From contig NZ_JABBPF010000213.1 in NCBI RefSeq assembly GCF_012927415.1, forward strand, positions 1 through 45,893: DNA of 45,893 bases. The letters are read 5' to 3'. Both the position numbers and the translations under genes were made by a program. How positions within the stretch are numbered: position 1 is the first letter of the stretch; the number at the start of each line of letters is the position of its first letter. The DNA is from Polaromonas sp. Lineage in GTDB: Bacteria; Pseudomonadota; Gammaproteobacteria; Burkholderiales; Burkholderiaceae_C. This document shows, one piece after another, positions 1 through 45,893 of this stretch. The notes below the pieces were generated by a model. The model was given only the letters and a program-made list of their open reading frames with translations, made no database searches and was not told where the DNA came from.

Positions 1-406
1 GCGGCCAGCAATCTTCGCCCAATTGCTCCTTGAGCGGCTCTACCAGCCACTGCGGCAGGTTGTGCCGATGCAATTCCATCAGATCCGACGGCTTCACCTG
101 GTCGCAGCGGGACAGCCAGTCCTCTTCCTGCTCGGTCAGCGCGCCGTGTAAAAAATCGCGCGGGGCGGCGAAACCCAAAATGGCCAAACGCCTTTCCTGC
201 GGGCCGCTGCCATGCTGGTCCAGGTAACTGTAGAGATTTTTTTTGCGCAATACGCCATAAATCGTTTCAGCCACGGTGGCTCGCTCACGGGGGCCCAGGC
301 GCATGTCGCGAAAATAGCGTGACACCACCATGTCGGCGGGATGGTCAAATTTGAGAACCTGCTTGAGAAGCTCGGAACAACAGTCGAGTAAGGCGTTAGG
401 ATGCAT
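1..406 (-). CDS. RsmB/NOP2/Sun-family rRNA (cytosine-5) methyltransferase, N-terminal part
   Basis: The minus strand is open from the ATG at 406 to the window edge (135 residues, 3' end missing). The visible part is a helical N-terminal domain: acidic and leucine-rich at first, then RLGPRERATVAETIYGVLR and NLPQWLVEPLKEQLGED near the edge. This resembles the RNA-binding NusB-like region that precedes the SAM-binding catalytic domain in RsmB/RsmF-type enzymes, which make m5C in rRNA. The catalytic cysteines and SAM motifs lie outside the window, so the assignment rests on the N-terminal domain only. It is divergent from the DUF1653 gene. A more distant NOP2/Sun paralogue is equally possible. 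Confidence 0.7.
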   Translation of the reverse strand, partial: MHPNALLDCCSELLKQVLKFDHPADMVVSRYFRDMRLGPRERATVAETIYGVLRKKNLYSYLDQHGSGPQERRLAILGFAAPRDFLHGALTEQEEDWLSRCDQVKPSDLMELHRHNLPQWLVEPLKEQLGEDCWP

Positions 407-460
407 GACTCTATTGTCCCACTGCAGACGGCCCGCTACTGATTGCAGCGCTGATTGACC

Positions 461-697
461 ATGCCAGAACACCTTCCCCTGCTGATCGAAACTCCGCCTG
501 GCCGCTACCGCCACTACAAGGGCCTGTTTTATGAAGTCGTCGGCACCGCGCGCCACAGCGAAAGCTTGGAGCCGATGACACTTTACCGGGCGCTGTATGG
601 CAAGCAGGGTCTGTGGGTGCGGCCGGCTGCCATGTTCAACGAAGACGTGGTGATGGACGGCATCAGCCAGCCGCGCTTTGCCAGGCAACCAGACTGA
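461..697 (+). CDS. DUF1653 domain protein
   Basis: A 78-residue protein that is almost entirely one DUF1653 domain. Family hallmarks are present in order: PPGRYRHYKG, a Val-Val-Gly-x-Ala-Arg-His-Ser block, LYRALYG, and GLWVRPAAMF. The biochemical role of this family is unknown; proteins of this size are usually single-domain and cytoplasmic. The ATG at 461 is chosen over the in-frame TTG at 455, because the family normally begins just before the PPGRYRHYKG motif. It lies 43 bp ahead of prfC on the same strand and may be cotranscribed with it. Confidence 0.85.
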   Translation: MPEHLPLLIETPPGRYRHYKGLFYEVVGTARHSESLEPMTLYRALYGKQGLWVRPAAMFNEDVVMDGISQPRFARQPD

Positions 698-740
698 ACA
701 TTGCCCGGCCATGTATCGGCGTCGCCGATAATCACGGGTT

Positions 741-2357
741 ATGTCCGAAAATACTGAAATCGCCAAACAGGTCAAGCGCCGCCGCACGTTTGCCATCATT
801 TCCCACCCCGACGCGGGCAAGACCACGCTGACTGAAAAGCTGCTGCTGTTCTCGGGCGCGATCCAGATTGCCGGCAGCGTGAAAGCCCGCAAGGCCGCGC
901 GCCACGCCACCTCCGACTGGATGGAGATTGAAAAGCAGCGCGGCATTTCCGTCGCCAGCTCGGTCATGCAGATGGAATACCGCGACTGCGTCATCAACCT
1001 GCTGGATACGCCCGGCCACCAGGACTTCTCCGAAGACACCTACCGCGTGCTGACCGCCGTCGATGCCGCCTTGATGGTGATTGACGCAGCCAACGGCGTC
1101 GAGCCGCAAACCCGCCGCCTGCTGCAGGTCTGCCGTGCACGCGGCACGCCGATCCTGACCTTTGTCAACAAAATGGACCGTGAGGTGCAGGACCCGATGA
1201 GCGTGATGGACGAGATCGAACGCGAGCTCGACATGGCGGTCGTTCCCTTTACCTGGCCGGTCGGCATGGGCAAGCTGTTCCACGGCGTCTATGACCGGCG
1301 CGAAAAGCGCATGCGCGTTTTCAGCCCCGGCGAGGACAAGGCCGGCGGCGACGATGAAATTTTGGCCGGGCTGGACAATGCCGAGGCCAGCAAACGCTTT
1401 GGCGCGGAATTCACCCAGGCACAGGGCGAGCTCGAACTGCTGAACGGCGCTTCGCCCGAATTCAACCGCGAAGAATTTCTCAATGGCAAACAGACGCCGA
1501 TGTTTTTCGGCTCGGCCATCAACAATTTTGGCGTGCAGGAAGTGCTCGATGCGCTGGTCGATCTGGCGCCAGCCCCCGCCGACCGCCCGGCCATGCAGCG
1601 CATCGTGCATCCGGACGAAAGGAAGTTTTCCGGCGTGGTCTTCAAGATCCAGGCCAATATGGACCCCGCACACCGCGACCGGATTGCTTTTTTGCGCGTC
1701 GCCAGCGGCGAATTCACCCGCGGCATGAAGCTTAAAGTGGTTCGCAGCGGCAAGGAATTACGGCCCAACACGGTGGTGAGCTTCATGAGCCAGCGCCGCG
1801 AACTGCTTGATACCGCCTTTGCCGGCGACATCATCGGCATTCCCAATCATGGCGTGCTGCAGCTCGGCGACACGCTGACCGAAGGCGAGGCCCTGCAGTT
1901 CACCGGTCTGCCATTTTTTGCACCGGAAATGTTCCGCGCCGTGGAAGTGGCTGACCCGCTGCGCAGCAAACAGTTACGCGCCGGGCTGACGCAGTTGGGT
2001 GAAGAAGGTGCAATTCAGGTGTTCCGCCCGATTGCCGGCTCGCTGCTTCTGCTGGGCGCCGTTGGCCAGTTGCAGTTCGAGGTGGTAGCGCACCGGCTGG
2101 AGCACGAATACGGCGTGAAGGCCCGCATCATGCCAAGCAACTTCAACCTGGCGCGCTGGGTGACGTGCGACGATGCGAACGAGCTGAAAAAATTCATGGA
2201 CGCCAATGCGCACCGGGTCGCGCTCGATGCCGTCGATGCGCCGACCCTGCTGGTCGATCACAGCGCCACTTTGCGCGCGGTCGAGCAACAGTGGCCCAAG
2301 ATCAAGTTTCACGCGCTGCGCGAGCACGCCGGACTGGTATTTCAGGCAAAGATGTAG
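741..2357 (+). CDS. prfC: Peptide chain release factor 3 (RF3)
   Basis: A 538-residue translational GTPase, full length for RF3. GTPase motifs are intact: SHPDAGKTT (P-loop, residues 21-29), RGISVASS (switch I), DTPGH (89-93) and NKMD (143-146). The central and C-terminal domains carry the typical RF3 sequence, including FFGSAINNFGVQEVLD. RF3 recycles RF1/RF2 from the ribosome after peptide release. The last residues, FHALREHAGLVFQAKM, are of special interest because the same tail recurs as a fragment at about 5190-5261. A palindromic repeat follows the stop codon directly. Confidence 0.98.
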   Translation: MSENTEIAKQVKRRRTFAIISHPDAGKTTLTEKLLLFSGAIQIAGSVKARKAARHATSDWMEIEKQRGISVASSVMQMEYRDCVINLLDTPGHQDFSEDTYRVLTAVDAALMVIDAANGVEPQTRRLLQVCRARGTPILTFVNKMDREVQDPMSVMDEIERELDMAVVPFTWPVGMGKLFHGVYDRREKRMRVFSPGEDKAGGDDEILAGLDNAEASKRFGAEFTQAQGELELLNGASPEFNREEFLNGKQTPMFFGSAINNFGVQEVLDALVDLAPAPADRPAMQRIVHPDERKFSGVVFKIQANMDPAHRDRIAFLRVASGEFTRGMKLKVVRSGKELRPNTVVSFMSQRRELLDTAFAGDIIGIPNHGVLQLGDTLTEGEALQFTGLPFFAPEMFRAVEVADPLRSKQLRAGLTQLGEEGAIQVFRPIAGSLLLLGAVGQLQFEVVAHRLEHEYGVKARIMPSNFNLARWVTCDDANELKKFMDANAHRVALDAVDAPTLLVDHSATLRAVEQQWPKIKFHALREHAGLVFQAKM

Positions 2358-2413
2358 TGTTTCAGGGCTCTTGTCCCGGCAATACAGATCTAGTTAGCTA
2401 TTATTTTTATAGC
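2286..2413 (+). repeat. Left 128-bp direct repeat (prfC tail plus palindromic element)
   Basis: This block aligns without gaps to 5190-5317. I count 96 of 128 identical positions. It covers the last 23 codons of prfC, the stop codon and a 41-nt dispersed palindromic element. It forms the left boundary of the CBS-sdh cassette. Confidence 0.85.
2373..2413 (-). repeat. Dispersed 41-nt palindromic repeat, copy 1
   Basis: On the minus strand it follows the pattern GCTA, 9 nt, TAGCTA, 16 nt, [C/T][G/T]GGAC, seen in full in at least five other places in this window. The first 19 nt form a GCTAT...ATAGC hairpin. It lies 16 nt after the prfC stop codon, where it could affect transcript ends. Confidence 0.8.
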
Positions 2414-2465
2414 ATTCTGATTTTTTCAGGGTCACGATGCGCATTTTGTTGAGCACGGACTTCAA

Positions 2466-2894
2466 TCACGGGAAAGAAACATTTCCATTCCGCGAAGCAA
2501 CGAGGCTGGCTTGCCCCGGAGCGCTAGGGTTGCCGTCGACGCGGAATAGCGTGCTTCGCTGTACCAGATGATCCATCTGGTTTGCGGCGTTGATCGTCAG
2601 GGGATGCGGGGTACAGCCAGGCCTGGGGCTAATGAAGGCCGCACCTTTCCGGGCAAGCTCGATTTGCCAATCTGACGCATCTGCAAGCAGCGCGATCACC
2701 AGATTTTCCAGTGCGATGACTCGGGTCTGCAGTTGCACCAGTTCGGCATTGGCCAGCGGCGGGACATTGGGCTGCACCTCACCTGGCACCAGGCCCGGGT
2801 GGTCAGGTCCCGCGCCGCCTTCGTAGTCCCATCTTGAAAGTGCTTTAAAAAGAAGCTGGGCGCGTTCCCGGGTGACTTTTTTGCTGTCTGGCAT
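2466..2894 (-). CDS. Unrecognised small protein, possible coiled coil
   Basis: A 142-residue protein of no family I recognise. The ATG at 2894 is chosen because the minus strand has CAGGAG seven bases upstream; the frame stays open further 5' but without such a site. Residues about 4-25 are basic and helical (KKVTRERAQLLFKALSRW). A proline/glycine-rich stretch follows, then a leucine/valine-rich helix (ELVQLQTRVIALENLVIALL) with heptad-like spacing, and a polar tail. No signal peptide or membrane segment is seen. It diverges from the CBS-sdh operon across a 237-bp gap and lies inside the repeat-bounded cassette, so it may be an accessory or regulatory protein for it (inference). Confidence 0.55.
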   Translation of the reverse strand: MPDSKKVTRERAQLLFKALSRWDYEGGAGPDHPGLVPGEVQPNVPPLANAELVQLQTRVIALENLVIALLADASDWQIELARKGAAFISPRPGCTPHPLTINAANQMDHLVQRSTLFRVDGNPSAPGQASLVASRNGNVSFP

Positions 2895-3131
2895 AAACGA
2901 CTCCTGAGCAAGTGGCGTACAAACACGCAAATTCTGCCATTCTGCGGCAAAGAGGCTGACTGCAAGGCTTTTTGGGCAAGTCGTGGCGCCCTCATCCCCG
3001 ACAAACCTGCCGCTTGTCTGGAAAAGTTCAGAGCTCGCGTTGAAATCTCCAACAAACGATATTGCCCTACAAGCCACGTTCGCCAGGTGGCGTAACTTGA
3101 CCAGTCGCGGTCACCAAAAAAGGAAAAACCG

Positions 3132-3587
3132 ATGGGCAGTATTCCGCTTGTCAGCAGCATTGGCGCAATCGCCGGTTCGCGACTGGCAACAACTGCAAGT
3201 GATGCGCTGCTGATCGATGTGGCGAAATTGCTGAGGCAGACCCAGATCGGCCTGGTTGTGGTCTGCAACCCAGACATGACGATGGCCGGCGTCATCACCA
3301 AATCGGATGTCGTCCGGCAGATTGGTCATTGCGCGGGAAACGCCTGCCAGACCGCAGCGGCGGACGTAATGACCCAGCAAGTGACCTTTTGCCGGGCCAG
3401 CGACAGATTGGCCGACGTCTTGTTGAAGATGCAGACACAAGGCTTGGTCCATCTTCCGGTGATTGACGGCGATGGCAAACCGGTGGGAGTCGTCAATGCG
3501 CGAGATGCGCTCCGATTACTGATGAAAGAGGAGCAATACGAAGAGTCTCTTTTGCGAAACTACGTCATGGGCATCGGCTACCAGTAA
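3132..3587 (+). CDS. Twin CBS-domain protein
   Basis: A 151-residue protein made of two CBS domains and little else: CBS1 about residues 10-65 (LIDVAKLLRQTQIGLVVV, then AGVITKSDVVRQI) and CBS2 about 78-132 (VMTQQVTFC, LVHLPVIDGDGKPVGVVNARDAL). CBS pairs usually bind adenine nucleotides and act as energy or redox sensors. The start follows an AAGGA site. Only 15 bp separate it from sdhC, so it is probably the first gene of the sdhCDB operon and may tune that complex. No catalytic domain is fused. The CBS assignment is firm; the regulatory role is inferred from position. Confidence 0.85.
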   Translation: MGSIPLVSSIGAIAGSRLATTASDALLIDVAKLLRQTQIGLVVVCNPDMTMAGVITKSDVVRQIGHCAGNACQTAAADVMTQQVTFCRASDRLADVLLKMQTQGLVHLPVIDGDGKPVGVVNARDALRLLMKEEQYEESLLRNYVMGIGYQ

Positions 3588-3602
3588 GGGTCAGGATCTT
3601 CT

Positions 3603-3995
3603 GTGAAAAAGTATTCCGTCGACTTTCCGGCCCGACCGGTTTTTCTTAATCTCGCGCAGATCAAGCTCCCCGTCGGTGCGCTGACATCCATCTTGCACCG
3701 GATCACCGGCGTTTGTCTGGCCGTAGGTGTTCCCTTTGCGGTGTATCTGCTGGATCTTTCGCTTCGAAACCAGCAGGCCTTTGCAAGGGTGGCAGGCTTG
3801 TTCGGCAACCTTGCTTTCAAGGCGGCCATGGTGTTTCTGGTCTGGGCGTTGGCACACCACATTTTGGCTGGCATTCGTCACATGCTGACTGACGTCAACG
3901 TGGGTTCAACGCTTCACAGCGGTCGCCGCAGCGCCTGGTCGGTGAACATTGGCGGGTTGGTTTTGGCGTTGCTGGCGGCGGGGGCCATGCTGTGA
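3603..3995 (+). CDS. sdhC: Succinate dehydrogenase cytochrome b556 subunit
   Basis: A 130-residue membrane anchor subunit beginning with GTG. Family motifs: RPVFLNLAQIKLPVGALTS followed by ILHRITG (residues 30-36), and HHILAGIRH (85-93), whose first or second His is the expected axial haem ligand. Three hydrophobic segments fit the fold. In complex II it holds haem b and the quinone site together with SdhD. Its stop codon overlaps the sdhD start by 4 nt (GTGA), which indicates translational coupling. Confidence 0.93.
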   Translation: MKKYSVDFPARPVFLNLAQIKLPVGALTSILHRITGVCLAVGVPFAVYLLDLSLRNQQAFARVAGLFGNLAFKAAMVFLVWALAHHILAGIRHMLTDVNVGSTLHSGRRSAWSVNIGGLVLALLAAGAML

Positions 3996-4330
3996 ACCGC
4001 AAGCTCGCCGGGCTTGGGACCTGGCTTGCGCAGCGCGTGGGTGCGGCTTACATGCTGTTGTTCGTCTTGTCTTTTCTCTTTTATTTTTTGATTTACCCCA
4101 TTCATTCTTACCCGGAGTGGCGGGAATGGGTGGCAAAACCCGCCATTAGCGTTGCCCTGTTTGTTTTTTTTGTGGCGCTGCTGTCGCACATGTGGGTGGG
4201 TCTGTGCGACGTGGTGTTCGACTATGTGCAGCCAGCACGCTTGCGGCCACTGCTGGCTAATGTTCTGGGTATTGCGCTGGCAGGGGTTGGCGTCTGGCTG
4301 GTCTGGATACTTTTTCGGGCGCAGACCTAG
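3992..4330 (+). CDS. sdhD: Succinate dehydrogenase membrane anchor subunit
   Basis: A 112-residue protein with three membrane segments. It starts at GTG within the sdhC stop. It shows the SdhD pattern of an N-terminal LAQRVGAAYMLLF helix, a second helix ending in SHMWVG (His66, expected haem ligand) and the Asp77-Tyr78 pair of the DY motif involved in quinone binding. In most Burkholderiales operons sdhA follows directly. Here only 41 bp separate sdhD from sdhB and no flavoprotein gene is present. Confidence 0.88.
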   Translation: MNRKLAGLGTWLAQRVGAAYMLLFVLSFLFYFLIYPIHSYPEWREWVAKPAISVALFVFFVALLSHMWVGLCDVVFDYVQPARLRPLLANVLGIALAGVGVWLVWILFRAQT

Positions 4331-4371
4331 CCAGGCGATAGCAGCCACCCGTCAAATCAATGGAGCCATTC

Positions 4372-5121
4372 ATGCAGCTTTCCATTTCCCGCTACAACCC
4401 CGAGCTTGACGCGAAGCCGTACATGCAGGACTACACCATCGAAATCGGTGCGACCGATCACATGCTGCTCGATGTGCTGATCCGGCTCAAGCAACAGGAC
4501 AATACGCTCACACTGCGAAAATCATGTCGTGAAGGCGTCTGTGGATCGGACGCAATGAACATCAACGGCAGCAACGGCCTGGCATGCGTGACGCGACTCA
4601 AGGCTTTAAAACAACCGGTCGTGATTCGCCCCTTGCCAGGATTTTCGATCATTCGCGATCTGGTCGTCGACATGACCAACTTCTTCAAGCAATACCATTC
4701 GATATCACCCTACCTGATTAACGCAGAGCCTCCGCCGGAAAAAGAACGCCTACAGTCACCGCTGGATCGTGACCGGCTCAATGGTGCCTACGAGTGCATT
4801 CTTTGCGCGTGCTGCAGCAGTCAGTGCCCGTCTTACTGGTGGAATCCGGAAAAATTTGTTGGCCCTGCAGGCCTGATACAGGCCTACCGCTTTATTGCCG
4901 ACAGCCGGGACCGCGCAACCGCCCAGCGGCTCGACGACCTGGCTGGCGCCTACCGCTTATTCCGCTGCCGCACCATCATGAACTGCTCCGAGGTGTGCCC
5001 GAAAGGCCTGGAGCCTTCTCATGCCATCGAGAAAATAAGGTTGCGGATGCTGGATGTGCAGATCGACGGCAAGTTGCCAACGCACTCTACCTCGTCAATC
5101 AAGCCGGACGAAAGCGCCTGA
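4372..5121 (+). CDS. sdhB: Succinate dehydrogenase iron-sulfur subunit
   Basis: A 249-residue electron-transfer subunit. The ATG at 4372 is preferred because GGAG lies 7 nt upstream, within what would be coding sequence if the earlier ATG at 4360 were used. The [2Fe-2S] ligands are Cys52, Cys57, Asp60 and Cys72 (SCREGVCGSD...LAC). The [4Fe-4S]/[3Fe-4S] ligands are Cys142, 145, 148, 152 and Cys199, 205, 209. All are present, so the protein looks functional. SdhB needs the flavoprotein SdhA to receive electrons, and sdhA is absent here. The partner may be encoded elsewhere, or this complex may differ from standard complex II. Confidence 0.93.
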   Translation: MQLSISRYNPELDAKPYMQDYTIEIGATDHMLLDVLIRLKQQDNTLTLRKSCREGVCGSDAMNINGSNGLACVTRLKALKQPVVIRPLPGFSIIRDLVVDMTNFFKQYHSISPYLINAEPPPEKERLQSPLDRDRLNGAYECILCACCSSQCPSYWWNPEKFVGPAGLIQAYRFIADSRDRATAQRLDDLAGAYRLFRCRTIMNCSEVCPKGLEPSHAIEKIRLRMLDVQIDGKLPTHSTSSIKPDESA

Positions 5122-5189
5122 ATTTGGTCTATTTTCTTTCGCGTTGCCATCCAGCCGCCTGGTCTGCCGCAGCCCTGCTTGGGAGTGCG

Positions 5190-5261
5190 CAATTGAGGCC
5201 CAAAATCAGGTTCCATGCGCTGCGCAAACTCGCTGTGCTGTTGTTTCAGCCAAAGATGTGA
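5190..5261 (+). pseudogene. Remnant of the prfC 3' end
   Basis: One frame reads PKIRFHALRKLAVLLFQPKM followed by TGA. The true prfC end reads PKIKFHALREHAGLVFQAKM; 13 of the last 19 residues match. The nucleotide alignment with 2286-2357 has no gaps. No other prfC sequence precedes it, so this is a fragment and not a gene. It marks the right edge of the sdh cassette. Confidence 0.8.
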
Positions 5262-5276
5262 TGCTTTAGGGCGCTT

Positions 5277-5317
5277 GTCCAAATAATACGTTCATAGTTA
5301 GCTATCATTTTTATAGT
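5277..5317 (-). repeat. Dispersed 41-nt palindromic repeat, copy 2
   Basis: Same spacing pattern as copy 1: CTATAAAAATGATAG hairpin core, 16-nt spacer, TTGGAC on the minus strand. It lies between the sdh cassette and the DoxX-like gene. Confidence 0.8.
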
Positions 5318-5343
5318 ATGAGTGATTGTTGAATAATCCGCAA

Positions 5344-5715
5344 ATGCCGAATTTAAAAACGCTCTCCCGTTACCTGCTCGGCGTTTTGTTCATTGGTGCA
5401 GGGCTGAATCACTTTTGGCACCGTTCTTTTTACATTGCAATGATGCCGCCCTATCTGCCGTGGCATGAGTCGCTGGTCTATGCAAGCGGCCTTGCGGAAG
5501 CTGGCGTTGGTGCCTTGATACTGGTTCGGCGATGGCAGGTTGCTGGCGCTTGGGGAATCATTGCGGTGTCGATTGCGGTATTTCCCGCCAACGTGCAAAT
5601 GGCGCTGCATCCGGAATTGTTCACGCAGTTCAGTCCGCTCGGTTTGTGGCTGCGTTTGCCGCTACAGCTGCTGCCTGTTGTCTGGGCCTGGTGCTATACC
5701 CGCGACCCGCGTTGA
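5344..5715 (+). CDS. DoxX-like small membrane protein
   Basis: A 123-residue integral membrane protein with four predicted hydrophobic helices (about residues 9-26, 45-65, 70-90 and 100-117). The N-terminal LSRYLLGVLFIGAGLNHF and the MMPPYLPWHESLVY loop match the DoxX/DUF-type family seen in many proteobacteria, whose role is poorly defined. The ATG at 5344 is preferred over TTG at 5326, since it places the first helix at the usual distance. It ends 116 bp before the convergent fasciclin gene. Confidence 0.75.
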   Translation: MPNLKTLSRYLLGVLFIGAGLNHFWHRSFYIAMMPPYLPWHESLVYASGLAEAGVGALILVRRWQVAGAWGIIAVSIAVFPANVQMALHPELFTQFSPLGLWLRLPLQLLPVVWAWCYTRDPR

Positions 5716-5793
5716 CGCCGGTCATGAAACCAGCGCCATGACGCAAAAAGGCTGCATGCGGCGGTAAACCCCATCCAGCCTTACCACGCGATG

Positions 5794-5819
5794 ATGAGCC
5801 GCTAACTCGTCGGGCTCAT
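5794..5819. terminator. Possible hairpin between convergent genes
   Basis: ATGAGCC and GGCTCAT form a 7-bp stem around a 12-nt loop, between the convergent DoxX-like and fasciclin genes. There is no clear T-run on either side, so a terminator role is only suggested by position. Confidence 0.3.
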
Positions 5820-5831
5820 GTCGCGCGGGAA

Positions 5832-6386
5832 TTACTTGGGCAACAAAACCTTGTCGACCACATGAATCACACCATTGGACTGGTAAACGTTGGCAATGGT
5901 CACTTTGGCCGAACCACCTTTTTCATCGGTCACAATGACCTTACCACCCTTTGCGGTGGCTGTCAGATTGCCGCCAGCCACGGTTTTCAGCGTGGCTTTG
6001 CCCTTGCCCGCCTTAATCGCCTTGGTCAGCGCTGCCGCATCCATCTTGCCGGCCACGACGTGGTAGGTCAGGATGCCAGACAGCATGGCCTTGTTTTCAG
6101 GCTTGAGCAGCGTGTCTACCGTACCGGCTGGCAGGGCATCGAAAGCCTCATTGGTAGGTGCAAAAACAGTGAAGGGACCTGGTCCCTTGAGCGTTTCCAC
6201 CAGTCCGGCCGCCTTGATGGCTGCCACCAGTGTGGTGTGGTCTTTGGAGTTGACAGCGTTGTCGATGATGTCTTTCGACGCGAGCATCGGCGCGCCACCG
6301 ACCATGACCTGGGCGAACGAGGGCAAGGCGGCCAATGACAAAACCATGGCAAGACCAACAGACGCGAGTTTGAATTTCGTTTGCAT
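5832..6386 (-). CDS. Secreted fasciclin (FAS1) domain protein
   Basis: A 184-residue protein: signal peptide (about residues 1-26, ending PSFAQ), then one FAS1 domain. The FAS1 boxes are clear: GPFTVFAPTNEAFDALPAG, LTYHVVAGK and NGVIHVVDKVLLPK at the C-terminus. FAS1 proteins of this size are periplasmic or extracellular, with proposed adhesion roles. The ATG at 6386 is used rather than that at 6392, because the AAAGGA site sits 6 nt before it and would touch the earlier one. It appears monocistronic, with 226 bp upstream before the purN stop that hold no gene I can see. Confidence 0.93.
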   Translation of the reverse strand: MQTKFKLASVGLAMVLSLAALPSFAQVMVGGAPMLASKDIIDNAVNSKDHTTLVAAIKAAGLVETLKGPGPFTVFAPTNEAFDALPAGTVDTLLKPENKAMLSGILTYHVVAGKMDAAALTKAIKAGKGKATLKTVAGGNLTATAKGGKVIVTDEKGGSAKVTIANVYQSNGVIHVVDKVLLPK

Positions 6387-6612
6387 GAGCATTCCTTTGA
6401 GATTGATGTAAAAAACAAAAGCCGAAACCGGAACATGGGGTTAACGATTCAAGCGGCTTCAAGCAATACGGCGCGCATGACCCACCGGATTCAGTTTTGT
6501 TTCAACAATCAGACCGAATCTTGCCGCGCCCCGGTAAAGATGGCGAAGCGCGCCACCCCCAGGGTCAAAAAAAACGGAGACCGGAGTTTTTTGGCAGACG
6601 CAGCGTCGCAAA

Positions 6613-7197
6613 TCAGGCGCTGCGCTCAAAAAATGCACGAACGGCGCGCGGATAAATCAGATGCTCTTGCGTCAGCACCCGGGCCGCGAGCGCGCAGGCG
6701 GTGTCGCCGGGCAAGACCGGCACCACCGCCTGCGCCAGAATTGCGCCGTGGTCCAGCGCTGCCGTCACCTGATGCACCGTCACGCCAGCTACTTTGCAAC
6801 CGGCGTCGATGGCGCGCTGGTGCGTATCAAGGCCCGTGAAAGCGGGCAACAGCGAAGGGTGAATATTGATCAGCCGCCCGTCGTAATGCTTGACAAATTC
6901 CGGCGTCAAAATCCGCATGAAGCCGGCCAGCACCACCAGCTGCGGGGCATGCACCTCGATGCGCGCCATCAGCGCGGCGTCGAAAGCTTCACGCGAAGCG
7001 AAATCGAGGTGCGGCACTGCATCGGTCGCAATTCCCAAACCCCTCGCTAGCACCAGCCCCGTGGCCTCAGGCTTGTTGCTGATAACGGCGGCAAGCCGCA
7101 GCCCCGGCATTTCATGCCAGTTTTCTTTTTTTGCGACACGGGCAATGGCAGCCATGTTGGAGCCACTGCCTGAAATCAGGATGACGATGTTCTTCAT
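6613..7197 (-). CDS. purN: Phosphoribosylglycinamide formyltransferase
   Basis: A 194-residue cytoplasmic enzyme of usual GART length. It transfers a formyl group from 10-formyl-tetrahydrofolate to GAR in de novo purine synthesis. Seen motifs: ISGSGSNM near the N-terminus (phosphate binding), VISNKPEA, the catalytic INIHPSLLPAF segment with the Asn-His pair, and ALDHGAILAQ carrying the catalytic Asp. The start codon is only 17 bp from the divergent start of the YceH-like gene, so their promoters must overlap coding sequence or each other. Confidence 0.97.
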   Translation of the reverse strand: MKNIVILISGSGSNMAAIARVAKKENWHEMPGLRLAAVISNKPEATGLVLARGLGIATDAVPHLDFASREAFDAALMARIEVHAPQLVVLAGFMRILTPEFVKHYDGRLINIHPSLLPAFTGLDTHQRAIDAGCKVAGVTVHQVTAALDHGAILAQAVVPVLPGDTACALAARVLTQEHLIYPRAVRAFFERSA

Positions 7198-7214
7198 TGA
7201 TTAAGATTATCGCC

Positions 7215-7895
7215 ATGAGAACCCTTACCCCGAACGAAGCCCGCGTGCTGGCCACGCTGATGGAAAAGGCCCGCACCGTGCCCGACAGTTACCCGCTGTC
7301 ACTCAACGCGCTACTGCTCGGTTGCAACCAGAAATCCAGCCGTGACCCGGTGATGGAAATGACAGAGGCGCAAGCCCAGGAGTCGATTGACGCACTGAAG
7401 ACGCAAAGTCTGGTGTTTGAAGCAAGTTCCAGCCGCGTACCGCGTTTTGAGCACAATTTTCAGCGCGGCTTTGCGGTCAGCGAGCCGCAGGCCGTGCTGC
7501 TGGGTTTGTTGATGCTGCGTGGAGCGCAAACACCCGGGGAATTGCGCACCAGCAGTGAACGCTGGTACAAATTCCCCGACATCGCCAGCGTGGAGGACGC
7601 GCTGGCCGAGCTCAAGGCGCGCGGTGACGACAGCGGCGCGACCATGGTGGCGCAGTTGCCACGGGCCGCGGGCATGCGGGAGCAGCGCTGGGTGCACCTG
7701 CTTTGCGGCGACGCGCCGCTGACGCTGCGGCAGCCCGGTTCAGGCAACGAGACCGTGGATGCTGATGCAGAACCGGTCTCAGTGGGCCAGGCCGAGCGCC
7801 TGCAGCAACGAATTGAGTCACTCGAAAGCCAGCTGGCGCAGTTGCAAGGCCAGCTGATGCACCTGTACAAAGAGCTGGGACTGTCTCAATCCTGA
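7215..7895 (+). CDS. YceH-like DUF480 protein
   Basis: A 226-residue protein matching the DUF480 (UPF0502, YceH) family: LTPNEARVLATLMEKARTVP at the N-terminus, YPLSLNALLLGCNQKSSRDP, then a second winged-helix-like region with LRGAQTPGELRTSSERWY. The C-terminal 35 residues are a predicted coiled coil (ERLQQRIESLESQLAQLQGQ). The family's function is unknown; the fold is two winged helices, so nucleic-acid binding is plausible. The ATG at 7215 is used because the family begins with the MRTLTPNEARVL segment. Confidence 0.9.
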   Translation: MRTLTPNEARVLATLMEKARTVPDSYPLSLNALLLGCNQKSSRDPVMEMTEAQAQESIDALKTQSLVFEASSSRVPRFEHNFQRGFAVSEPQAVLLGLLMLRGAQTPGELRTSSERWYKFPDIASVEDALAELKARGDDSGATMVAQLPRAAGMREQRWVHLLCGDAPLTLRQPGSGNETVDADAEPVSVGQAERLQQRIESLESQLAQLQGQLMHLYKELGLSQS

Positions 7896-7945
7896 CAGCG
7901 CCGCGCAAACGGCCGTGCTACAAACCACCAATTGGAGAACTCAAA

Positions 7946-9142
7946 ATGGATTTAGCTTTCACCCCCGAAGAGCAGGCCTTTCGCGAAGAGATTCGCACCT
8001 GGGTCCATGCCAACCTGCCGGGCGATATTTCGCACAAGGTGCACAACGCACTGCGCCTGTCTCGTGACGACATGCAGCGCTGGGCAAAGATTCTGGGCAA
8101 AAAAGGCTGGCTGGGTCATGGCTGGCCCAAGGAGTTTGGCGGTCCGGGCTGGAACGCCGTGCAAAAACATCTGTTTGAAGAAGAATGCGCGCTGGCCGGA
8201 GCGCCGCGCGTCGTTCCTTTCGGCCCGGTGATGGTGGCACCGGTCATCATGGCCTTTGGCAGCCCGGAACAGCAACAGCGCTTTCTCCCTGGCATTGCCA
8301 GCGGCGATGTCTGGTGGTCCCAGGGCTACAGCGAACCGGGCGCGGGTTCCGACCTGGCATCGCTCAAGTGCAAGGCAGAAAGAAAAACAATACCAGGCCA
8401 GGGCGAGGTCTACATCGTCAACGGCCAGAAAACCTGGACCACGCTGGGCCAGTACGGCGAATGGATTTTCTGCCTGGTACGCACCAGCAACGAAGGCAAG
8501 CCGCAGACCGGCATCTCGTTTCTGCTGATCGACATGAAGTCGCCCGGCGTGACGGTACGCCCGATCAAACTACTTGACGGCGAGAGCGAGGTCAATGAGG
8601 TCTGGTTCGACAACGTTGAAGTGCCGGCCGACAACCTGATCGGCGAGGAAAACAAGGGCTGGACCTACGCCAAGCACCTGCTCAGCCACGAGCGCACCAA
8701 TATTGCGGACGTGAACCGTTCCAAGCGCGAACTTGAACGCCTCAAGCGCATCGCCAAAGCCGAAGGCGTCTATGAAGACAGCCGTTTTCGCGACGAAATC
8801 GCCAAGCTTGAAGTCGACGTGGTGGCACTCGAAATGCTGGTGCTGCGCGTGCTCTCCGCCGAAAAATCAGGCAAGAACTCGCTTGATATTGCCGGCCTGC
8901 TGAAAATCCGCGGCAGCGAAATCCAGCAACGCTACGGCGAGCTGATGATGCTGGCCGCCGGCCCGTTCAGCCTGCCGTTTATTGAAGAGGCCATGGAAGC
9001 GGGCTGGCAAGGCAACTTCCCCGGCGGCGCGGTCGCCAACGCGCCACTGGCCGGGACCTATTTCAACCTGCGCAAGACGACGATTTACGGCGGCTCCAAC
9101 GAAGTGCAGCGAAACATAGTTTCCCAGGTCGTACTCGGTTGA
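7946..9142 (+). CDS. Acyl-CoA dehydrogenase, large-type subunit (PimC-like)
   Basis: A 398-residue FAD-dependent acyl-CoA dehydrogenase with GWLGHGWPKEFGG, YSEPGAGSDLASL (FAD/substrate motif), VNGQKTWTT and a C-terminal TIYGGSNEVQRNIV. At the usual catalytic Glu position (YEGTxQ in medium-chain enzymes) there is Gly-Gly. A Glu in LLSHERTNIAD may be the base instead, as in isovaleryl-CoA dehydrogenase (inference). It lies 29 bp before a second acyl-CoA dehydrogenase and the two probably form a heteromer, like PimC/PimD. The substrate cannot be read from sequence. An AGGAG-like purine run (GGAGAACTC) precedes the ATG. Confidence 0.9.
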   Translation: MDLAFTPEEQAFREEIRTWVHANLPGDISHKVHNALRLSRDDMQRWAKILGKKGWLGHGWPKEFGGPGWNAVQKHLFEEECALAGAPRVVPFGPVMVAPVIMAFGSPEQQQRFLPGIASGDVWWSQGYSEPGAGSDLASLKCKAERKTIPGQGEVYIVNGQKTWTTLGQYGEWIFCLVRTSNEGKPQTGISFLLIDMKSPGVTVRPIKLLDGESEVNEVWFDNVEVPADNLIGEENKGWTYAKHLLSHERTNIADVNRSKRELERLKRIAKAEGVYEDSRFRDEIAKLEVDVVALEMLVLRVLSAEKSGKNSLDIAGLLKIRGSEIQQRYGELMMLAAGPFSLPFIEEAMEAGWQGNFPGGAVANAPLAGTYFNLRKTTIYGGSNEVQRNIVSQVVLG

Positions 9143-9171
9143 AGAAGCAAGATTTAAAGGACTAAGCAATC

Positions 9172-10287
9172 ATGGATTTTGATTTCACCGACGACCAGCA
9201 ACAACTGCGCGACGCGGTTCGCAAGTGGGTTGACAAAGGCTACGACTTCGGGCGCCGCAGCAGCATCGCCAGCGCGAGCGGGTTTTCACGCGAAGCTTAC
9301 GGCGAGCTGGCCGAACTGGGCTTGCCCGGCCTCTACATCCCCGAAGCGGATGGCGGCCTGGGCATGGGGCCGGTTGAAGCCATGGTTGTCATGGAAGAGC
9401 TGGGTCGTGGCCTGGTTCTCGAGCCGTTTGTGCAGACGCTGATCGCGGGCGGCGTGCTTTCGGGCTATGCGCCAGAGGCTGTCAAAACGGCCTGGCTGCC
9501 CAAAATAGCTTCGGGTGAAAGCCTGGTGGTGCTGGCCTACCAGGAGCGCGCAGCGCGCTACCATTTCGAAAAATGTGATGCAAAAGCGGCTCACGTCCAG
9601 GATTCATGGTCACTGACTGCTACAAAAAGCATAGTACCCGCTGGCGACCAGGCAGACGCCTTCATCGTGCCCGCCATGGCCAATGGCGCGCTGGCGCTGT
9701 TTCTGGTGGAACGCCAATCGGCGGGCGTCGCCACGCAGGGGTATGTCACGCAAGATGGCGCGCGCGCGGCAGAAGTCAGGCTCGACAATGCGCCCGCCAG
9801 CCTGATTACCCTTGATGGCTTGAGCGCGCTCGAGCATGCCATTGACATCGGCATTGCCGCCAGCTGCGCCGAAGCCGTCGGCGTGATGGACAAGACACTG
9901 TCCATCACGGTCGACTACATGAACACCCGCAAGCAGTTTGGCGTGGTCATCAGCAGTTTTCAGGCGCTGCGCCACCGCGTCGCCGACATGAAGATGCAGC
10001 TCGAGCTAGCCCGCTCGATGAGTTACTACGCTTCGCTCAAACTCAATGCTCCGGCCGACGAACGCCGCCGGGCGCTGGCCAGGGCCAAGTACCAGCTGGG
10101 CATTTCAATGCGTTTTATCGGCCAGCAGGCGGTGCAGCTCCATGGCGGCATTGGCGTGACCGACGAGTACATCGTGAGCCATTATTTCAAGAAGCTGACC
10201 CAGCTTGAAATGACCTTTGGCGACATGCTGCACCATCTGGGCGAGGTGTCCAGACAGATGCAGGACACGGCGGGCGTGTTTGCCTAG
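9172..10287 (+). CDS. Acyl-CoA dehydrogenase, small-type subunit (PimD-like)
   Basis: A 371-residue protein of acyl-CoA dehydrogenase fold: FTDDQQQLRDAVRKWV start, LGLPGLYIPEADGGLGMGP, a C-terminal helical domain with MNTRKQFGVVISSFQALRHRVADMK and QLHGGIGVTDEY. The C-terminal segment LEMTFGD replaces the usual catalytic YEG motif, so it may be the non-catalytic partner of the upstream gene. The sequence SWSLTATKSIVPAG (about residues 143-156) is encoded by a copy of the 41-nt dispersed repeat, at a site where the family normally has a WxLTGxK strand; the repeat has been accommodated in frame. Confidence 0.9.
   Translation: MDFDFTDDQQQLRDAVRKWVDKGYDFGRRSSIASASGFSREAYGELAELGLPGLYIPEADGGLGMGPVEAMVVMEELGRGLVLEPFVQTLIAGGVLSGYAPEAVKTAWLPKIASGESLVVLAYQERAARYHFEKCDAKAAHVQDSWSLTATKSIVPAGDQADAFIVPAMANGALALFLVERQSAGVATQGYVTQDGARAAEVRLDNAPASLITLDGLSALEHAIDIGIAASCAEAVGVMDKTLSITVDYMNTRKQFGVVISSFQALRHRVADMKMQLELARSMSYYASLKLNAPADERRRALARAKYQLGISMRFIGQQAVQLHGGIGVTDEYIVSHYFKKLTQLEMTFGDMLHHLGEVSRQMQDTAGVFA
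9595..9635 (-). repeat. Dispersed 41-nt palindromic repeat, copy within an acyl-CoA dehydrogenase gene
   Basis: GTCCAG, 7 nt, GGTCA, then GCTACAAAAAGCATAG. This matches the reverse complement of the copy at 25335-25375 position for position over 41 nt with no gap. Translated in the host gene frame it gives VQDSWSLTATKSIV. Confidence 0.75.
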
Positions 10288-10332
10288 GGTTTGGGGACAT
10301 CAAGTACTCACCGATCTCGCCCGCTGTCGCCG

Positions 10333-10446
10333 TGATCCAGCCCGAGCAATCCAAATGCCGCTCATGAGTTTCGGTGCGTCAATCCCCGGCTTGAACGGCC
10401 GGCGAAAGTTGCCGGCCGACTTGCCGAACAGCAAGGCTCGCTGAAA
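10333..10446 (-). pseudogene. Fragment of a second LuxR-type regulator gene
   Basis: This stretch aligns along its length with about 12067-12183, inside the intact luxR-type gene. Shared blocks include GCCGCTCATG, GCGAAAGTTGCCGG and CCGAACAGCA. On the minus strand it reads ALLFGKSAGNFRRPFKPG where the intact gene has ALLFGKSTGNFRWPFRPG; the frame is then lost by a small deletion. It lies between the acyl-CoA dehydrogenase gene and the secreted-protein gene, and nothing else of the gene remains. Confidence 0.75.
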
Positions 10447-10460
10447 GCCCGTCGGGCTCT
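10444..10460 (-). terminator. Likely terminator of the secreted-protein gene
   Basis: On the minus strand the stop codon is followed at once by GAGCCCGACGGGCTTTC, a 5-bp GC stem (AGCCC/GGGCT) with a 3-nt loop and a short T tract. It is short but well placed. Confidence 0.4.
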
Positions 10461-10990
10461 TACTTCAGTGGAACGAAGTACCCGACGAAAGTGACGATCA
10501 GGGAGGTGTGTTGCGTCGTATCTTGCGCAAAGAAGCGGGCAGTTGGGGTGCTCCCAGCCTCGAAATAGGTCGTCACCGGTGCAGATATCACGCCAGCGGT
10601 CGGGTATGCCTTCGGGATGAAGATCGTGTTTCCATTGCCTTCAATGACGAACGCATCTATCACCGTGCCGATCTGGGAAGTAACATGGGTAATGACCAAC
10701 CGTTTCCCGACGGGCACCGCATTGAAAGTAATGATGCAATGCGGGGCACAGGTTGAAGAATCCGAGATCGACTTCATTTCTTGGTAGGGATTCAAAACTT
10801 GTGGCGCAGGATTAACGTTTAACGTACCCGAAACCGCAACCGGAACCGGGCTCGCCGGGCCATTGATAACGGTTACCTGCTCGGGTGGCTGAGCGGCCAA
10901 CGCACTGGTCCACACCAGGCAAAGCGTCTGTAGCGCGAGCGCCCCGAGCACGGCGCGCGCAGTTTTACCGGGGGTTGGAACAAAGTTCAT
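10460..10990 (-). CDS. Small secreted protein of unknown function
   Basis: A 176-residue protein with a clear signal peptide (basic start, hydrophobic core GALALQTLCLVWTSALAAQ, cleavage near residue 33). The mature part starts with a proline- and valine-rich segment (QVTVINGPASPVPVAVSG). A TCAPHC pair that could form a disulfide and several beta-strand-like segments up to LIVTFVGYFVPLK follow. I recognise no family. CAGGAG lies 6 nt before the ATG. It is preceded by a promoter/operator block that is also found ahead of the TctC-like gene at 12646, so both are probably controlled by the LuxR-type regulator encoded between them. Confidence 0.75.
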   Translation of the reverse strand: MNFVPTPGKTARAVLGALALQTLCLVWTSALAAQPPEQVTVINGPASPVPVAVSGTLNVNPAPQVLNPYQEMKSISDSSTCAPHCIITFNAVPVGKRLVITHVTSQIGTVIDAFVIEGNGNTIFIPKAYPTAGVISAPVTTYFEAGSTPTARFFAQDTTQHTSLIVTFVGYFVPLK

Positions 10991-11354
10991 AACAATCTCC
11001 TGAAAAAGTGGGGGCTCGGTTTGTCATGCCAAGAAGGGGCGGCTATTTGCGGTGACAGGCCAAGGATAGTTGTGGGCGAGAGGCGTTGCCATCCTCCCCA
11101 AGGAGGGAATCGTATGCGCGCCGTGCGCGAAAACGCGGGGACGGCGTACGATGCCCTGCAAGGCGGTCAAGACACAGAGCGCCCAACCCTGTTCCTTCGT
11201 AACGCGTGCCACTGTGATGTCGCAGGAGGATGCCGGCCCTTTCGACACATTTTTTGTTTTGGTCAATCGACAGGCAACTGTCGCAGCGGTTCAACTCAGG
11301 ATTAAGGTGTCAGGAACCAAGAGGAATTTTTTGAACCGTTTCGGGCTTAGGCCT
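10991..11354. other. Intergenic stretch, regulatory block plus hairpin
   Basis: No convincing gene is seen between the secreted-protein gene and the regulator. The part near 11066-11114 is a conserved promoter/operator. A perfect 6-bp inverted repeat with a GCAA loop (CGACAG-GCAA-CTGTCG) lies at 11268-11283, downstream of the regulator gene. It lacks a T-run and its role is unknown. Confidence 0.5.
11066..11114 (-). promoter_or_regulatory. Promoter/operator block ahead of the secreted-protein gene
   Basis: Read on the minus strand: TACGATTCCCTCC, an inverted repeat CCTCC-TTGG-GGAGG, then GGCAAC, 13 nt, and AACTAT. The block at 12551-12599 has the same elements at identical spacing; the first 24 nt share 20 positions. 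It ends 75 nt before the gene's start codon. The dyad fits a LuxR/NarL-type dimer site, and AACTAT may belong to a -10 region. Confidence 0.65.
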
Positions 11355-12428
11355 TCATGAAAGCACCAGCCGCAGCAGTTCTTCGCGCTTGTGGATGCCA
11401 AGCTTGCGATAGACCGTCTGGATGTGTTCCTTCAACGTTGTCTGGCCAATGCCGAGCTGCTTGGCAATTTCACACGTTTCAACGCCCCGGGCCAGCAAAA
11501 AACACACCTCGCGCTGCTTGTTCGAAAGCGGCATTTCCTTGATTTTTTGCAGTAGCCAAACCTCGATCGGAAGCTTTTTTTTCACGATGACGCCGTAGGA
11601 AGAAGGCTTGCCGGTGCTTTCTTGCAGCGCGTAGGCCCGAAGCTGAAACTCGCCCCACTTGTTGGCAATGATCCACGCCGGCGGGTCAGCAAGCAAGTTT
11701 TCATCGAACGCGCGCCTGACGCGATCAAACAGCGAGCACAGCGCAAGCTCCATGTCGTGGATACCAATCGTCGCCTCCCATCCAGGTGCCATGTTGTCAG
11801 CCAGCGCGTAAAGACATAACTCCCTGGCATGCGCCGACTGGTATTTCAACTGGCCTTCAAAATCAAACACCATCAAACCCGCATCGCCCGCTTCGATAAA
11901 GGACTCGGGTGTTTTCGCTTCATGCGAGATGGCATGGGCGATATACGGCAGCGTCTGCGCAAGATTGGCTTCGTCCTCGGCACTGAAATCAGCTTCGCCC
12001 CTACGCCTGAGCAGAAAAATCAGCCCGAGCGGACCATAGCGATCCCGGAGCACCCCATCAAGGGAATGTTCCAGTCCAAGCGATCCAAAAAGCCGCTCAT
12101 GGCTCTCGGTACCTTCGAACCCGGGTCTAAAGGGCCAGCGAAAGTTGCCGGTCGATTTCCCGAACAGCAGGGCCTGCCGAAAGGACAGGCCGACATCATC
12201 AAAAAAGCGCAGGTGATGGTGCTTGAAGTAATCCAGCGCCCTGGCATCCGGTTTTTCGAAGTAGCCATTGACCACATTACCCAGTCTGTCGGTCCAGGCG
12301 AAATGTATCCGGTCCGACATCACGACCTGATGAAGATCAGCCAAAATTTGCGGCATGACGATGGACGATGTCAATCCCAGACAGCAGGTCTGACGTAGCC
12401 GCGCCATTTCCCCGGCTTTTTTGAACAT
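11355..12428 (-). CDS. LuxR-family transcriptional regulator
   Basis: A 357-residue regulator. The C-terminal 60 residues form a LuxR/GerE helix-turn-helix: LSNKQREVCFLLARGVET, CEIAKQLGIGQTTLKEHIQT, VYRKLGIHKREELLRLVLS. The N-terminal 280 residues show no receiver domain (no phospho-acceptor pattern seen) and may be a ligand-sensing domain. The ATG at 12428 is chosen because GGAGG lies 7 nt upstream. It sits between two genes that share a promoter/operator block, which suggests a local activator. Part of a paralogue persists as a fragment at 10333-10446. No signal peptide or membrane segment is evident. Confidence 0.88.
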   Translation of the reverse strand: MFKKAGEMARLRQTCCLGLTSSIVMPQILADLHQVVMSDRIHFAWTDRLGNVVNGYFEKPDARALDYFKHHHLRFFDDVGLSFRQALLFGKSTGNFRWPFRPGFEGTESHERLFGSLGLEHSLDGVLRDRYGPLGLIFLLRRRGEADFSAEDEANLAQTLPYIAHAISHEAKTPESFIEAGDAGLMVFDFEGQLKYQSAHARELCLYALADNMAPGWEATIGIHDMELALCSLFDRVRRAFDENLLADPPAWIIANKWGEFQLRAYALQESTGKPSSYGVIVKKKLPIEVWLLQKIKEMPLSNKQREVCFLLARGVETCEIAKQLGIGQTTLKEHIQTVYRKLGIHKREELLRLVLS

Positions 12429-12550
12429 TGCGGGCCCTCCCCACGCGTTGCATTGTGATCGCACGAGAGCAGACGCGTGCGCTGTGTGCCGTCAGCCACT
12501 AAGGCCAAATACCGGTCAGAAAGTCGCCGCCGTATCTTGTCGCACGGCAC

Positions 12551-12599
12551 TACGATCCCCTCCCTGAGAAGGATAGCAACTTTACTGGTCAGGAACTAT
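12551..12599 (+). promoter_or_regulatory. Promoter/operator block ahead of the TctC-like gene
   Basis: Reads TACGATCCCCTCC, CTGAGAAGGAT, AGCAAC, 13 nt, AACTAT. It is the second copy of the block at 11066-11114, in the same orientation relative to its gene, and lies 46 nt before the start codon at 12646. CGCACGGC is also shared just upstream of both copies. Confidence 0.65.
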
Positions 12600-12645
12600 G
12601 GTTCGCGTGCCCTCTTACATTTGACACGCACTTGAGGAAATTGTT

Positions 12646-13677
12646 ATGTACCCCTTATTGCAATCGAGGCGGCTTTCATCTGTGTTTTGCGTTCCGGTAA
12701 TCGTGCTCGCATGCGCCGTCACCACACCAATGCGGGCAGACGAAAAGCCGAATGCCACCGCGCTGGAACTCATTGTTCCGTTCGGACCTGGCGGTGGCGC
12801 GGACCAGTTGGCGCGCGAAAGCGCGAAGCTTCTTACCGGCATTCTGGCTGCGCCCGTGACCGTGACGAACGTTCCCGGCGCCACCGGCAACACCGGCATG
12901 GCCAAGCTGATGGCCGCACCGAATGACTGCACCACGATGGCGGTGCTGACCGCCGATACGTTCTCGTTGCTTGCGTACCTGAACCCGGGCTGGAAAATGG
13001 CCGATGTCATCCCGCTGGCGATCATGATGAAGCAGCCTTCGGCGCTTTTCCTGCCAGCAAACAGCCACTTCAAAACCTGGGCCGACTTCGAGAAAGAAGC
13101 GCGCTTGCACCCCGACAAGCTGCACGTCGCGATCAGCGGGCTGGGCAGTCCAGACTACCTGATGCTGCAGCAGCTGGCCATCAAAGGCATCCGCCTTGCT
13201 CCGGTTCCGCTGTCCAATCCCGAGGAGCGCTACCGCGCGCCCTTCAACGGACAAGCCGATGCGCTGTACGACCAGCCCGGTGACGTACAGTCGCTTATCG
13301 ACGCGAAGCAGCTGCGGCCCATCATCGTGTTCAACGCCGCGCGCCTTGCCGGCTTCAAGGACGTGCCGGCGTCCGGTGAACTGGGCTTTGGCAGTGGGCG
13401 CAACCAGTTCCGCGCCATCGTCGTCAGGGCCGGCACCGATCCGGCAAAGGTCAAGGTGCTGTCCGACGCGCTCGACAAGGTGGCGGTGATGCCGCAATAC
13501 AGCAGCTTTCTAGAGCAGAAGGCAGCGTTCAGCAACAGCTACGTTCCAGGAAAGAGCGCCGGCGCGTTCATGCAGGGCGAACTTGATGCCATGAAGAAAA
13601 TTGTCGAAGAGCTGCCTTTTCACGCGCGCTACATCCTCAAGGAGGGGGAATTCGAGCGCTATGTCGAACCGTTTTGA
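12646..13677 (+). CDS. TctC/Bug-family periplasmic solute-binding protein
   Basis: A 343-residue protein with a signal peptide (about residues 1-31, ending PMRAD). The mature domain has the Bug fold signatures LELIVPFGPGGGADQLAR near its start and VTVTNVPGATGNTGMAKL, which bind a carboxylate ligand. Such receptors feed tripartite tricarboxylate transporters, or signal, for aromatic and organic acids. No tctA or tctB is adjacent; a tctBA pair without a receptor lies at 25770-27780. TTGAGGAAATTGTT gives a ribosome-binding site. It is divergent from the LuxR gene and shares a promoter block with the secreted-protein gene. Confidence 0.88.
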   Translation: MYPLLQSRRLSSVFCVPVIVLACAVTTPMRADEKPNATALELIVPFGPGGGADQLARESAKLLTGILAAPVTVTNVPGATGNTGMAKLMAAPNDCTTMAVLTADTFSLLAYLNPGWKMADVIPLAIMMKQPSALFLPANSHFKTWADFEKEARLHPDKLHVAISGLGSPDYLMLQQLAIKGIRLAPVPLSNPEERYRAPFNGQADALYDQPGDVQSLIDAKQLRPIIVFNAARLAGFKDVPASGELGFGSGRNQFRAIVVRAGTDPAKVKVLSDALDKVAVMPQYSSFLEQKAAFSNSYVPGKSAGAFMQGELDAMKKIVEELPFHARYILKEGEFERYVEPF

Positions 13678-13701
13678 GGCTCAAACGAACGCTGCCTTTT
13701 T

Positions 13702-14259
13702 TCAGCTGAGCAGGCGTGATGACTTGGGAACGTGGGCGATCAGAAACTCCATCTGGTCCGCCAGAATCCGGCGGTTGCGCAAAATAAAGTCTTCCCACAG
13801 GCTGGGAACGTAAGGTGTGTAGAGCAGCGGCATGTGGGCCTGCTCGGGCGTGCGGTTGCTTTTTCGATGGTTGCAGGCGCGGCAGGCCGTAACCACGTTC
13901 ATCCAGCTGTCAACACCCTGTTGCGCGAGCGGAATGATGTGCTCGCGCGTCAGGTCTTCTTCGTGCAGTGGATCACCACAGTAGGCGCAAACATTGCGGT
14001 CGCGCGCGAACAACTTGCCGTTGGTTAGCCCCGGAATCAGGTCGAAGGGGTTGATGTTGGGTACGCCCTTGGTGCCTATGATGCTGTTGACCGTGATGAT
14101 GGATTGCTCGCCGGTAACGGCGTTGTGACCGCCATGAAAGGTGGCAATCCGCGCGCCCATCTCCCAGCGCACTTCGTCAGCCGCGTAATGCAGCACGGCC
14201 AGTTCAAGGCTGATCCACGCTTGTGGCAACCCCTGGGCTGAGAGTTTCAGGACCTTCAA
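13702..14259 (-). CDS. HNH endonuclease
   Basis: A 185-residue protein. The HNH core is at about residues 91-137: CAYCG, then LTREHIIPLAQQGVDSW (the first catalytic His), NVVTACRACNHRKSNRTP (central Asn, second Cys pair and final His). The two CxxC pairs indicate a structural zinc. The long N-terminal region and the short HNH domain match the chromosomal betaproteobacterial HNH proteins of unknown role, not a homing intron enzyme. The start is TTG at 14259, supported by GGAGG six bases upstream. It converges with the TctC-like gene, 24 bp apart. Confidence 0.9.
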   Translation of the reverse strand: MKVLKLSAQGLPQAWISLELAVLHYAADEVRWEMGARIATFHGGHNAVTGEQSIITVNSIIGTKGVPNINPFDLIPGLTNGKLFARDRNVCAYCGDPLHEEDLTREHIIPLAQQGVDSWMNVVTACRACNHRKSNRTPEQAHMPLLYTPYVPSLWEDFILRNRRILADQMEFLIAHVPKSSRLLS

Positions 14260-14431
14260 AACGAACCTCCATGGGAATGGAAAAACGGCATCGAACTGTC
14301 AATGGATCAATATACCGCGAAACCATGAAAGCAACATGAAAACCGCGCTAAATTGATGCTTGCCCACGCTTTACCCCCCGCCCCGTACCGCACCGGCGGG
14401 CTGGACAGCTATAAAAACGATAATTGACTCC

Positions 14432-15457
14432 ATGAAAATCTTCCGCGGCTACCAAAACCCCGAGCTCGCAGCGCAATGCGCCCTGACGATCGGCAATTTC
14501 GACGGGGTTCACCGTGGCCATCAGGCCATGCTGGCACTGCTGAAAAACGAGGCTCGGCACCGCGGTGTTCCCAGTTGCGCTGTCACCTTTGAGCCGCATC
14601 CGCGTGACTATTTTGCGGCGCTCGCGCACAAACCCGAGCTGGCTCCGGCACGCATCGCCACACTGCGGGACAAGCTCGGCGAACTCGAGCACTGCGGCAT
14701 GGACCAGTGCGTAATCCTGCCCTTTAATGCCCGCCTGGCGTCGCAGCTGCCCGAGGTTTTCATTCAGGAAGTCCTGCTGAAGGGCCTGGGCGCGAAATAC
14801 GTTCTGGTGGGTGACGACTTTCGCTTTGGTGCCAGGCGCACCGGCGACTACGCCATGCTGGACGCCGCTGGCGAACGGCTTGGGTTTGATGTGGCGCGCA
14901 TGAACAGTTATGAGGTGAGCAACAGCCGGGTGTCCAGCTCGGCCGTACGTGACGCGCTGGCGCAGGGCGAAATGGCGCGGGTCACTGCACTGCTGGGCCG
15001 TCCTTACAGCATATCCGGCCATGTGGTGCATGGGCGCAAGCTGGGGCGGGAGCTGGGTTGTCGCACCCTCAACCTGCGGTTTGCGCACTGGAAGCCGGCT
15101 GCCAGCGGAATTTTTGCCGTGCAGGTACATGGTCTGGCTGAGCAGCCCCTGCCCGGCGTTGCCAATCTGGGCATTAGGCCTTCAATCGATTCCGAAGACG
15201 TCAACGGCGGTCGCGTGCTGCTTGAGACGCATTGTCTGGCCTGGCCGGCCAGCCTTGGCGCAGAAGGGGCATACGGTAAGATCATCCGCGTGGAACTGCT
15301 ATACAAACTGCACGACGAATTGAAATACGAGGGTCTGGAAAGCCTGAAAAAAGGCATTGCCCAGGATTGTCGTGATGCCCGGACATTTTTTGCCCAGCCG
15401 CTTCCAGCGTCGATGCATATTGAGACCACCCGCCAGACCACGCGGGACCGAATTTAG
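14432..15457 (+). CDS. ribF: Bifunctional riboflavin kinase / FAD synthetase
   Basis: A 341-residue protein. The N-terminal nucleotidyltransferase domain has [16 protein letters not shown] (HxGH-like site) and [16 protein letters not shown]. The C-terminal kinase domain has [21 protein letters not shown] and [11 protein letters not shown]. It converts riboflavin to FMN and then FAD. The ATG at 14432 is used because the family begins with a short MKIFRG segment. It is followed by ileS and lspA, the order common in Gram-negative bacteria. A decayed part of the dispersed palindrome may lie at 14408-14423. Confidence 0.97.
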
Positions 15458-15582
15458 ACGATCTCATCCCCGTTGCCTTTATCTTTGCTTCCAGCCTCGC
15501 CTGCGAACGGCTTCGTTTTCGCCCTCATCCAGCGGCCCTGTTTTTTCAGGCCGAAGCCCCAAAAGCGCCATCGAAACACCTC

Positions 15583-18429
15583 ATGCCTGATAAAAAAACC
15601 GATTACCGCAGCACCCTGAACCTGCCAGACACCCCCTTCCCCATGCGTGGCGACCTGCCCAGGCGGGAGCCGGAATGGGTCAAGGAATGGGAAGACGGGG
15701 GCCGCTACAAACGCTTGCGCGCTGCGCGTTGCGGCGCGCCGAAGTTTGTGCTGCATGACGGTCCGCCCTACGCCAACGGAAATATCCACATCGGCCACGC
15801 CGTCAACAAAATTCTGAAGGACATGGTCGTCAAGGCGCGCCAGCTCAAGGGGCTGGACGCGATCTATGTGCCAGGCTGGGACTGCCATGGCTTGCCGATT
15901 GAAAATGCAATTGAAAAACTTCATGGCCGCAACCTGCCGCGCGATGAAGTGCAGGCCAAAAGCCGCGCCTTTGCCACCGAGCAGATCGCCGGCCAGATGG
16001 CCGACTTCAAGCGCCTGGGCGTGCTGGGCGAATGGGACAACCCATACCGCACCATGGATTTCGGCAATGAAGCCAATGAAATTCGCGCCCTTAAACGCAT
16101 CATCGAGCGCGGCTTTGTCTATCGCGGCCTGAAACCGGTGTACTGGTGTTTTGACTGCAGCTCCTCGCTGGCCGAGTTTGAAATCGAATACGCCGACAAA
16201 AAATCGCAGACGCTCGATGTCGGCTTCAAGTGCGCCGAGCCTGAAAAGCTGGCTGCCGCGTTTGGCTTGGGAACACTGGCGAAAGACGCTTTCGCGGTTA
16301 TCTGGACCACCACCGCCTGGACCATTCCGGCCAATCAGGCGCTCAACCTCAACCCCGAACTGGACTACGCGCTGGTCGACACCGGGCGCGGCATCCTGCT
16401 GCTGGCCGCCGTGCTGGTCGAAAAATGCCTGGAGCGCTACCAGCTCGGCGGGACCCTTCTGGCCACCACGAAAGGGAAAAACCTGGCGTTGCTCAATTTC
16501 CAGCATCCGTTCTACGACGTCAAAGATGACGAGGGCAATTACGGCTACCGGCGTTTCAGCCCGGTGTTTCTGGCCGACTACGCGACCGCTGACGACGGCA
16601 CGGGCATCGTGCATTCCTCGCCCGCTTACGGCGTGGAAGACTTCAACTCCTGCGTGGCCAATGGCATTGCGACTGACGATATCCTGAACCCGGTGCAGGG
16701 CAATGGCCGCTACGTTGATGAACTGCCGCTGTTTGGCGGACTCAATATCTGGAAAGCCGCGCCGCTGGTGATTGAGAAGCTGCGCGAACACGGCCGCCTG
16801 TTTGCCACGCACGACATTCTTCACAGCTACCCGCACTGCTGGCGCCACAAAACGCCGGTGATTTACCGCGCCGCCGCGCAGTGGTTCATCCGCATGGACG
16901 AGGAAACATCGGGCACCCAGGGCGTGTTTACAAAAGACAAGGCCGGCAGCACGCTGCGCCAGCTGGCGCTGGCCGCCATTGAAGAAACCAGCTTCTACCC
17001 GGAAAACGGCAAACTCCGCCTGCAAAGCATGATTGCCGGCCGGCCCGACTGGTGCATCAGCCGCCAGCGCAACTGGGGCGTGCCGCTGCCCTTTTTCATC
17101 CATACCGCCACCGGCGAACTGCATCCGCGCACCATGGAAATCATCGACCAGGCCGCCGACATGGTTGAGGCCGGCGGCATCGAGGCCTGGAGCAAGGCCA
17201 GCGCCGAATCGATCATTGGTGCCGACGCGCCCGACTACATCAAAAGCACCGACATTCTCGACGTGTGGTTTGACTCGGGCACGACGCACGACCATGTGCT
17301 GCGGCACAGCCACGCGGCGCAATCGACCTGGCCGGCGGATTTGTACCTTGAAGGCCACGACCAGCACCGGGGCTGGTTTCACTCGTCGCTGCTGACGGCT
17401 TGCGCCATGTATGACCACGCGCCGTACAAGGGCCTGCTGACGCATGGCTTCACGGTCGACGGCAAGGGCCGCAAGATGAGCAAGAGCGAAGGCAATGTGG
17501 TGGCGCCGCAAGCGGTCTCAGGCAAGCTGGGCGCCGAAATCATCCGCCTCTGGTGCGCCTCGACCGACTACTCGGGCGACCTCGCCATCGACGACAAGAT
17601 TCTGGCCCGCGTGGTTGACGCCTACCGCCGCATCCGCAACACACTGCGCTTTTTGATGGCCAATGTCAGCGATTTCGACCCGGCGACAGACGCAGTGCCG
17701 TATGAAGACATGCTGGAGATCGACCGTTATGCACTGAGCCGCGCGGCGCAGTTGCAGGCAGGCATTCTGGCGCATTACGAGGTCTATGAGTTCCAACCGG
17801 TCGTTTCCAAGCTGCAGATCTATTGCAGCGAAGACCTGGGCTCCTTCTACCTCGACATTTTGAAAGACCGGCTTTACACGACCGGGCCGAAGTCGCTGGC
17901 ACGGCGCAGCGCGCAAACCGCGCTGCACCAGATCACGCACGCGATGCTGCGCTGGATGGCGCCCTTCCTGAGCTTTACGGCGGAAGAAGCGTGGAAGATT
18001 TTTGGCAACTCTGACTCCATCTTCATCGAAACCTACACCGAAATCCCGGCACCGGATGAAGCGCTGCTCGCCAAATGGTCGCGCATCCGCGAGATCCGCG
18101 ACGCGGTCAACAAGGACATTGAAGCCTTGCGCGCCGACGGCAAGGTGGGCTCGTCATTGCAGGCCAATGTGACGCTTGAAGTGAGTCCCGCCGACCATGC
18201 GCTGCTGGCCAGCTTGGGAGATGACCTGAAGTTTGTCTTCATCACCTCCGCAATTGATCTGGTTGCTGGCGCCGCCCTGCGGCCAAATGTCAGCACCAGC
18301 GCTGCCGTCAAATGCGAACGCTGCTGGCACTACCGCGATGACGTGGGCGTTGAACCGGCGCATCCAACGATTTGCGGCCGCTGCACCAGCAACCTGTTCG
18401 GCACGGGTGAAGTCCGGAAGTTCGCATAA
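15583..18429 (+). CDS. ileS: Isoleucyl-tRNA synthetase
   Basis: A 948-residue class I aminoacyl-tRNA synthetase. HIGH is at residues 69-72 and KMSKS at 631-635, both intact. The editing (CP1) domain lies between, and the [16 protein letters not shown] segment is typical of the family. The C-terminus carries a zinc-binding module with [10 protein letters not shown] and CGRCTSN. This is the bacterial IleS type (C-terminal zinc finger). The stop codon overlaps the lspA start by one base, so the two are coupled. A 125-bp gap separates it from ribF, with no other gene. Confidence 0.99.
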
Positions 18430-18929
18430 TGGCCAAGACCAGCTTCAAAAAAACGGCAGGCAGCATGCTGCCCTGGCTGGGCCTAGCGCTGATCTTGCTG
18501 ATCGCCGACCAATTCACCAAGGTACTGATTCTGGGCTACTACCGCCTGGGGGACTCGACCTATGTCACCAGTTTTTTCAATGTCGTCCGGGTGCACAACA
18601 CGGGCGCGGCATTTTCCTTCCTGGCGTCGGCTTCAGGCTGGCAGCGCTGGTTTTTTACCGCCATCGGTCTGGCCGCTGCGGTCTTTATCATCTGGATGCT
18701 CAAGTCCCATGCCGGGCAAAAGCTTTTTTCGTTTGCCATGGCCTGCATCCTGGGCGGTGCTGTGGGCAATGTGATTGACCGCACGCTGCACGGCTACGTG
18801 GTGGACTTCCTTGACTTCCACTATGGCGGCTGGCATTTTCCGGCCTTCAACATCGCCGACAGCGCGATCACCGTCGGTGCCATCTGCCTTGTGCTCGATG
18901 AGCTTCTGCGAGTCAGACGCGCCAAGTAA
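18429..18929 (+). CDS. lspA: Lipoprotein signal peptidase (signal peptidase II)
   Basis: A 166-residue inner-membrane aspartyl protease with four hydrophobic helices. Conserved sites: LLIADQFTK in the first helix, [12 protein letters not shown], and the two catalytic aspartates in [10 protein letters not shown] (Asp126) and [11 protein letters not shown] (Asp144). It removes signal peptides from lipoproteins after lipidation. The ATG shares its A with the ileS stop codon. The last helix is followed by a short basic tail. Confidence 0.98.
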
Positions 18930-18952
18930 AGCCACCCCTGCGGCCAGCCTTG

Positions 18953-18970
18953 CCCGAGCCCGCGCTCGGG
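18953..18970 (+). terminator. Possible terminator after lspA
   Basis: CCCGAG and CTCGGG form a 6-bp GC stem with a 6-nt loop, 23 nt after the lspA stop. It is followed by GTTCTT, a weak T tract. Confidence 0.4.
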
Positions 18971-19019
18971 GTTCTTCCGCTCCGCAACAGCCCACGGTGC
19001 TCTGTGCGGGGCGCTGGCT

Positions 19020-19060
19020 GCTACTTAATTAATAGCTACTCATGACCGAAAGTATTGGAC
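19020..19060 (+). repeat. Dispersed 41-nt palindromic repeat, copy 3
   Basis: GCTACTTAATTAATAGCTA core (perfect TTAATTAA centre), 16 nt, TTGGAC. A tail CCAAAACGGTCTTGAAAC follows, and similar tails occur after the copies at 30946 and 44833. It is located between lspA and the convergent quinone oxidoreductase gene. Confidence 0.85.
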
Positions 19061-19150
19061 ATGAAGCGGATTGGATACCAAAACGGTCTTGAAACAGGTA
19101 GTCGGGCTCGCCAGCCGGTTATTTGCCAGTGATTTTTGCGGCAGACGCCT

Positions 19151-20146
19151 TCAAAGCGTCAATATCGTGCAACCCGTGGTCTTGCGCGCTTCCAGTGCGC
19201 GGTGCGCCTCGGCCACATCAGCCAGGGCAAAGCGCTGATCGATGCGAATCTTGACCTTGCCGCTGCTGACCATCTCGAACAGGTCATCGGCCATTTCCTG
19301 CGTGCTTTCCCGCGTGGTGATGTGGCTGAACAAGGTCTGGCGCGTCACGTAGAGCGAGCCCTTGGGTCCCAGGATGCCGGGCGAAAACGGCGCGACCGGG
19401 CCGGAGGCATTGCCAAAGCTCGCCATCAAGCCGAAGGGGCGAAGGCAGTCGAGCGAACGATCAAAGGTGTCCTTGCCGACCGAGTCGTAGACCACCTTGA
19501 CACCCTGGCCGCCGGTGATTTCCTTGACGCGGGCGACAAAATCTTCCGTCGCATAGTTGATGACGAAAGCCGCACCCAGCGATTTGGCCAGTGCGCATTT
19601 CTCGTCCGACCCAGCCGTTCCGATCAGCTGCAGGCCGAGGGCTTTGGCCCATTGGCAGGCGATCAGGCCGACGCCGCCGGCGGCCGCATGAAACAGCACG
19701 AAGTCACCCGGCTTTAACCCGCCCTGCGGCAGGGTGCGGCGCAGCAGGTACTGCGCGGTCAGGCCCTTGAGCATCATGGCGGCGCCGGTCTCGAACGAAA
19801 TCGCATCCGGCAGCTTGCACACGCATTTGGCCGGCATCACCCGCGCTTCGCAGTAGCTACCCGGCGGCTGGCTGGCATAAGCGGCCCGGTCTCCCGGCTT
19901 CAGATGGGTCACGCCCTCACCCACGGCCTCGACCACGCCCGAGGCTTCCATGCCCAGTTGCAGCGGCATCGGCAGCTGGTACAGGCCGCTGCGCTGGTAA
20001 ACGTCGATGAAGTTCAGGCCGATGGCCTTGTGGCGGATGCGGATTTCGCCAGGGCCGGGCTCGCCGACCTGAACCTCCACCAGTTTGAGTTCTTCAGGGC
20101 CGCCGTGCTGGTCAATACGCACGGCTTTGGAGGTTGTCTGGGTCAT
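19151..20146 (-). CDS. qor: NADPH:quinone oxidoreductase, zinc-independent
   Basis: A 331-residue medium-chain dehydrogenase/reductase. Its N-terminal GroES-like domain has GPGEIRIRHKAIGLNFIDVYQRSGLY, the Qor signature replacing the zinc ligands of alcohol dehydrogenases. The cofactor domain has HAAAGGVGLIACQWAKALG and GTAGSDEK. It ends ARKTTGCTILTL, typical for the family. It reduces quinones or similar carbonyl compounds with NADPH. It is a single gene, divergent from the EamA transporter gene across 144 bp. Confidence 0.93.
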   Translation of the reverse strand: MTQTTSKAVRIDQHGGPEELKLVEVQVGEPGPGEIRIRHKAIGLNFIDVYQRSGLYQLPMPLQLGMEASGVVEAVGEGVTHLKPGDRAAYASQPPGSYCEARVMPAKCVCKLPDAISFETGAAMMLKGLTAQYLLRRTLPQGGLKPGDFVLFHAAAGGVGLIACQWAKALGLQLIGTAGSDEKCALAKSLGAAFVINYATEDFVARVKEITGGQGVKVVYDSVGKDTFDRSLDCLRPFGLMASFGNASGPVAPFSPGILGPKGSLYVTRQTLFSHITTRESTQEMADDLFEMVSSGKVKIRIDQRFALADVAEAHRALEARKTTGCTILTL

Positions 20147-20290
20147 CGGGTGTTTCCTTGCGGTCTGTCAATGGATCAATGGAAGGTGTGGGCAACTATG
20201 GTGCCACGAATCACGACCGACTGCTTCGGGCAAGCACTGAAGAGTCCGGTACCGGCAACCTCTTGAAAGCAGCTTGGTACAGTCACGGCC

Positions 20291-21190
20291 ATGACGCAAC
20301 GCTTGAGCCCCGCCACCGCCCTGCTGCTGACGCTGCCTCCATTGCTCTGGGCCGGCAATGCGGTGGTCGGCCGCGCCGTGCATGAGTTGATTCCGCCGAT
20401 GACGCTGAACTTCTTGCGCTGGCTGCTGGCCTTTGTCATTCTTGTGCCGCTGGCCTGGAGGGTGCTGCGGCCTGGCAGTGCGATGTGGACCGGCTGGAAA
20501 CGCCTGTCGCTGCTCGGTCTGCTGGGCATTGGCTGCTACAACGCCCTGCAATACCTGGCGCTGCAAACCTCCACGCCGCTCAATGTGACGCTGGTGGCGT
20601 CCAGCATTCCGGTATGGATGCTGGCGGTGGGCGCGCTGTGCTTCGGAAAGCCGGTGTCGCGCCGGCAGGTGCTTGGGGCGCTGCTGTCGATTGCCGGCGT
20701 CCTGGTGGTCCTGTCGCGCGGGCAATGGTCACTGCTGCTGGCAGTGCGGCTGGTGCCGGGCGATATGTATGTGTTGCTGGCCACGCTGGCCTGGGCGTTT
20801 TACAGCTGGCTGCTGACCGAGCCGAAAGACCCGCCTGAACTTCGCCGCGACTGGGCGGCCTTTTTGCTCGCACAGATTTTTTTCGGCCTGGGCTGGTCGG
20901 GCCTGTTCGCGGCGGGCGAATGGTCGTTGGTCGATGCCCACATCCGCTGGGGCTGGCCATTGGCGGCAGCGCTGCTTTACATCGCCATCGGACCGGCCGT
21001 GCTGGCCTACCGCTGCTGGGGCCTGGGCCTGCAGCGGGTGGGCCCGGCGATGGCCGGTTTTTTCACCAACCTGACACCGCTGTTTGCCGCCCTGCTGTCA
21101 GCGGCTTTTCTGGGCGAATTGCCGCATCTCTATCATGGGCTGGCATTTTTGCTGATTGTGGGCGGGATCGTGGTGTCGGCGCGGCGTTAG
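20291..21190 (+). CDS. EamA/DMT-family transporter
   Basis: A 299-residue membrane protein with ten hydrophobic segments and two EamA repeats of about 140 residues. LLWAGNAVVGRAVHELIPPM opens the first repeat and LAWAFYSWLLTEP the second. The C-terminal GPAMAGFFTNLTPLFAALLS and LGELPHLYHGLAFLLIVGGI are family hallmarks. Such proteins export metabolites or amino acids; the substrate cannot be told. It is a single gene with no obvious operon partner. Confidence 0.9.
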   Translation: MTQRLSPATALLLTLPPLLWAGNAVVGRAVHELIPPMTLNFLRWLLAFVILVPLAWRVLRPGSAMWTGWKRLSLLGLLGIGCYNALQYLALQTSTPLNVTLVASSIPVWMLAVGALCFGKPVSRRQVLGALLSIAGVLVVLSRGQWSLLLAVRLVPGDMYVLLATLAWAFYSWLLTEPKDPPELRRDWAAFLLAQIFFGLGWSGLFAAGEWSLVDAHIRWGWPLAAALLYIAIGPAVLAYRCWGLGLQRVGPAMAGFFTNLTPLFAALLSAAFLGELPHLYHGLAFLLIVGGIVVSARR

Positions 21191-21200
21191 GCAGTTGGAC

Positions 21201-21635
21201 TCAATTTCCACGGTTTCCGCCCAGCGACGGAAACTCGGGCCCGGCGGATGAAGGCTGGCGCAATGCGGCAAGCCGCCGCGTCATGCTTTCAATCTCAAGG
21301 GTCTGGCCGGCCATGATCTCCTCAGCCAGTTGCCGGGTGGCCGGATCGCGGCCATGCCTGAGCACCAGCCGCGCCATGTCAACCGCGCCCGCATGGTGCG
21401 GAATCATCATCGCCAGAAAATCCGCGTCCGGATTGCCGCTGTAGTCCAGCGCATGCATGTCCTGCATCATGCGGGCCATGCCCGCCTCCATGGCTGCTTG
21501 AAACCCGGGCGCGGAGTTTGCCTGTAGGGTGGCATGGTCATGACCAGAGGCTTGCTGCGCCATCGCGTTGCCCGCCAGCACGACCGTGATGACGGCCAGC
21601 ATGAGTCGCGTTCGAATCCTGGCGGCAGCGTTCAT
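21201..21635 (-). CDS. Secreted DUF305 protein
   Basis: A 144-residue protein: signal peptide (residues 1-25, ending NAMAQQ) and one DUF305 domain with DFLAMMIPHHAGAVDMARLVL, the His-rich core, and EEIMAGQTLEIESM. Members are periplasmic, often encoded near copper or metal-related genes, and adopt a four-helix ferritin-like fold; the role is unclear. The ATG at 21635 overlaps the stop of the upstream beta-propeller gene by 4 nt (ATGA), so the two are translated together and probably act together in the periplasm. Confidence 0.9.
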   Translation of the reverse strand: MNAAARIRTRLMLAVITVVLAGNAMAQQASGHDHATLQANSAPGFQAAMEAGMARMMQDMHALDYSGNPDADFLAMMIPHHAGAVDMARLVLRHGRDPATRQLAEEIMAGQTLEIESMTRRLAALRQPSSAGPEFPSLGGNRGN

Positions 21636-22996
21636 GCCGTCTGGCCTTTCACCCCGGGCCGCACGTACACCAGGTTGATGCTCTTCTTGTTGCGCAGGCC
21701 GCCCGACGGCAAGGCCAGGTTGCCCAGTGCAATTTGCGCGATGAAGTTTGGTTTGAACGGGTCGCTGACATCGAAGGCGCTGCAAACGGTTTGGCCGGCG
21801 TTTGGCGTGCCGGGCAGTTCGTCCTGCTCGTGGGCAACATAAAGCAAGGTGTTTTCAGGATTTGTCCACAGGCCATGCGATTCGCGACCGTGGCTGAAAA
21901 AGCTGCCTGTCATTTTGCGATCGCCGGTTTTTGCACTTCGGTCGATGATCGCAATCTGGCTTGAAGCCACGCCGCCGGGGCCACTGTCGTCTACCCGCGC
22001 GAGGCTGGCATACACCACACTGCCTTTTGCATTGGCCACGAATTCCACATGGTTGGGTCGCCCCATGGCACCCAGGGACACGCTGTCGAGCAGATCGAAA
22101 CCCTCGCGCGTCGAACGGCATGACAACGCATCGGCCAGCTTGTGGGAGAACCAGACCTCCTGGCCGTCGGGTGTGGTTTTCATGAAGGGCGTGAAACCGA
22201 GTTTGTCCTGCGCGCTGATGTCGAGCGTGGTCAGGCGCTTCGGCTGCGAGTGGCCGTCGGCGCCCAGGTTGACTTGAAACACATCGACCTGGGCCACCTT
22301 CTGGCTGGCCACGAAAGCCAGCGAGCCTTCGCGGTTGAACCACACCTGCGCCGGTCCGTTGAGCGTTGGCAGGAACTGGCGCACCGATGAAACGTCGGAG
22401 CCGCGCAACTGCTTCAGCGCCCGGTCCACATCCAGAATCGCAATGCGGTCTTCACCGCGCAGGGTGACCCACAGCTCTTTGCCGTTGCGGCTGAACGTGG
22501 GCTCATGCGGCTCGCGTCCCAGCAGGATGCCGCTGGACAGGCGCTCCGGATTGGTGGTGGGTCCGGCCGCCAGATTGGGCGTGTTGCCGATCACGCGCTT
22601 TTCCACCGCGTCGATCAGGTAAATATTGCTGGAGCCGCGCCCGCTGGTGGCCAGCAGGCGGCCATCCGGTGACGGCACGGCGCCGTGCGCATCAATGCAG
22701 CCGTGGTACAGCGGTTTGTGAATCATGGCCGCATGGGTGGGGGCAATACCCGCCGTGATGTAGCGAAACGGCGGGCGCGCATCTTCATCAAAGCTGGTCA
22801 GATTGATGGTGGTTTCCACGGTGTTGGTGCGCGGGTCGATCACCACCAGCGTGTTGGAGTCTTCATTGGTGATGAAAACGCGGTCGCGGGCATCTATCGA
22901 ACCTGTCGCGTTCTGGGCAAAGCTGGCGGGCAATGCTGCGGCAGTGGCGGCAGCGGCGGCCGTGTATTTAAGAATTTCGCGGCGATTGGCATTCAT
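21632..22996 (-). CDS. Tat-exported YncE-like beta-propeller protein
   Basis: A 454-residue protein. The N-terminus NRREILKYTAAAAAT is Tat-like (twin arginine, then an alanine-rich core; cleavage near PASFAQ). The mature part has propeller blades of the YVTN/YncE type: DRVFITNEDSNTLVVIDPRT, a VPSPDGRLLATSG blade, and GKELWVTLRGEDRIAILDVD. No catalytic residues are visible. Export via Tat suggests folding or cofactor loading in the cytoplasm. The start follows AAAGGA. It overlaps the DUF305 gene downstream. It could be a metal- or haem-related binding protein, but this is inference. Confidence 0.83.
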   Translation of the reverse strand: MNANRREILKYTAAAAATAAALPASFAQNATGSIDARDRVFITNEDSNTLVVIDPRTNTVETTINLTSFDEDARPPFRYITAGIAPTHAAMIHKPLYHGCIDAHGAVPSPDGRLLATSGRGSSNIYLIDAVEKRVIGNTPNLAAGPTTNPERLSSGILLGREPHEPTFSRNGKELWVTLRGEDRIAILDVDRALKQLRGSDVSSVRQFLPTLNGPAQVWFNREGSLAFVASQKVAQVDVFQVNLGADGHSQPKRLTTLDISAQDKLGFTPFMKTTPDGQEVWFSHKLADALSCRSTREGFDLLDSVSLGAMGRPNHVEFVANAKGSVVYASLARVDDSGPGGVASSQIAIIDRSAKTGDRKMTGSFFSHGRESHGLWTNPENTLLYVAHEQDELPGTPNAGQTVCSAFDVSDPFKPNFIAQIALGNLALPSGGLRNKKSINLVYVRPGVKGQTA

Positions 22997-23102
22997 GACG
23001 TTCCTTTAATTAAACTGGCTTGCGTTGAAAACTAAAAAGGTATCCGGAGTTGCCTGGCGTGGGCGGATGAATTGGTGCAAGCGGCTTTGGCATGGCGAAA
23101 GC

Positions 23103-23552
23103 TCAAGCCCCGCCGAGCGCGTCGTAACCCTCTTTCGACATCCGCATCGTTTCGTCGCGGCCCGATCCGCTTGAGACCCTAGACACCTCACGGCTGACGT
23201 AAAGCGTCAGTCGCTGACCCAAGCCGTCGTGGTGCCTCCACTGCGCGACAGGTCCGGTATCACCTGGCAGCAAGCGGCCGCCGATCAGTTCATAACCTAC
23301 CGCCTTCAGGCTCGGCCTCACCTCGGTGCCCAGGCGCTTGGACGGGCAGGTCACCAGTTGCTGCTCCTGCTCGGCACCAGCCTCTACCGGACGCCGCGCG
23401 TCTGGGCTGAACATCACATGGACCCGATCTGCCCGGCGGACAAAACCGTTCAGGCTTGCGACCTGGCGGGCCAGCACTGAGGGGTCAGCACGGGCGGCAA
23501 GGCGGGTGTTGAAGTTGTTGCCACTGCCGTCGGCGGCGTAAGATTTCTGCAA
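23103..23552 (-). pseudogene. Remnant of an anti-sigma factor gene
   Basis: The frame (149 residues) contains ARRPVEAGAEQEQQLV, SKRLGTEVRPSLKAVGYELIGGRLLPG and GQRLTLYVSREV, which match the C-terminal periplasmic domain of betaproteobacterial transmembrane anti-sigma factors. The zinc-binding N-terminal part and the membrane helix are missing, and no sigma-factor gene is next to it. After the YVSREV motif the family sequence dissolves. It directly follows the SDR gene, so its 5' part seems lost at that junction. Some of the frame may be drifting noncoding DNA. Confidence 0.6.
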
Positions 23553-23579
23553 AATATTTCCTGAAGAAATTTTCCCCGC

Positions 23580-24374
23580 TTAAAAAGTTCCCGGATACGC
23601 TCCGCCATCGGCCAGCACGTTCTGGCCGGTCATGTAGGCGGCATGCACGCTGCACAGGAAAGCGCAGATCGCGCCGAACTCTTCGGGCGTACCAAAACGC
23701 CTGGCTGGAATATTCTTGCGCCGCGCATCGGCCAGCGCCTCCACCGGCTGGCCGGTCTTGTCCGAAGTCGCCTGCAGCATGCCCTTGATCCGGTCGGTGT
23801 CGAACACGCCGGGCAGCAGGTTATTGAGCGTGACACCCTTCGCGGCGAGCGGAGTGCGGGCCACGCCCGCAACAAAACCGGTCAGTCCGCTGCGGGCGCC
23901 GTTGGACAACCCAAGAACATCGATCGGCGCCTTCACCGAGCTGGAGGTGATGTTCACGATGCGTCCAAAGCCACGCGCGGCCATGCCATCAACCGTCGCC
24001 CTGATCAGTTCAATCGGCGTCAGCATGTTGGCATCGACCGCCTTGATCCAGGCGTCACGGTCCCAGTCGCGGAAATCGCCAGGCGGCGGGCCGCCGGCAT
24101 TGGTCACCACAATGTCGAAATCCCTGCGAACTGCAAAGACGGCGGCCCGGCCTTCGACCGTGGTGATGTCTGCGGCAACAAATTGCACTTCCGCACTTGC
24201 GGGCCGGGCGCTGTCAGCTATCAATTTTTTGGCGGCAGCTTCCAGCACGCCGGCGCCCCGTGCCACGATCAGTACATGCACGCCTTCGCGCACCAGCGCC
24301 TGCGCGCAGCCCAAACCCAGCCCCTTGCTGGCGCCGCACACCAGTGCCCACTTGCCGGAAATACCTAAATCCAT
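23580..24374 (-). CDS. SDR-family oxidoreductase, atypical active site
   Basis: A 264-residue Rossmann-fold protein. The cofactor motif is GASKGLGLG (residues 14-22), and TNAGGPPPG replaces the usual NNAG. The Ser of the catalytic triad is likely in NITSSSVKAP. The usual YxxxK is absent: the aligned segment is LGLSNGARSGLTG, which puts Leu and Asn at those positions. I recall a subgroup of SDR proteins with this segment that are annotated as 3-oxoacyl-ACP reductase-like. The C-terminus (ADGGAYPGTF) is standard. Activity may differ from normal SDR reduction. Confidence 0.88.
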   Translation of the reverse strand: MDLGISGKWALVCGASKGLGLGCAQALVREGVHVLIVARGAGVLEAAAKKLIADSARPASAEVQFVAADITTVEGRAAVFAVRRDFDIVVTNAGGPPPGDFRDWDRDAWIKAVDANMLTPIELIRATVDGMAARGFGRIVNITSSSVKAPIDVLGLSNGARSGLTGFVAGVARTPLAAKGVTLNNLLPGVFDTDRIKGMLQATSDKTGQPVEALADARRKNIPARRFGTPEEFGAICAFLCSVHAAYMTGQNVLADGGAYPGTF

Positions 24375-24466
24375 GTTGGCTCCTTGATCCGCATAGAGCG
24401 GACGAAAATCAACTCATGATAGCGGCCGCCAAGAAGCCACACTGGTCGGCTCAGGTGCCAGGAGAA

Positions 24467-25408
24467 CTAGCGCAAGGTCCTGGTAAATACGAATATCCCG
24501 GCAATCACCAGCACCGTGCCGGCCGCGATCCAGGCCGTGAAGGGTTCGCCCAAAATTATCACCCCCATCAGAATCGTGGAAAGCGGCCCCAGCATGCCGG
24601 TCTGCGCGGCGAGGCTGGCGCCGATGCGCTCAATCGCCATCATCACCATCAGCACCGGAACGGCGGTGCAAAGGGTGGCGTTCAGCACTGACAGCCAGAT
24701 CACCTCGGGCGCCACCGCGGCGGCGCTCAGCGGCCTGAGCAGCACAAACTGCAGCAGGCAAAAGAGGCAGGCCACTGTTGTCGCCATTCCGACCAGCCGC
24801 ATGGCGCCAAGGCGTTTGACGATTTCGCCGCTATACACCAGGTAGACCGCGTAACTGACCGCGCTTAAAAACACCAGCAAGGCACCCCAGGCCACGTCAG
24901 CGCCTTGCAGGGTAACTTCATGGCTGAACACCAGCGCGATCCCGCAATAGCTGATCGCCATGCCGACGATCTGGTGCGCGGTGATACGGCGCTGATACAG
25001 CAGCAGCCCCAGCAGCAGCACCAGCGTCGGATTGAGGTACAGGATCAGCCGCTCCAGCGAGGCGCTGATATGAGCCAGCCCTGCAAAGTCCAGAAAGCTG
25101 GCCAGGTAATAGCCGGTGAAGCCCAGCCCGAACACACCCAGCCAGTCCTTGCGCGTGAGCGGCGCCTTGCCCCGGCTCGCCCACCAGGCCATGACTGCAA
25201 AAATCGGCAGCGCAAACAGCATGCGGTACATGATCAGGGTGACGGCATCGACGCCATGGCGGTAGGCCAGCTTGACGATGATCGCCTTGCCGCTGAACGC
25301 AATCGCGCCAAAGCCGGCGAGCAGCAAGCCCGGCGCTATGCTTTTAGTAGCTACCAATGACCGTTCTCTCTGGACGCGGGGCTTGTTTTGTTCTGAAATG
25401 GAGTTCAA
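24467..25408 (-). CDS. EamA/DMT-family transporter
   Basis: A membrane protein of about 313 residues with ten hydrophobic segments and two EamA repeats (LLLAGFGAIAFSGKAIIVKL at the start; AAQTGMLGPLSTILMGVIIL and GEPFTAWIAAG near the end). The start is unsure: no ATG is in frame near the first helix, TTG at 25408 follows a purine-rich GAAGAAG, and TTG at 25357 is the alternative. Residues about 19-27, VATKSIAPG, come from a copy of the 41-nt repeat that fused into the gene's 5' end. The substrate is unknown. Confidence 0.82.
   Translation of the reverse strand: MNSISEQNKPRVQRERSLVATKSIAPGLLLAGFGAIAFSGKAIIVKLAYRHGVDAVTLIMYRMLFALPIFAVMAWWASRGKAPLTRKDWLGVFGLGFTGYYLASFLDFAGLAHISASLERLILYLNPTLVLLLGLLLYQRRITAHQIVGMAISYCGIALVFSHEVTLQGADVAWGALLVFLSAVSYAVYLVYSGEIVKRLGAMRLVGMATTVACLFCLLQFVLLRPLSAAAVAPEVIWLSVLNATLCTAVPVLMVMMAIERIGASLAAQTGMLGPLSTILMGVIILGEPFTAWIAAGTVLVIAGIFVFTRTLR
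25335..25375 (+). repeat. Dispersed 41-nt palindromic repeat, copy within an EamA gene
   Basis: GCTATGCTTTTAGTAGCTA, 16 nt, CTGGAC. Read on the coding (minus) strand it gives VQRERSLVATKSIA, closely matching the peptide produced by the repeat copy at 9595-9635. Confidence 0.8.
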
Positions 25409-25769
25409 GGGTACTTCTTCATTAAACCGGCAAGCGCCGGACCCGCAGACCCGGGACGGCAGCCATGATTGACGCCACGGCGCCACCGCGATCAACAGCC
25501 GCAACCGGATGCCGCGCTGGCTTCGTGAATGCGAGTTTGGCACGGAAGCGGAAGTGGCGTCATCGAGCTTTTGCGCGGCGCCCACCGTCACTGACGACGG
25601 CCACGATGGACGCTCCGGCAAATGATGCGTTATCAGCGCCGGGGCTCGCTGACGGTGCCGCGGCCTGAGCCGCGCAGACGCAGACGCAGACGCAGGCCAT
25701 GCGAATTGATGCTGCACATCAAAAAGGCACCCGAAGGTGCCTTTTTGCAAGCTGGTCGAAAATTAAAAA
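25409..25769. other. Intergenic region between tctA and an EamA gene
   Basis: About 360 bp with no gene that I recognise. It holds a strong terminator (25721-25746) and a short tandem GCAGAC array (three and a half units, 25674-25695). Confidence 0.55.
25721..25746 (-). terminator. Rho-independent terminator of tctBA
   Basis: AAAAAGGCACC, CGAA loop, GGTGCCTTTTT: a perfect 11-bp stem with A/T runs on both sides, 23 nt past the tctA stop codon. The symmetry would let it stop transcription from either direction. Confidence 0.9.
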
Positions 25770-27281
25770 TCAGTCTTCGACAAAAGCTTCCTCACGCTTG
25801 CTTTTGATGGCCGGCAGCAGCACGATCACCAGCATCAGCACCGCCGCCGCCAGCAGGCCCGCAGAAATCGGGCGGGTCACAAAGACACTCCAGTCACCAC
25901 GCGACAGCAGCAGCGCCCGGCGCAGGTTTTCCTCCATCATCGGGCCCAGAATGAAGCCCAGCAGCAAGGGCGCGGGTTCAGCACCCAGCTTGACAAAGAT
26001 ATAACCGATCACGCCAAACAAACCCACCATCCACACGTCAAAGGTGTTGTTGTTGGTGGAGTACACGCCAATGGCACAAAACAGCACGATCGCCGGAAAC
26101 AGATAGCGGTAGGGTACCGTCAGCAGCTTGATCCACATGCCGATCAAAGGCAGGTTCAGGATGATCAGCATCGCATTGCCGATCCACATCGAGGCGATCA
26201 GGCCCCAGAAAAGCTCAGGGTTGCTGGTCATGACCTGGGGGCCGGGCTGGATGTTGTGAATCGTCATAGCGCCCACCATCAGGGCCATCACGGCATTGGG
26301 CGGAATCCCCAATGTGAGCAGCGGAATGAAGGAGGTCTGCGCGCCGGCATTGTTGGCGGACTCGGGCGAAGCCACGCCACGAATGTTGCCTTGGCCGAAA
26401 GGCACTTCGCCCGGCTTCATCTTGATTTTTTTCTCCAGTGCATAGGCAGCGAAGGCAGCCAGCAAGGCGCCGCCGCCTGGCAAAATGCCCAGCGCTGAAC
26501 CCAGAAAGGTTCCGCGCAGCACGGCCGGCGTCATGTCCTTGAAATCCTGCTTGGTTGGCCACAGACCGGTCACCTTGGCGGTAAACACTTCGCGATCGCT
26601 CTCTGGCTGCGCCAGGTTGCTGATGATCTCGCCATAGCCGAACACGCCCATGGCAATCACCACAAAACCGATGCCATCGGTCAGCTCCGGAATGTCAAAG
26701 CTGAAGCGTGCAACACCCGAGTTCACATCGGTGCCGACCAGGCCCAGCAGCAGACCCAGCACGATCATCGCAATGGCTTTGAGCAGCGATCCGGAAGCCA
26801 GCACCACGGCGCCAATCAGGCCCAGCGTCATCAGCGCGAAATATTCGGCGGGACCGAATTTGAATGCCAGTTCGGTCAGTGGAGGGGCAAACGCCGCAAG
26901 AATCAGGGTGCCGACGCTGCCCGCAAAGAACGAGCCCAGACCGGCAGCCGCCAGCGCTGGCCCAGCTCGACCCTTTCTGGCCATCTGGTAACCGTCAATG
27001 CAGGTGACCACCGAAGAAGATTCTCCCGGCAAATTTACCAGAATGGCGGTCGTCGAACCGCCGTATTGCGCACCGTAATAAATACCGGCCAGCATGATCA
27101 GGGCAGAGACTGGCGGCAGCGCGTAGGTGGCGGGCAGCAACATGGCGATCGTGGCCACCGGTCCGATGCCCGGCAGCACGCCAATCAGCGTGCCCAGCAG
27201 GCAGCCAATAAAGGCGTAGAGCAGGTTTATGGGCGTGAACGCCACGCCAAAACCCAGCGACAAATGGGAAAGCAGTTCCAT
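25770..27281 (-). CDS. tctA: Tripartite tricarboxylate transporter, large permease
   Basis: A 503-residue inner-membrane protein with about a dozen hydrophobic segments. TctA signatures: GCLLGTLIGVLPGIGPVATI near the N-terminus, YGGSTTAILVNLPGESSSVV, and GILPGGGALLAAFAAYALEKK. It forms the translocation channel with TctB and takes substrate from a TctC/Bug receptor. The start follows TAAGGAAATAAAA. It lies 10 bp after tctB, in the same operon, and ends at a strong terminator. No receptor gene is adjacent. Confidence 0.95.
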   Translation of the reverse strand: MELLSHLSLGFGVAFTPINLLYAFIGCLLGTLIGVLPGIGPVATIAMLLPATYALPPVSALIMLAGIYYGAQYGGSTTAILVNLPGESSSVVTCIDGYQMARKGRAGPALAAAGLGSFFAGSVGTLILAAFAPPLTELAFKFGPAEYFALMTLGLIGAVVLASGSLLKAIAMIVLGLLLGLVGTDVNSGVARFSFDIPELTDGIGFVVIAMGVFGYGEIISNLAQPESDREVFTAKVTGLWPTKQDFKDMTPAVLRGTFLGSALGILPGGGALLAAFAAYALEKKIKMKPGEVPFGQGNIRGVASPESANNAGAQTSFIPLLTLGIPPNAVMALMVGAMTIHNIQPGPQVMTSNPELFWGLIASMWIGNAMLIILNLPLIGMWIKLLTVPYRYLFPAIVLFCAIGVYSTNNNTFDVWMVGLFGVIGYIFVKLGAEPAPLLLGFILGPMMEENLRRALLLSRGDWSVFVTRPISAGLLAAAVLMLVIVLLPAIKSKREEAFVED

Positions 27282-27291
27282 TTTTATTTCC

Positions 27292-27780
27292 TTAACCGGT
27301 GATGAAGGTGGGCCATACCGGGAACTGCAGCTTGAGCAGAAGCACGAAAGCGACGTAACTGCCAGCGGCGAGTATCGACGCCAGAATGAAGGTCGCCTTC
27401 ACCCTCCAGCCGGTTTCCGCCATGCTGGCGATAAAGGTCAGCGCGTAGATGGCCACGATCATTCCCATGGCGGGCAGGCCGATTGAGGGTAATCCGCCAA
27501 GCAGTACGCCGAAGACCAGGTTGGCGGCAATGATGAAGAAGAGCGGCTTCCAGGCCCACTTGCCAATTTTGTCGCCGCCCACGGTTTCAACCACCAGCGC
27601 CTTGAAAGTGATGACCGCTCCCAGAATGGTCATCAATACGCCCAGATAAAGCGGGAAATAGCCGGGGCCCATGCGGGCACCCTCGCCGACGTTGTAAGTG
27701 GTGGCGCCCCATGCGAAGGCCACCCCGATGCCCATGAACATGAGCCCGGAAAAGAAGTCTTTTTGACTCTTGATATTCAC
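27292..27780 (-). CDS. tctB: Tripartite tricarboxylate transporter, small permease
   Basis: A 162-residue membrane protein with four hydrophobic segments. It begins VNIKSQKDFFSGLMFMGIG and has MGPGYFPLYLG, the TctB signature region. The start is GTG at 27780, supported by GAGGAG seven bases upstream; the frame continues upstream but without such a site. It is the first gene of tctBA. Confidence 0.92.
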   Translation of the reverse strand: MNIKSQKDFFSGLMFMGIGVAFAWGATTYNVGEGARMGPGYFPLYLGVLMTILGAVITFKALVVETVGGDKIGKWAWKPLFFIIAANLVFGVLLGGLPSIGLPAMGMIVAIYALTFIASMAETGWRVKATFILASILAAGSYVAFVLLLKLQFPVWPTFITG

Positions 27781-27929
27781 GGTTTGTCTCCTCGCTGAAA
27801 AGATTGATCCGGCGGACCAATCTTTCATTTTGCTTTCAATTGACGGCAAAAAGCATGTGGCTTTCACCTATGCGGCCCTGAAGAACACGAAACCGCCGGT
27901 TCGGCCGGGGTTGCGCATGCCGCAGCGCC

Positions 27930-29732
27930 TCAGGACAGCGGCGGCGTGGAGGCCAGGATTTCTTCCACCGTGGTCAGTCCTTCTGCCACTTTCAGTGCGC
28001 CTGCCAGCCGCAGCGGGCGCATGCCCTCGGTAATCGCCTGGCGGCGCAGCGCGTCGATATTGGGCTCTTTTGAAATCTTTTCCTTGAAGCCCTCCGTTAC
28101 CGTGAGCAACTCGTACAAACCCATGCGTCCCCTGAAGCCGGTCATGCGGCAATCCACGCAGCCCACCGGCTTGAAGGGCCGGTAGCCGCCGCTGATCTGC
28201 CAGGGCTTGACCAGCTCCGTCAGGGTTTCGCGCTCGGCATTTTCATCGGGTTCACGGCAGTTGCTGCACAGCGTACGCATCAGCCGCTGCGCCAAAACGC
28301 CCAGTAAGGTGGCACTGATAAGGTAGGGCGGCACACCGAGTTCCATCAGCCGCGACACCGCCGAAGGCGCGTCATTGGTGTGCAGGGTGCTGAACACAAG
28401 GTGGCCCGTCAACGCAGCCTGGACAGCCATTTCGGCGGTTGCGAGGTCACGGATTTCGCCCACCATGATGATGTCGGGGTCTTGCCGCATCAGTGCGCGC
28501 AGCCCTTCAGGAAAATCAAAATTCAGGTGCGGCTGGACCTGCGTCTGGTTGAATGAAGGCTCGATCATCTCGATCGGGTCTTCAATCGTGTTGACGTTGA
28601 CCTCTTCGGTTGCCAGCCGCTTGAGCGTGGAATACAGCGTGGTGGTCTTGCCAGAACCGGTCGGGCCGGTCACCAGCACAATGCCGTAAGGCCGTTTGAC
28701 CAACTGCTCCCAGCGCTCGGCGTCATGCTGGGAAAACCCCAACGCATCGAGACTCTTGACGGTGGTATCGGGATCAAAAATACGCATCACCATTTTTTCG
28801 CCGAAGGCCGTCGGCAAGGTCGACAGGCGCATTTCGATTTCATCGCCGCGCGGGTTGCGCGTCTTGATGCGGCCATCCTGCGGCCGGCGTTTTTCAACCA
28901 CGTCCATGCGGCCCAACAGCTTGATGCGCGCCGTCATGGCGTTATGAACGCCCATCGGCAGCTGGTACACCGGATGCAGCACGCCATCAATGCGAAAACG
29001 AATCACGCCCTGCTCGCGCCGCGGCTCCAGATGAATGTCGCTGGCGCGCTGGTCAAAGGCGTATTGCCAGAGCCAGTCCACCACCTGCACCACGCCCTGA
29101 TCGTTGGCGTCAAGCTGCTTGTTGCTCTTGTTGAGCTCGACCAGCTGCTCAAAGCTGGCGGAACCGGAACCGCCGCCCGCCTTGGCCGCAGCCTTGACCG
29201 ATTTGGCCAGTGCGAAAAATTCGGCGGTGAACTTGGCAATTTCCAGCGGACTGGCAACCACCAGACGCACGCTGCGTTTTGATTGCCGTTCAACTTCGGA
29301 CACCCAGTCGGTAATAAAAGGCTCGGCAGTCGCGATCACCACTTCGTGCGGCATCACCTTCACCGGCAGCACCTTGTGCCGCTCGGCGTACAAGGCGGAC
29401 ATGCTTTCGGCGACCTTGCCGACGTCCACCTTGAGCGGGTCTATGCGCAGGTAACTCAGCCCCGCGCGCCCGGCCAGCCAGCGGGAAATGGTTTCAATGT
29501 CCAGCGGCCTTCCATCGGCCACCCGCGTCATGCCGACACTGGCCAGCCTGACCAGGGGATGCTGGGCGCTTTGCACCTGCGAGCAACGGGCGATGGTGCG
29601 CTGCGCCTCGGCATTGCTGATCACTCCGTCCTCGTCAAGCCATTCCACCAGCTGGCGCCAGTCCAGCGGCCCCGTGTAAAGCTTGTGACCATGGGGGCTG
29701 ACTGGGAATTTGGGGGGGATCACGGCACTCAT
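27930..29732 (-). CDS. GspE/PilB-family secretion ATPase (orphan)
   Basis: A 600-residue ATPase of type II secretion/type IV pilus assembly. The N-terminal GspE_N-like domain is at about residues 10-150. The catalytic domain has GPTGSGKTTTLYSTL (Walker A), an Asp box near IEDPIE, PDIIMVGEIRD (Walker B), and FSTLHTNDAPSAVSRL (His box). Two CxxC pairs (CSNC, CVDC) form the zinc module typical of this group. No other secretion or pilus genes lie nearby, so its machine must be encoded elsewhere. The ATG at 29732 is chosen; TTG at 29741 is possible. Confidence 0.9.
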   Translation of the reverse strand: MSAVIPPKFPVSPHGHKLYTGPLDWRQLVEWLDEDGVISNAEAQRTIARCSQVQSAQHPLVRLASVGMTRVADGRPLDIETISRWLAGRAGLSYLRIDPLKVDVGKVAESMSALYAERHKVLPVKVMPHEVVIATAEPFITDWVSEVERQSKRSVRLVVASPLEIAKFTAEFFALAKSVKAAAKAGGGSGSASFEQLVELNKSNKQLDANDQGVVQVVDWLWQYAFDQRASDIHLEPRREQGVIRFRIDGVLHPVYQLPMGVHNAMTARIKLLGRMDVVEKRRPQDGRIKTRNPRGDEIEMRLSTLPTAFGEKMVMRIFDPDTTVKSLDALGFSQHDAERWEQLVKRPYGIVLVTGPTGSGKTTTLYSTLKRLATEEVNVNTIEDPIEMIEPSFNQTQVQPHLNFDFPEGLRALMRQDPDIIMVGEIRDLATAEMAVQAALTGHLVFSTLHTNDAPSAVSRLMELGVPPYLISATLLGVLAQRLMRTLCSNCREPDENAERETLTELVKPWQISGGYRPFKPVGCVDCRMTGFRGRMGLYELLTVTEGFKEKISKEPNIDALRRQAITEGMRPLRLAGALKVAEGLTTVEEILASTPPLS

Positions 29733-29775
29733 GAAAAGCACTTTACCCCATCCGCAGCGTGGCGAAACCGTCGTT

Positions 29776-30549
29776 TCAGATCACCGGCGTGAAAAGTCGC
29801 AGCCATTTTTTGGCTGGCAAGTCCCAGCGCGATTCGATGACGCCGGCCCGCAGAAGGAGCTCGGCGCGCTCCGGCCGGCTCGGCTCGCGCTGTGCCAAGA
29901 CCACCGTGTTGCCCTCGCGCGTCGGACGGAACGCCCAGATCGACTCGGGGCCAAACGCCTCTGCCATTTTGACCAGCGACTGCTCATAGCTGGAATCGCG
30001 GCCAAAAAGGTTGACGGTCATCACCCCGTCCTCGGTGAGAAGGCCGCGGCAGTGGGCATAAAAATCGGCGTCGTCCAGCACCGGCGCAGCCGCTTCGTGG
30101 TCGTACAGGTCAACGTGCAACAGGTCAACCGTGTCCTGGTGCACCGGTTTTTGAATCTCTGCGGCGGCATCGGCTTCAATGACGTGCAGCCTCGCATCAT
30201 CGCGCGGCAGCTTGAACCAGATGCGGCACGCGGTGACGACCTGCGGATTGATTTCAATCGCGGTCGTTTTCATGCGCAGCTTTTTGTAGCAGAACTTGGT
30301 CAGCGCCGCCGAACCCAGGCCCAGCTGCATCGCGTGCTTTTTGGCGATGGACTCGGCATCGGTGAACAGCAGGCCGGCCATCATGCGCTGCACGTACTCC
30401 AGCTCAATGTCATAAGGCGCATCGCGCAGCATGGAGCCCTGCACCCATTCGGTACCCAGGTGCAGAAAGCGCACATCGCCGTAATCGGAAAAATTGACTT
30501 CCGGCAGATCCAAAGGCAAAGACGCTTTTTCTATCTCTTTTTTCGACAT
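29776..30549 (-). CDS. Spermidine synthase-like SAM-fold protein
   Basis: A 257-residue protein with a Rossmann SAM-type core. It shows MQLGLGSAALTKF (motif I, GxGxG-like), TAIEINPQVVTACR (acidic loop binding the nucleoside) and DLLHVDLYDHEAAAP (motif with the Asp that binds the amine in spermidine synthases). It lacks the N-terminal beta-sheet domain of true SpeE and is shorter, so the substrate is uncertain. Its ATG abuts the stop codon of the DNA glycosylase gene with no gap, indicating cotranscription with tatD and the glycosylase. Confidence 0.8.
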   Translation of the reverse strand: MSKKEIEKASLPLDLPEVNFSDYGDVRFLHLGTEWVQGSMLRDAPYDIELEYVQRMMAGLLFTDAESIAKKHAMQLGLGSAALTKFCYKKLRMKTTAIEINPQVVTACRIWFKLPRDDARLHVIEADAAAEIQKPVHQDTVDLLHVDLYDHEAAAPVLDDADFYAHCRGLLTEDGVMTVNLFGRDSSYEQSLVKMAEAFGPESIWAFRPTREGNTVVLAQREPSRPERAELLLRAGVIESRWDLPAKKWLRLFTPVI

Positions 30550-31137
30550 TCAAACCAATCCATGTTTTTCAAAAATTTCACGCCAGGCGGCAAGTTTTCG
30601 CTCGAACGACCAAGACGCATTGGCCGGGCTGGTCGACGGTAGCCTGTGAAATAGAATCCCCACGCCTTTCACGTCGTGTAATGCGCTGCCCCCCAGGGGT
30701 TCTGAACTAGCTGGGGGCGGCCCGGCGCTGCTTTCGATGCCCGCCACCAGCGCAGCGCTCACATGGCGCGCATGCTTGAAGCTCTCCGCGCCGTTGTGCG
30801 CAATCGCCTCAAGCGCGGGGCAAAGCCGCCTCAGGCCTGCAAAATCATTCACCACCGGGTTGCGGATATGGCTGTCCAGGCTGCCTTTGCGCTCACAGGC
30901 CGCGTACACATCCCACACGCCAAGCTGCTTCGAGAGCAACCACTTGCTACGAATTTGATAGCTACTTGTTACCGTACTCATTGGACAAGACGGAAAAACG
31001 GCTTGCAAAACCGGCCAGAACTGGTTTTGCGGGTGACCATAGTATTGGTGCGCGGCCAGCGAAGCGGTGCTGGGAAAACTGCCCAAAATCAGCAGGCGGG
31101 TATCGCTGCTGATGAGCGGCGGCAAGCCGGTCAGCAC
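30550..31137 (-). CDS. DNA-deoxyinosine/uracil glycosylase-like protein
   Basis: A 195-residue protein of the uracil-DNA glycosylase superfamily, hypoxanthine (family 6) type. Motifs: LLILGSFPSTASLAAHQYYGHPQNQFW in pieces across residues 15-41 (motif A), and LPSTSPANASWSFERKLAAW near the end (motif B, interacting with DNA). It would remove deaminated purines. Two dispersed repeats have inserted: one gives residues near SSYQIRSKWLLSKQL, the other gives the proline/glycine-rich stretch AGPPPASSEPLGGSALHD before motif B. The gene overlaps tatD by 7 nt. Confidence 0.82.
   Translation of the reverse strand: MLTGLPPLISSDTRLLILGSFPSTASLAAHQYYGHPQNQFWPVLQAVFPSCPMSTVTSSYQIRSKWLLSKQLGVWDVYAACERKGSLDSHIRNPVVNDFAGLRRLCPALEAIAHNGAESFKHARHVSAALVAGIESSAGPPPASSEPLGGSALHDVKGVGILFHRLPSTSPANASWSFERKLAAWREIFEKHGLV
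30681..30727 (+). repeat. Dispersed GC-rich repeat, copy inside the glycosylase gene
   Basis: GCGCTGCCCCCCAGGGG followed by GGGGGCGGCCCGGCG. It resembles the copy at about 38440-38497 (CGCTTCCCCCTGAGGGGG, GCGGCCTGGC). In the glycosylase it encodes an insertion of about 15 residues. Confidence 0.5.
30946..30986 (+). repeat. Dispersed 41-nt palindromic repeat, copy inside the glycosylase gene
   Basis: GCTACGAATTTGATAGCTA, 16 nt, TTGGAC; followed by a tail AAAAACGGCTTGCAA also seen at the copies at 19020 and 44833. It lies within coding sequence. Confidence 0.8.
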
Positions 31138-31979
31138 TGCAGCAAACCCCTGAGTTTTGGGAAAGCCTGCAACGCGTTCGCCGTGGTGGCGGCCGCCAGG
31201 GCCTCAGCCGGAATACCGCGCAGCCCTGCGAGCACGCCGGCAATGCGTGGCAACTCGCCCGGCTCGTTGCGGCCCTGCGCCTGCCCGTCGGCGCGTTGCT
31301 GCGCGGTTTTGTAAAGCCAGTGCGGAGGAATATCCGGCGAGTCGGTCTCCATCACCAGCGCGTCCAGCGGCAGCTCGGCGGCCAGGCGCCTGATTTGCAA
31401 GGCCGACTCAAACGTGACGGTGCCGCCAAAACCAAGCTTGAAGCCGAGCTTGATGAATTCGCGCGCCTGGATCGAACTGCCGTTGAAAGCGTGGCCAGTA
31501 CCGCTCCAGCCGCCTTCTGGCACGAGTTCGCGCAAATGCTTGAGCAGTTTGTCGGCGGAGCGCCGTACATGGAGAATGACCGGCAGGCGGTGCTTGCGCG
31601 CCAGTTTGAGTTGCTCGCGGTAGAAATACTCCTGGCGCGTTCGCATGGCGCTTTGCATCAGCTCAGGTACAAAATAATCGAGTCCGATTTCTCCCACCGC
31701 GACCAAGCGCGGGTCTGACCTTCTGCGGCCGAGTTCCGCGTCCAGCGCCTGCAAGTCAGTGTCCTGCGCCCCGGGCACACAAAGCGGATGGATACCCAGC
31801 GCGTAGCTGTCGGAAAATTCGTGGGCCAGCAGGCGAACCGCCTCGAAATTGCTCACCGCCACCGCGGGCAGCACACAATGGGCGACCTGGTGATCAACAG
31901 CGCGCGCGCGCACCAAAGCCCGATCGGGCGCGAACTCAGCGGCGTCAAGGTGACAATGTGTATCAATCCAGAAGTTCAT
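31131..31979 (-). CDS. TatD-family metal-dependent hydrolase
   Basis: A 282-residue amidohydrolase-fold protein. Metal ligands: DTHCHLD (residues 6-12), GEIGLDYF, VILHVRRS, GHAFNGS and METDSPDIPP. TatD enzymes are Mg-dependent DNases or RNases. Its last 7 nt overlap the start of the glycosylase gene, and SpeE-like follows without a gap, so the three form one operon that may serve nucleic-acid maintenance (inference). Confidence 0.93.
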   Translation of the reverse strand: MNFWIDTHCHLDAAEFAPDRALVRARAVDHQVAHCVLPAVAVSNFEAVRLLAHEFSDSYALGIHPLCVPGAQDTDLQALDAELGRRRSDPRLVAVGEIGLDYFVPELMQSAMRTRQEYFYREQLKLARKHRLPVILHVRRSADKLLKHLRELVPEGGWSGTGHAFNGSSIQAREFIKLGFKLGFGGTVTFESALQIRRLAAELPLDALVMETDSPDIPPHWLYKTAQQRADGQAQGRNEPGELPRIAGVLAGLRGIPAEALAAATTANALQAFPKLRGLLQC

Positions 31980-32141
31980 TCAATCACGCAGTGAGGGGAG
32001 CAAAAGTACCTAGGCCGGAGATATTGACACACAAATGAAACAAGGACACGCTATGCTTTTTGGAACGAAATGCCCTCGCCCGCTTGGGGTCTTTAACTCT
32101 GACTTCTTTTGCGTTTGTCATCGCTCAACCCGGAAACCAAA

Positions 32142-33209
32142 ATGAAATTATCTCGCCTGATCATTGGCGCCAGTCTTGTGGCGTCCACGCTGTCCAGCCC
32201 CTTGTGGGCACAGGACCAGAAACTTCGTCTGATCAGCTGGGCCGACTATGTGCCGGCAGAGGTGGTGGCGCAGTTCAAGAAGGAAACCGGCATTGACGTC
32301 GAGGTCACGCTGTCGAACAACGAGGAAATGATCTCCAAGCTGCGCGCCACGGGCGGCGCAGGTTTTGATCTGGCCCAGCCCTCGCAGGACCGCATCACTG
32401 GACCGCAGCAGGAATTTGGTATCTACAAGCCGATGGATTTAGCCAAGATCAAGACCGAGCTGTTCATCCCCGCCATGCTGGACGCCACAAAAAAGAACAC
32501 CACGCTGGCCGGCAAGGTTTATGGCCTGCCGCACATCTGGGGCACTGACGGCCTGGTCGTGAACACCAAACTCACCACCATGAACGACTATCCCGACCTG
32601 TGCAAGCCCGATGTCAAGGGCAAAACCGCCGTCCGCCTGAAACGCCCGACCCTGCTGGCGTTTGCCTTTGCCTCGGGCAAAGATCCGTTTGCGCTGTACA
32701 ACGACCCCAAGGCCTATGGCGCGCTGATGGACGAAGTCGGCAAAACCATGGTGGCCTGCAAGAGCAACATCAGGTTTTACTGGGACAACAAAGACCAGTT
32801 GCTGAACGGCATGCGCGCCGGTGAAGTGGTAGGCGCCATGATGTGGGACACTGGCGGCTGGAAGCTCAACAGCGAGAAACCCGAGATCCAGTACATCGCG
32901 CCCAAGTCAGGCGCACTCGGCTGGATCGACACCTATGCGCTTCCCGCCAAGGGCCGCAACGATGCGGCTGCCTACGCCTGGATCAACTTCAACATGCGGC
33001 CCGAAATCGCCGCCAAGGTGGCGGGTTCCGCCGGCAACTTCACCGCCGCCAAAGGCGCTGACCAGCTGATGGACGCCAAGCTCAAGGCCCAGTTCGCCGC
33101 CAGCTTCCCGGAAGCGGCACTGAAAAACGTGAAATGGTACCCCGCAGTGCCGGCTGGTATCGAAGACATCGAAGGCCGCGTACTCGACCGCATCAAGGCC
33201 GCGCAGTAA
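32142..33209 (+). CDS. Polyamine-type ABC transporter substrate-binding protein
   Basis: A 355-residue protein with a signal peptide (residues 1-23, ending SPLWAQ). The mature domain is PotD/PotF-like: LRLISWADYVPAEVVAQFKK, ETGIDVEVTLSNNEEMISKL, VYGLPHIWGTDGLVVN, and MMWDTGGWKL. Typical ligands are putrescine or spermidine, though some relatives bind other cations. It is the first gene of a complete importer operon with ATPase (33231), and permeases (34342 and 35411). The ATG at 32142 starts the signal peptide. Confidence 0.92.
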   Translation: MKLSRLIIGASLVASTLSSPLWAQDQKLRLISWADYVPAEVVAQFKKETGIDVEVTLSNNEEMISKLRATGGAGFDLAQPSQDRITGPQQEFGIYKPMDLAKIKTELFIPAMLDATKKNTTLAGKVYGLPHIWGTDGLVVNTKLTTMNDYPDLCKPDVKGKTAVRLKRPTLLAFAFASGKDPFALYNDPKAYGALMDEVGKTMVACKSNIRFYWDNKDQLLNGMRAGEVVGAMMWDTGGWKLNSEKPEIQYIAPKSGALGWIDTYALPAKGRNDAAAYAWINFNMRPEIAAKVAGSAGNFTAAKGADQLMDAKLKAQFAASFPEAALKNVKWYPAVPAGIEDIEGRVLDRIKAAQ

Positions 33210-33230
33210 GGCCTGGCCGCGACGCAAACG

Positions 33231-34337
33231 GTGCCTGTCGACCTTCAGGCCGAGCACATCGGTAAACGCTACGCAGGTCAGCTTGCGGTGAAGGACTTGT
33301 CCTTTACCGTCGAGCGCGGCAGTTTTTTCTCCATCCTCGGCCCCTCGGGCTGCGGCAAGACCACGCTGCTGCGAATGGTTGCGGGGTTTCTGGAGCCGGA
33401 TACCGGCCAGATCCATATTGGCGGCAAGCCCATGAATGGCGTGCCGCCCAACCGGCGACCGGTCAACATGGTGTTCCAGCACCTGGCACTTTTTCCCATG
33501 ATGTCGGTCGGCGAAAACGTCGGCTATGGCCTGGTCAGGCGCGGCTTGAGGCGCGCCGAAATCGCCCAACGAGTGGGTGCCATCCTCGAACGCGTCAGCC
33601 TGGCCGGCATGCAGCACAAGCGCGTCGACCAGCTTTCTGGCGGACAAAGACAGCGGGTGGCGATTGCCCGCAGCCTGGTGCTCGAGCCAACGCTGCTGCT
33701 GCTCGACGAACCGCTTGGGGCGCTTGACCTCAAGCTGCGCGAGCACATGAAGATCGAGCTCAAGCAGTTGCAGTCGTCGTTCGGCACGACTTTTGTCTAC
33801 ATCACGCACGACCAGTCCGAGGCGCTGGTTCTGTCCGACCATGTCGCCGTCATGAACGCCGGCAGTTTTGAGCAGGTCGGCACACCGCAGCAGCTCTACT
33901 ACCAGCCACAAACGCCATTCGTGGCCGGGTTTGTCGGCGCCAACAACAAGTTTGCAGGACGCGCGATGCCGACCGATGTTGCCAATCATGGCCTGGTGTC
34001 CTTCACGACCGCGCAGGGGCTGGCCCTGCATGCCCGCGCTGTCGGTCGGGTTGACGCCGGCCAGGCCGTCGAAGCTTTTGTCCGGCCGGAGGCTGTCAGC
34101 CTGGCTCGCCATGCGGCTGAACTGCCAGCGGAGCATCCTCGGCATGCGGGTCAGGTCGAAAACCTGCTGTTTGACGGCGCCAACTCAGCCGTGCTGCTGC
34201 GCGAGGCGACAAGCCGCACGGAATTTCGAATCGCCCTGCCGCAAACCGGAAAATTTTCCGACCTGCGCATCGGTGAAACCGTCGCCTTCACTTTTGACCC
34301 CCGGCACGCGGTTTGTTTCGCCACCGGAAGCGCCTGA
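33231..34337 (+). CDS. potA: Polyamine-type ABC transporter ATPase
   Basis: A 368-residue ATPase beginning with GTG at 33231. Walker A is GPSGCGKTT, the signature [15 protein letters not shown], Walker B LLLLDEPLGALD. A C-terminal TOBE-like domain follows from about residue 240. It powers uptake of the polyamine through PotB and PotC. It lies 21 bp after the receptor gene and 4 bp before the permease. Confidence 0.94.
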   Translation: MPVDLQAEHIGKRYAGQLAVKDLSFTVERGSFFSILGPSGCGKTTLLRMVAGFLEPDTGQIHIGGKPMNGVPPNRRPVNMVFQHLALFPMMSVGENVGYGLVRRGLRRAEIAQRVGAILERVSLAGMQHKRVDQLSGGQRQRVAIARSLVLEPTLLLLDEPLGALDLKLREHMKIELKQLQSSFGTTFVYITHDQSEALVLSDHVAVMNAGSFEQVGTPQQLYYQPQTPFVAGFVGANNKFAGRAMPTDVANHGLVSFTTAQGLALHARAVGRVDAGQAVEAFVRPEAVSLARHAAELPAEHPRHAGQVENLLFDGANSAVLLREATSRTEFRIALPQTGKFSDLRIGETVAFTFDPRHAVCFATGSA

Positions 34338-34341
34338 TTTG

Positions 34342-35244
34342 ATGACTACCACCACGGCACCAAGCGGAGGCGCCGGCGCCTCAGGTTTGCAGGCCAGGCT
34401 CATGCTTATGCTGCTGCTGGCCCCAGCGCTGATCTGGCTGGTGGGTCTGATCGTGCTGCCGCATATTGACCTGGCGATTATCTCGCTGCGCGAGCGCGTC
34501 GCGCCAAGGCAGTATGTGCCCAGCCTGGCGCAATACCGCACCTTCATCGACGAGCCGCTGTATTGGCACACGTTTGTACGCACCGCTCTCATGTCCATCT
34601 TGGCGACGCTGATCACGCTGCTGCTAGCCTTCCCTATTGCCTGGACGATTGCCAAGCTGGTGCGTGGCCGCACCAAATCCCTGCTGCTGGTGCTGTGCCT
34701 GATTCCTTTCTGGGTCAGTGAAACCGTGCGAACGCTGGGTTGGATGATCTTGCTGCGCGAGTCGGGCGTGTTGCCGGCGTTCCTGATCCGGCTCGGGATT
34801 ACTGAGGTGCCGGTGGAAATGCTCTACCGCGACACGACGATTCTGGTCGGACTGGTTTACACCTCCATGCTGTTCATGGTGGTGCCGCTGATCAGCGCAC
34901 TGGAAAGCCTGGATGACGCGCTGATTGAAGCAGCCTACGACCTTGGCGGCAACGGCCTGTCCATCCTGCGCCAGATCGTGATTCCGCACGCCGCGCCCGG
35001 CATTCTGGCGGGCTGCATCGTGGTCTTCATGCTGACGCTGGGCAATTACCTAACACCCACCTTGCTCGGCGGCAAAAACTCGCTCTGGTTTACCGAGCAG
35101 ATTTACACGCAGTTCATTACCCGCTTCAACTGGGAACAGGGCGCGGCTTTCGGCTTCTTGCTGCTGGGGCTGTCCACCGCCATCGTCTGGCTGGGCCTGA
35201 AGCTCACCGGCCAGAAGTTTGGCGAAGTGATGAACAGGACATGA
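34342..35244 (+). CDS. potB: Polyamine-type ABC transporter permease 1
   Basis: A 300-residue inner-membrane protein with six hydrophobic segments. The EAA loop is EAAYDLGGNGLSILRQIVIPHAAPG. It starts 4 bp after potA; ATG at 34342 is the only good start near the first helix. It pairs with the second permease gene downstream, from which it is separated by 166 bp with a repeat. Confidence 0.93.
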   Translation: MTTTTAPSGGAGASGLQARLMLMLLLAPALIWLVGLIVLPHIDLAIISLRERVAPRQYVPSLAQYRTFIDEPLYWHTFVRTALMSILATLITLLLAFPIAWTIAKLVRGRTKSLLLVLCLIPFWVSETVRTLGWMILLRESGVLPAFLIRLGITEVPVEMLYRDTTILVGLVYTSMLFMVVPLISALESLDDALIEAAYDLGGNGLSILRQIVIPHAAPGILAGCIVVFMLTLGNYLTPTLLGGKNSLWFTEQIYTQFITRFNWEQGAAFGFLLLGLSTAIVWLGLKLTGQKFGEVMNRT

Positions 35245-35301
35245 CACACCCCCGTTGCCGCTCACTTCGTGTAGCGTCCTCCCCGCTTGAAGGGGGAAAC
35301 C

Positions 35302-35329
35302 GCTGCGGCCCGGCAAAGCCGGTTCCGCG
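35302..35329 (+). repeat. GC-rich dispersed repeat, copy between potB and potC
   Basis: Core GCTGCGGCCCGGCAAAG then CCGGTTCCGCG, 23 of 28 positions shared with 38470-38497. The flanks (CCGTTG..., GGGGGAAACC) also resemble that copy. It splits the operon between the two permease genes. Confidence 0.65.
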
Positions 35330-35410
35330 CGGTCACTTGGATATCCCCGTTGCGGGCAGTCTGTTTGCAACCGCGCGAGTACCCACGGCGTTGGCCGTTG
35401 GAGTTTCGGC

Positions 35411-36271
35411 ATGATTGCCTCCCTGCCCCGCCCTGCCTGGCTGCGCGTCAGCACAGTGGCCTACGCCGTGCTGTTTTTCTCCTTTCTTTTCCTGCCGCTG
35501 GTGGTGGTGGCGGTTTTTGCCTTCAACGACGCGCCCTACCCCGCGCCGCCCTGGCGCGGTTTCACGCTGGACTGGTTTTTTGGCCGGCATGGCGAGCGCA
35601 CCGGCCTGTTGGCCGACGGCCCGCTGCTAGCCAGCCTTTGGACCAGCGTGGTGGTGGCCTGCTGGGTCACGCTGCTGACCTTACTGGTGGGAACCAGTAA
35701 CGCCTTTTTGATCGAACGCGGCCGGTTTCCGGGCAAGCAGGCGCTGTCGCTGATGATGCTGGCGCCGCTGGTGATTCCGGGCGTGATTCTGGGTATCTCG
35801 ATCCTGGCTTTTGCCAGCCGGATGGCGCAGTTTGCGGAGGATCTGTGGGGGTTAGAACTTGACTTCCTGCGCCCCGGCCTGCCGCTGGTAGTAATAGGCC
35901 AGTTTTCCTACATCGTCTCGATTGCCACGCTCATCATCACCGCGCGCCTGAAACGCCTGGACATCACGCTGGAAGAGGCGGCCTACAGCCTTGGCGCTTC
36001 CCGCGCAGCGGTATTTTTCACCATCACGCTGCCGGCCCTGAAGCCTGCGCTGGTCGGAGCCGCCGCCATTTCATTCCTGATGTCTTTCGAAAACTTCAAC
36101 ACCACGCTGATGCTGGTCGGCTCGGACTCCCCGCTCACCGTCATGATGTACGGTCGAATGCGCGAAGGGGCCACCCCGGTGCTCAATGCCGTCAGTCTTT
36201 TTCTCATGCTGGCTACTGCCGCGTTGGCGCTGGCGCTGATGCGCATGCAGGTTCGCCGCGAAGCGGCTTGA
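35411..36271 (+). CDS. potC: Polyamine-type ABC transporter permease 2
   Basis: A 286-residue inner-membrane protein with six hydrophobic segments. The EAA loop is LEEAAYSLGASRAAVFFTITLP. A GGAG site 7 nt before the ATG supports the start. With PotB it forms the channel; the receptor and ATPase are upstream. A 127-bp gap follows before the protease gene. Confidence 0.93.
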   Translation: MIASLPRPAWLRVSTVAYAVLFFSFLFLPLVVVAVFAFNDAPYPAPPWRGFTLDWFFGRHGERTGLLADGPLLASLWTSVVVACWVTLLTLLVGTSNAFLIERGRFPGKQALSLMMLAPLVIPGVILGISILAFASRMAQFAEDLWGLELDFLRPGLPLVVIGQFSYIVSIATLIITARLKRLDITLEEAAYSLGASRAAVFFTITLPALKPALVGAAAISFLMSFENFNTTLMLVGSDSPLTVMMYGRMREGATPVLNAVSLFLMLATAALALALMRMQVRREAA

Positions 36272-36398
36272 AAACACTGGAAACCGGCGGTTACAGCGAT
36301 TTTTTGGCGCTGCCTCCGAGCCGTGCAGAAATTTAAAAATCGTGATACGGTGCAGTGCTTGATCCACAGTTCTTGACATTTACCTCACAGGTGAACGG

Positions 36399-37379
36399 AT
36401 GCGAAGGCCCGCCCTTTACAGCAGCTCCAGCCGTCCGGTGCAGCACATCGACGCGAGCGCTGCCACGGGCAGTGACCGGAACGAGTCATCGTTTTCGCAA
36501 CCTGCTTCTATTGATGCGGCCACTTCTGCCATAGCGGCCTCTCATCCCCGTCCTTCCAGTTTGTCGCGCCTTGCCAGACGTCTGGCGGACCATCAGCTGT
36601 ATCTGCTCTGGTCATTGGTCGGCCTGCTGGCCCTGTTGCTGGCGATCAGTTTTTTCTTTCCGCTGCGGTCCGCGGGCCTGCGGCTTACCCAGAGTGATAT
36701 TGACGCAGCCGTTTTGAAAACGCTGGAAACCAGCCCGCTGCCCTCGCCTGCAGCCAGGGCCTACGACGCCATCATTCCTTCAGTCGTGCGCGTGGTGGGT
36801 TTGAACAAAAGCGTCAAGGGCAAGGACGGTAAGGAAGACGCCGAGCGCAGCGTGGGTACCGGCGTGGTCATTGTGGACAAGGGCATCATCCTGACCAACC
36901 TGCATGTGGTGCAGGGAGCGGAAACCATCAAGGTCACCTTCGCGGACGGACTGGAGTCCATCGCCACAATTACCGGCATACAGGCGGAAAACGATCTCGC
37001 GGTCTTGCAGGCGCACACAATTCCCGACGATTTGGCAGCCGCCACCATGCGCTCCACCGCCGAACTGGTGCCAGGCGATCAGGTCATGGCAGTCGGCTAT
37101 CCATTTGGCATTGGTCCCTCAGCTTCAGCCGGCATCGTGTCCGGACTTCAACGCACGTTTCGCTCGCCCGAAGGCAAGCAGCAGATGACCAACCTGATCC
37201 AGTTCGACGCGGCGGCCAATCCGGGAAATTCCGGCGGCCCCCTGGTCACCATGGATGGCGCGGTGGTGGGCATCGTCACTGCCATTTACAACCCCAACCA
37301 CCAGCGCACGTTTGTCGGCATCGGTTTTGCCGTGCCGATTGAAAGCGCCGCATCTGCGGCCGGCATGCCGCCTTTCTGA
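36399..37379 (+). CDS. Membrane-anchored trypsin-like serine protease
   Basis: A 326-residue protein: a Ser/Ala-rich cytoplasmic tail (about 65 residues), one membrane helix (about 68-88, LLWSLVGLLALLLAISFFFP), then a DegP/HtrA-like protease domain facing the periplasm. The triad is visible: His in LTNLHVVQGA, Asp in ENDLAVLQ and Ser in NPGNSGGPL. There is no PDZ domain, unlike DegP/DegQ/DegS. It ends 9 bp before the MoxR gene, suggesting a linked operon. Confidence 0.9.
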   Translation: MRRPALYSSSSRPVQHIDASAATGSDRNESSFSQPASIDAATSAIAASHPRPSSLSRLARRLADHQLYLLWSLVGLLALLLAISFFFPLRSAGLRLTQSDIDAAVLKTLETSPLPSPAARAYDAIIPSVVRVVGLNKSVKGKDGKEDAERSVGTGVVIVDKGIILTNLHVVQGAETIKVTFADGLESIATITGIQAENDLAVLQAHTIPDDLAAATMRSTAELVPGDQVMAVGYPFGIGPSASAGIVSGLQRTFRSPEGKQQMTNLIQFDAAANPGNSGGPLVTMDGAVVGIVTAIYNPNHQRTFVGIGFAVPIESAASAAGMPPF

Positions 37380-37388
37380 AAGATCCAT

Positions 37389-38408
37389 ATGGAAACAACC
37401 ACCCCGGATCATTTTCCGGGCGGCGACAGCACCGCGCAGCTGATGGAACAAATTCTCTACGAAGTCAAACGCGTGGTAGTTGGACAAGACCGTTTTCTCG
37501 AACGCATGATGGTGGCTATTCTTGCGCAAGGCCATCTGCTGGTGGAGGGTGTTCCAGGCCTGGCCAAGACCCTGACTGTGAAAACGCTGGCCAGCACCAT
37601 CCAGGGCGAATTCAAGCGCATCCAGTTCACGCCTGATCTGGTGCCGGCCGATCTCATAGGCACGCGCATCTACAACCAGAAAACTGGCGAATTCAGCACC
37701 TCGCTGGGCCCGGTCTTCACCAATCTGCTGCTGGCTGACGAAATTAACCGAGCGCCCGCCAAGGTGCAAAGCGCGCTGCTGGAGGTGATGCAGGAGCGGC
37801 AGGTGACGATTGCCGGCATAACCCATCGGGTGCCCTCGCCTTTCCTCGTCATGGCGACGCAAAACCCGATCGAGACTGAAGGCACTTACCCGCTGCCTGA
37901 AGCGCAGGTAGACCGCTTCATGATGAAGGTGCTGGTGGAGTACCCGACCGACGAGGAAGAATTTGTCATAGTGCAGCGCGTCACCGGCCCTGCTATTGCC
38001 GTGTCAGCCGTAGCCACGACCGGGCAACTGGCCGCCCTGCAGGCTGAATGCAGACGCATTTATGTTGACCCTTCGCTGGTGCAGTATGCGGTGCGGCTGG
38101 TTTCCAGCACCCGCAATCCCGCGAAACATGGGCTGCACGACCTGCAACGCTTCATCACGTTTGGTGCCAGTCCGCGTGCCACCATCAACCTTACTGAAGG
38201 TGCCCGTGCGCTCGCCATGTTGCGCGGCCGCAGTTATGCCTTGCCGGAAGACATGACGGACCTGGTACCCGACGTGCTTCGCCACCGTCTGGTTTTGTCT
38301 TACGAAGCGCTGTCCGAAGGTCTCCTGGCCGACCAGATCATCGGCAAGATCATGGCCAGACTGCAACCGCCCGCCAAACCTCTCGCCCATGAAAAACTCG
38401 CTGCCTAA
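37389..38408 (+). CDS. MoxR-family AAA+ ATPase
   Basis: A 339-residue AAA+ ATPase. Walker A is GVPGLAKT, Walker B ADEINRAP, followed by the MoxR motif QSALLEVMQERQVTI and the sensor region ATQNPIETEGTYPLPEAQVDRF. MoxR ATPases act as chaperones or remodelers with VWA partners. It is followed by DUF58 and VWA genes, the usual arrangement. A 161-bp gap with a repeat separates it from the DUF58 gene. Confidence 0.95.
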   Translation: METTTPDHFPGGDSTAQLMEQILYEVKRVVVGQDRFLERMMVAILAQGHLLVEGVPGLAKTLTVKTLASTIQGEFKRIQFTPDLVPADLIGTRIYNQKTGEFSTSLGPVFTNLLLADEINRAPAKVQSALLEVMQERQVTIAGITHRVPSPFLVMATQNPIETEGTYPLPEAQVDRFMMKVLVEYPTDEEEFVIVQRVTGPAIAVSAVATTGQLAALQAECRRIYVDPSLVQYAVRLVSSTRNPAKHGLHDLQRFITFGASPRATINLTEGARALAMLRGRSYALPEDMTDLVPDVLRHRLVLSYEALSEGLLADQIIGKIMARLQPPAKPLAHEKLAA

Positions 38409-38469
38409 CGATATGCGTCGCCACGATCCGCCGTTGTACGCGCCGCTTCCCCCTGAGGGGGCCACCCCG

Positions 38470-38497
38470 CCTGCGGCCTGGCCAAACCGGTTCTGCG
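38470..38497 (+). repeat. GC-rich dispersed repeat, copy between moxR and the DUF58 gene
   Basis: Core CCTGCGGCCTGGCCAAA then CCGGTTCTGCG, paired with 35302-35329. A hairpin-like CCCCCTGAGGGGG lies about 20 nt upstream. It falls within an operon gap, as its partner does. Confidence 0.65.
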
Positions 38498-38569
38498 GCC
38501 ATAACCTGCAAGGTCGGGAAATTTTGCCTGTGCGTCCCGAGATATCAGGCGATAACTGGGAAGTCACCC

Positions 38570-39562
38570 GTGCCTAGGCTGTCGCTTGCCTCGCGGCTGC
38601 CTGCAGGCTCAGCGCCGGCAGAAGGCGCCGAACAATTACTGCGCCGGCTGGAGTGGTCGGTCGTGCGCCGCCTCGACGGGCTGCTGCAGGGCGACTACCG
38701 CACCCTGATGCGCGGTACCGGCATGGACCTGGCTGACCTGCGTGAGTACCAGCATCACGACGATGTACGCCACATCGACTGGAACGTCACTGCCCGACTG
38801 CAGCAGGCGCATGTTCGCGTCTTCACCGAGGATCGCGAAATGAGCGCGTGGTTCCTGCTTGACCTGAGCCCGTCGATGGATTTCGGTTCTGGCGAGCAGC
38901 ACAAGCGAGAGGTATCCACCGAATTCGTCGCCGTGCTGGCGCGCCTGTTGACTCGTCACCGAAACCGGGTCGGCGCGGTGCTTTATGGCTCAGGTGTCGA
39001 CACCATCATTCCCGCGCGCGGTGGCCGGAACCACGTACTGCGGCTTTTGCACGCGCTGCAGCATCAGCCGATGGCAGACGACGGCAGCACTGGTGCGACC
39101 CGCTTAAGCGAGCTGCTGCAGTCCGCCAGCAATGCGGTGCGCCGGCGCTCCACACTGTTTGTGGTGTCCGATTTCATTAGCGAACCCGGCTGGGAAAAGC
39201 CGCTGGGCTTGCTTGCCCAACGCCACGATGTGCTTGCCGTGCGCCTGCTTGATCCACTGGAACTGGAGCTACCCGACCTGGGACTGATTCCGATCCGCGA
39301 CGTTGAAACAGGCGAGCAATTGCTGGTTGACACCCATGACTCCGGTTTTCGCATGCGCTTTGCCAGCATCGCGGCCCAGCGCGAAGCTGAGTTGCGGCTG
39401 ACGCTGGCACGGGCCGGTGTGGATACGCTGGAGCTTTCAACCGATGACAATCTGGTCGACGCCATCCTGCGGTTTAGCGACTTGCGCAAACGCCATAGCC
39501 GTGTGTCAGGAGCCCAGGCCGCGGCGGGCCGCAGGGTGCCTGTCCAACTGAGCCACGCCTGA
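38570..39562 (+). CDS. DUF58 domain protein
   Basis: A 330-residue protein of the DUF58 family: RGTGMDLADLREYQHHDDVRHIDWN (in pieces across residues 50-72) is the signature block, followed by TEDREMSAWFLLDLSPSMDFG, a VWA-like start. It has no membrane helix. It acts with MoxR and VWA proteins, in envelope or stress roles in known systems. The start is GTG at 38570 with GAAG seven bases upstream. Confidence 0.92.
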   Translation: MPRLSLASRLPAGSAPAEGAEQLLRRLEWSVVRRLDGLLQGDYRTLMRGTGMDLADLREYQHHDDVRHIDWNVTARLQQAHVRVFTEDREMSAWFLLDLSPSMDFGSGEQHKREVSTEFVAVLARLLTRHRNRVGAVLYGSGVDTIIPARGGRNHVLRLLHALQHQPMADDGSTGATRLSELLQSASNAVRRRSTLFVVSDFISEPGWEKPLGLLAQRHDVLAVRLLDPLELELPDLGLIPIRDVETGEQLLVDTHDSGFRMRFASIAAQREAELRLTLARAGVDTLELSTDDNLVDAILRFSDLRKRHSRVSGAQAAAGRRVPVQLSHA

Positions 39563-39583
39563 GGCGCACACCAAGGAAGCACC

Positions 39584-40645
39584 ATGACCTTTCTCTGGCC
39601 CCAGTTTCTCTGGCTTATGCTGGCCATTCCGGTGCTGGTCGCAGTGTACGTCTGGCTGCTTGGCCGCAAGAAAAAAATGGCTTTGCGTTACGCCAGCCTG
39701 TCCATCGTGCGGGAAGCCATGGGCGCAGGCCAGAGCTTTCGCAGGCATATTCCGCCGCTGCTGTTTTTACTTTCTCTTGCCGCCATGCTGGTGGCTGCGT
39801 CCCGACCTTTTGCCTTAATCTCCTTGCCCTCGCAAAACGAAACCATCATGCTGGCCATGGATGTGTCGGGCAGTATGCGGGCGACGGATGTGTTGCCCAA
39901 CCGCCTGGTCGCTTCGCAGAACGCCGCCAAGGCTTTCCTGGCCGAGTTACCGCACCAGGTCCGGGTCGGTATTGTTGCCTTTGCCGGTACCGCCGCCGTG
40001 GTGCAACCGCCCACCCTGAACCGCGAAGACCTGACGACGGCCATTGATAAATTCCAGTTGCAGCGCGGCACGGCTATTGGCAACGGTATTGTGGTGTCGC
40101 TGGCCGAGCTTTTCCCCGATGCGGGGATTGATCTGGAGTCGATGCAATATGGCCGCGACCGGCCGCGCGGCACCTCGCTGGACCAGTCTCTCGCAAACCG
40201 CGCAGATGCCAGGAATGTGAAAAAGGAATTCATACCACTGGCTCCCGGCTCCTACACGTCGGCCGCGATAATTTTGTTGACCGATGGTCAACGCACCACT
40301 GGAATTGATTCACTCGACGCCGCCAAGGTGGCGGCAGACCGCGGCGTGCGCGTCTACACGGTCGGCGTGGGCACGGTGGAGGGCGAAACGATCGGCTTCG
40401 AAGGCTGGTCCATGCGCGTCAAACTCGACGAGGAAACCCTCAAAAGCATTGCCCGCGCCACGCAAGCCGAATACTTTTACGCAGGTACGGCAGGCGACCT
40501 CAAGAAGGTCTATGAAACGCTCAGCGCCAGGCTGACCGTCGAGAAAAAGAAAACTGAAATATCGGGATTGCTGGCTCTGGTGGCAGCGGCGCTGGCGCTT
40601 GCCTCGGCGGCCTTGTCGCTGCTCTGGTTTAATCGGATTTTGTGA
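39584..40645 (+). CDS. BatA-like VWA domain membrane protein
   Basis: A 353-residue protein: two N-terminal hydrophobic segments (about 4-24 and 57-77), a VWA domain with MIDAS DVSGS (DxSxS), Thr in RGTAIGNGI and Asp in LTDGQRTTG, then a C-terminal helix (about 325-348). This matches Bat/BatA proteins that partner with MoxR and DUF58 proteins. The start follows AAGGAAG. It is the last gene of the cluster. Confidence 0.92.
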   Translation: MTFLWPQFLWLMLAIPVLVAVYVWLLGRKKKMALRYASLSIVREAMGAGQSFRRHIPPLLFLLSLAAMLVAASRPFALISLPSQNETIMLAMDVSGSMRATDVLPNRLVASQNAAKAFLAELPHQVRVGIVAFAGTAAVVQPPTLNREDLTTAIDKFQLQRGTAIGNGIVVSLAELFPDAGIDLESMQYGRDRPRGTSLDQSLANRADARNVKKEFIPLAPGSYTSAAIILLTDGQRTTGIDSLDAAKVAADRGVRVYTVGVGTVEGETIGFEGWSMRVKLDEETLKSIARATQAEYFYAGTAGDLKKVYETLSARLTVEKKKTEISGLLALVAAALALASAALSLLWFNRIL

Positions 40646-40823
40646 GGCAGGCAGCGTCGTCGTGACGGTTGGTCAAAAAAGCGAAGCCGGCTCATCCGCG
40701 CCGAAGCAGCTACCAAAGTGATACGCTGCAGCCCAAACCCGTCGCGTGACGACCAGTCGCGCCATTCCAGGGCTCGCCAATGATTCTGCACTGCTGATGC
40801 AATACCGACTGGCGATTTAAACT

Positions 40824-41381
40824 ATGAACTGCATGCATTTCTTTACGCTTGAGCACAGCAAGTTGGCGTACCGCGCCGACTTCGCACTGTACGGGACCGC
40901 TTCGGTGGCCCTGGCAGCTTTTCTGATGATCGCAGCGCCGCGTGAGCAGCATTTTCAGATCTTGGCCTTTGCGCTAATTGGCTTGGCGAGCTGGACGCTC
41001 ATCGAGTATGCCTTGCACCGCTTCGTGCTGCACGGTTTGCGCCCATTCAGCACCTGGCATGCAACGCACCATCGGCGTCCAGCGGCACTGATCAGCACAC
41101 CGACAATCCTGAGCGCCACGCTGATTGCAACACTGGTGTTTCTTCCCGAGCTGATTCTGGGCGGCCTGTGGCGCGCCTGCGCCCTGACATTTGGCGTATT
41201 GACTGGCTACCTCGCGTATTCGGTCGCCCACCATGCATCACACCACTGGCGCGCGAACCATGCCTGGCTGAAGCGGCGCAAACACTGGCATGCGCTGCAC
41301 CATAGTTCTCTCGCTAAACCTGGCCACTATGGCGTGACCAGCGCGTTTTGGGATCACGTGTTTGGAAGTCAACACCGATAA
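40824..41381 (+). CDS. Fatty acid hydroxylase/sterol desaturase family membrane protein
   Basis: A 185-residue membrane protein with four hydrophobic segments. The diiron His motifs are intact: HRFVLH, HATHHR, HHASHH and HALHH. Members hydroxylate or desaturate lipids or carotenoids using O2. The specific substrate is not evident. The ATG at 40824 or 40833 may start it. It is a single gene with 178 bp of noncoding DNA ahead and a decayed CDGSH gene behind. Confidence 0.9.
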   Translation: MNCMHFFTLEHSKLAYRADFALYGTASVALAAFLMIAAPREQHFQILAFALIGLASWTLIEYALHRFVLHGLRPFSTWHATHHRRPAALISTPTILSATLIATLVFLPELILGGLWRACALTFGVLTGYLAYSVAHHASHHWRANHAWLKRRKHWHALHHSSLAKPGHYGVTSAFWDHVFGSQHR

Positions 41382-41494
41382 TTCAATCGGTTGTTTTTCG
41401 TCAATTACGCCGCGATGATGTCTGGACTTTTGCAGAATTTGGATTTTTGAATTGAGTTGAAACAGACATGAATGGCGCCGCGCTTTACAAGCGC

Positions 41495-41820
41495 CTTCCC
41501 TGGCTGAAGGCACAATGGTCTGTCAATTCGTAAGTTAGGCTCTTGGCGATCAGTTCCCTTGAAGCCGGTTGGCAGCCATCGACAAGAGCGCTGCTGATTG
41601 CGTGGAGCCGGAACTGCAGGCATCTATCGGCTTCGCTGAAGACCCGCAACAGTAATACAGGGGACCTCTCTGGCTGCGCGGCGAAATGCCAGTGATTGCA
41701 ACGGATGGGATGGTGGACGAGGAGCGCAACCGCGTCACGCTGTGCCGCTGTGGGCAGCCCGCAACAAACCGCTCAGCGATGGCAGACACGCCGCCGTCAA
41801 ATTGCGCGAAAACTACTTGT
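41495..41820 (+). pseudogene. Decayed CDGSH iron-sulfur domain gene
   Basis: In pieces the strand reads RLAAIDKSAADCVEPELQ, ASIGFAEDPQQ, a TAA stop at 41653-41655, then GPLWLRGEMPVIATDG, ERNRVTLCRCGQ, and after a one-base deletion NKPLSDGRHAAVKLREN. Such proteins normally have ...EPSIGLVEDP...GPLWV.GG.PV...RNRVTLCRCG.S.NKPFCDG.H. An in-frame stop (TGA at 41560), the TAA, the frameshift near 41764 and Ser for the last cluster Cys make it dead. The 5' border is approximate. The rest of 41382-41880 holds nothing I recognise. Confidence 0.75.
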
Positions 41821-41880
41821 TTTGAGAGCCCATACCAAAGGCTGGCGTCGGTATTTCAGCCTTTGGCAAAACAATGCCTT

Positions 41881-42561
41881 TTACGCCGCCGACAGCGTTC
41901 CCAAGACCAGCCTGAGCTGACGCCCGCAGCGCGCCGCCAGCGCTTCGTCGTGCGTCACCAGGACAAACGCCGTACCGTGCTCGCGAGCCAGTTCCAGCAT
42001 CAGTTCAAACACGCTGTCAGCGGTGGCCCGGTCCAGGTTGCCGGTGGGCTCGTCGGCCAACACGCAAGCCGGTCGCGTCACGAGTGCGCGGGCTATTGCC
42101 ACCCGCTGGCGTTCGCCTCCTGAAAGCTCGGAAGGGCGGTGATGAATGCGGTCTCCCAGGCCCACCGTCGCCAGCATTTTCATCGCTACTTCCGACGCTT
42201 TTTCGCGGGCCTGCCGCCTGATCCACAGGGGCATGGCAACATTGTCCAGCGCGCTGAACTCGGGCAGCAGGTGGTGAAACTGGTAGACAAACCCCAAGTG
42301 CTGGTTGCGCAGATCACCCTGCTGGGTGGGGGACAGCGACGACAACAGCTGACCCTTGATTTCCACTTGGCCGTCCGTCGGCGCGTCAAGCCCGCCCATG
42401 AGATGAAGCAAGGTGCTTTTGCCAGAACCCGAGGCGCCGACGATGGCCAGCGTTTCACCGCGATGCACCTGCAGATCAACGCCTTTGAGTACGGTCACAT
42501 CGAGTCGGCCTTCGCTAAAACGCTTGGTAAGGCCACTGGCTTTCAAAACTACTTCACTCAT
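41881..42561 (-). CDS. lolD: Lipoprotein-releasing system ATPase
   Basis: A 226-residue ABC ATPase. Walker A is [17 protein letters not shown], the signature [15 protein letters not shown], Walker [13 protein letters not shown]. It matches LolD, which powers release of lipoproteins from the inner membrane to LolA. Its start overlaps the end of the permease gene by 8 nt, so the two are one operon. Confidence 0.95.
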
Positions 42562-43810
42562 AGCGCAGGGCCTCCGCCGGGTTCACGCGGCTGGCGCGCC
42601 AGCTCGGATAGATGGTTGCCAGAAAAGACAGCACCAGCGAAATGACGACGATCGGCATGATGTCGCTGTACTGCGGCTCGCTGGGCATGCGGCTGATCAG
42701 GTAGATGTCCCTGGGCAGGAAACTGGCGTGGAACAGCTGCTCCAGCGCCGGAACGATCACGTCGATGTTAAAAGCGATGCCCAGGCCCAGCAGCAAGCCC
42801 GAGAGCGTGCCAATCACGCCGACCATGGCGCCCTGAACCATGAAGATTCCCATAATGCTTTTCGGGCTGGCGCCCAGGGTGCGCAAGATGGCGATATCGG
42901 CGCGTTTGTCAGTCACGGTCATGACCAGCGTGCTGACCAGATTGAAAGCCGCCACGGCGACGATGAGCGTCAGGATGATGAACATCATGCGTTTTTCCAG
43001 CTCCACCGCAGAAAACCAGGTCTTGTTCTGCCGCGTCCAGTCGCGGATCAGCAAGTCACCGCTGAGGGTTTTGGACAGTTCCTGCGCCACGTCCCGCGCC
43101 TTGTGCAAATCCTTGAGCTTGATGCGAATGCCGGTCGGCCCCTCGAGCCGGAAAATCTTGGCGGCGTCGTCCTGGTGCATCATGACCAGCGCCGAATCGT
43201 ATTCAAAGTGCCCTGAATCGAAGGTGCCCACCACCGTCATCTGCTTGAGCCGCGGAACCACGCCGGCGGGGGTGACTTGACCGCTGGGCGCAATCAGCGT
43301 AACCGTGTCCCCTTCGCGCACGCCCATGGCGCGCGCCAGCTCGCCGCCCAGCACCACGCCAAAGCCGCCGCTGACAAGTTTTGGAAAGGCGGTTTTCTCA
43401 AGCTCGACGGCCAGGTCAGTCACCTGTCCTTCCAGCGCCGGATCAATACCTCTTACCATCGTGCCTTTCATGTCTTCACCGCGCGCCAAAAGAGCTTGTG
43501 CCGCTATAAAAGTTGCAGCGCCGACGACCTCGGGATTGGCCTTGATTTCGGCCAGGGTTTTCTGCGGGTCGACCAGGGCCGTGCCATTCGGAGCAAACAC
43601 CTCGATGTGCGAGATCACGCCCAGCATGCGGTCGCGAACTTCCTTCTGGAAGCCGTTCATCACACTCAACACAATGATCAGTGCCGCCACACCCAGCGCA
43701 ATGCCCCGCATTGAGACGCCCGAAATAAAAGAAATAAAGCCATTGCGCCGCGTAGCGCGGCCGGCGCGGGTATAGCGCCAGCCCAGAATCAGCTCGTAGG
43801 GGATTTGCAT
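42554..43810 (-). CDS. lolC: Lipoprotein-releasing system permease, LolC/E type
   Basis: A 418-residue inner-membrane protein with four hydrophobic segments (one N-terminal, three C-terminal) around a large periplasmic domain. [30 protein letters not shown], read in pieces at residues 26-54, is the family signature. Only one permease gene is next to lolD, so it may act as a homodimer (LolF type), as in many bacteria outside the gamma group. It is divergent from the rpfE-like gene across 33 bp. Confidence 0.93.
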
Positions 43811-43843
43811 GTCGGCAATTGTGGCATCCCGGACAATAGAGCC

Positions 43844-44839
43844 ATGTCAGTCATCTCGCCTTTTTTACCCTCCAGCCACCTGATCATTCCTTTTGCCAGT
43901 TGCAGCGCCGAAGGCTGGCTCCCGGCCATGCAGGCACTACAGCGCGAAAACCTGCCCCAGCTTGCGCGGTTGCTGCAGGGCATGGCACTCGTGCAGACGG
44001 ATACGCGCGACGCGGCGACACTCTCCCCGCCGCACGAGCGGGCCCTGGCGCAGGCTCTTGATCTCGCAAGTGACGAGACCCCCGACGGGCTGATCCCCTG
44101 GGCTGCGAGCGACGCCGCCGAGCAATTGCAGCCTGGCAGTGAGCAGGCGGGCAAGGCCTGGGCCTGGATCACGCCCTGTCATTGGGCCATGGGCCACCTA
44201 CACGCCACCCTGAGCGACCCGGCGGCGCTGGCCTTGCGGGAAGACGAATCGCGCGCCCTGCTGGCCATCATGCAAGCCTATTTTGAAACCGATGGCATCA
44301 GACTGCACTATCTGACGCCCGAACGCTGGCTGGCTGAAGGCGAGCTTTTTCGCCAGCTTCCCACCGCCTCGCTGGACCGGGTGCTGGCGCGCAATGTGGA
44401 TGCCTGGCTGCCCGATTCGCCAAATGCCGCGCCACTGCGCCGGCTGCAAAATGAAATGCAGATGCTGCTTTACACCCATCCCTTCAATGATGCGAGGGAT
44501 GCCAATCGACAGTTGCCGGTCAATTCCTTCTGGCTCAGTGGCACGGGAGACTTGCCGGCGGCCTGTCTGCCAGGCAAGGCGGAAATCAGCGCGCCACGCG
44601 ATCTGGCCCAAGCAGTTTTCAAGGAGGACTGGATCGCCTATGGCGAGGCTTGGGGACGACTGGATAGCGGCGCCATTACGCAGTTGCTGGCTCGCCAGCG
44701 CGCGGGCGAGTCAGTGCGCCTGACTCTTTGCGGGGAGCAAAGCGCCCAGACTTTCGAAACCAGTCAAACAGGCTTCTTCGCCAGGATTTCAAGCTTTTTT
44801 GCCCCCACGTCCATATTGAACGTGGTCCAGCAGCTATAA
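43844..44839 (+). CDS. RpfE-like protein of unknown function
   Basis: A 331-residue protein that matches the RpfE-type family by position and overall pattern: a leading HLIIPFASCSAEGW segment, a conserved AWITPCHWAMGHLH, and the C-terminal LWLSGTG/FWLSGTG type block (NSFWLSGTGDLP). In Xanthomonas rpfE lies next to recJ, and here recJ follows 46 bp later. Some databases call the family cofactor-independent phosphoglycerate mutase-like, but no catalytic evidence is seen. The ATG at 43844 is chosen over one at 43805, which would place part of the leader over the lolC start. Confidence 0.82.
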   Translation: MSVISPFLPSSHLIIPFASCSAEGWLPAMQALQRENLPQLARLLQGMALVQTDTRDAATLSPPHERALAQALDLASDETPDGLIPWAASDAAEQLQPGSEQAGKAWAWITPCHWAMGHLHATLSDPAALALREDESRALLAIMQAYFETDGIRLHYLTPERWLAEGELFRQLPTASLDRVLARNVDAWLPDSPNAAPLRRLQNEMQMLLYTHPFNDARDANRQLPVNSFWLSGTGDLPAACLPGKAEISAPRDLAQAVFKEDWIAYGEAWGRLDSGAITQLLARQRAGESVRLTLCGEQSAQTFETSQTGFFARISSFFAPTSILNVVQQL

Positions 44840-44877
44840 GAACCATAGCATTACATCAGTCCAAAAACGGTTTCAAG
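44833..44877 (+). repeat. Dispersed palindromic repeat, partial copy
   Basis: GCTATAAGAACCATAGCAT core at the stop codon of the rpfE-like gene, with the tail CCAAAAACGGTTTCAAGC seen after other copies. The middle part is missing, so this is an internally deleted member. Confidence 0.6.
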
Positions 44878-44885
44878 CACACATC

Positions 44886-45893
44886 ATGAAAATTCAGGTA
44901 CGCGACGTGCCCCCGCGCAGCGTCTGGGCGCTGCAGCAGGCGGGCATTCACCCTCTGCTGGCCCAGCTGTATGCCGCGCGCGGCGTCCATGCCGCTGAGG
45001 AACTTGACGACGGGCTGGCCAGACTATTGCCACCTGCATCGTTGCTGGGCGCGCCGCAAGCCGCGCGGCTGCTGGCCGACGCAATCGCCGCCGACAAAAA
45101 AATTTGCGTTGTCGCCGACTACGACTGCGACGGCGCCACCGCTTGCGCCGTGGCCTTGCGCGGCCTGCATCTGCTGGGCGCAAAAAATATCAGCTACCTG
45201 GTGCCCGACCGGGTGATTGACGGTTACGGCTTGACCGCCCCGATTGCCGAACGCGTGAAGGCCAGCGGCGCCGACCTGCTTGTCACGGTGGACAACGGCA
45301 TTGCCAGCATCGACGGCGTTGCCCGGGCCAAGGCGCTGGGCATGCAGGTACTGGTGACCGACCATCACCTGCCGGCGCTCACGGATGGACAAATATGGCT
45401 GCCCGACGCGGATGTGATCGTCAATCCCAACCAGCCCGGTTGCAGCTTCGAGAGCAAAGCCCTGGCTGGCGTAGGCGTGATGTTTTATGTGCTGCTGGCG
45501 CTGCGCGCCGAGTTGCGCGAACGGGGTGTGTTCGAAGCCGCCGCACAACCGAAGCTGGACACGTTGCTGCCACTGGTCGCATTGGGCACGGTCGCTGATG
45601 TCGTCAGGCTCGACGCCAACAATCGCCGGCTGGTGGCGCAGGGGCTCAGGCGCATCCGGGCGGGTCATCTGCCTGCGGGCATCGCCAGCCTTTTTAAAGC
45701 GGCGGGCCGCGACGCACCAGTGGCCACCACTTTTGATTTTGGCTTCGCACTCGGCCCGCGCATCAATGCGGCGGGCCGCCTCGCCGACATGACACTGGGC
45801 ATCGAATGCCTGCTCACTGACGACGCCGCGCGCGCCGAAGAGCTGGCCCAGATGCTCGACGGCATCAACCGCGAACGCCGTGACATTGAAGCG
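44886..45893 (+). CDS. recJ: Single-stranded-DNA exonuclease RecJ, N-terminal part
   Basis: 336 codons from the ATG at 44886 to the window edge, 3' end missing. DHH phosphoesterase motifs: VVADYDCDGATA (motif I), VTVDNGI (motif II), VTDHHLP (DHH, motif III) and LVALGTVADVV (motif IV). RecJ digests 5' single-stranded DNA in recombination and mismatch repair. The first motif has Cys where the E. coli enzyme has Ala; I think this is harmless variation. It follows the RpfE-like gene by 46 bp and could be cotranscribed. Confidence 0.96.
   Translation, partial: MKIQVRDVPPRSVWALQQAGIHPLLAQLYAARGVHAAEELDDGLARLLPPASLLGAPQAARLLADAIAADKKICVVADYDCDGATACAVALRGLHLLGAKNISYLVPDRVIDGYGLTAPIAERVKASGADLLVTVDNGIASIDGVARAKALGMQVLVTDHHLPALTDGQIWLPDADVIVNPNQPGCSFESKALAGVGVMFYVLLALRAELRERGVFEAAAQPKLDTLLPLVALGTVADVVRLDANNRRLVAQGLRRIRAGHLPAGIASLFKAAGRDAPVATTFDFGFALGPRINAAGRLADMTLGIECLLTDDAARAEELAQMLDGINRERRDIEA

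Follow-up and report, generated by a model that had tools for sequence, protein, structure and literature searches.

The window, a stretch of 45,893 nt from Polaromonas sp., contains an intact gene of peptide chain release factor 3, prfC, at positions 741..2357 of the plus strand, recognised far above cut-off by NF001964 and TIGR00503. The last 72 nt of this working gene and the 56 nt after its stop codon form the left copy (2286..2413, plus strand) of a direct repeat, delimited by repeat search and identity count. About 40 nt beyond the stop codon lies the hairpin GCTATTATTTTTATAGC (2397..2413), found by pattern search. It is followed by a cassette whose approximate extent, from past the hairpin to past sdhB (2415..5151), is set by comparison with Polaromonas sp. 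D1-2020 MAG014 (genome G074). Within the cassette, orfX (2466..2894, minus strand) encodes 142 aa, or 203 aa with an earlier start, and has no Pfam match and, in the 142-aa form, no NCBIfam match. The remaining genes are on the plus strand: a gene of a protein with two CBS domains (3132..3587; PF00571, 1.3e-20), and accessory sdhC of the cytochrome b556 subunit (3603..3995; TIGR02970), sdhD of the membrane anchor (3992..4330; TIGR02968) and sdhB of the iron-sulphur subunit (4360..5121; NF004616 and TIGR00384), the last three all above cut-off. The ORF and profile annotation thus bears out the gene order given in the initial annotation. Sequence comparison places a candidate junction zone (5152..5189) between the cassette and the right repeat copy (5190..5317, plus strand), which consists of a decayed prfC 3' end, a post-stop stretch and a near-copy of the hairpin. 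Next comes a MauE/DoxX-like gene (5326..5715, plus strand; PF07291).

The claimed ungapped 128-bp repeat was confirmed by recount, with 96 identities (54/72 for coding positions, 42/56 for those beyond the stop codon), and by an independent repeat search, which recovered 2285-2415 and 5189-5319 (76% over 131 nt, spacing 2904). The match is specific: the next-best place in the window scores 54, and the top of 100 first-order Markov shuffles 58. Leftward of position 5190 the similarity drops to 7/15 (ungapped, 5175-5189) and to 3-4/15 before that. By eye, 13 of 19 residues agree between the tail peptides KIKFHALREHAGLVFQAKM and KIRFHALRKLAVLLFQPKM, in line with the claim that both copies encode the same PrfC C-terminal tail.

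The hairpin occurs at a similar position in approximately half of the genus loci and is also dispersed, its pattern having 72 matches in 526 kb of these loci. At E up to 0.1, and among the 40 candidates scored out of 66, the left copy has 17 matches in its own genome; two of them are the known places and are long, and the other 15 span 19-54 nt. One could suppose that the repeat is just this dispersed hairpin with chance similarity around it. However, the coding match is in frame, and tails of 232 and 296 nt exist in G074 and G084. This explanation has next to no probability and was rejected on the coding similarity of the right copy to prfC.

The cassette had been proposed to have entered after prfC, the diverged fragment being the old or donor end, and strains with prfC directly before the DoxX-like gene were to be sought. 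Such an arrangement was found in the cassette-free genomes G069 (gap of 82 nt) and G091 (about 66 nt); in G028 and G001 the DoxX-like gene also follows prfC, with bigger gaps. The DNA behind the right repeat of the window is colinear with the post-prfC DNA of G069 and G091. Because of this colinear flank, the right copy, as judged from the alignments, is the displaced former prfC end, and the proposed entry after prfC gains support. The old end and old flank are retained downstream in G000 (the genome of the window), in G074 and, for the outer of its two tails, in G105. The DNA following the G074 tail is colinear with G004, G025 and G079 from nucleotide 1, and that following the outer tail of G105 with G032, G036, G023 and G095 among others. 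The genus comparison yielded no clean empty-site match for G084 and G095.

The flank was used since the final 60 coding nt are uninformative on the ancestry of the right tail, the window's own left end ranking 50th of 77. The post-stop stretches on the left and right of the window are each other's best match (0.75, rank 1 of 77). Such resemblance would be easier to reconcile with duplication of the native end, or with conversion at a later time, than with an end received from a donor.

The cargo of the window recurs at one other locus of the genus, in G074 (75 other genomes, many loci being truncated by contig ends), where it occupies the same prfC position in front of a different native flank. 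The relatives thus do not all carry the same genes, the coding similarity of the right copy is real, and the contrary case of a common gene set beside a mere palindrome does not apply. At four-fold sites, the three sdh genes of G000 and G074 agree at 189/234 positions (81%), versus 462/710 (65%) for core genes, namely prfC, housekeeping sdhA and sdhB and a part of gltA (Fisher p 4.6e-6). Since the sdh identity exceeds that of the core genes, the cassette must have passed between species: judged by these sites, the sdh genes are shown to have arrived at one prfC place in two species later than the species split. An old, vertically inherited cassette could have been lost elsewhere without a scar, as recombination between the direct tails would restore a single prfC end. 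However, such a history conflicts with the excess of sdh identity and with the prfC tree (49 genomes), where relatives of both G000 and G074 lack the cassette, and is very improbable.

The prfC gene of G074 matches the uniform sites of its sister clade at 0.93 before, and at 0.73 after, approximately nucleotide 1017 (permutation p 0.001). No equivalent break was observed in five clade members (p 0.16-0.42) or in the window's own gene (p 0.37). A comparable break relative to this clade is seen in the outgroup G016, where no extra tail is present (nt 995, p 0.011; for G080, p 0.07), so that the change may lie in the clade instead of in G074. When prfC is cut at codon 440, pairs involving G074 do not stand out (greatest drop 0.071 for G091-G102; 0.064 for G074-G079). 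With a cut at nt 1072, picked after the codon-440 result was known, clade-type bases occupy 8/12 positions in the displaced tail of G074 and 4/12 in the working end, a modest contrast because left-out true clade members range from 8/18 to 12/13. Over 75 nt from its stop, the tail fits G004 at 0.85 and its own working end at 0.72. The window's own prfC shows no donor replacement end of the kind considered in the initial annotation, and a foreign working end in G074 is suggested, the sign being ambiguous.

Another possibility is integration of the Campbell type, with a circle carrying cargo and a prfC stretch entering by a single homologous crossover and the prfC stretch being duplicated. This would place a tail on each side in a single step and, given a donor of close kin, would fit the mutual post-stop resemblance in the window. 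However, it requires a circle of cargo and prfC end every time, none was seen in plasmid or phage records, and the displaced tail of G074 appears, to a modest degree, native and not donor-like. We consider it unlikely.

The genus survey covered 77 loci, drawn from the 76 genomes that have a prfC tail; many loci end within a few kb, and thus tails further out can be missed. Extra prfC tails behind differing cargo were found downstream in five of the 76 genomes (G000, G074, G084, G095, G105), with other cargo than that of G000 and G074 in the remaining three. All six tails lie downstream of prfC and in its orientation. G105 has two tails in a row with compact cargo in series, and 16 nt separate the end of a PIN-toxin gene from a tail. 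The blastn tail lengths are 45, 71, 75, 78, 232 and 296 nt, the two longest belonging to G074 and G084. Short blastn matches of 15-38 nt in G010, G071, G087 and G102 (E 0.43) were excluded from the count, as were, despite two matches each, G002, with two long copies of prfC, and G011, whose prfC is divided between contigs.

As control gene ends, ileS and, among the matches listed, purN had no extra tails in 82 genomes by protein search alone. The listed purN matches below E 1e-27 were 38-44% alike, except for a contig-cut purN end in G065. By protein search alone, 4/76 for prfC stands against 0/82 for ileS and 0/82 for purN among the matches listed (Fisher 0.0095), and counting five carriers gives 0.0029 with the same restriction on purN; the window's own tail, beyond the reach of protein search, was detected by nucleotide search. 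In a scan of 397 genomes of the family, none of the 386 matched had more than one match. However, short tails in distant genera fall below the threshold, and thus this is weak evidence of absence.

In all five carriers, the contigs with prfC were negative for tyrosine integrases in a PF00589 search, which covered about 4.5 kb downstream of prfC in G084; in the one-contig G095, the domain is absent within 370 kb of prfC. The earlier statement that no integrase is present holds to this extent, and a tyrosine integrase in or beside the element, as in an island with its own integrase, was seen on none of these contigs. The last 57 aa of PrfC have no match in 50,697 phage records and occur in plasmids at three places only, each spanning the full query. 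ComEC was found in four of five carriers, the exception being G074, and alone is no proof of DNA uptake.

Site-specific integration might operate through a trans-acting recombinase with a core approximately 75 nt before the prfC stop, so that integrase-free elements with a replacement end enter serially, as in integrons. The lengths of four of the six tails, 71-78 nt, and the compact serial cargo of G105 are in line with this. However, the tails of 45, 232 and 296 nt, the negative search of the carriers' prfC contigs for tyrosine integrases, and the phage and plasmid searches argue against it, making this explanation rather doubtful.

With moderate confidence, we favour recombination anchored in prfC, which would add genes and shift the old end rightward; jointly with this mechanism of RecA-type crossover and illegitimate joining, the prfC 3' end of Polaromonas would be a repeated point of entry for foreign genes. 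The incoming DNA, a 3' part of prfC followed by cargo, would pair with the recipient prfC. A crossover of the RecA type inside prfC would let the working gene retain its own front and gain the donor's end, and joining at the far side of the cargo would take place within the recipient's former prfC end and involve little or no homology. The old end would persist as a tail before the old flank, each later acquisition being inserted in front of the earlier one. Flanked by prfC stretches, a cassette could then enter any relative by ordinary homologous recombination, whatever follows its prfC. The lengths of four tails are clustered more tightly than random joining suggests, and this was counted against the mechanism.

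In the type VI secretion loci of Vibrio cholerae, sequentially displaced effector genes give rise to arrays of immunity genes; the authors propose a process akin to homology-facilitated illegitimate recombination, with later exchange by ordinary recombination, and liken the arrays to integrons (PMC5361080). The prfC locus is similar in that a conserved stretch anchors the entry of a module, what stood there before moves downstream, and repetition produces arrays. In the Vibrio arrays, according to the cited text, selection may retain the displaced immunity gene. At prfC, by contrast, the anchor gene encodes a translation factor, what has been displaced is the dead end of a gene, and the cargo genes belong to several unrelated kinds. 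C-terminal displacement in Rhs genes leaves strings of orphan 3' regions (cited in PMC5361080). As described there, a constant gene front has displaced ends lined up behind it, as at prfC. Exchange at Rhs loci alters the end of the encoded protein, whereas PrfC remains the same protein. Restriction-modification genes of Helicobacter pylori are described as inserting with long target duplication (PMC1643837, PMC4978471), which also places cargo between direct repeats of the target. Such insertion is reported mainly for restriction-modification genes, whereas several kinds of cargo occur at one gene end, with varying tail length, in our case. The prfC gene is itself the target of SXT/R391 elements. 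These use its 5' end and have their own integrase, unlike the Polaromonas case at the 3' end with no tyrosine integrase found nearby. Integron cassettes are compact genes in a row, the newest being nearest the entry point. The prfC cargo is likewise compact and serial, presumably with the newest nearest prfC, but the unit that repeats is the coding end of a gene and varies in length.

No report of such a structure at prfC was found in the open-licence literature, where Polaromonas together with prfC yields a paper on Tn4371-like elements. Here the end of a housekeeping gene gathers foreign genes although no mobility gene is apparent, and the leftover prfC ends would keep a record of what was acquired. 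As the dead ends order the events, a mechanism so far proposed from toxin-immunity loci could become testable at a neutral core gene.

The products of the accessory sdhB, sdhC and sdhD genes are assigned to complex II by NCBIfam profiles (TIGR00384, TIGR02970 and TIGR02968, respectively). No sdhA gene is present between sdhD and sdhB, and sdhA is missing in 23/23 related loci (L195-L216 and L225, from 45 of 80 loci listed). By gene content, the cargo is a member of an sdhCDB family without sdhA. Such a conserved sdhC-sdhD-sdhB set in Burkholderiales raises the question of complex II subunit sharing. Twenty-six rows were closer to the accessory SdhB query; two repeats of the G008 locus, L216 (without the motif) and L229 (which has sdhA) were dropped, leaving 22, and L214 is not in the list. 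Accessory SdhB has arginine in the motif RCRTIMNC where its own housekeeping copy (C88) has histidine; this arginine is not unique to accessory SdhB, as it also occurs in 11 of the 82 comparison sequences, out of 84, that have the motif (duplicates included), which also makes the Fisher value for this comparison rough. Tentatively, the prfC end may be an integrase-less acquisition port with a fresh end per entry and the previous one left behind, the newest cargo nearest the gene and portable homology arms. Its cargo would include a mobile flavoprotein-less complex II set borrowing housekeeping SdhA, which, altered at a site close to the quinone pocket, could be a swap-in enzyme tolerating an inhibitor or nitric oxide.

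Homologues of orfX are located close to sdhCDB in some other loci. The alignment of the CBS-domain protein with that of G074 is confined to residues 95-151. Ten hand-picked neighbour genes that were scanned included one NnrS and one hemerythrin/ScdA, the rest being of other kinds or having no match.

In the window (G000, contig C151) the prfC gene (741-2357) is followed by orfX on the minus strand and then by the genes of the CBS protein, sdhC, sdhD and sdhB; after these the prfC end appears a second time, and a MauE/DoxX-like gene comes next. The order of the five enclosed genes is thus borne out, as are the 96 identities claimed in the initial annotation for the 128-bp prfC-tail repeat (2286-2413 and 5190-5317), 54 of 72 in its coding part. 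Elsewhere in the window the highest value is 54 identities; among 100 shuffled windows it is 58. The direct repeat was recovered independently at 2285-2415 and 5189-5319; no third long copy was found in this genome among the 40 of 66 candidates that were scored. A dispersed hairpin, GCTAY-N5..9-RTAGC, lies at 2397-2413. It has 72 matches in 526 kb of genus loci, with stems varying on both sides, and in roughly half of these loci a copy sits some 40 nt downstream of the prfC stop; hairpins or near copies also lie downstream of the tails. Perhaps it is a terminator.

As judged from its flank, the right copy is the old prfC end, one of the two origins (old or donor end) allowed by the initial annotation. 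The relatives expected to have the DoxX-like gene directly behind prfC were found: this is the arrangement in the cassette-free genomes G069 and G091, and the window DNA beyond the right copy is colinear with that beyond their prfC stops. In G028 and G001 this gene follows prfC at larger gaps. Similarly, the DNA beyond the tail of G074 (Polaromonas sp. D1-2020 MAG014) is colinear with that beyond the prfC stop in G004, G025 and G079, and the DNA beyond the outer tail of G105 with G032, G036, G023, G095 and others.

The suggested entry of the cassette after prfC is supported and can be widened, as extra tails accompany other cargo in further genomes. Among 87 genomes of the genus, many of them drafts, 76 have a prfC tail match and five of these carry extra tails, all downstream of prfC and in the same orientation. 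The sdh set is the cargo in both G000 and G074. G105 has two tails: ORFs without a Pfam match precede the first, a Phd/YefM antitoxin and a PIN-domain protein lie between the two, and the second is followed by a DUF3616 gene, in other genomes a native neighbour downstream of prfC. In G095 the tail is preceded by a DUF3616 gene, a tannase-family protein and an AraC-type regulator and followed by an amidase; in G084 a phytase-like gene comes before the tail, which is fused to a weak DsbA-like start. The purN 3' end, which in the window points at this stretch from its other side, served as a control: no second partial end was present among the matches listed for 82 genomes with purN, nor was one of ileS in 82 genomes with ileS. 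Across 397 genomes of the family no second match to prfC was found, although such a scan would easily miss short tails in other genera. These data support the prfC end as a place where Polaromonas collects genes, not a single odd cassette. One draft genome has two long prfC copies (G002:C264 and G002:C365), perhaps a mixed bin.

The simplest reading would be a crossover within prfC between incoming DNA and the recipient, with a second junction of little homology inside the old prfC end. The underlying principle is already proposed for other loci: a similar anchored displacement has been proposed for Vibrio T6SS arrays (PMC5361080), and homology-facilitated illegitimate recombination has been described (PMC3240628). 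The structure left by insertion with a long target duplication also resembles the prfC tail arrangement. The tail lengths by blastn are 45, 71, 75, 78, 232 and 296 nt. Their clustering, stated as four of six at 71-78 nt (L150 from G095, L151 from G105, and the window), counts against random joining and leaves room for a fixed site with a recombinase acting in trans. However, tyrosine integrases, although present in all five carriers, are absent from their prfC contigs (in G084 covering about 4.5 kb downstream of prfC), as claimed for the vicinity of the cassette, and none occurs within 370 kb of prfC in G095. Phage records contain no match to the PrfC tail, and plasmids contain three, all full-length. 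ComEC is encoded in four of the five carriers, the exception being G074, so uptake of free DNA is at most a candidate route.

At four-fold sites, G000 and G074 are identical at 189 of 234 positions in the three sdh genes, compared to 462 of 710 in prfC, sdhA, the housekeeping sdhB and part of gltA (p 4.6e-6), which points to movement of the set between species. A tree of 49 genomes built on the front part of prfC separates the two, each adjoining cassette-free genomes. What they share extends from just downstream of the hairpin to about 5151 in the window, and the flanks beyond differ. The tail starts are not alike, and thus either the window tail lost a part or the junctions arose separately. 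In G074 (L104, 1266-1439) the CBS protein aligns only over residues 95-151 while the sdh genes stay open, so it may be dispensable.

In bins 9-11 of prfC, G074 resembles its sister clade (the G004/G079 group) at 0.88-0.92, with 0.93-0.98 among clade members; in the last bin both values are low. The match of G074 breaks near nt 1017, from 0.93 to 0.73 (p 0.001, permutation over sites uniform in the clade), and five clade members show no break in this test. However, the outgroup G016, without an extra tail, has a comparable break against the same clade (p 0.011), and therefore the change may belong to the clade rather than to G074. Affinity breaks at nt 990-1020 against this clade occur in G074, G016 and G080, perhaps reflecting exchange within it. 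Of 12 clade-type bases near the prfC end, the displaced tail of G074 has eight and the working end four (range in left-out clade members, 8/18 to 12/13), a comparison that modestly favours the displaced tail as native and the working end as foreign. No break was seen in prfC of the window.

The cassette sdh set lacks sdhA, and in all 23 related loci listed (L195-L216 and L225, L195 being G074 itself) sdhB comes after sdhD with no sdhA in between, whereas L217-L224 carry sdhA there. G074 has one SdhA match, and thus the set must borrow SdhA or work without it. The RC(H/R)xIMNC motif has Arg in 22/22 accessory loci with a readable motif and in 11/82 comparison sequences. This Arg position is presumably codon 272 of Botrytis SdhB. 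In that fungus, His to Arg at codon 272 is linked to resistance to complex II inhibitors (PMC5108788), and the accessory Arg may be tied to such resistance. Ten scanned neighbour genes include one NnrS and one hemerythrin/ScdA protein, as might be expected if the set served under nitric oxide or at low oxygen. The sdhC-sdhD-sdhB family without sdhA (L195-L216, L225, L001) occurs in Burkholderiales, also on a Variovorax plasmid, and some of its loci are near CBS, hemerythrin or orfX genes. A second accessory sdhC/D/B set in G000 (C172:16494-17179; L148, about 8495-10227) is decayed, with stop codons, and has a DUF488-like gene, recognized by eye, between sdhD and sdhB.
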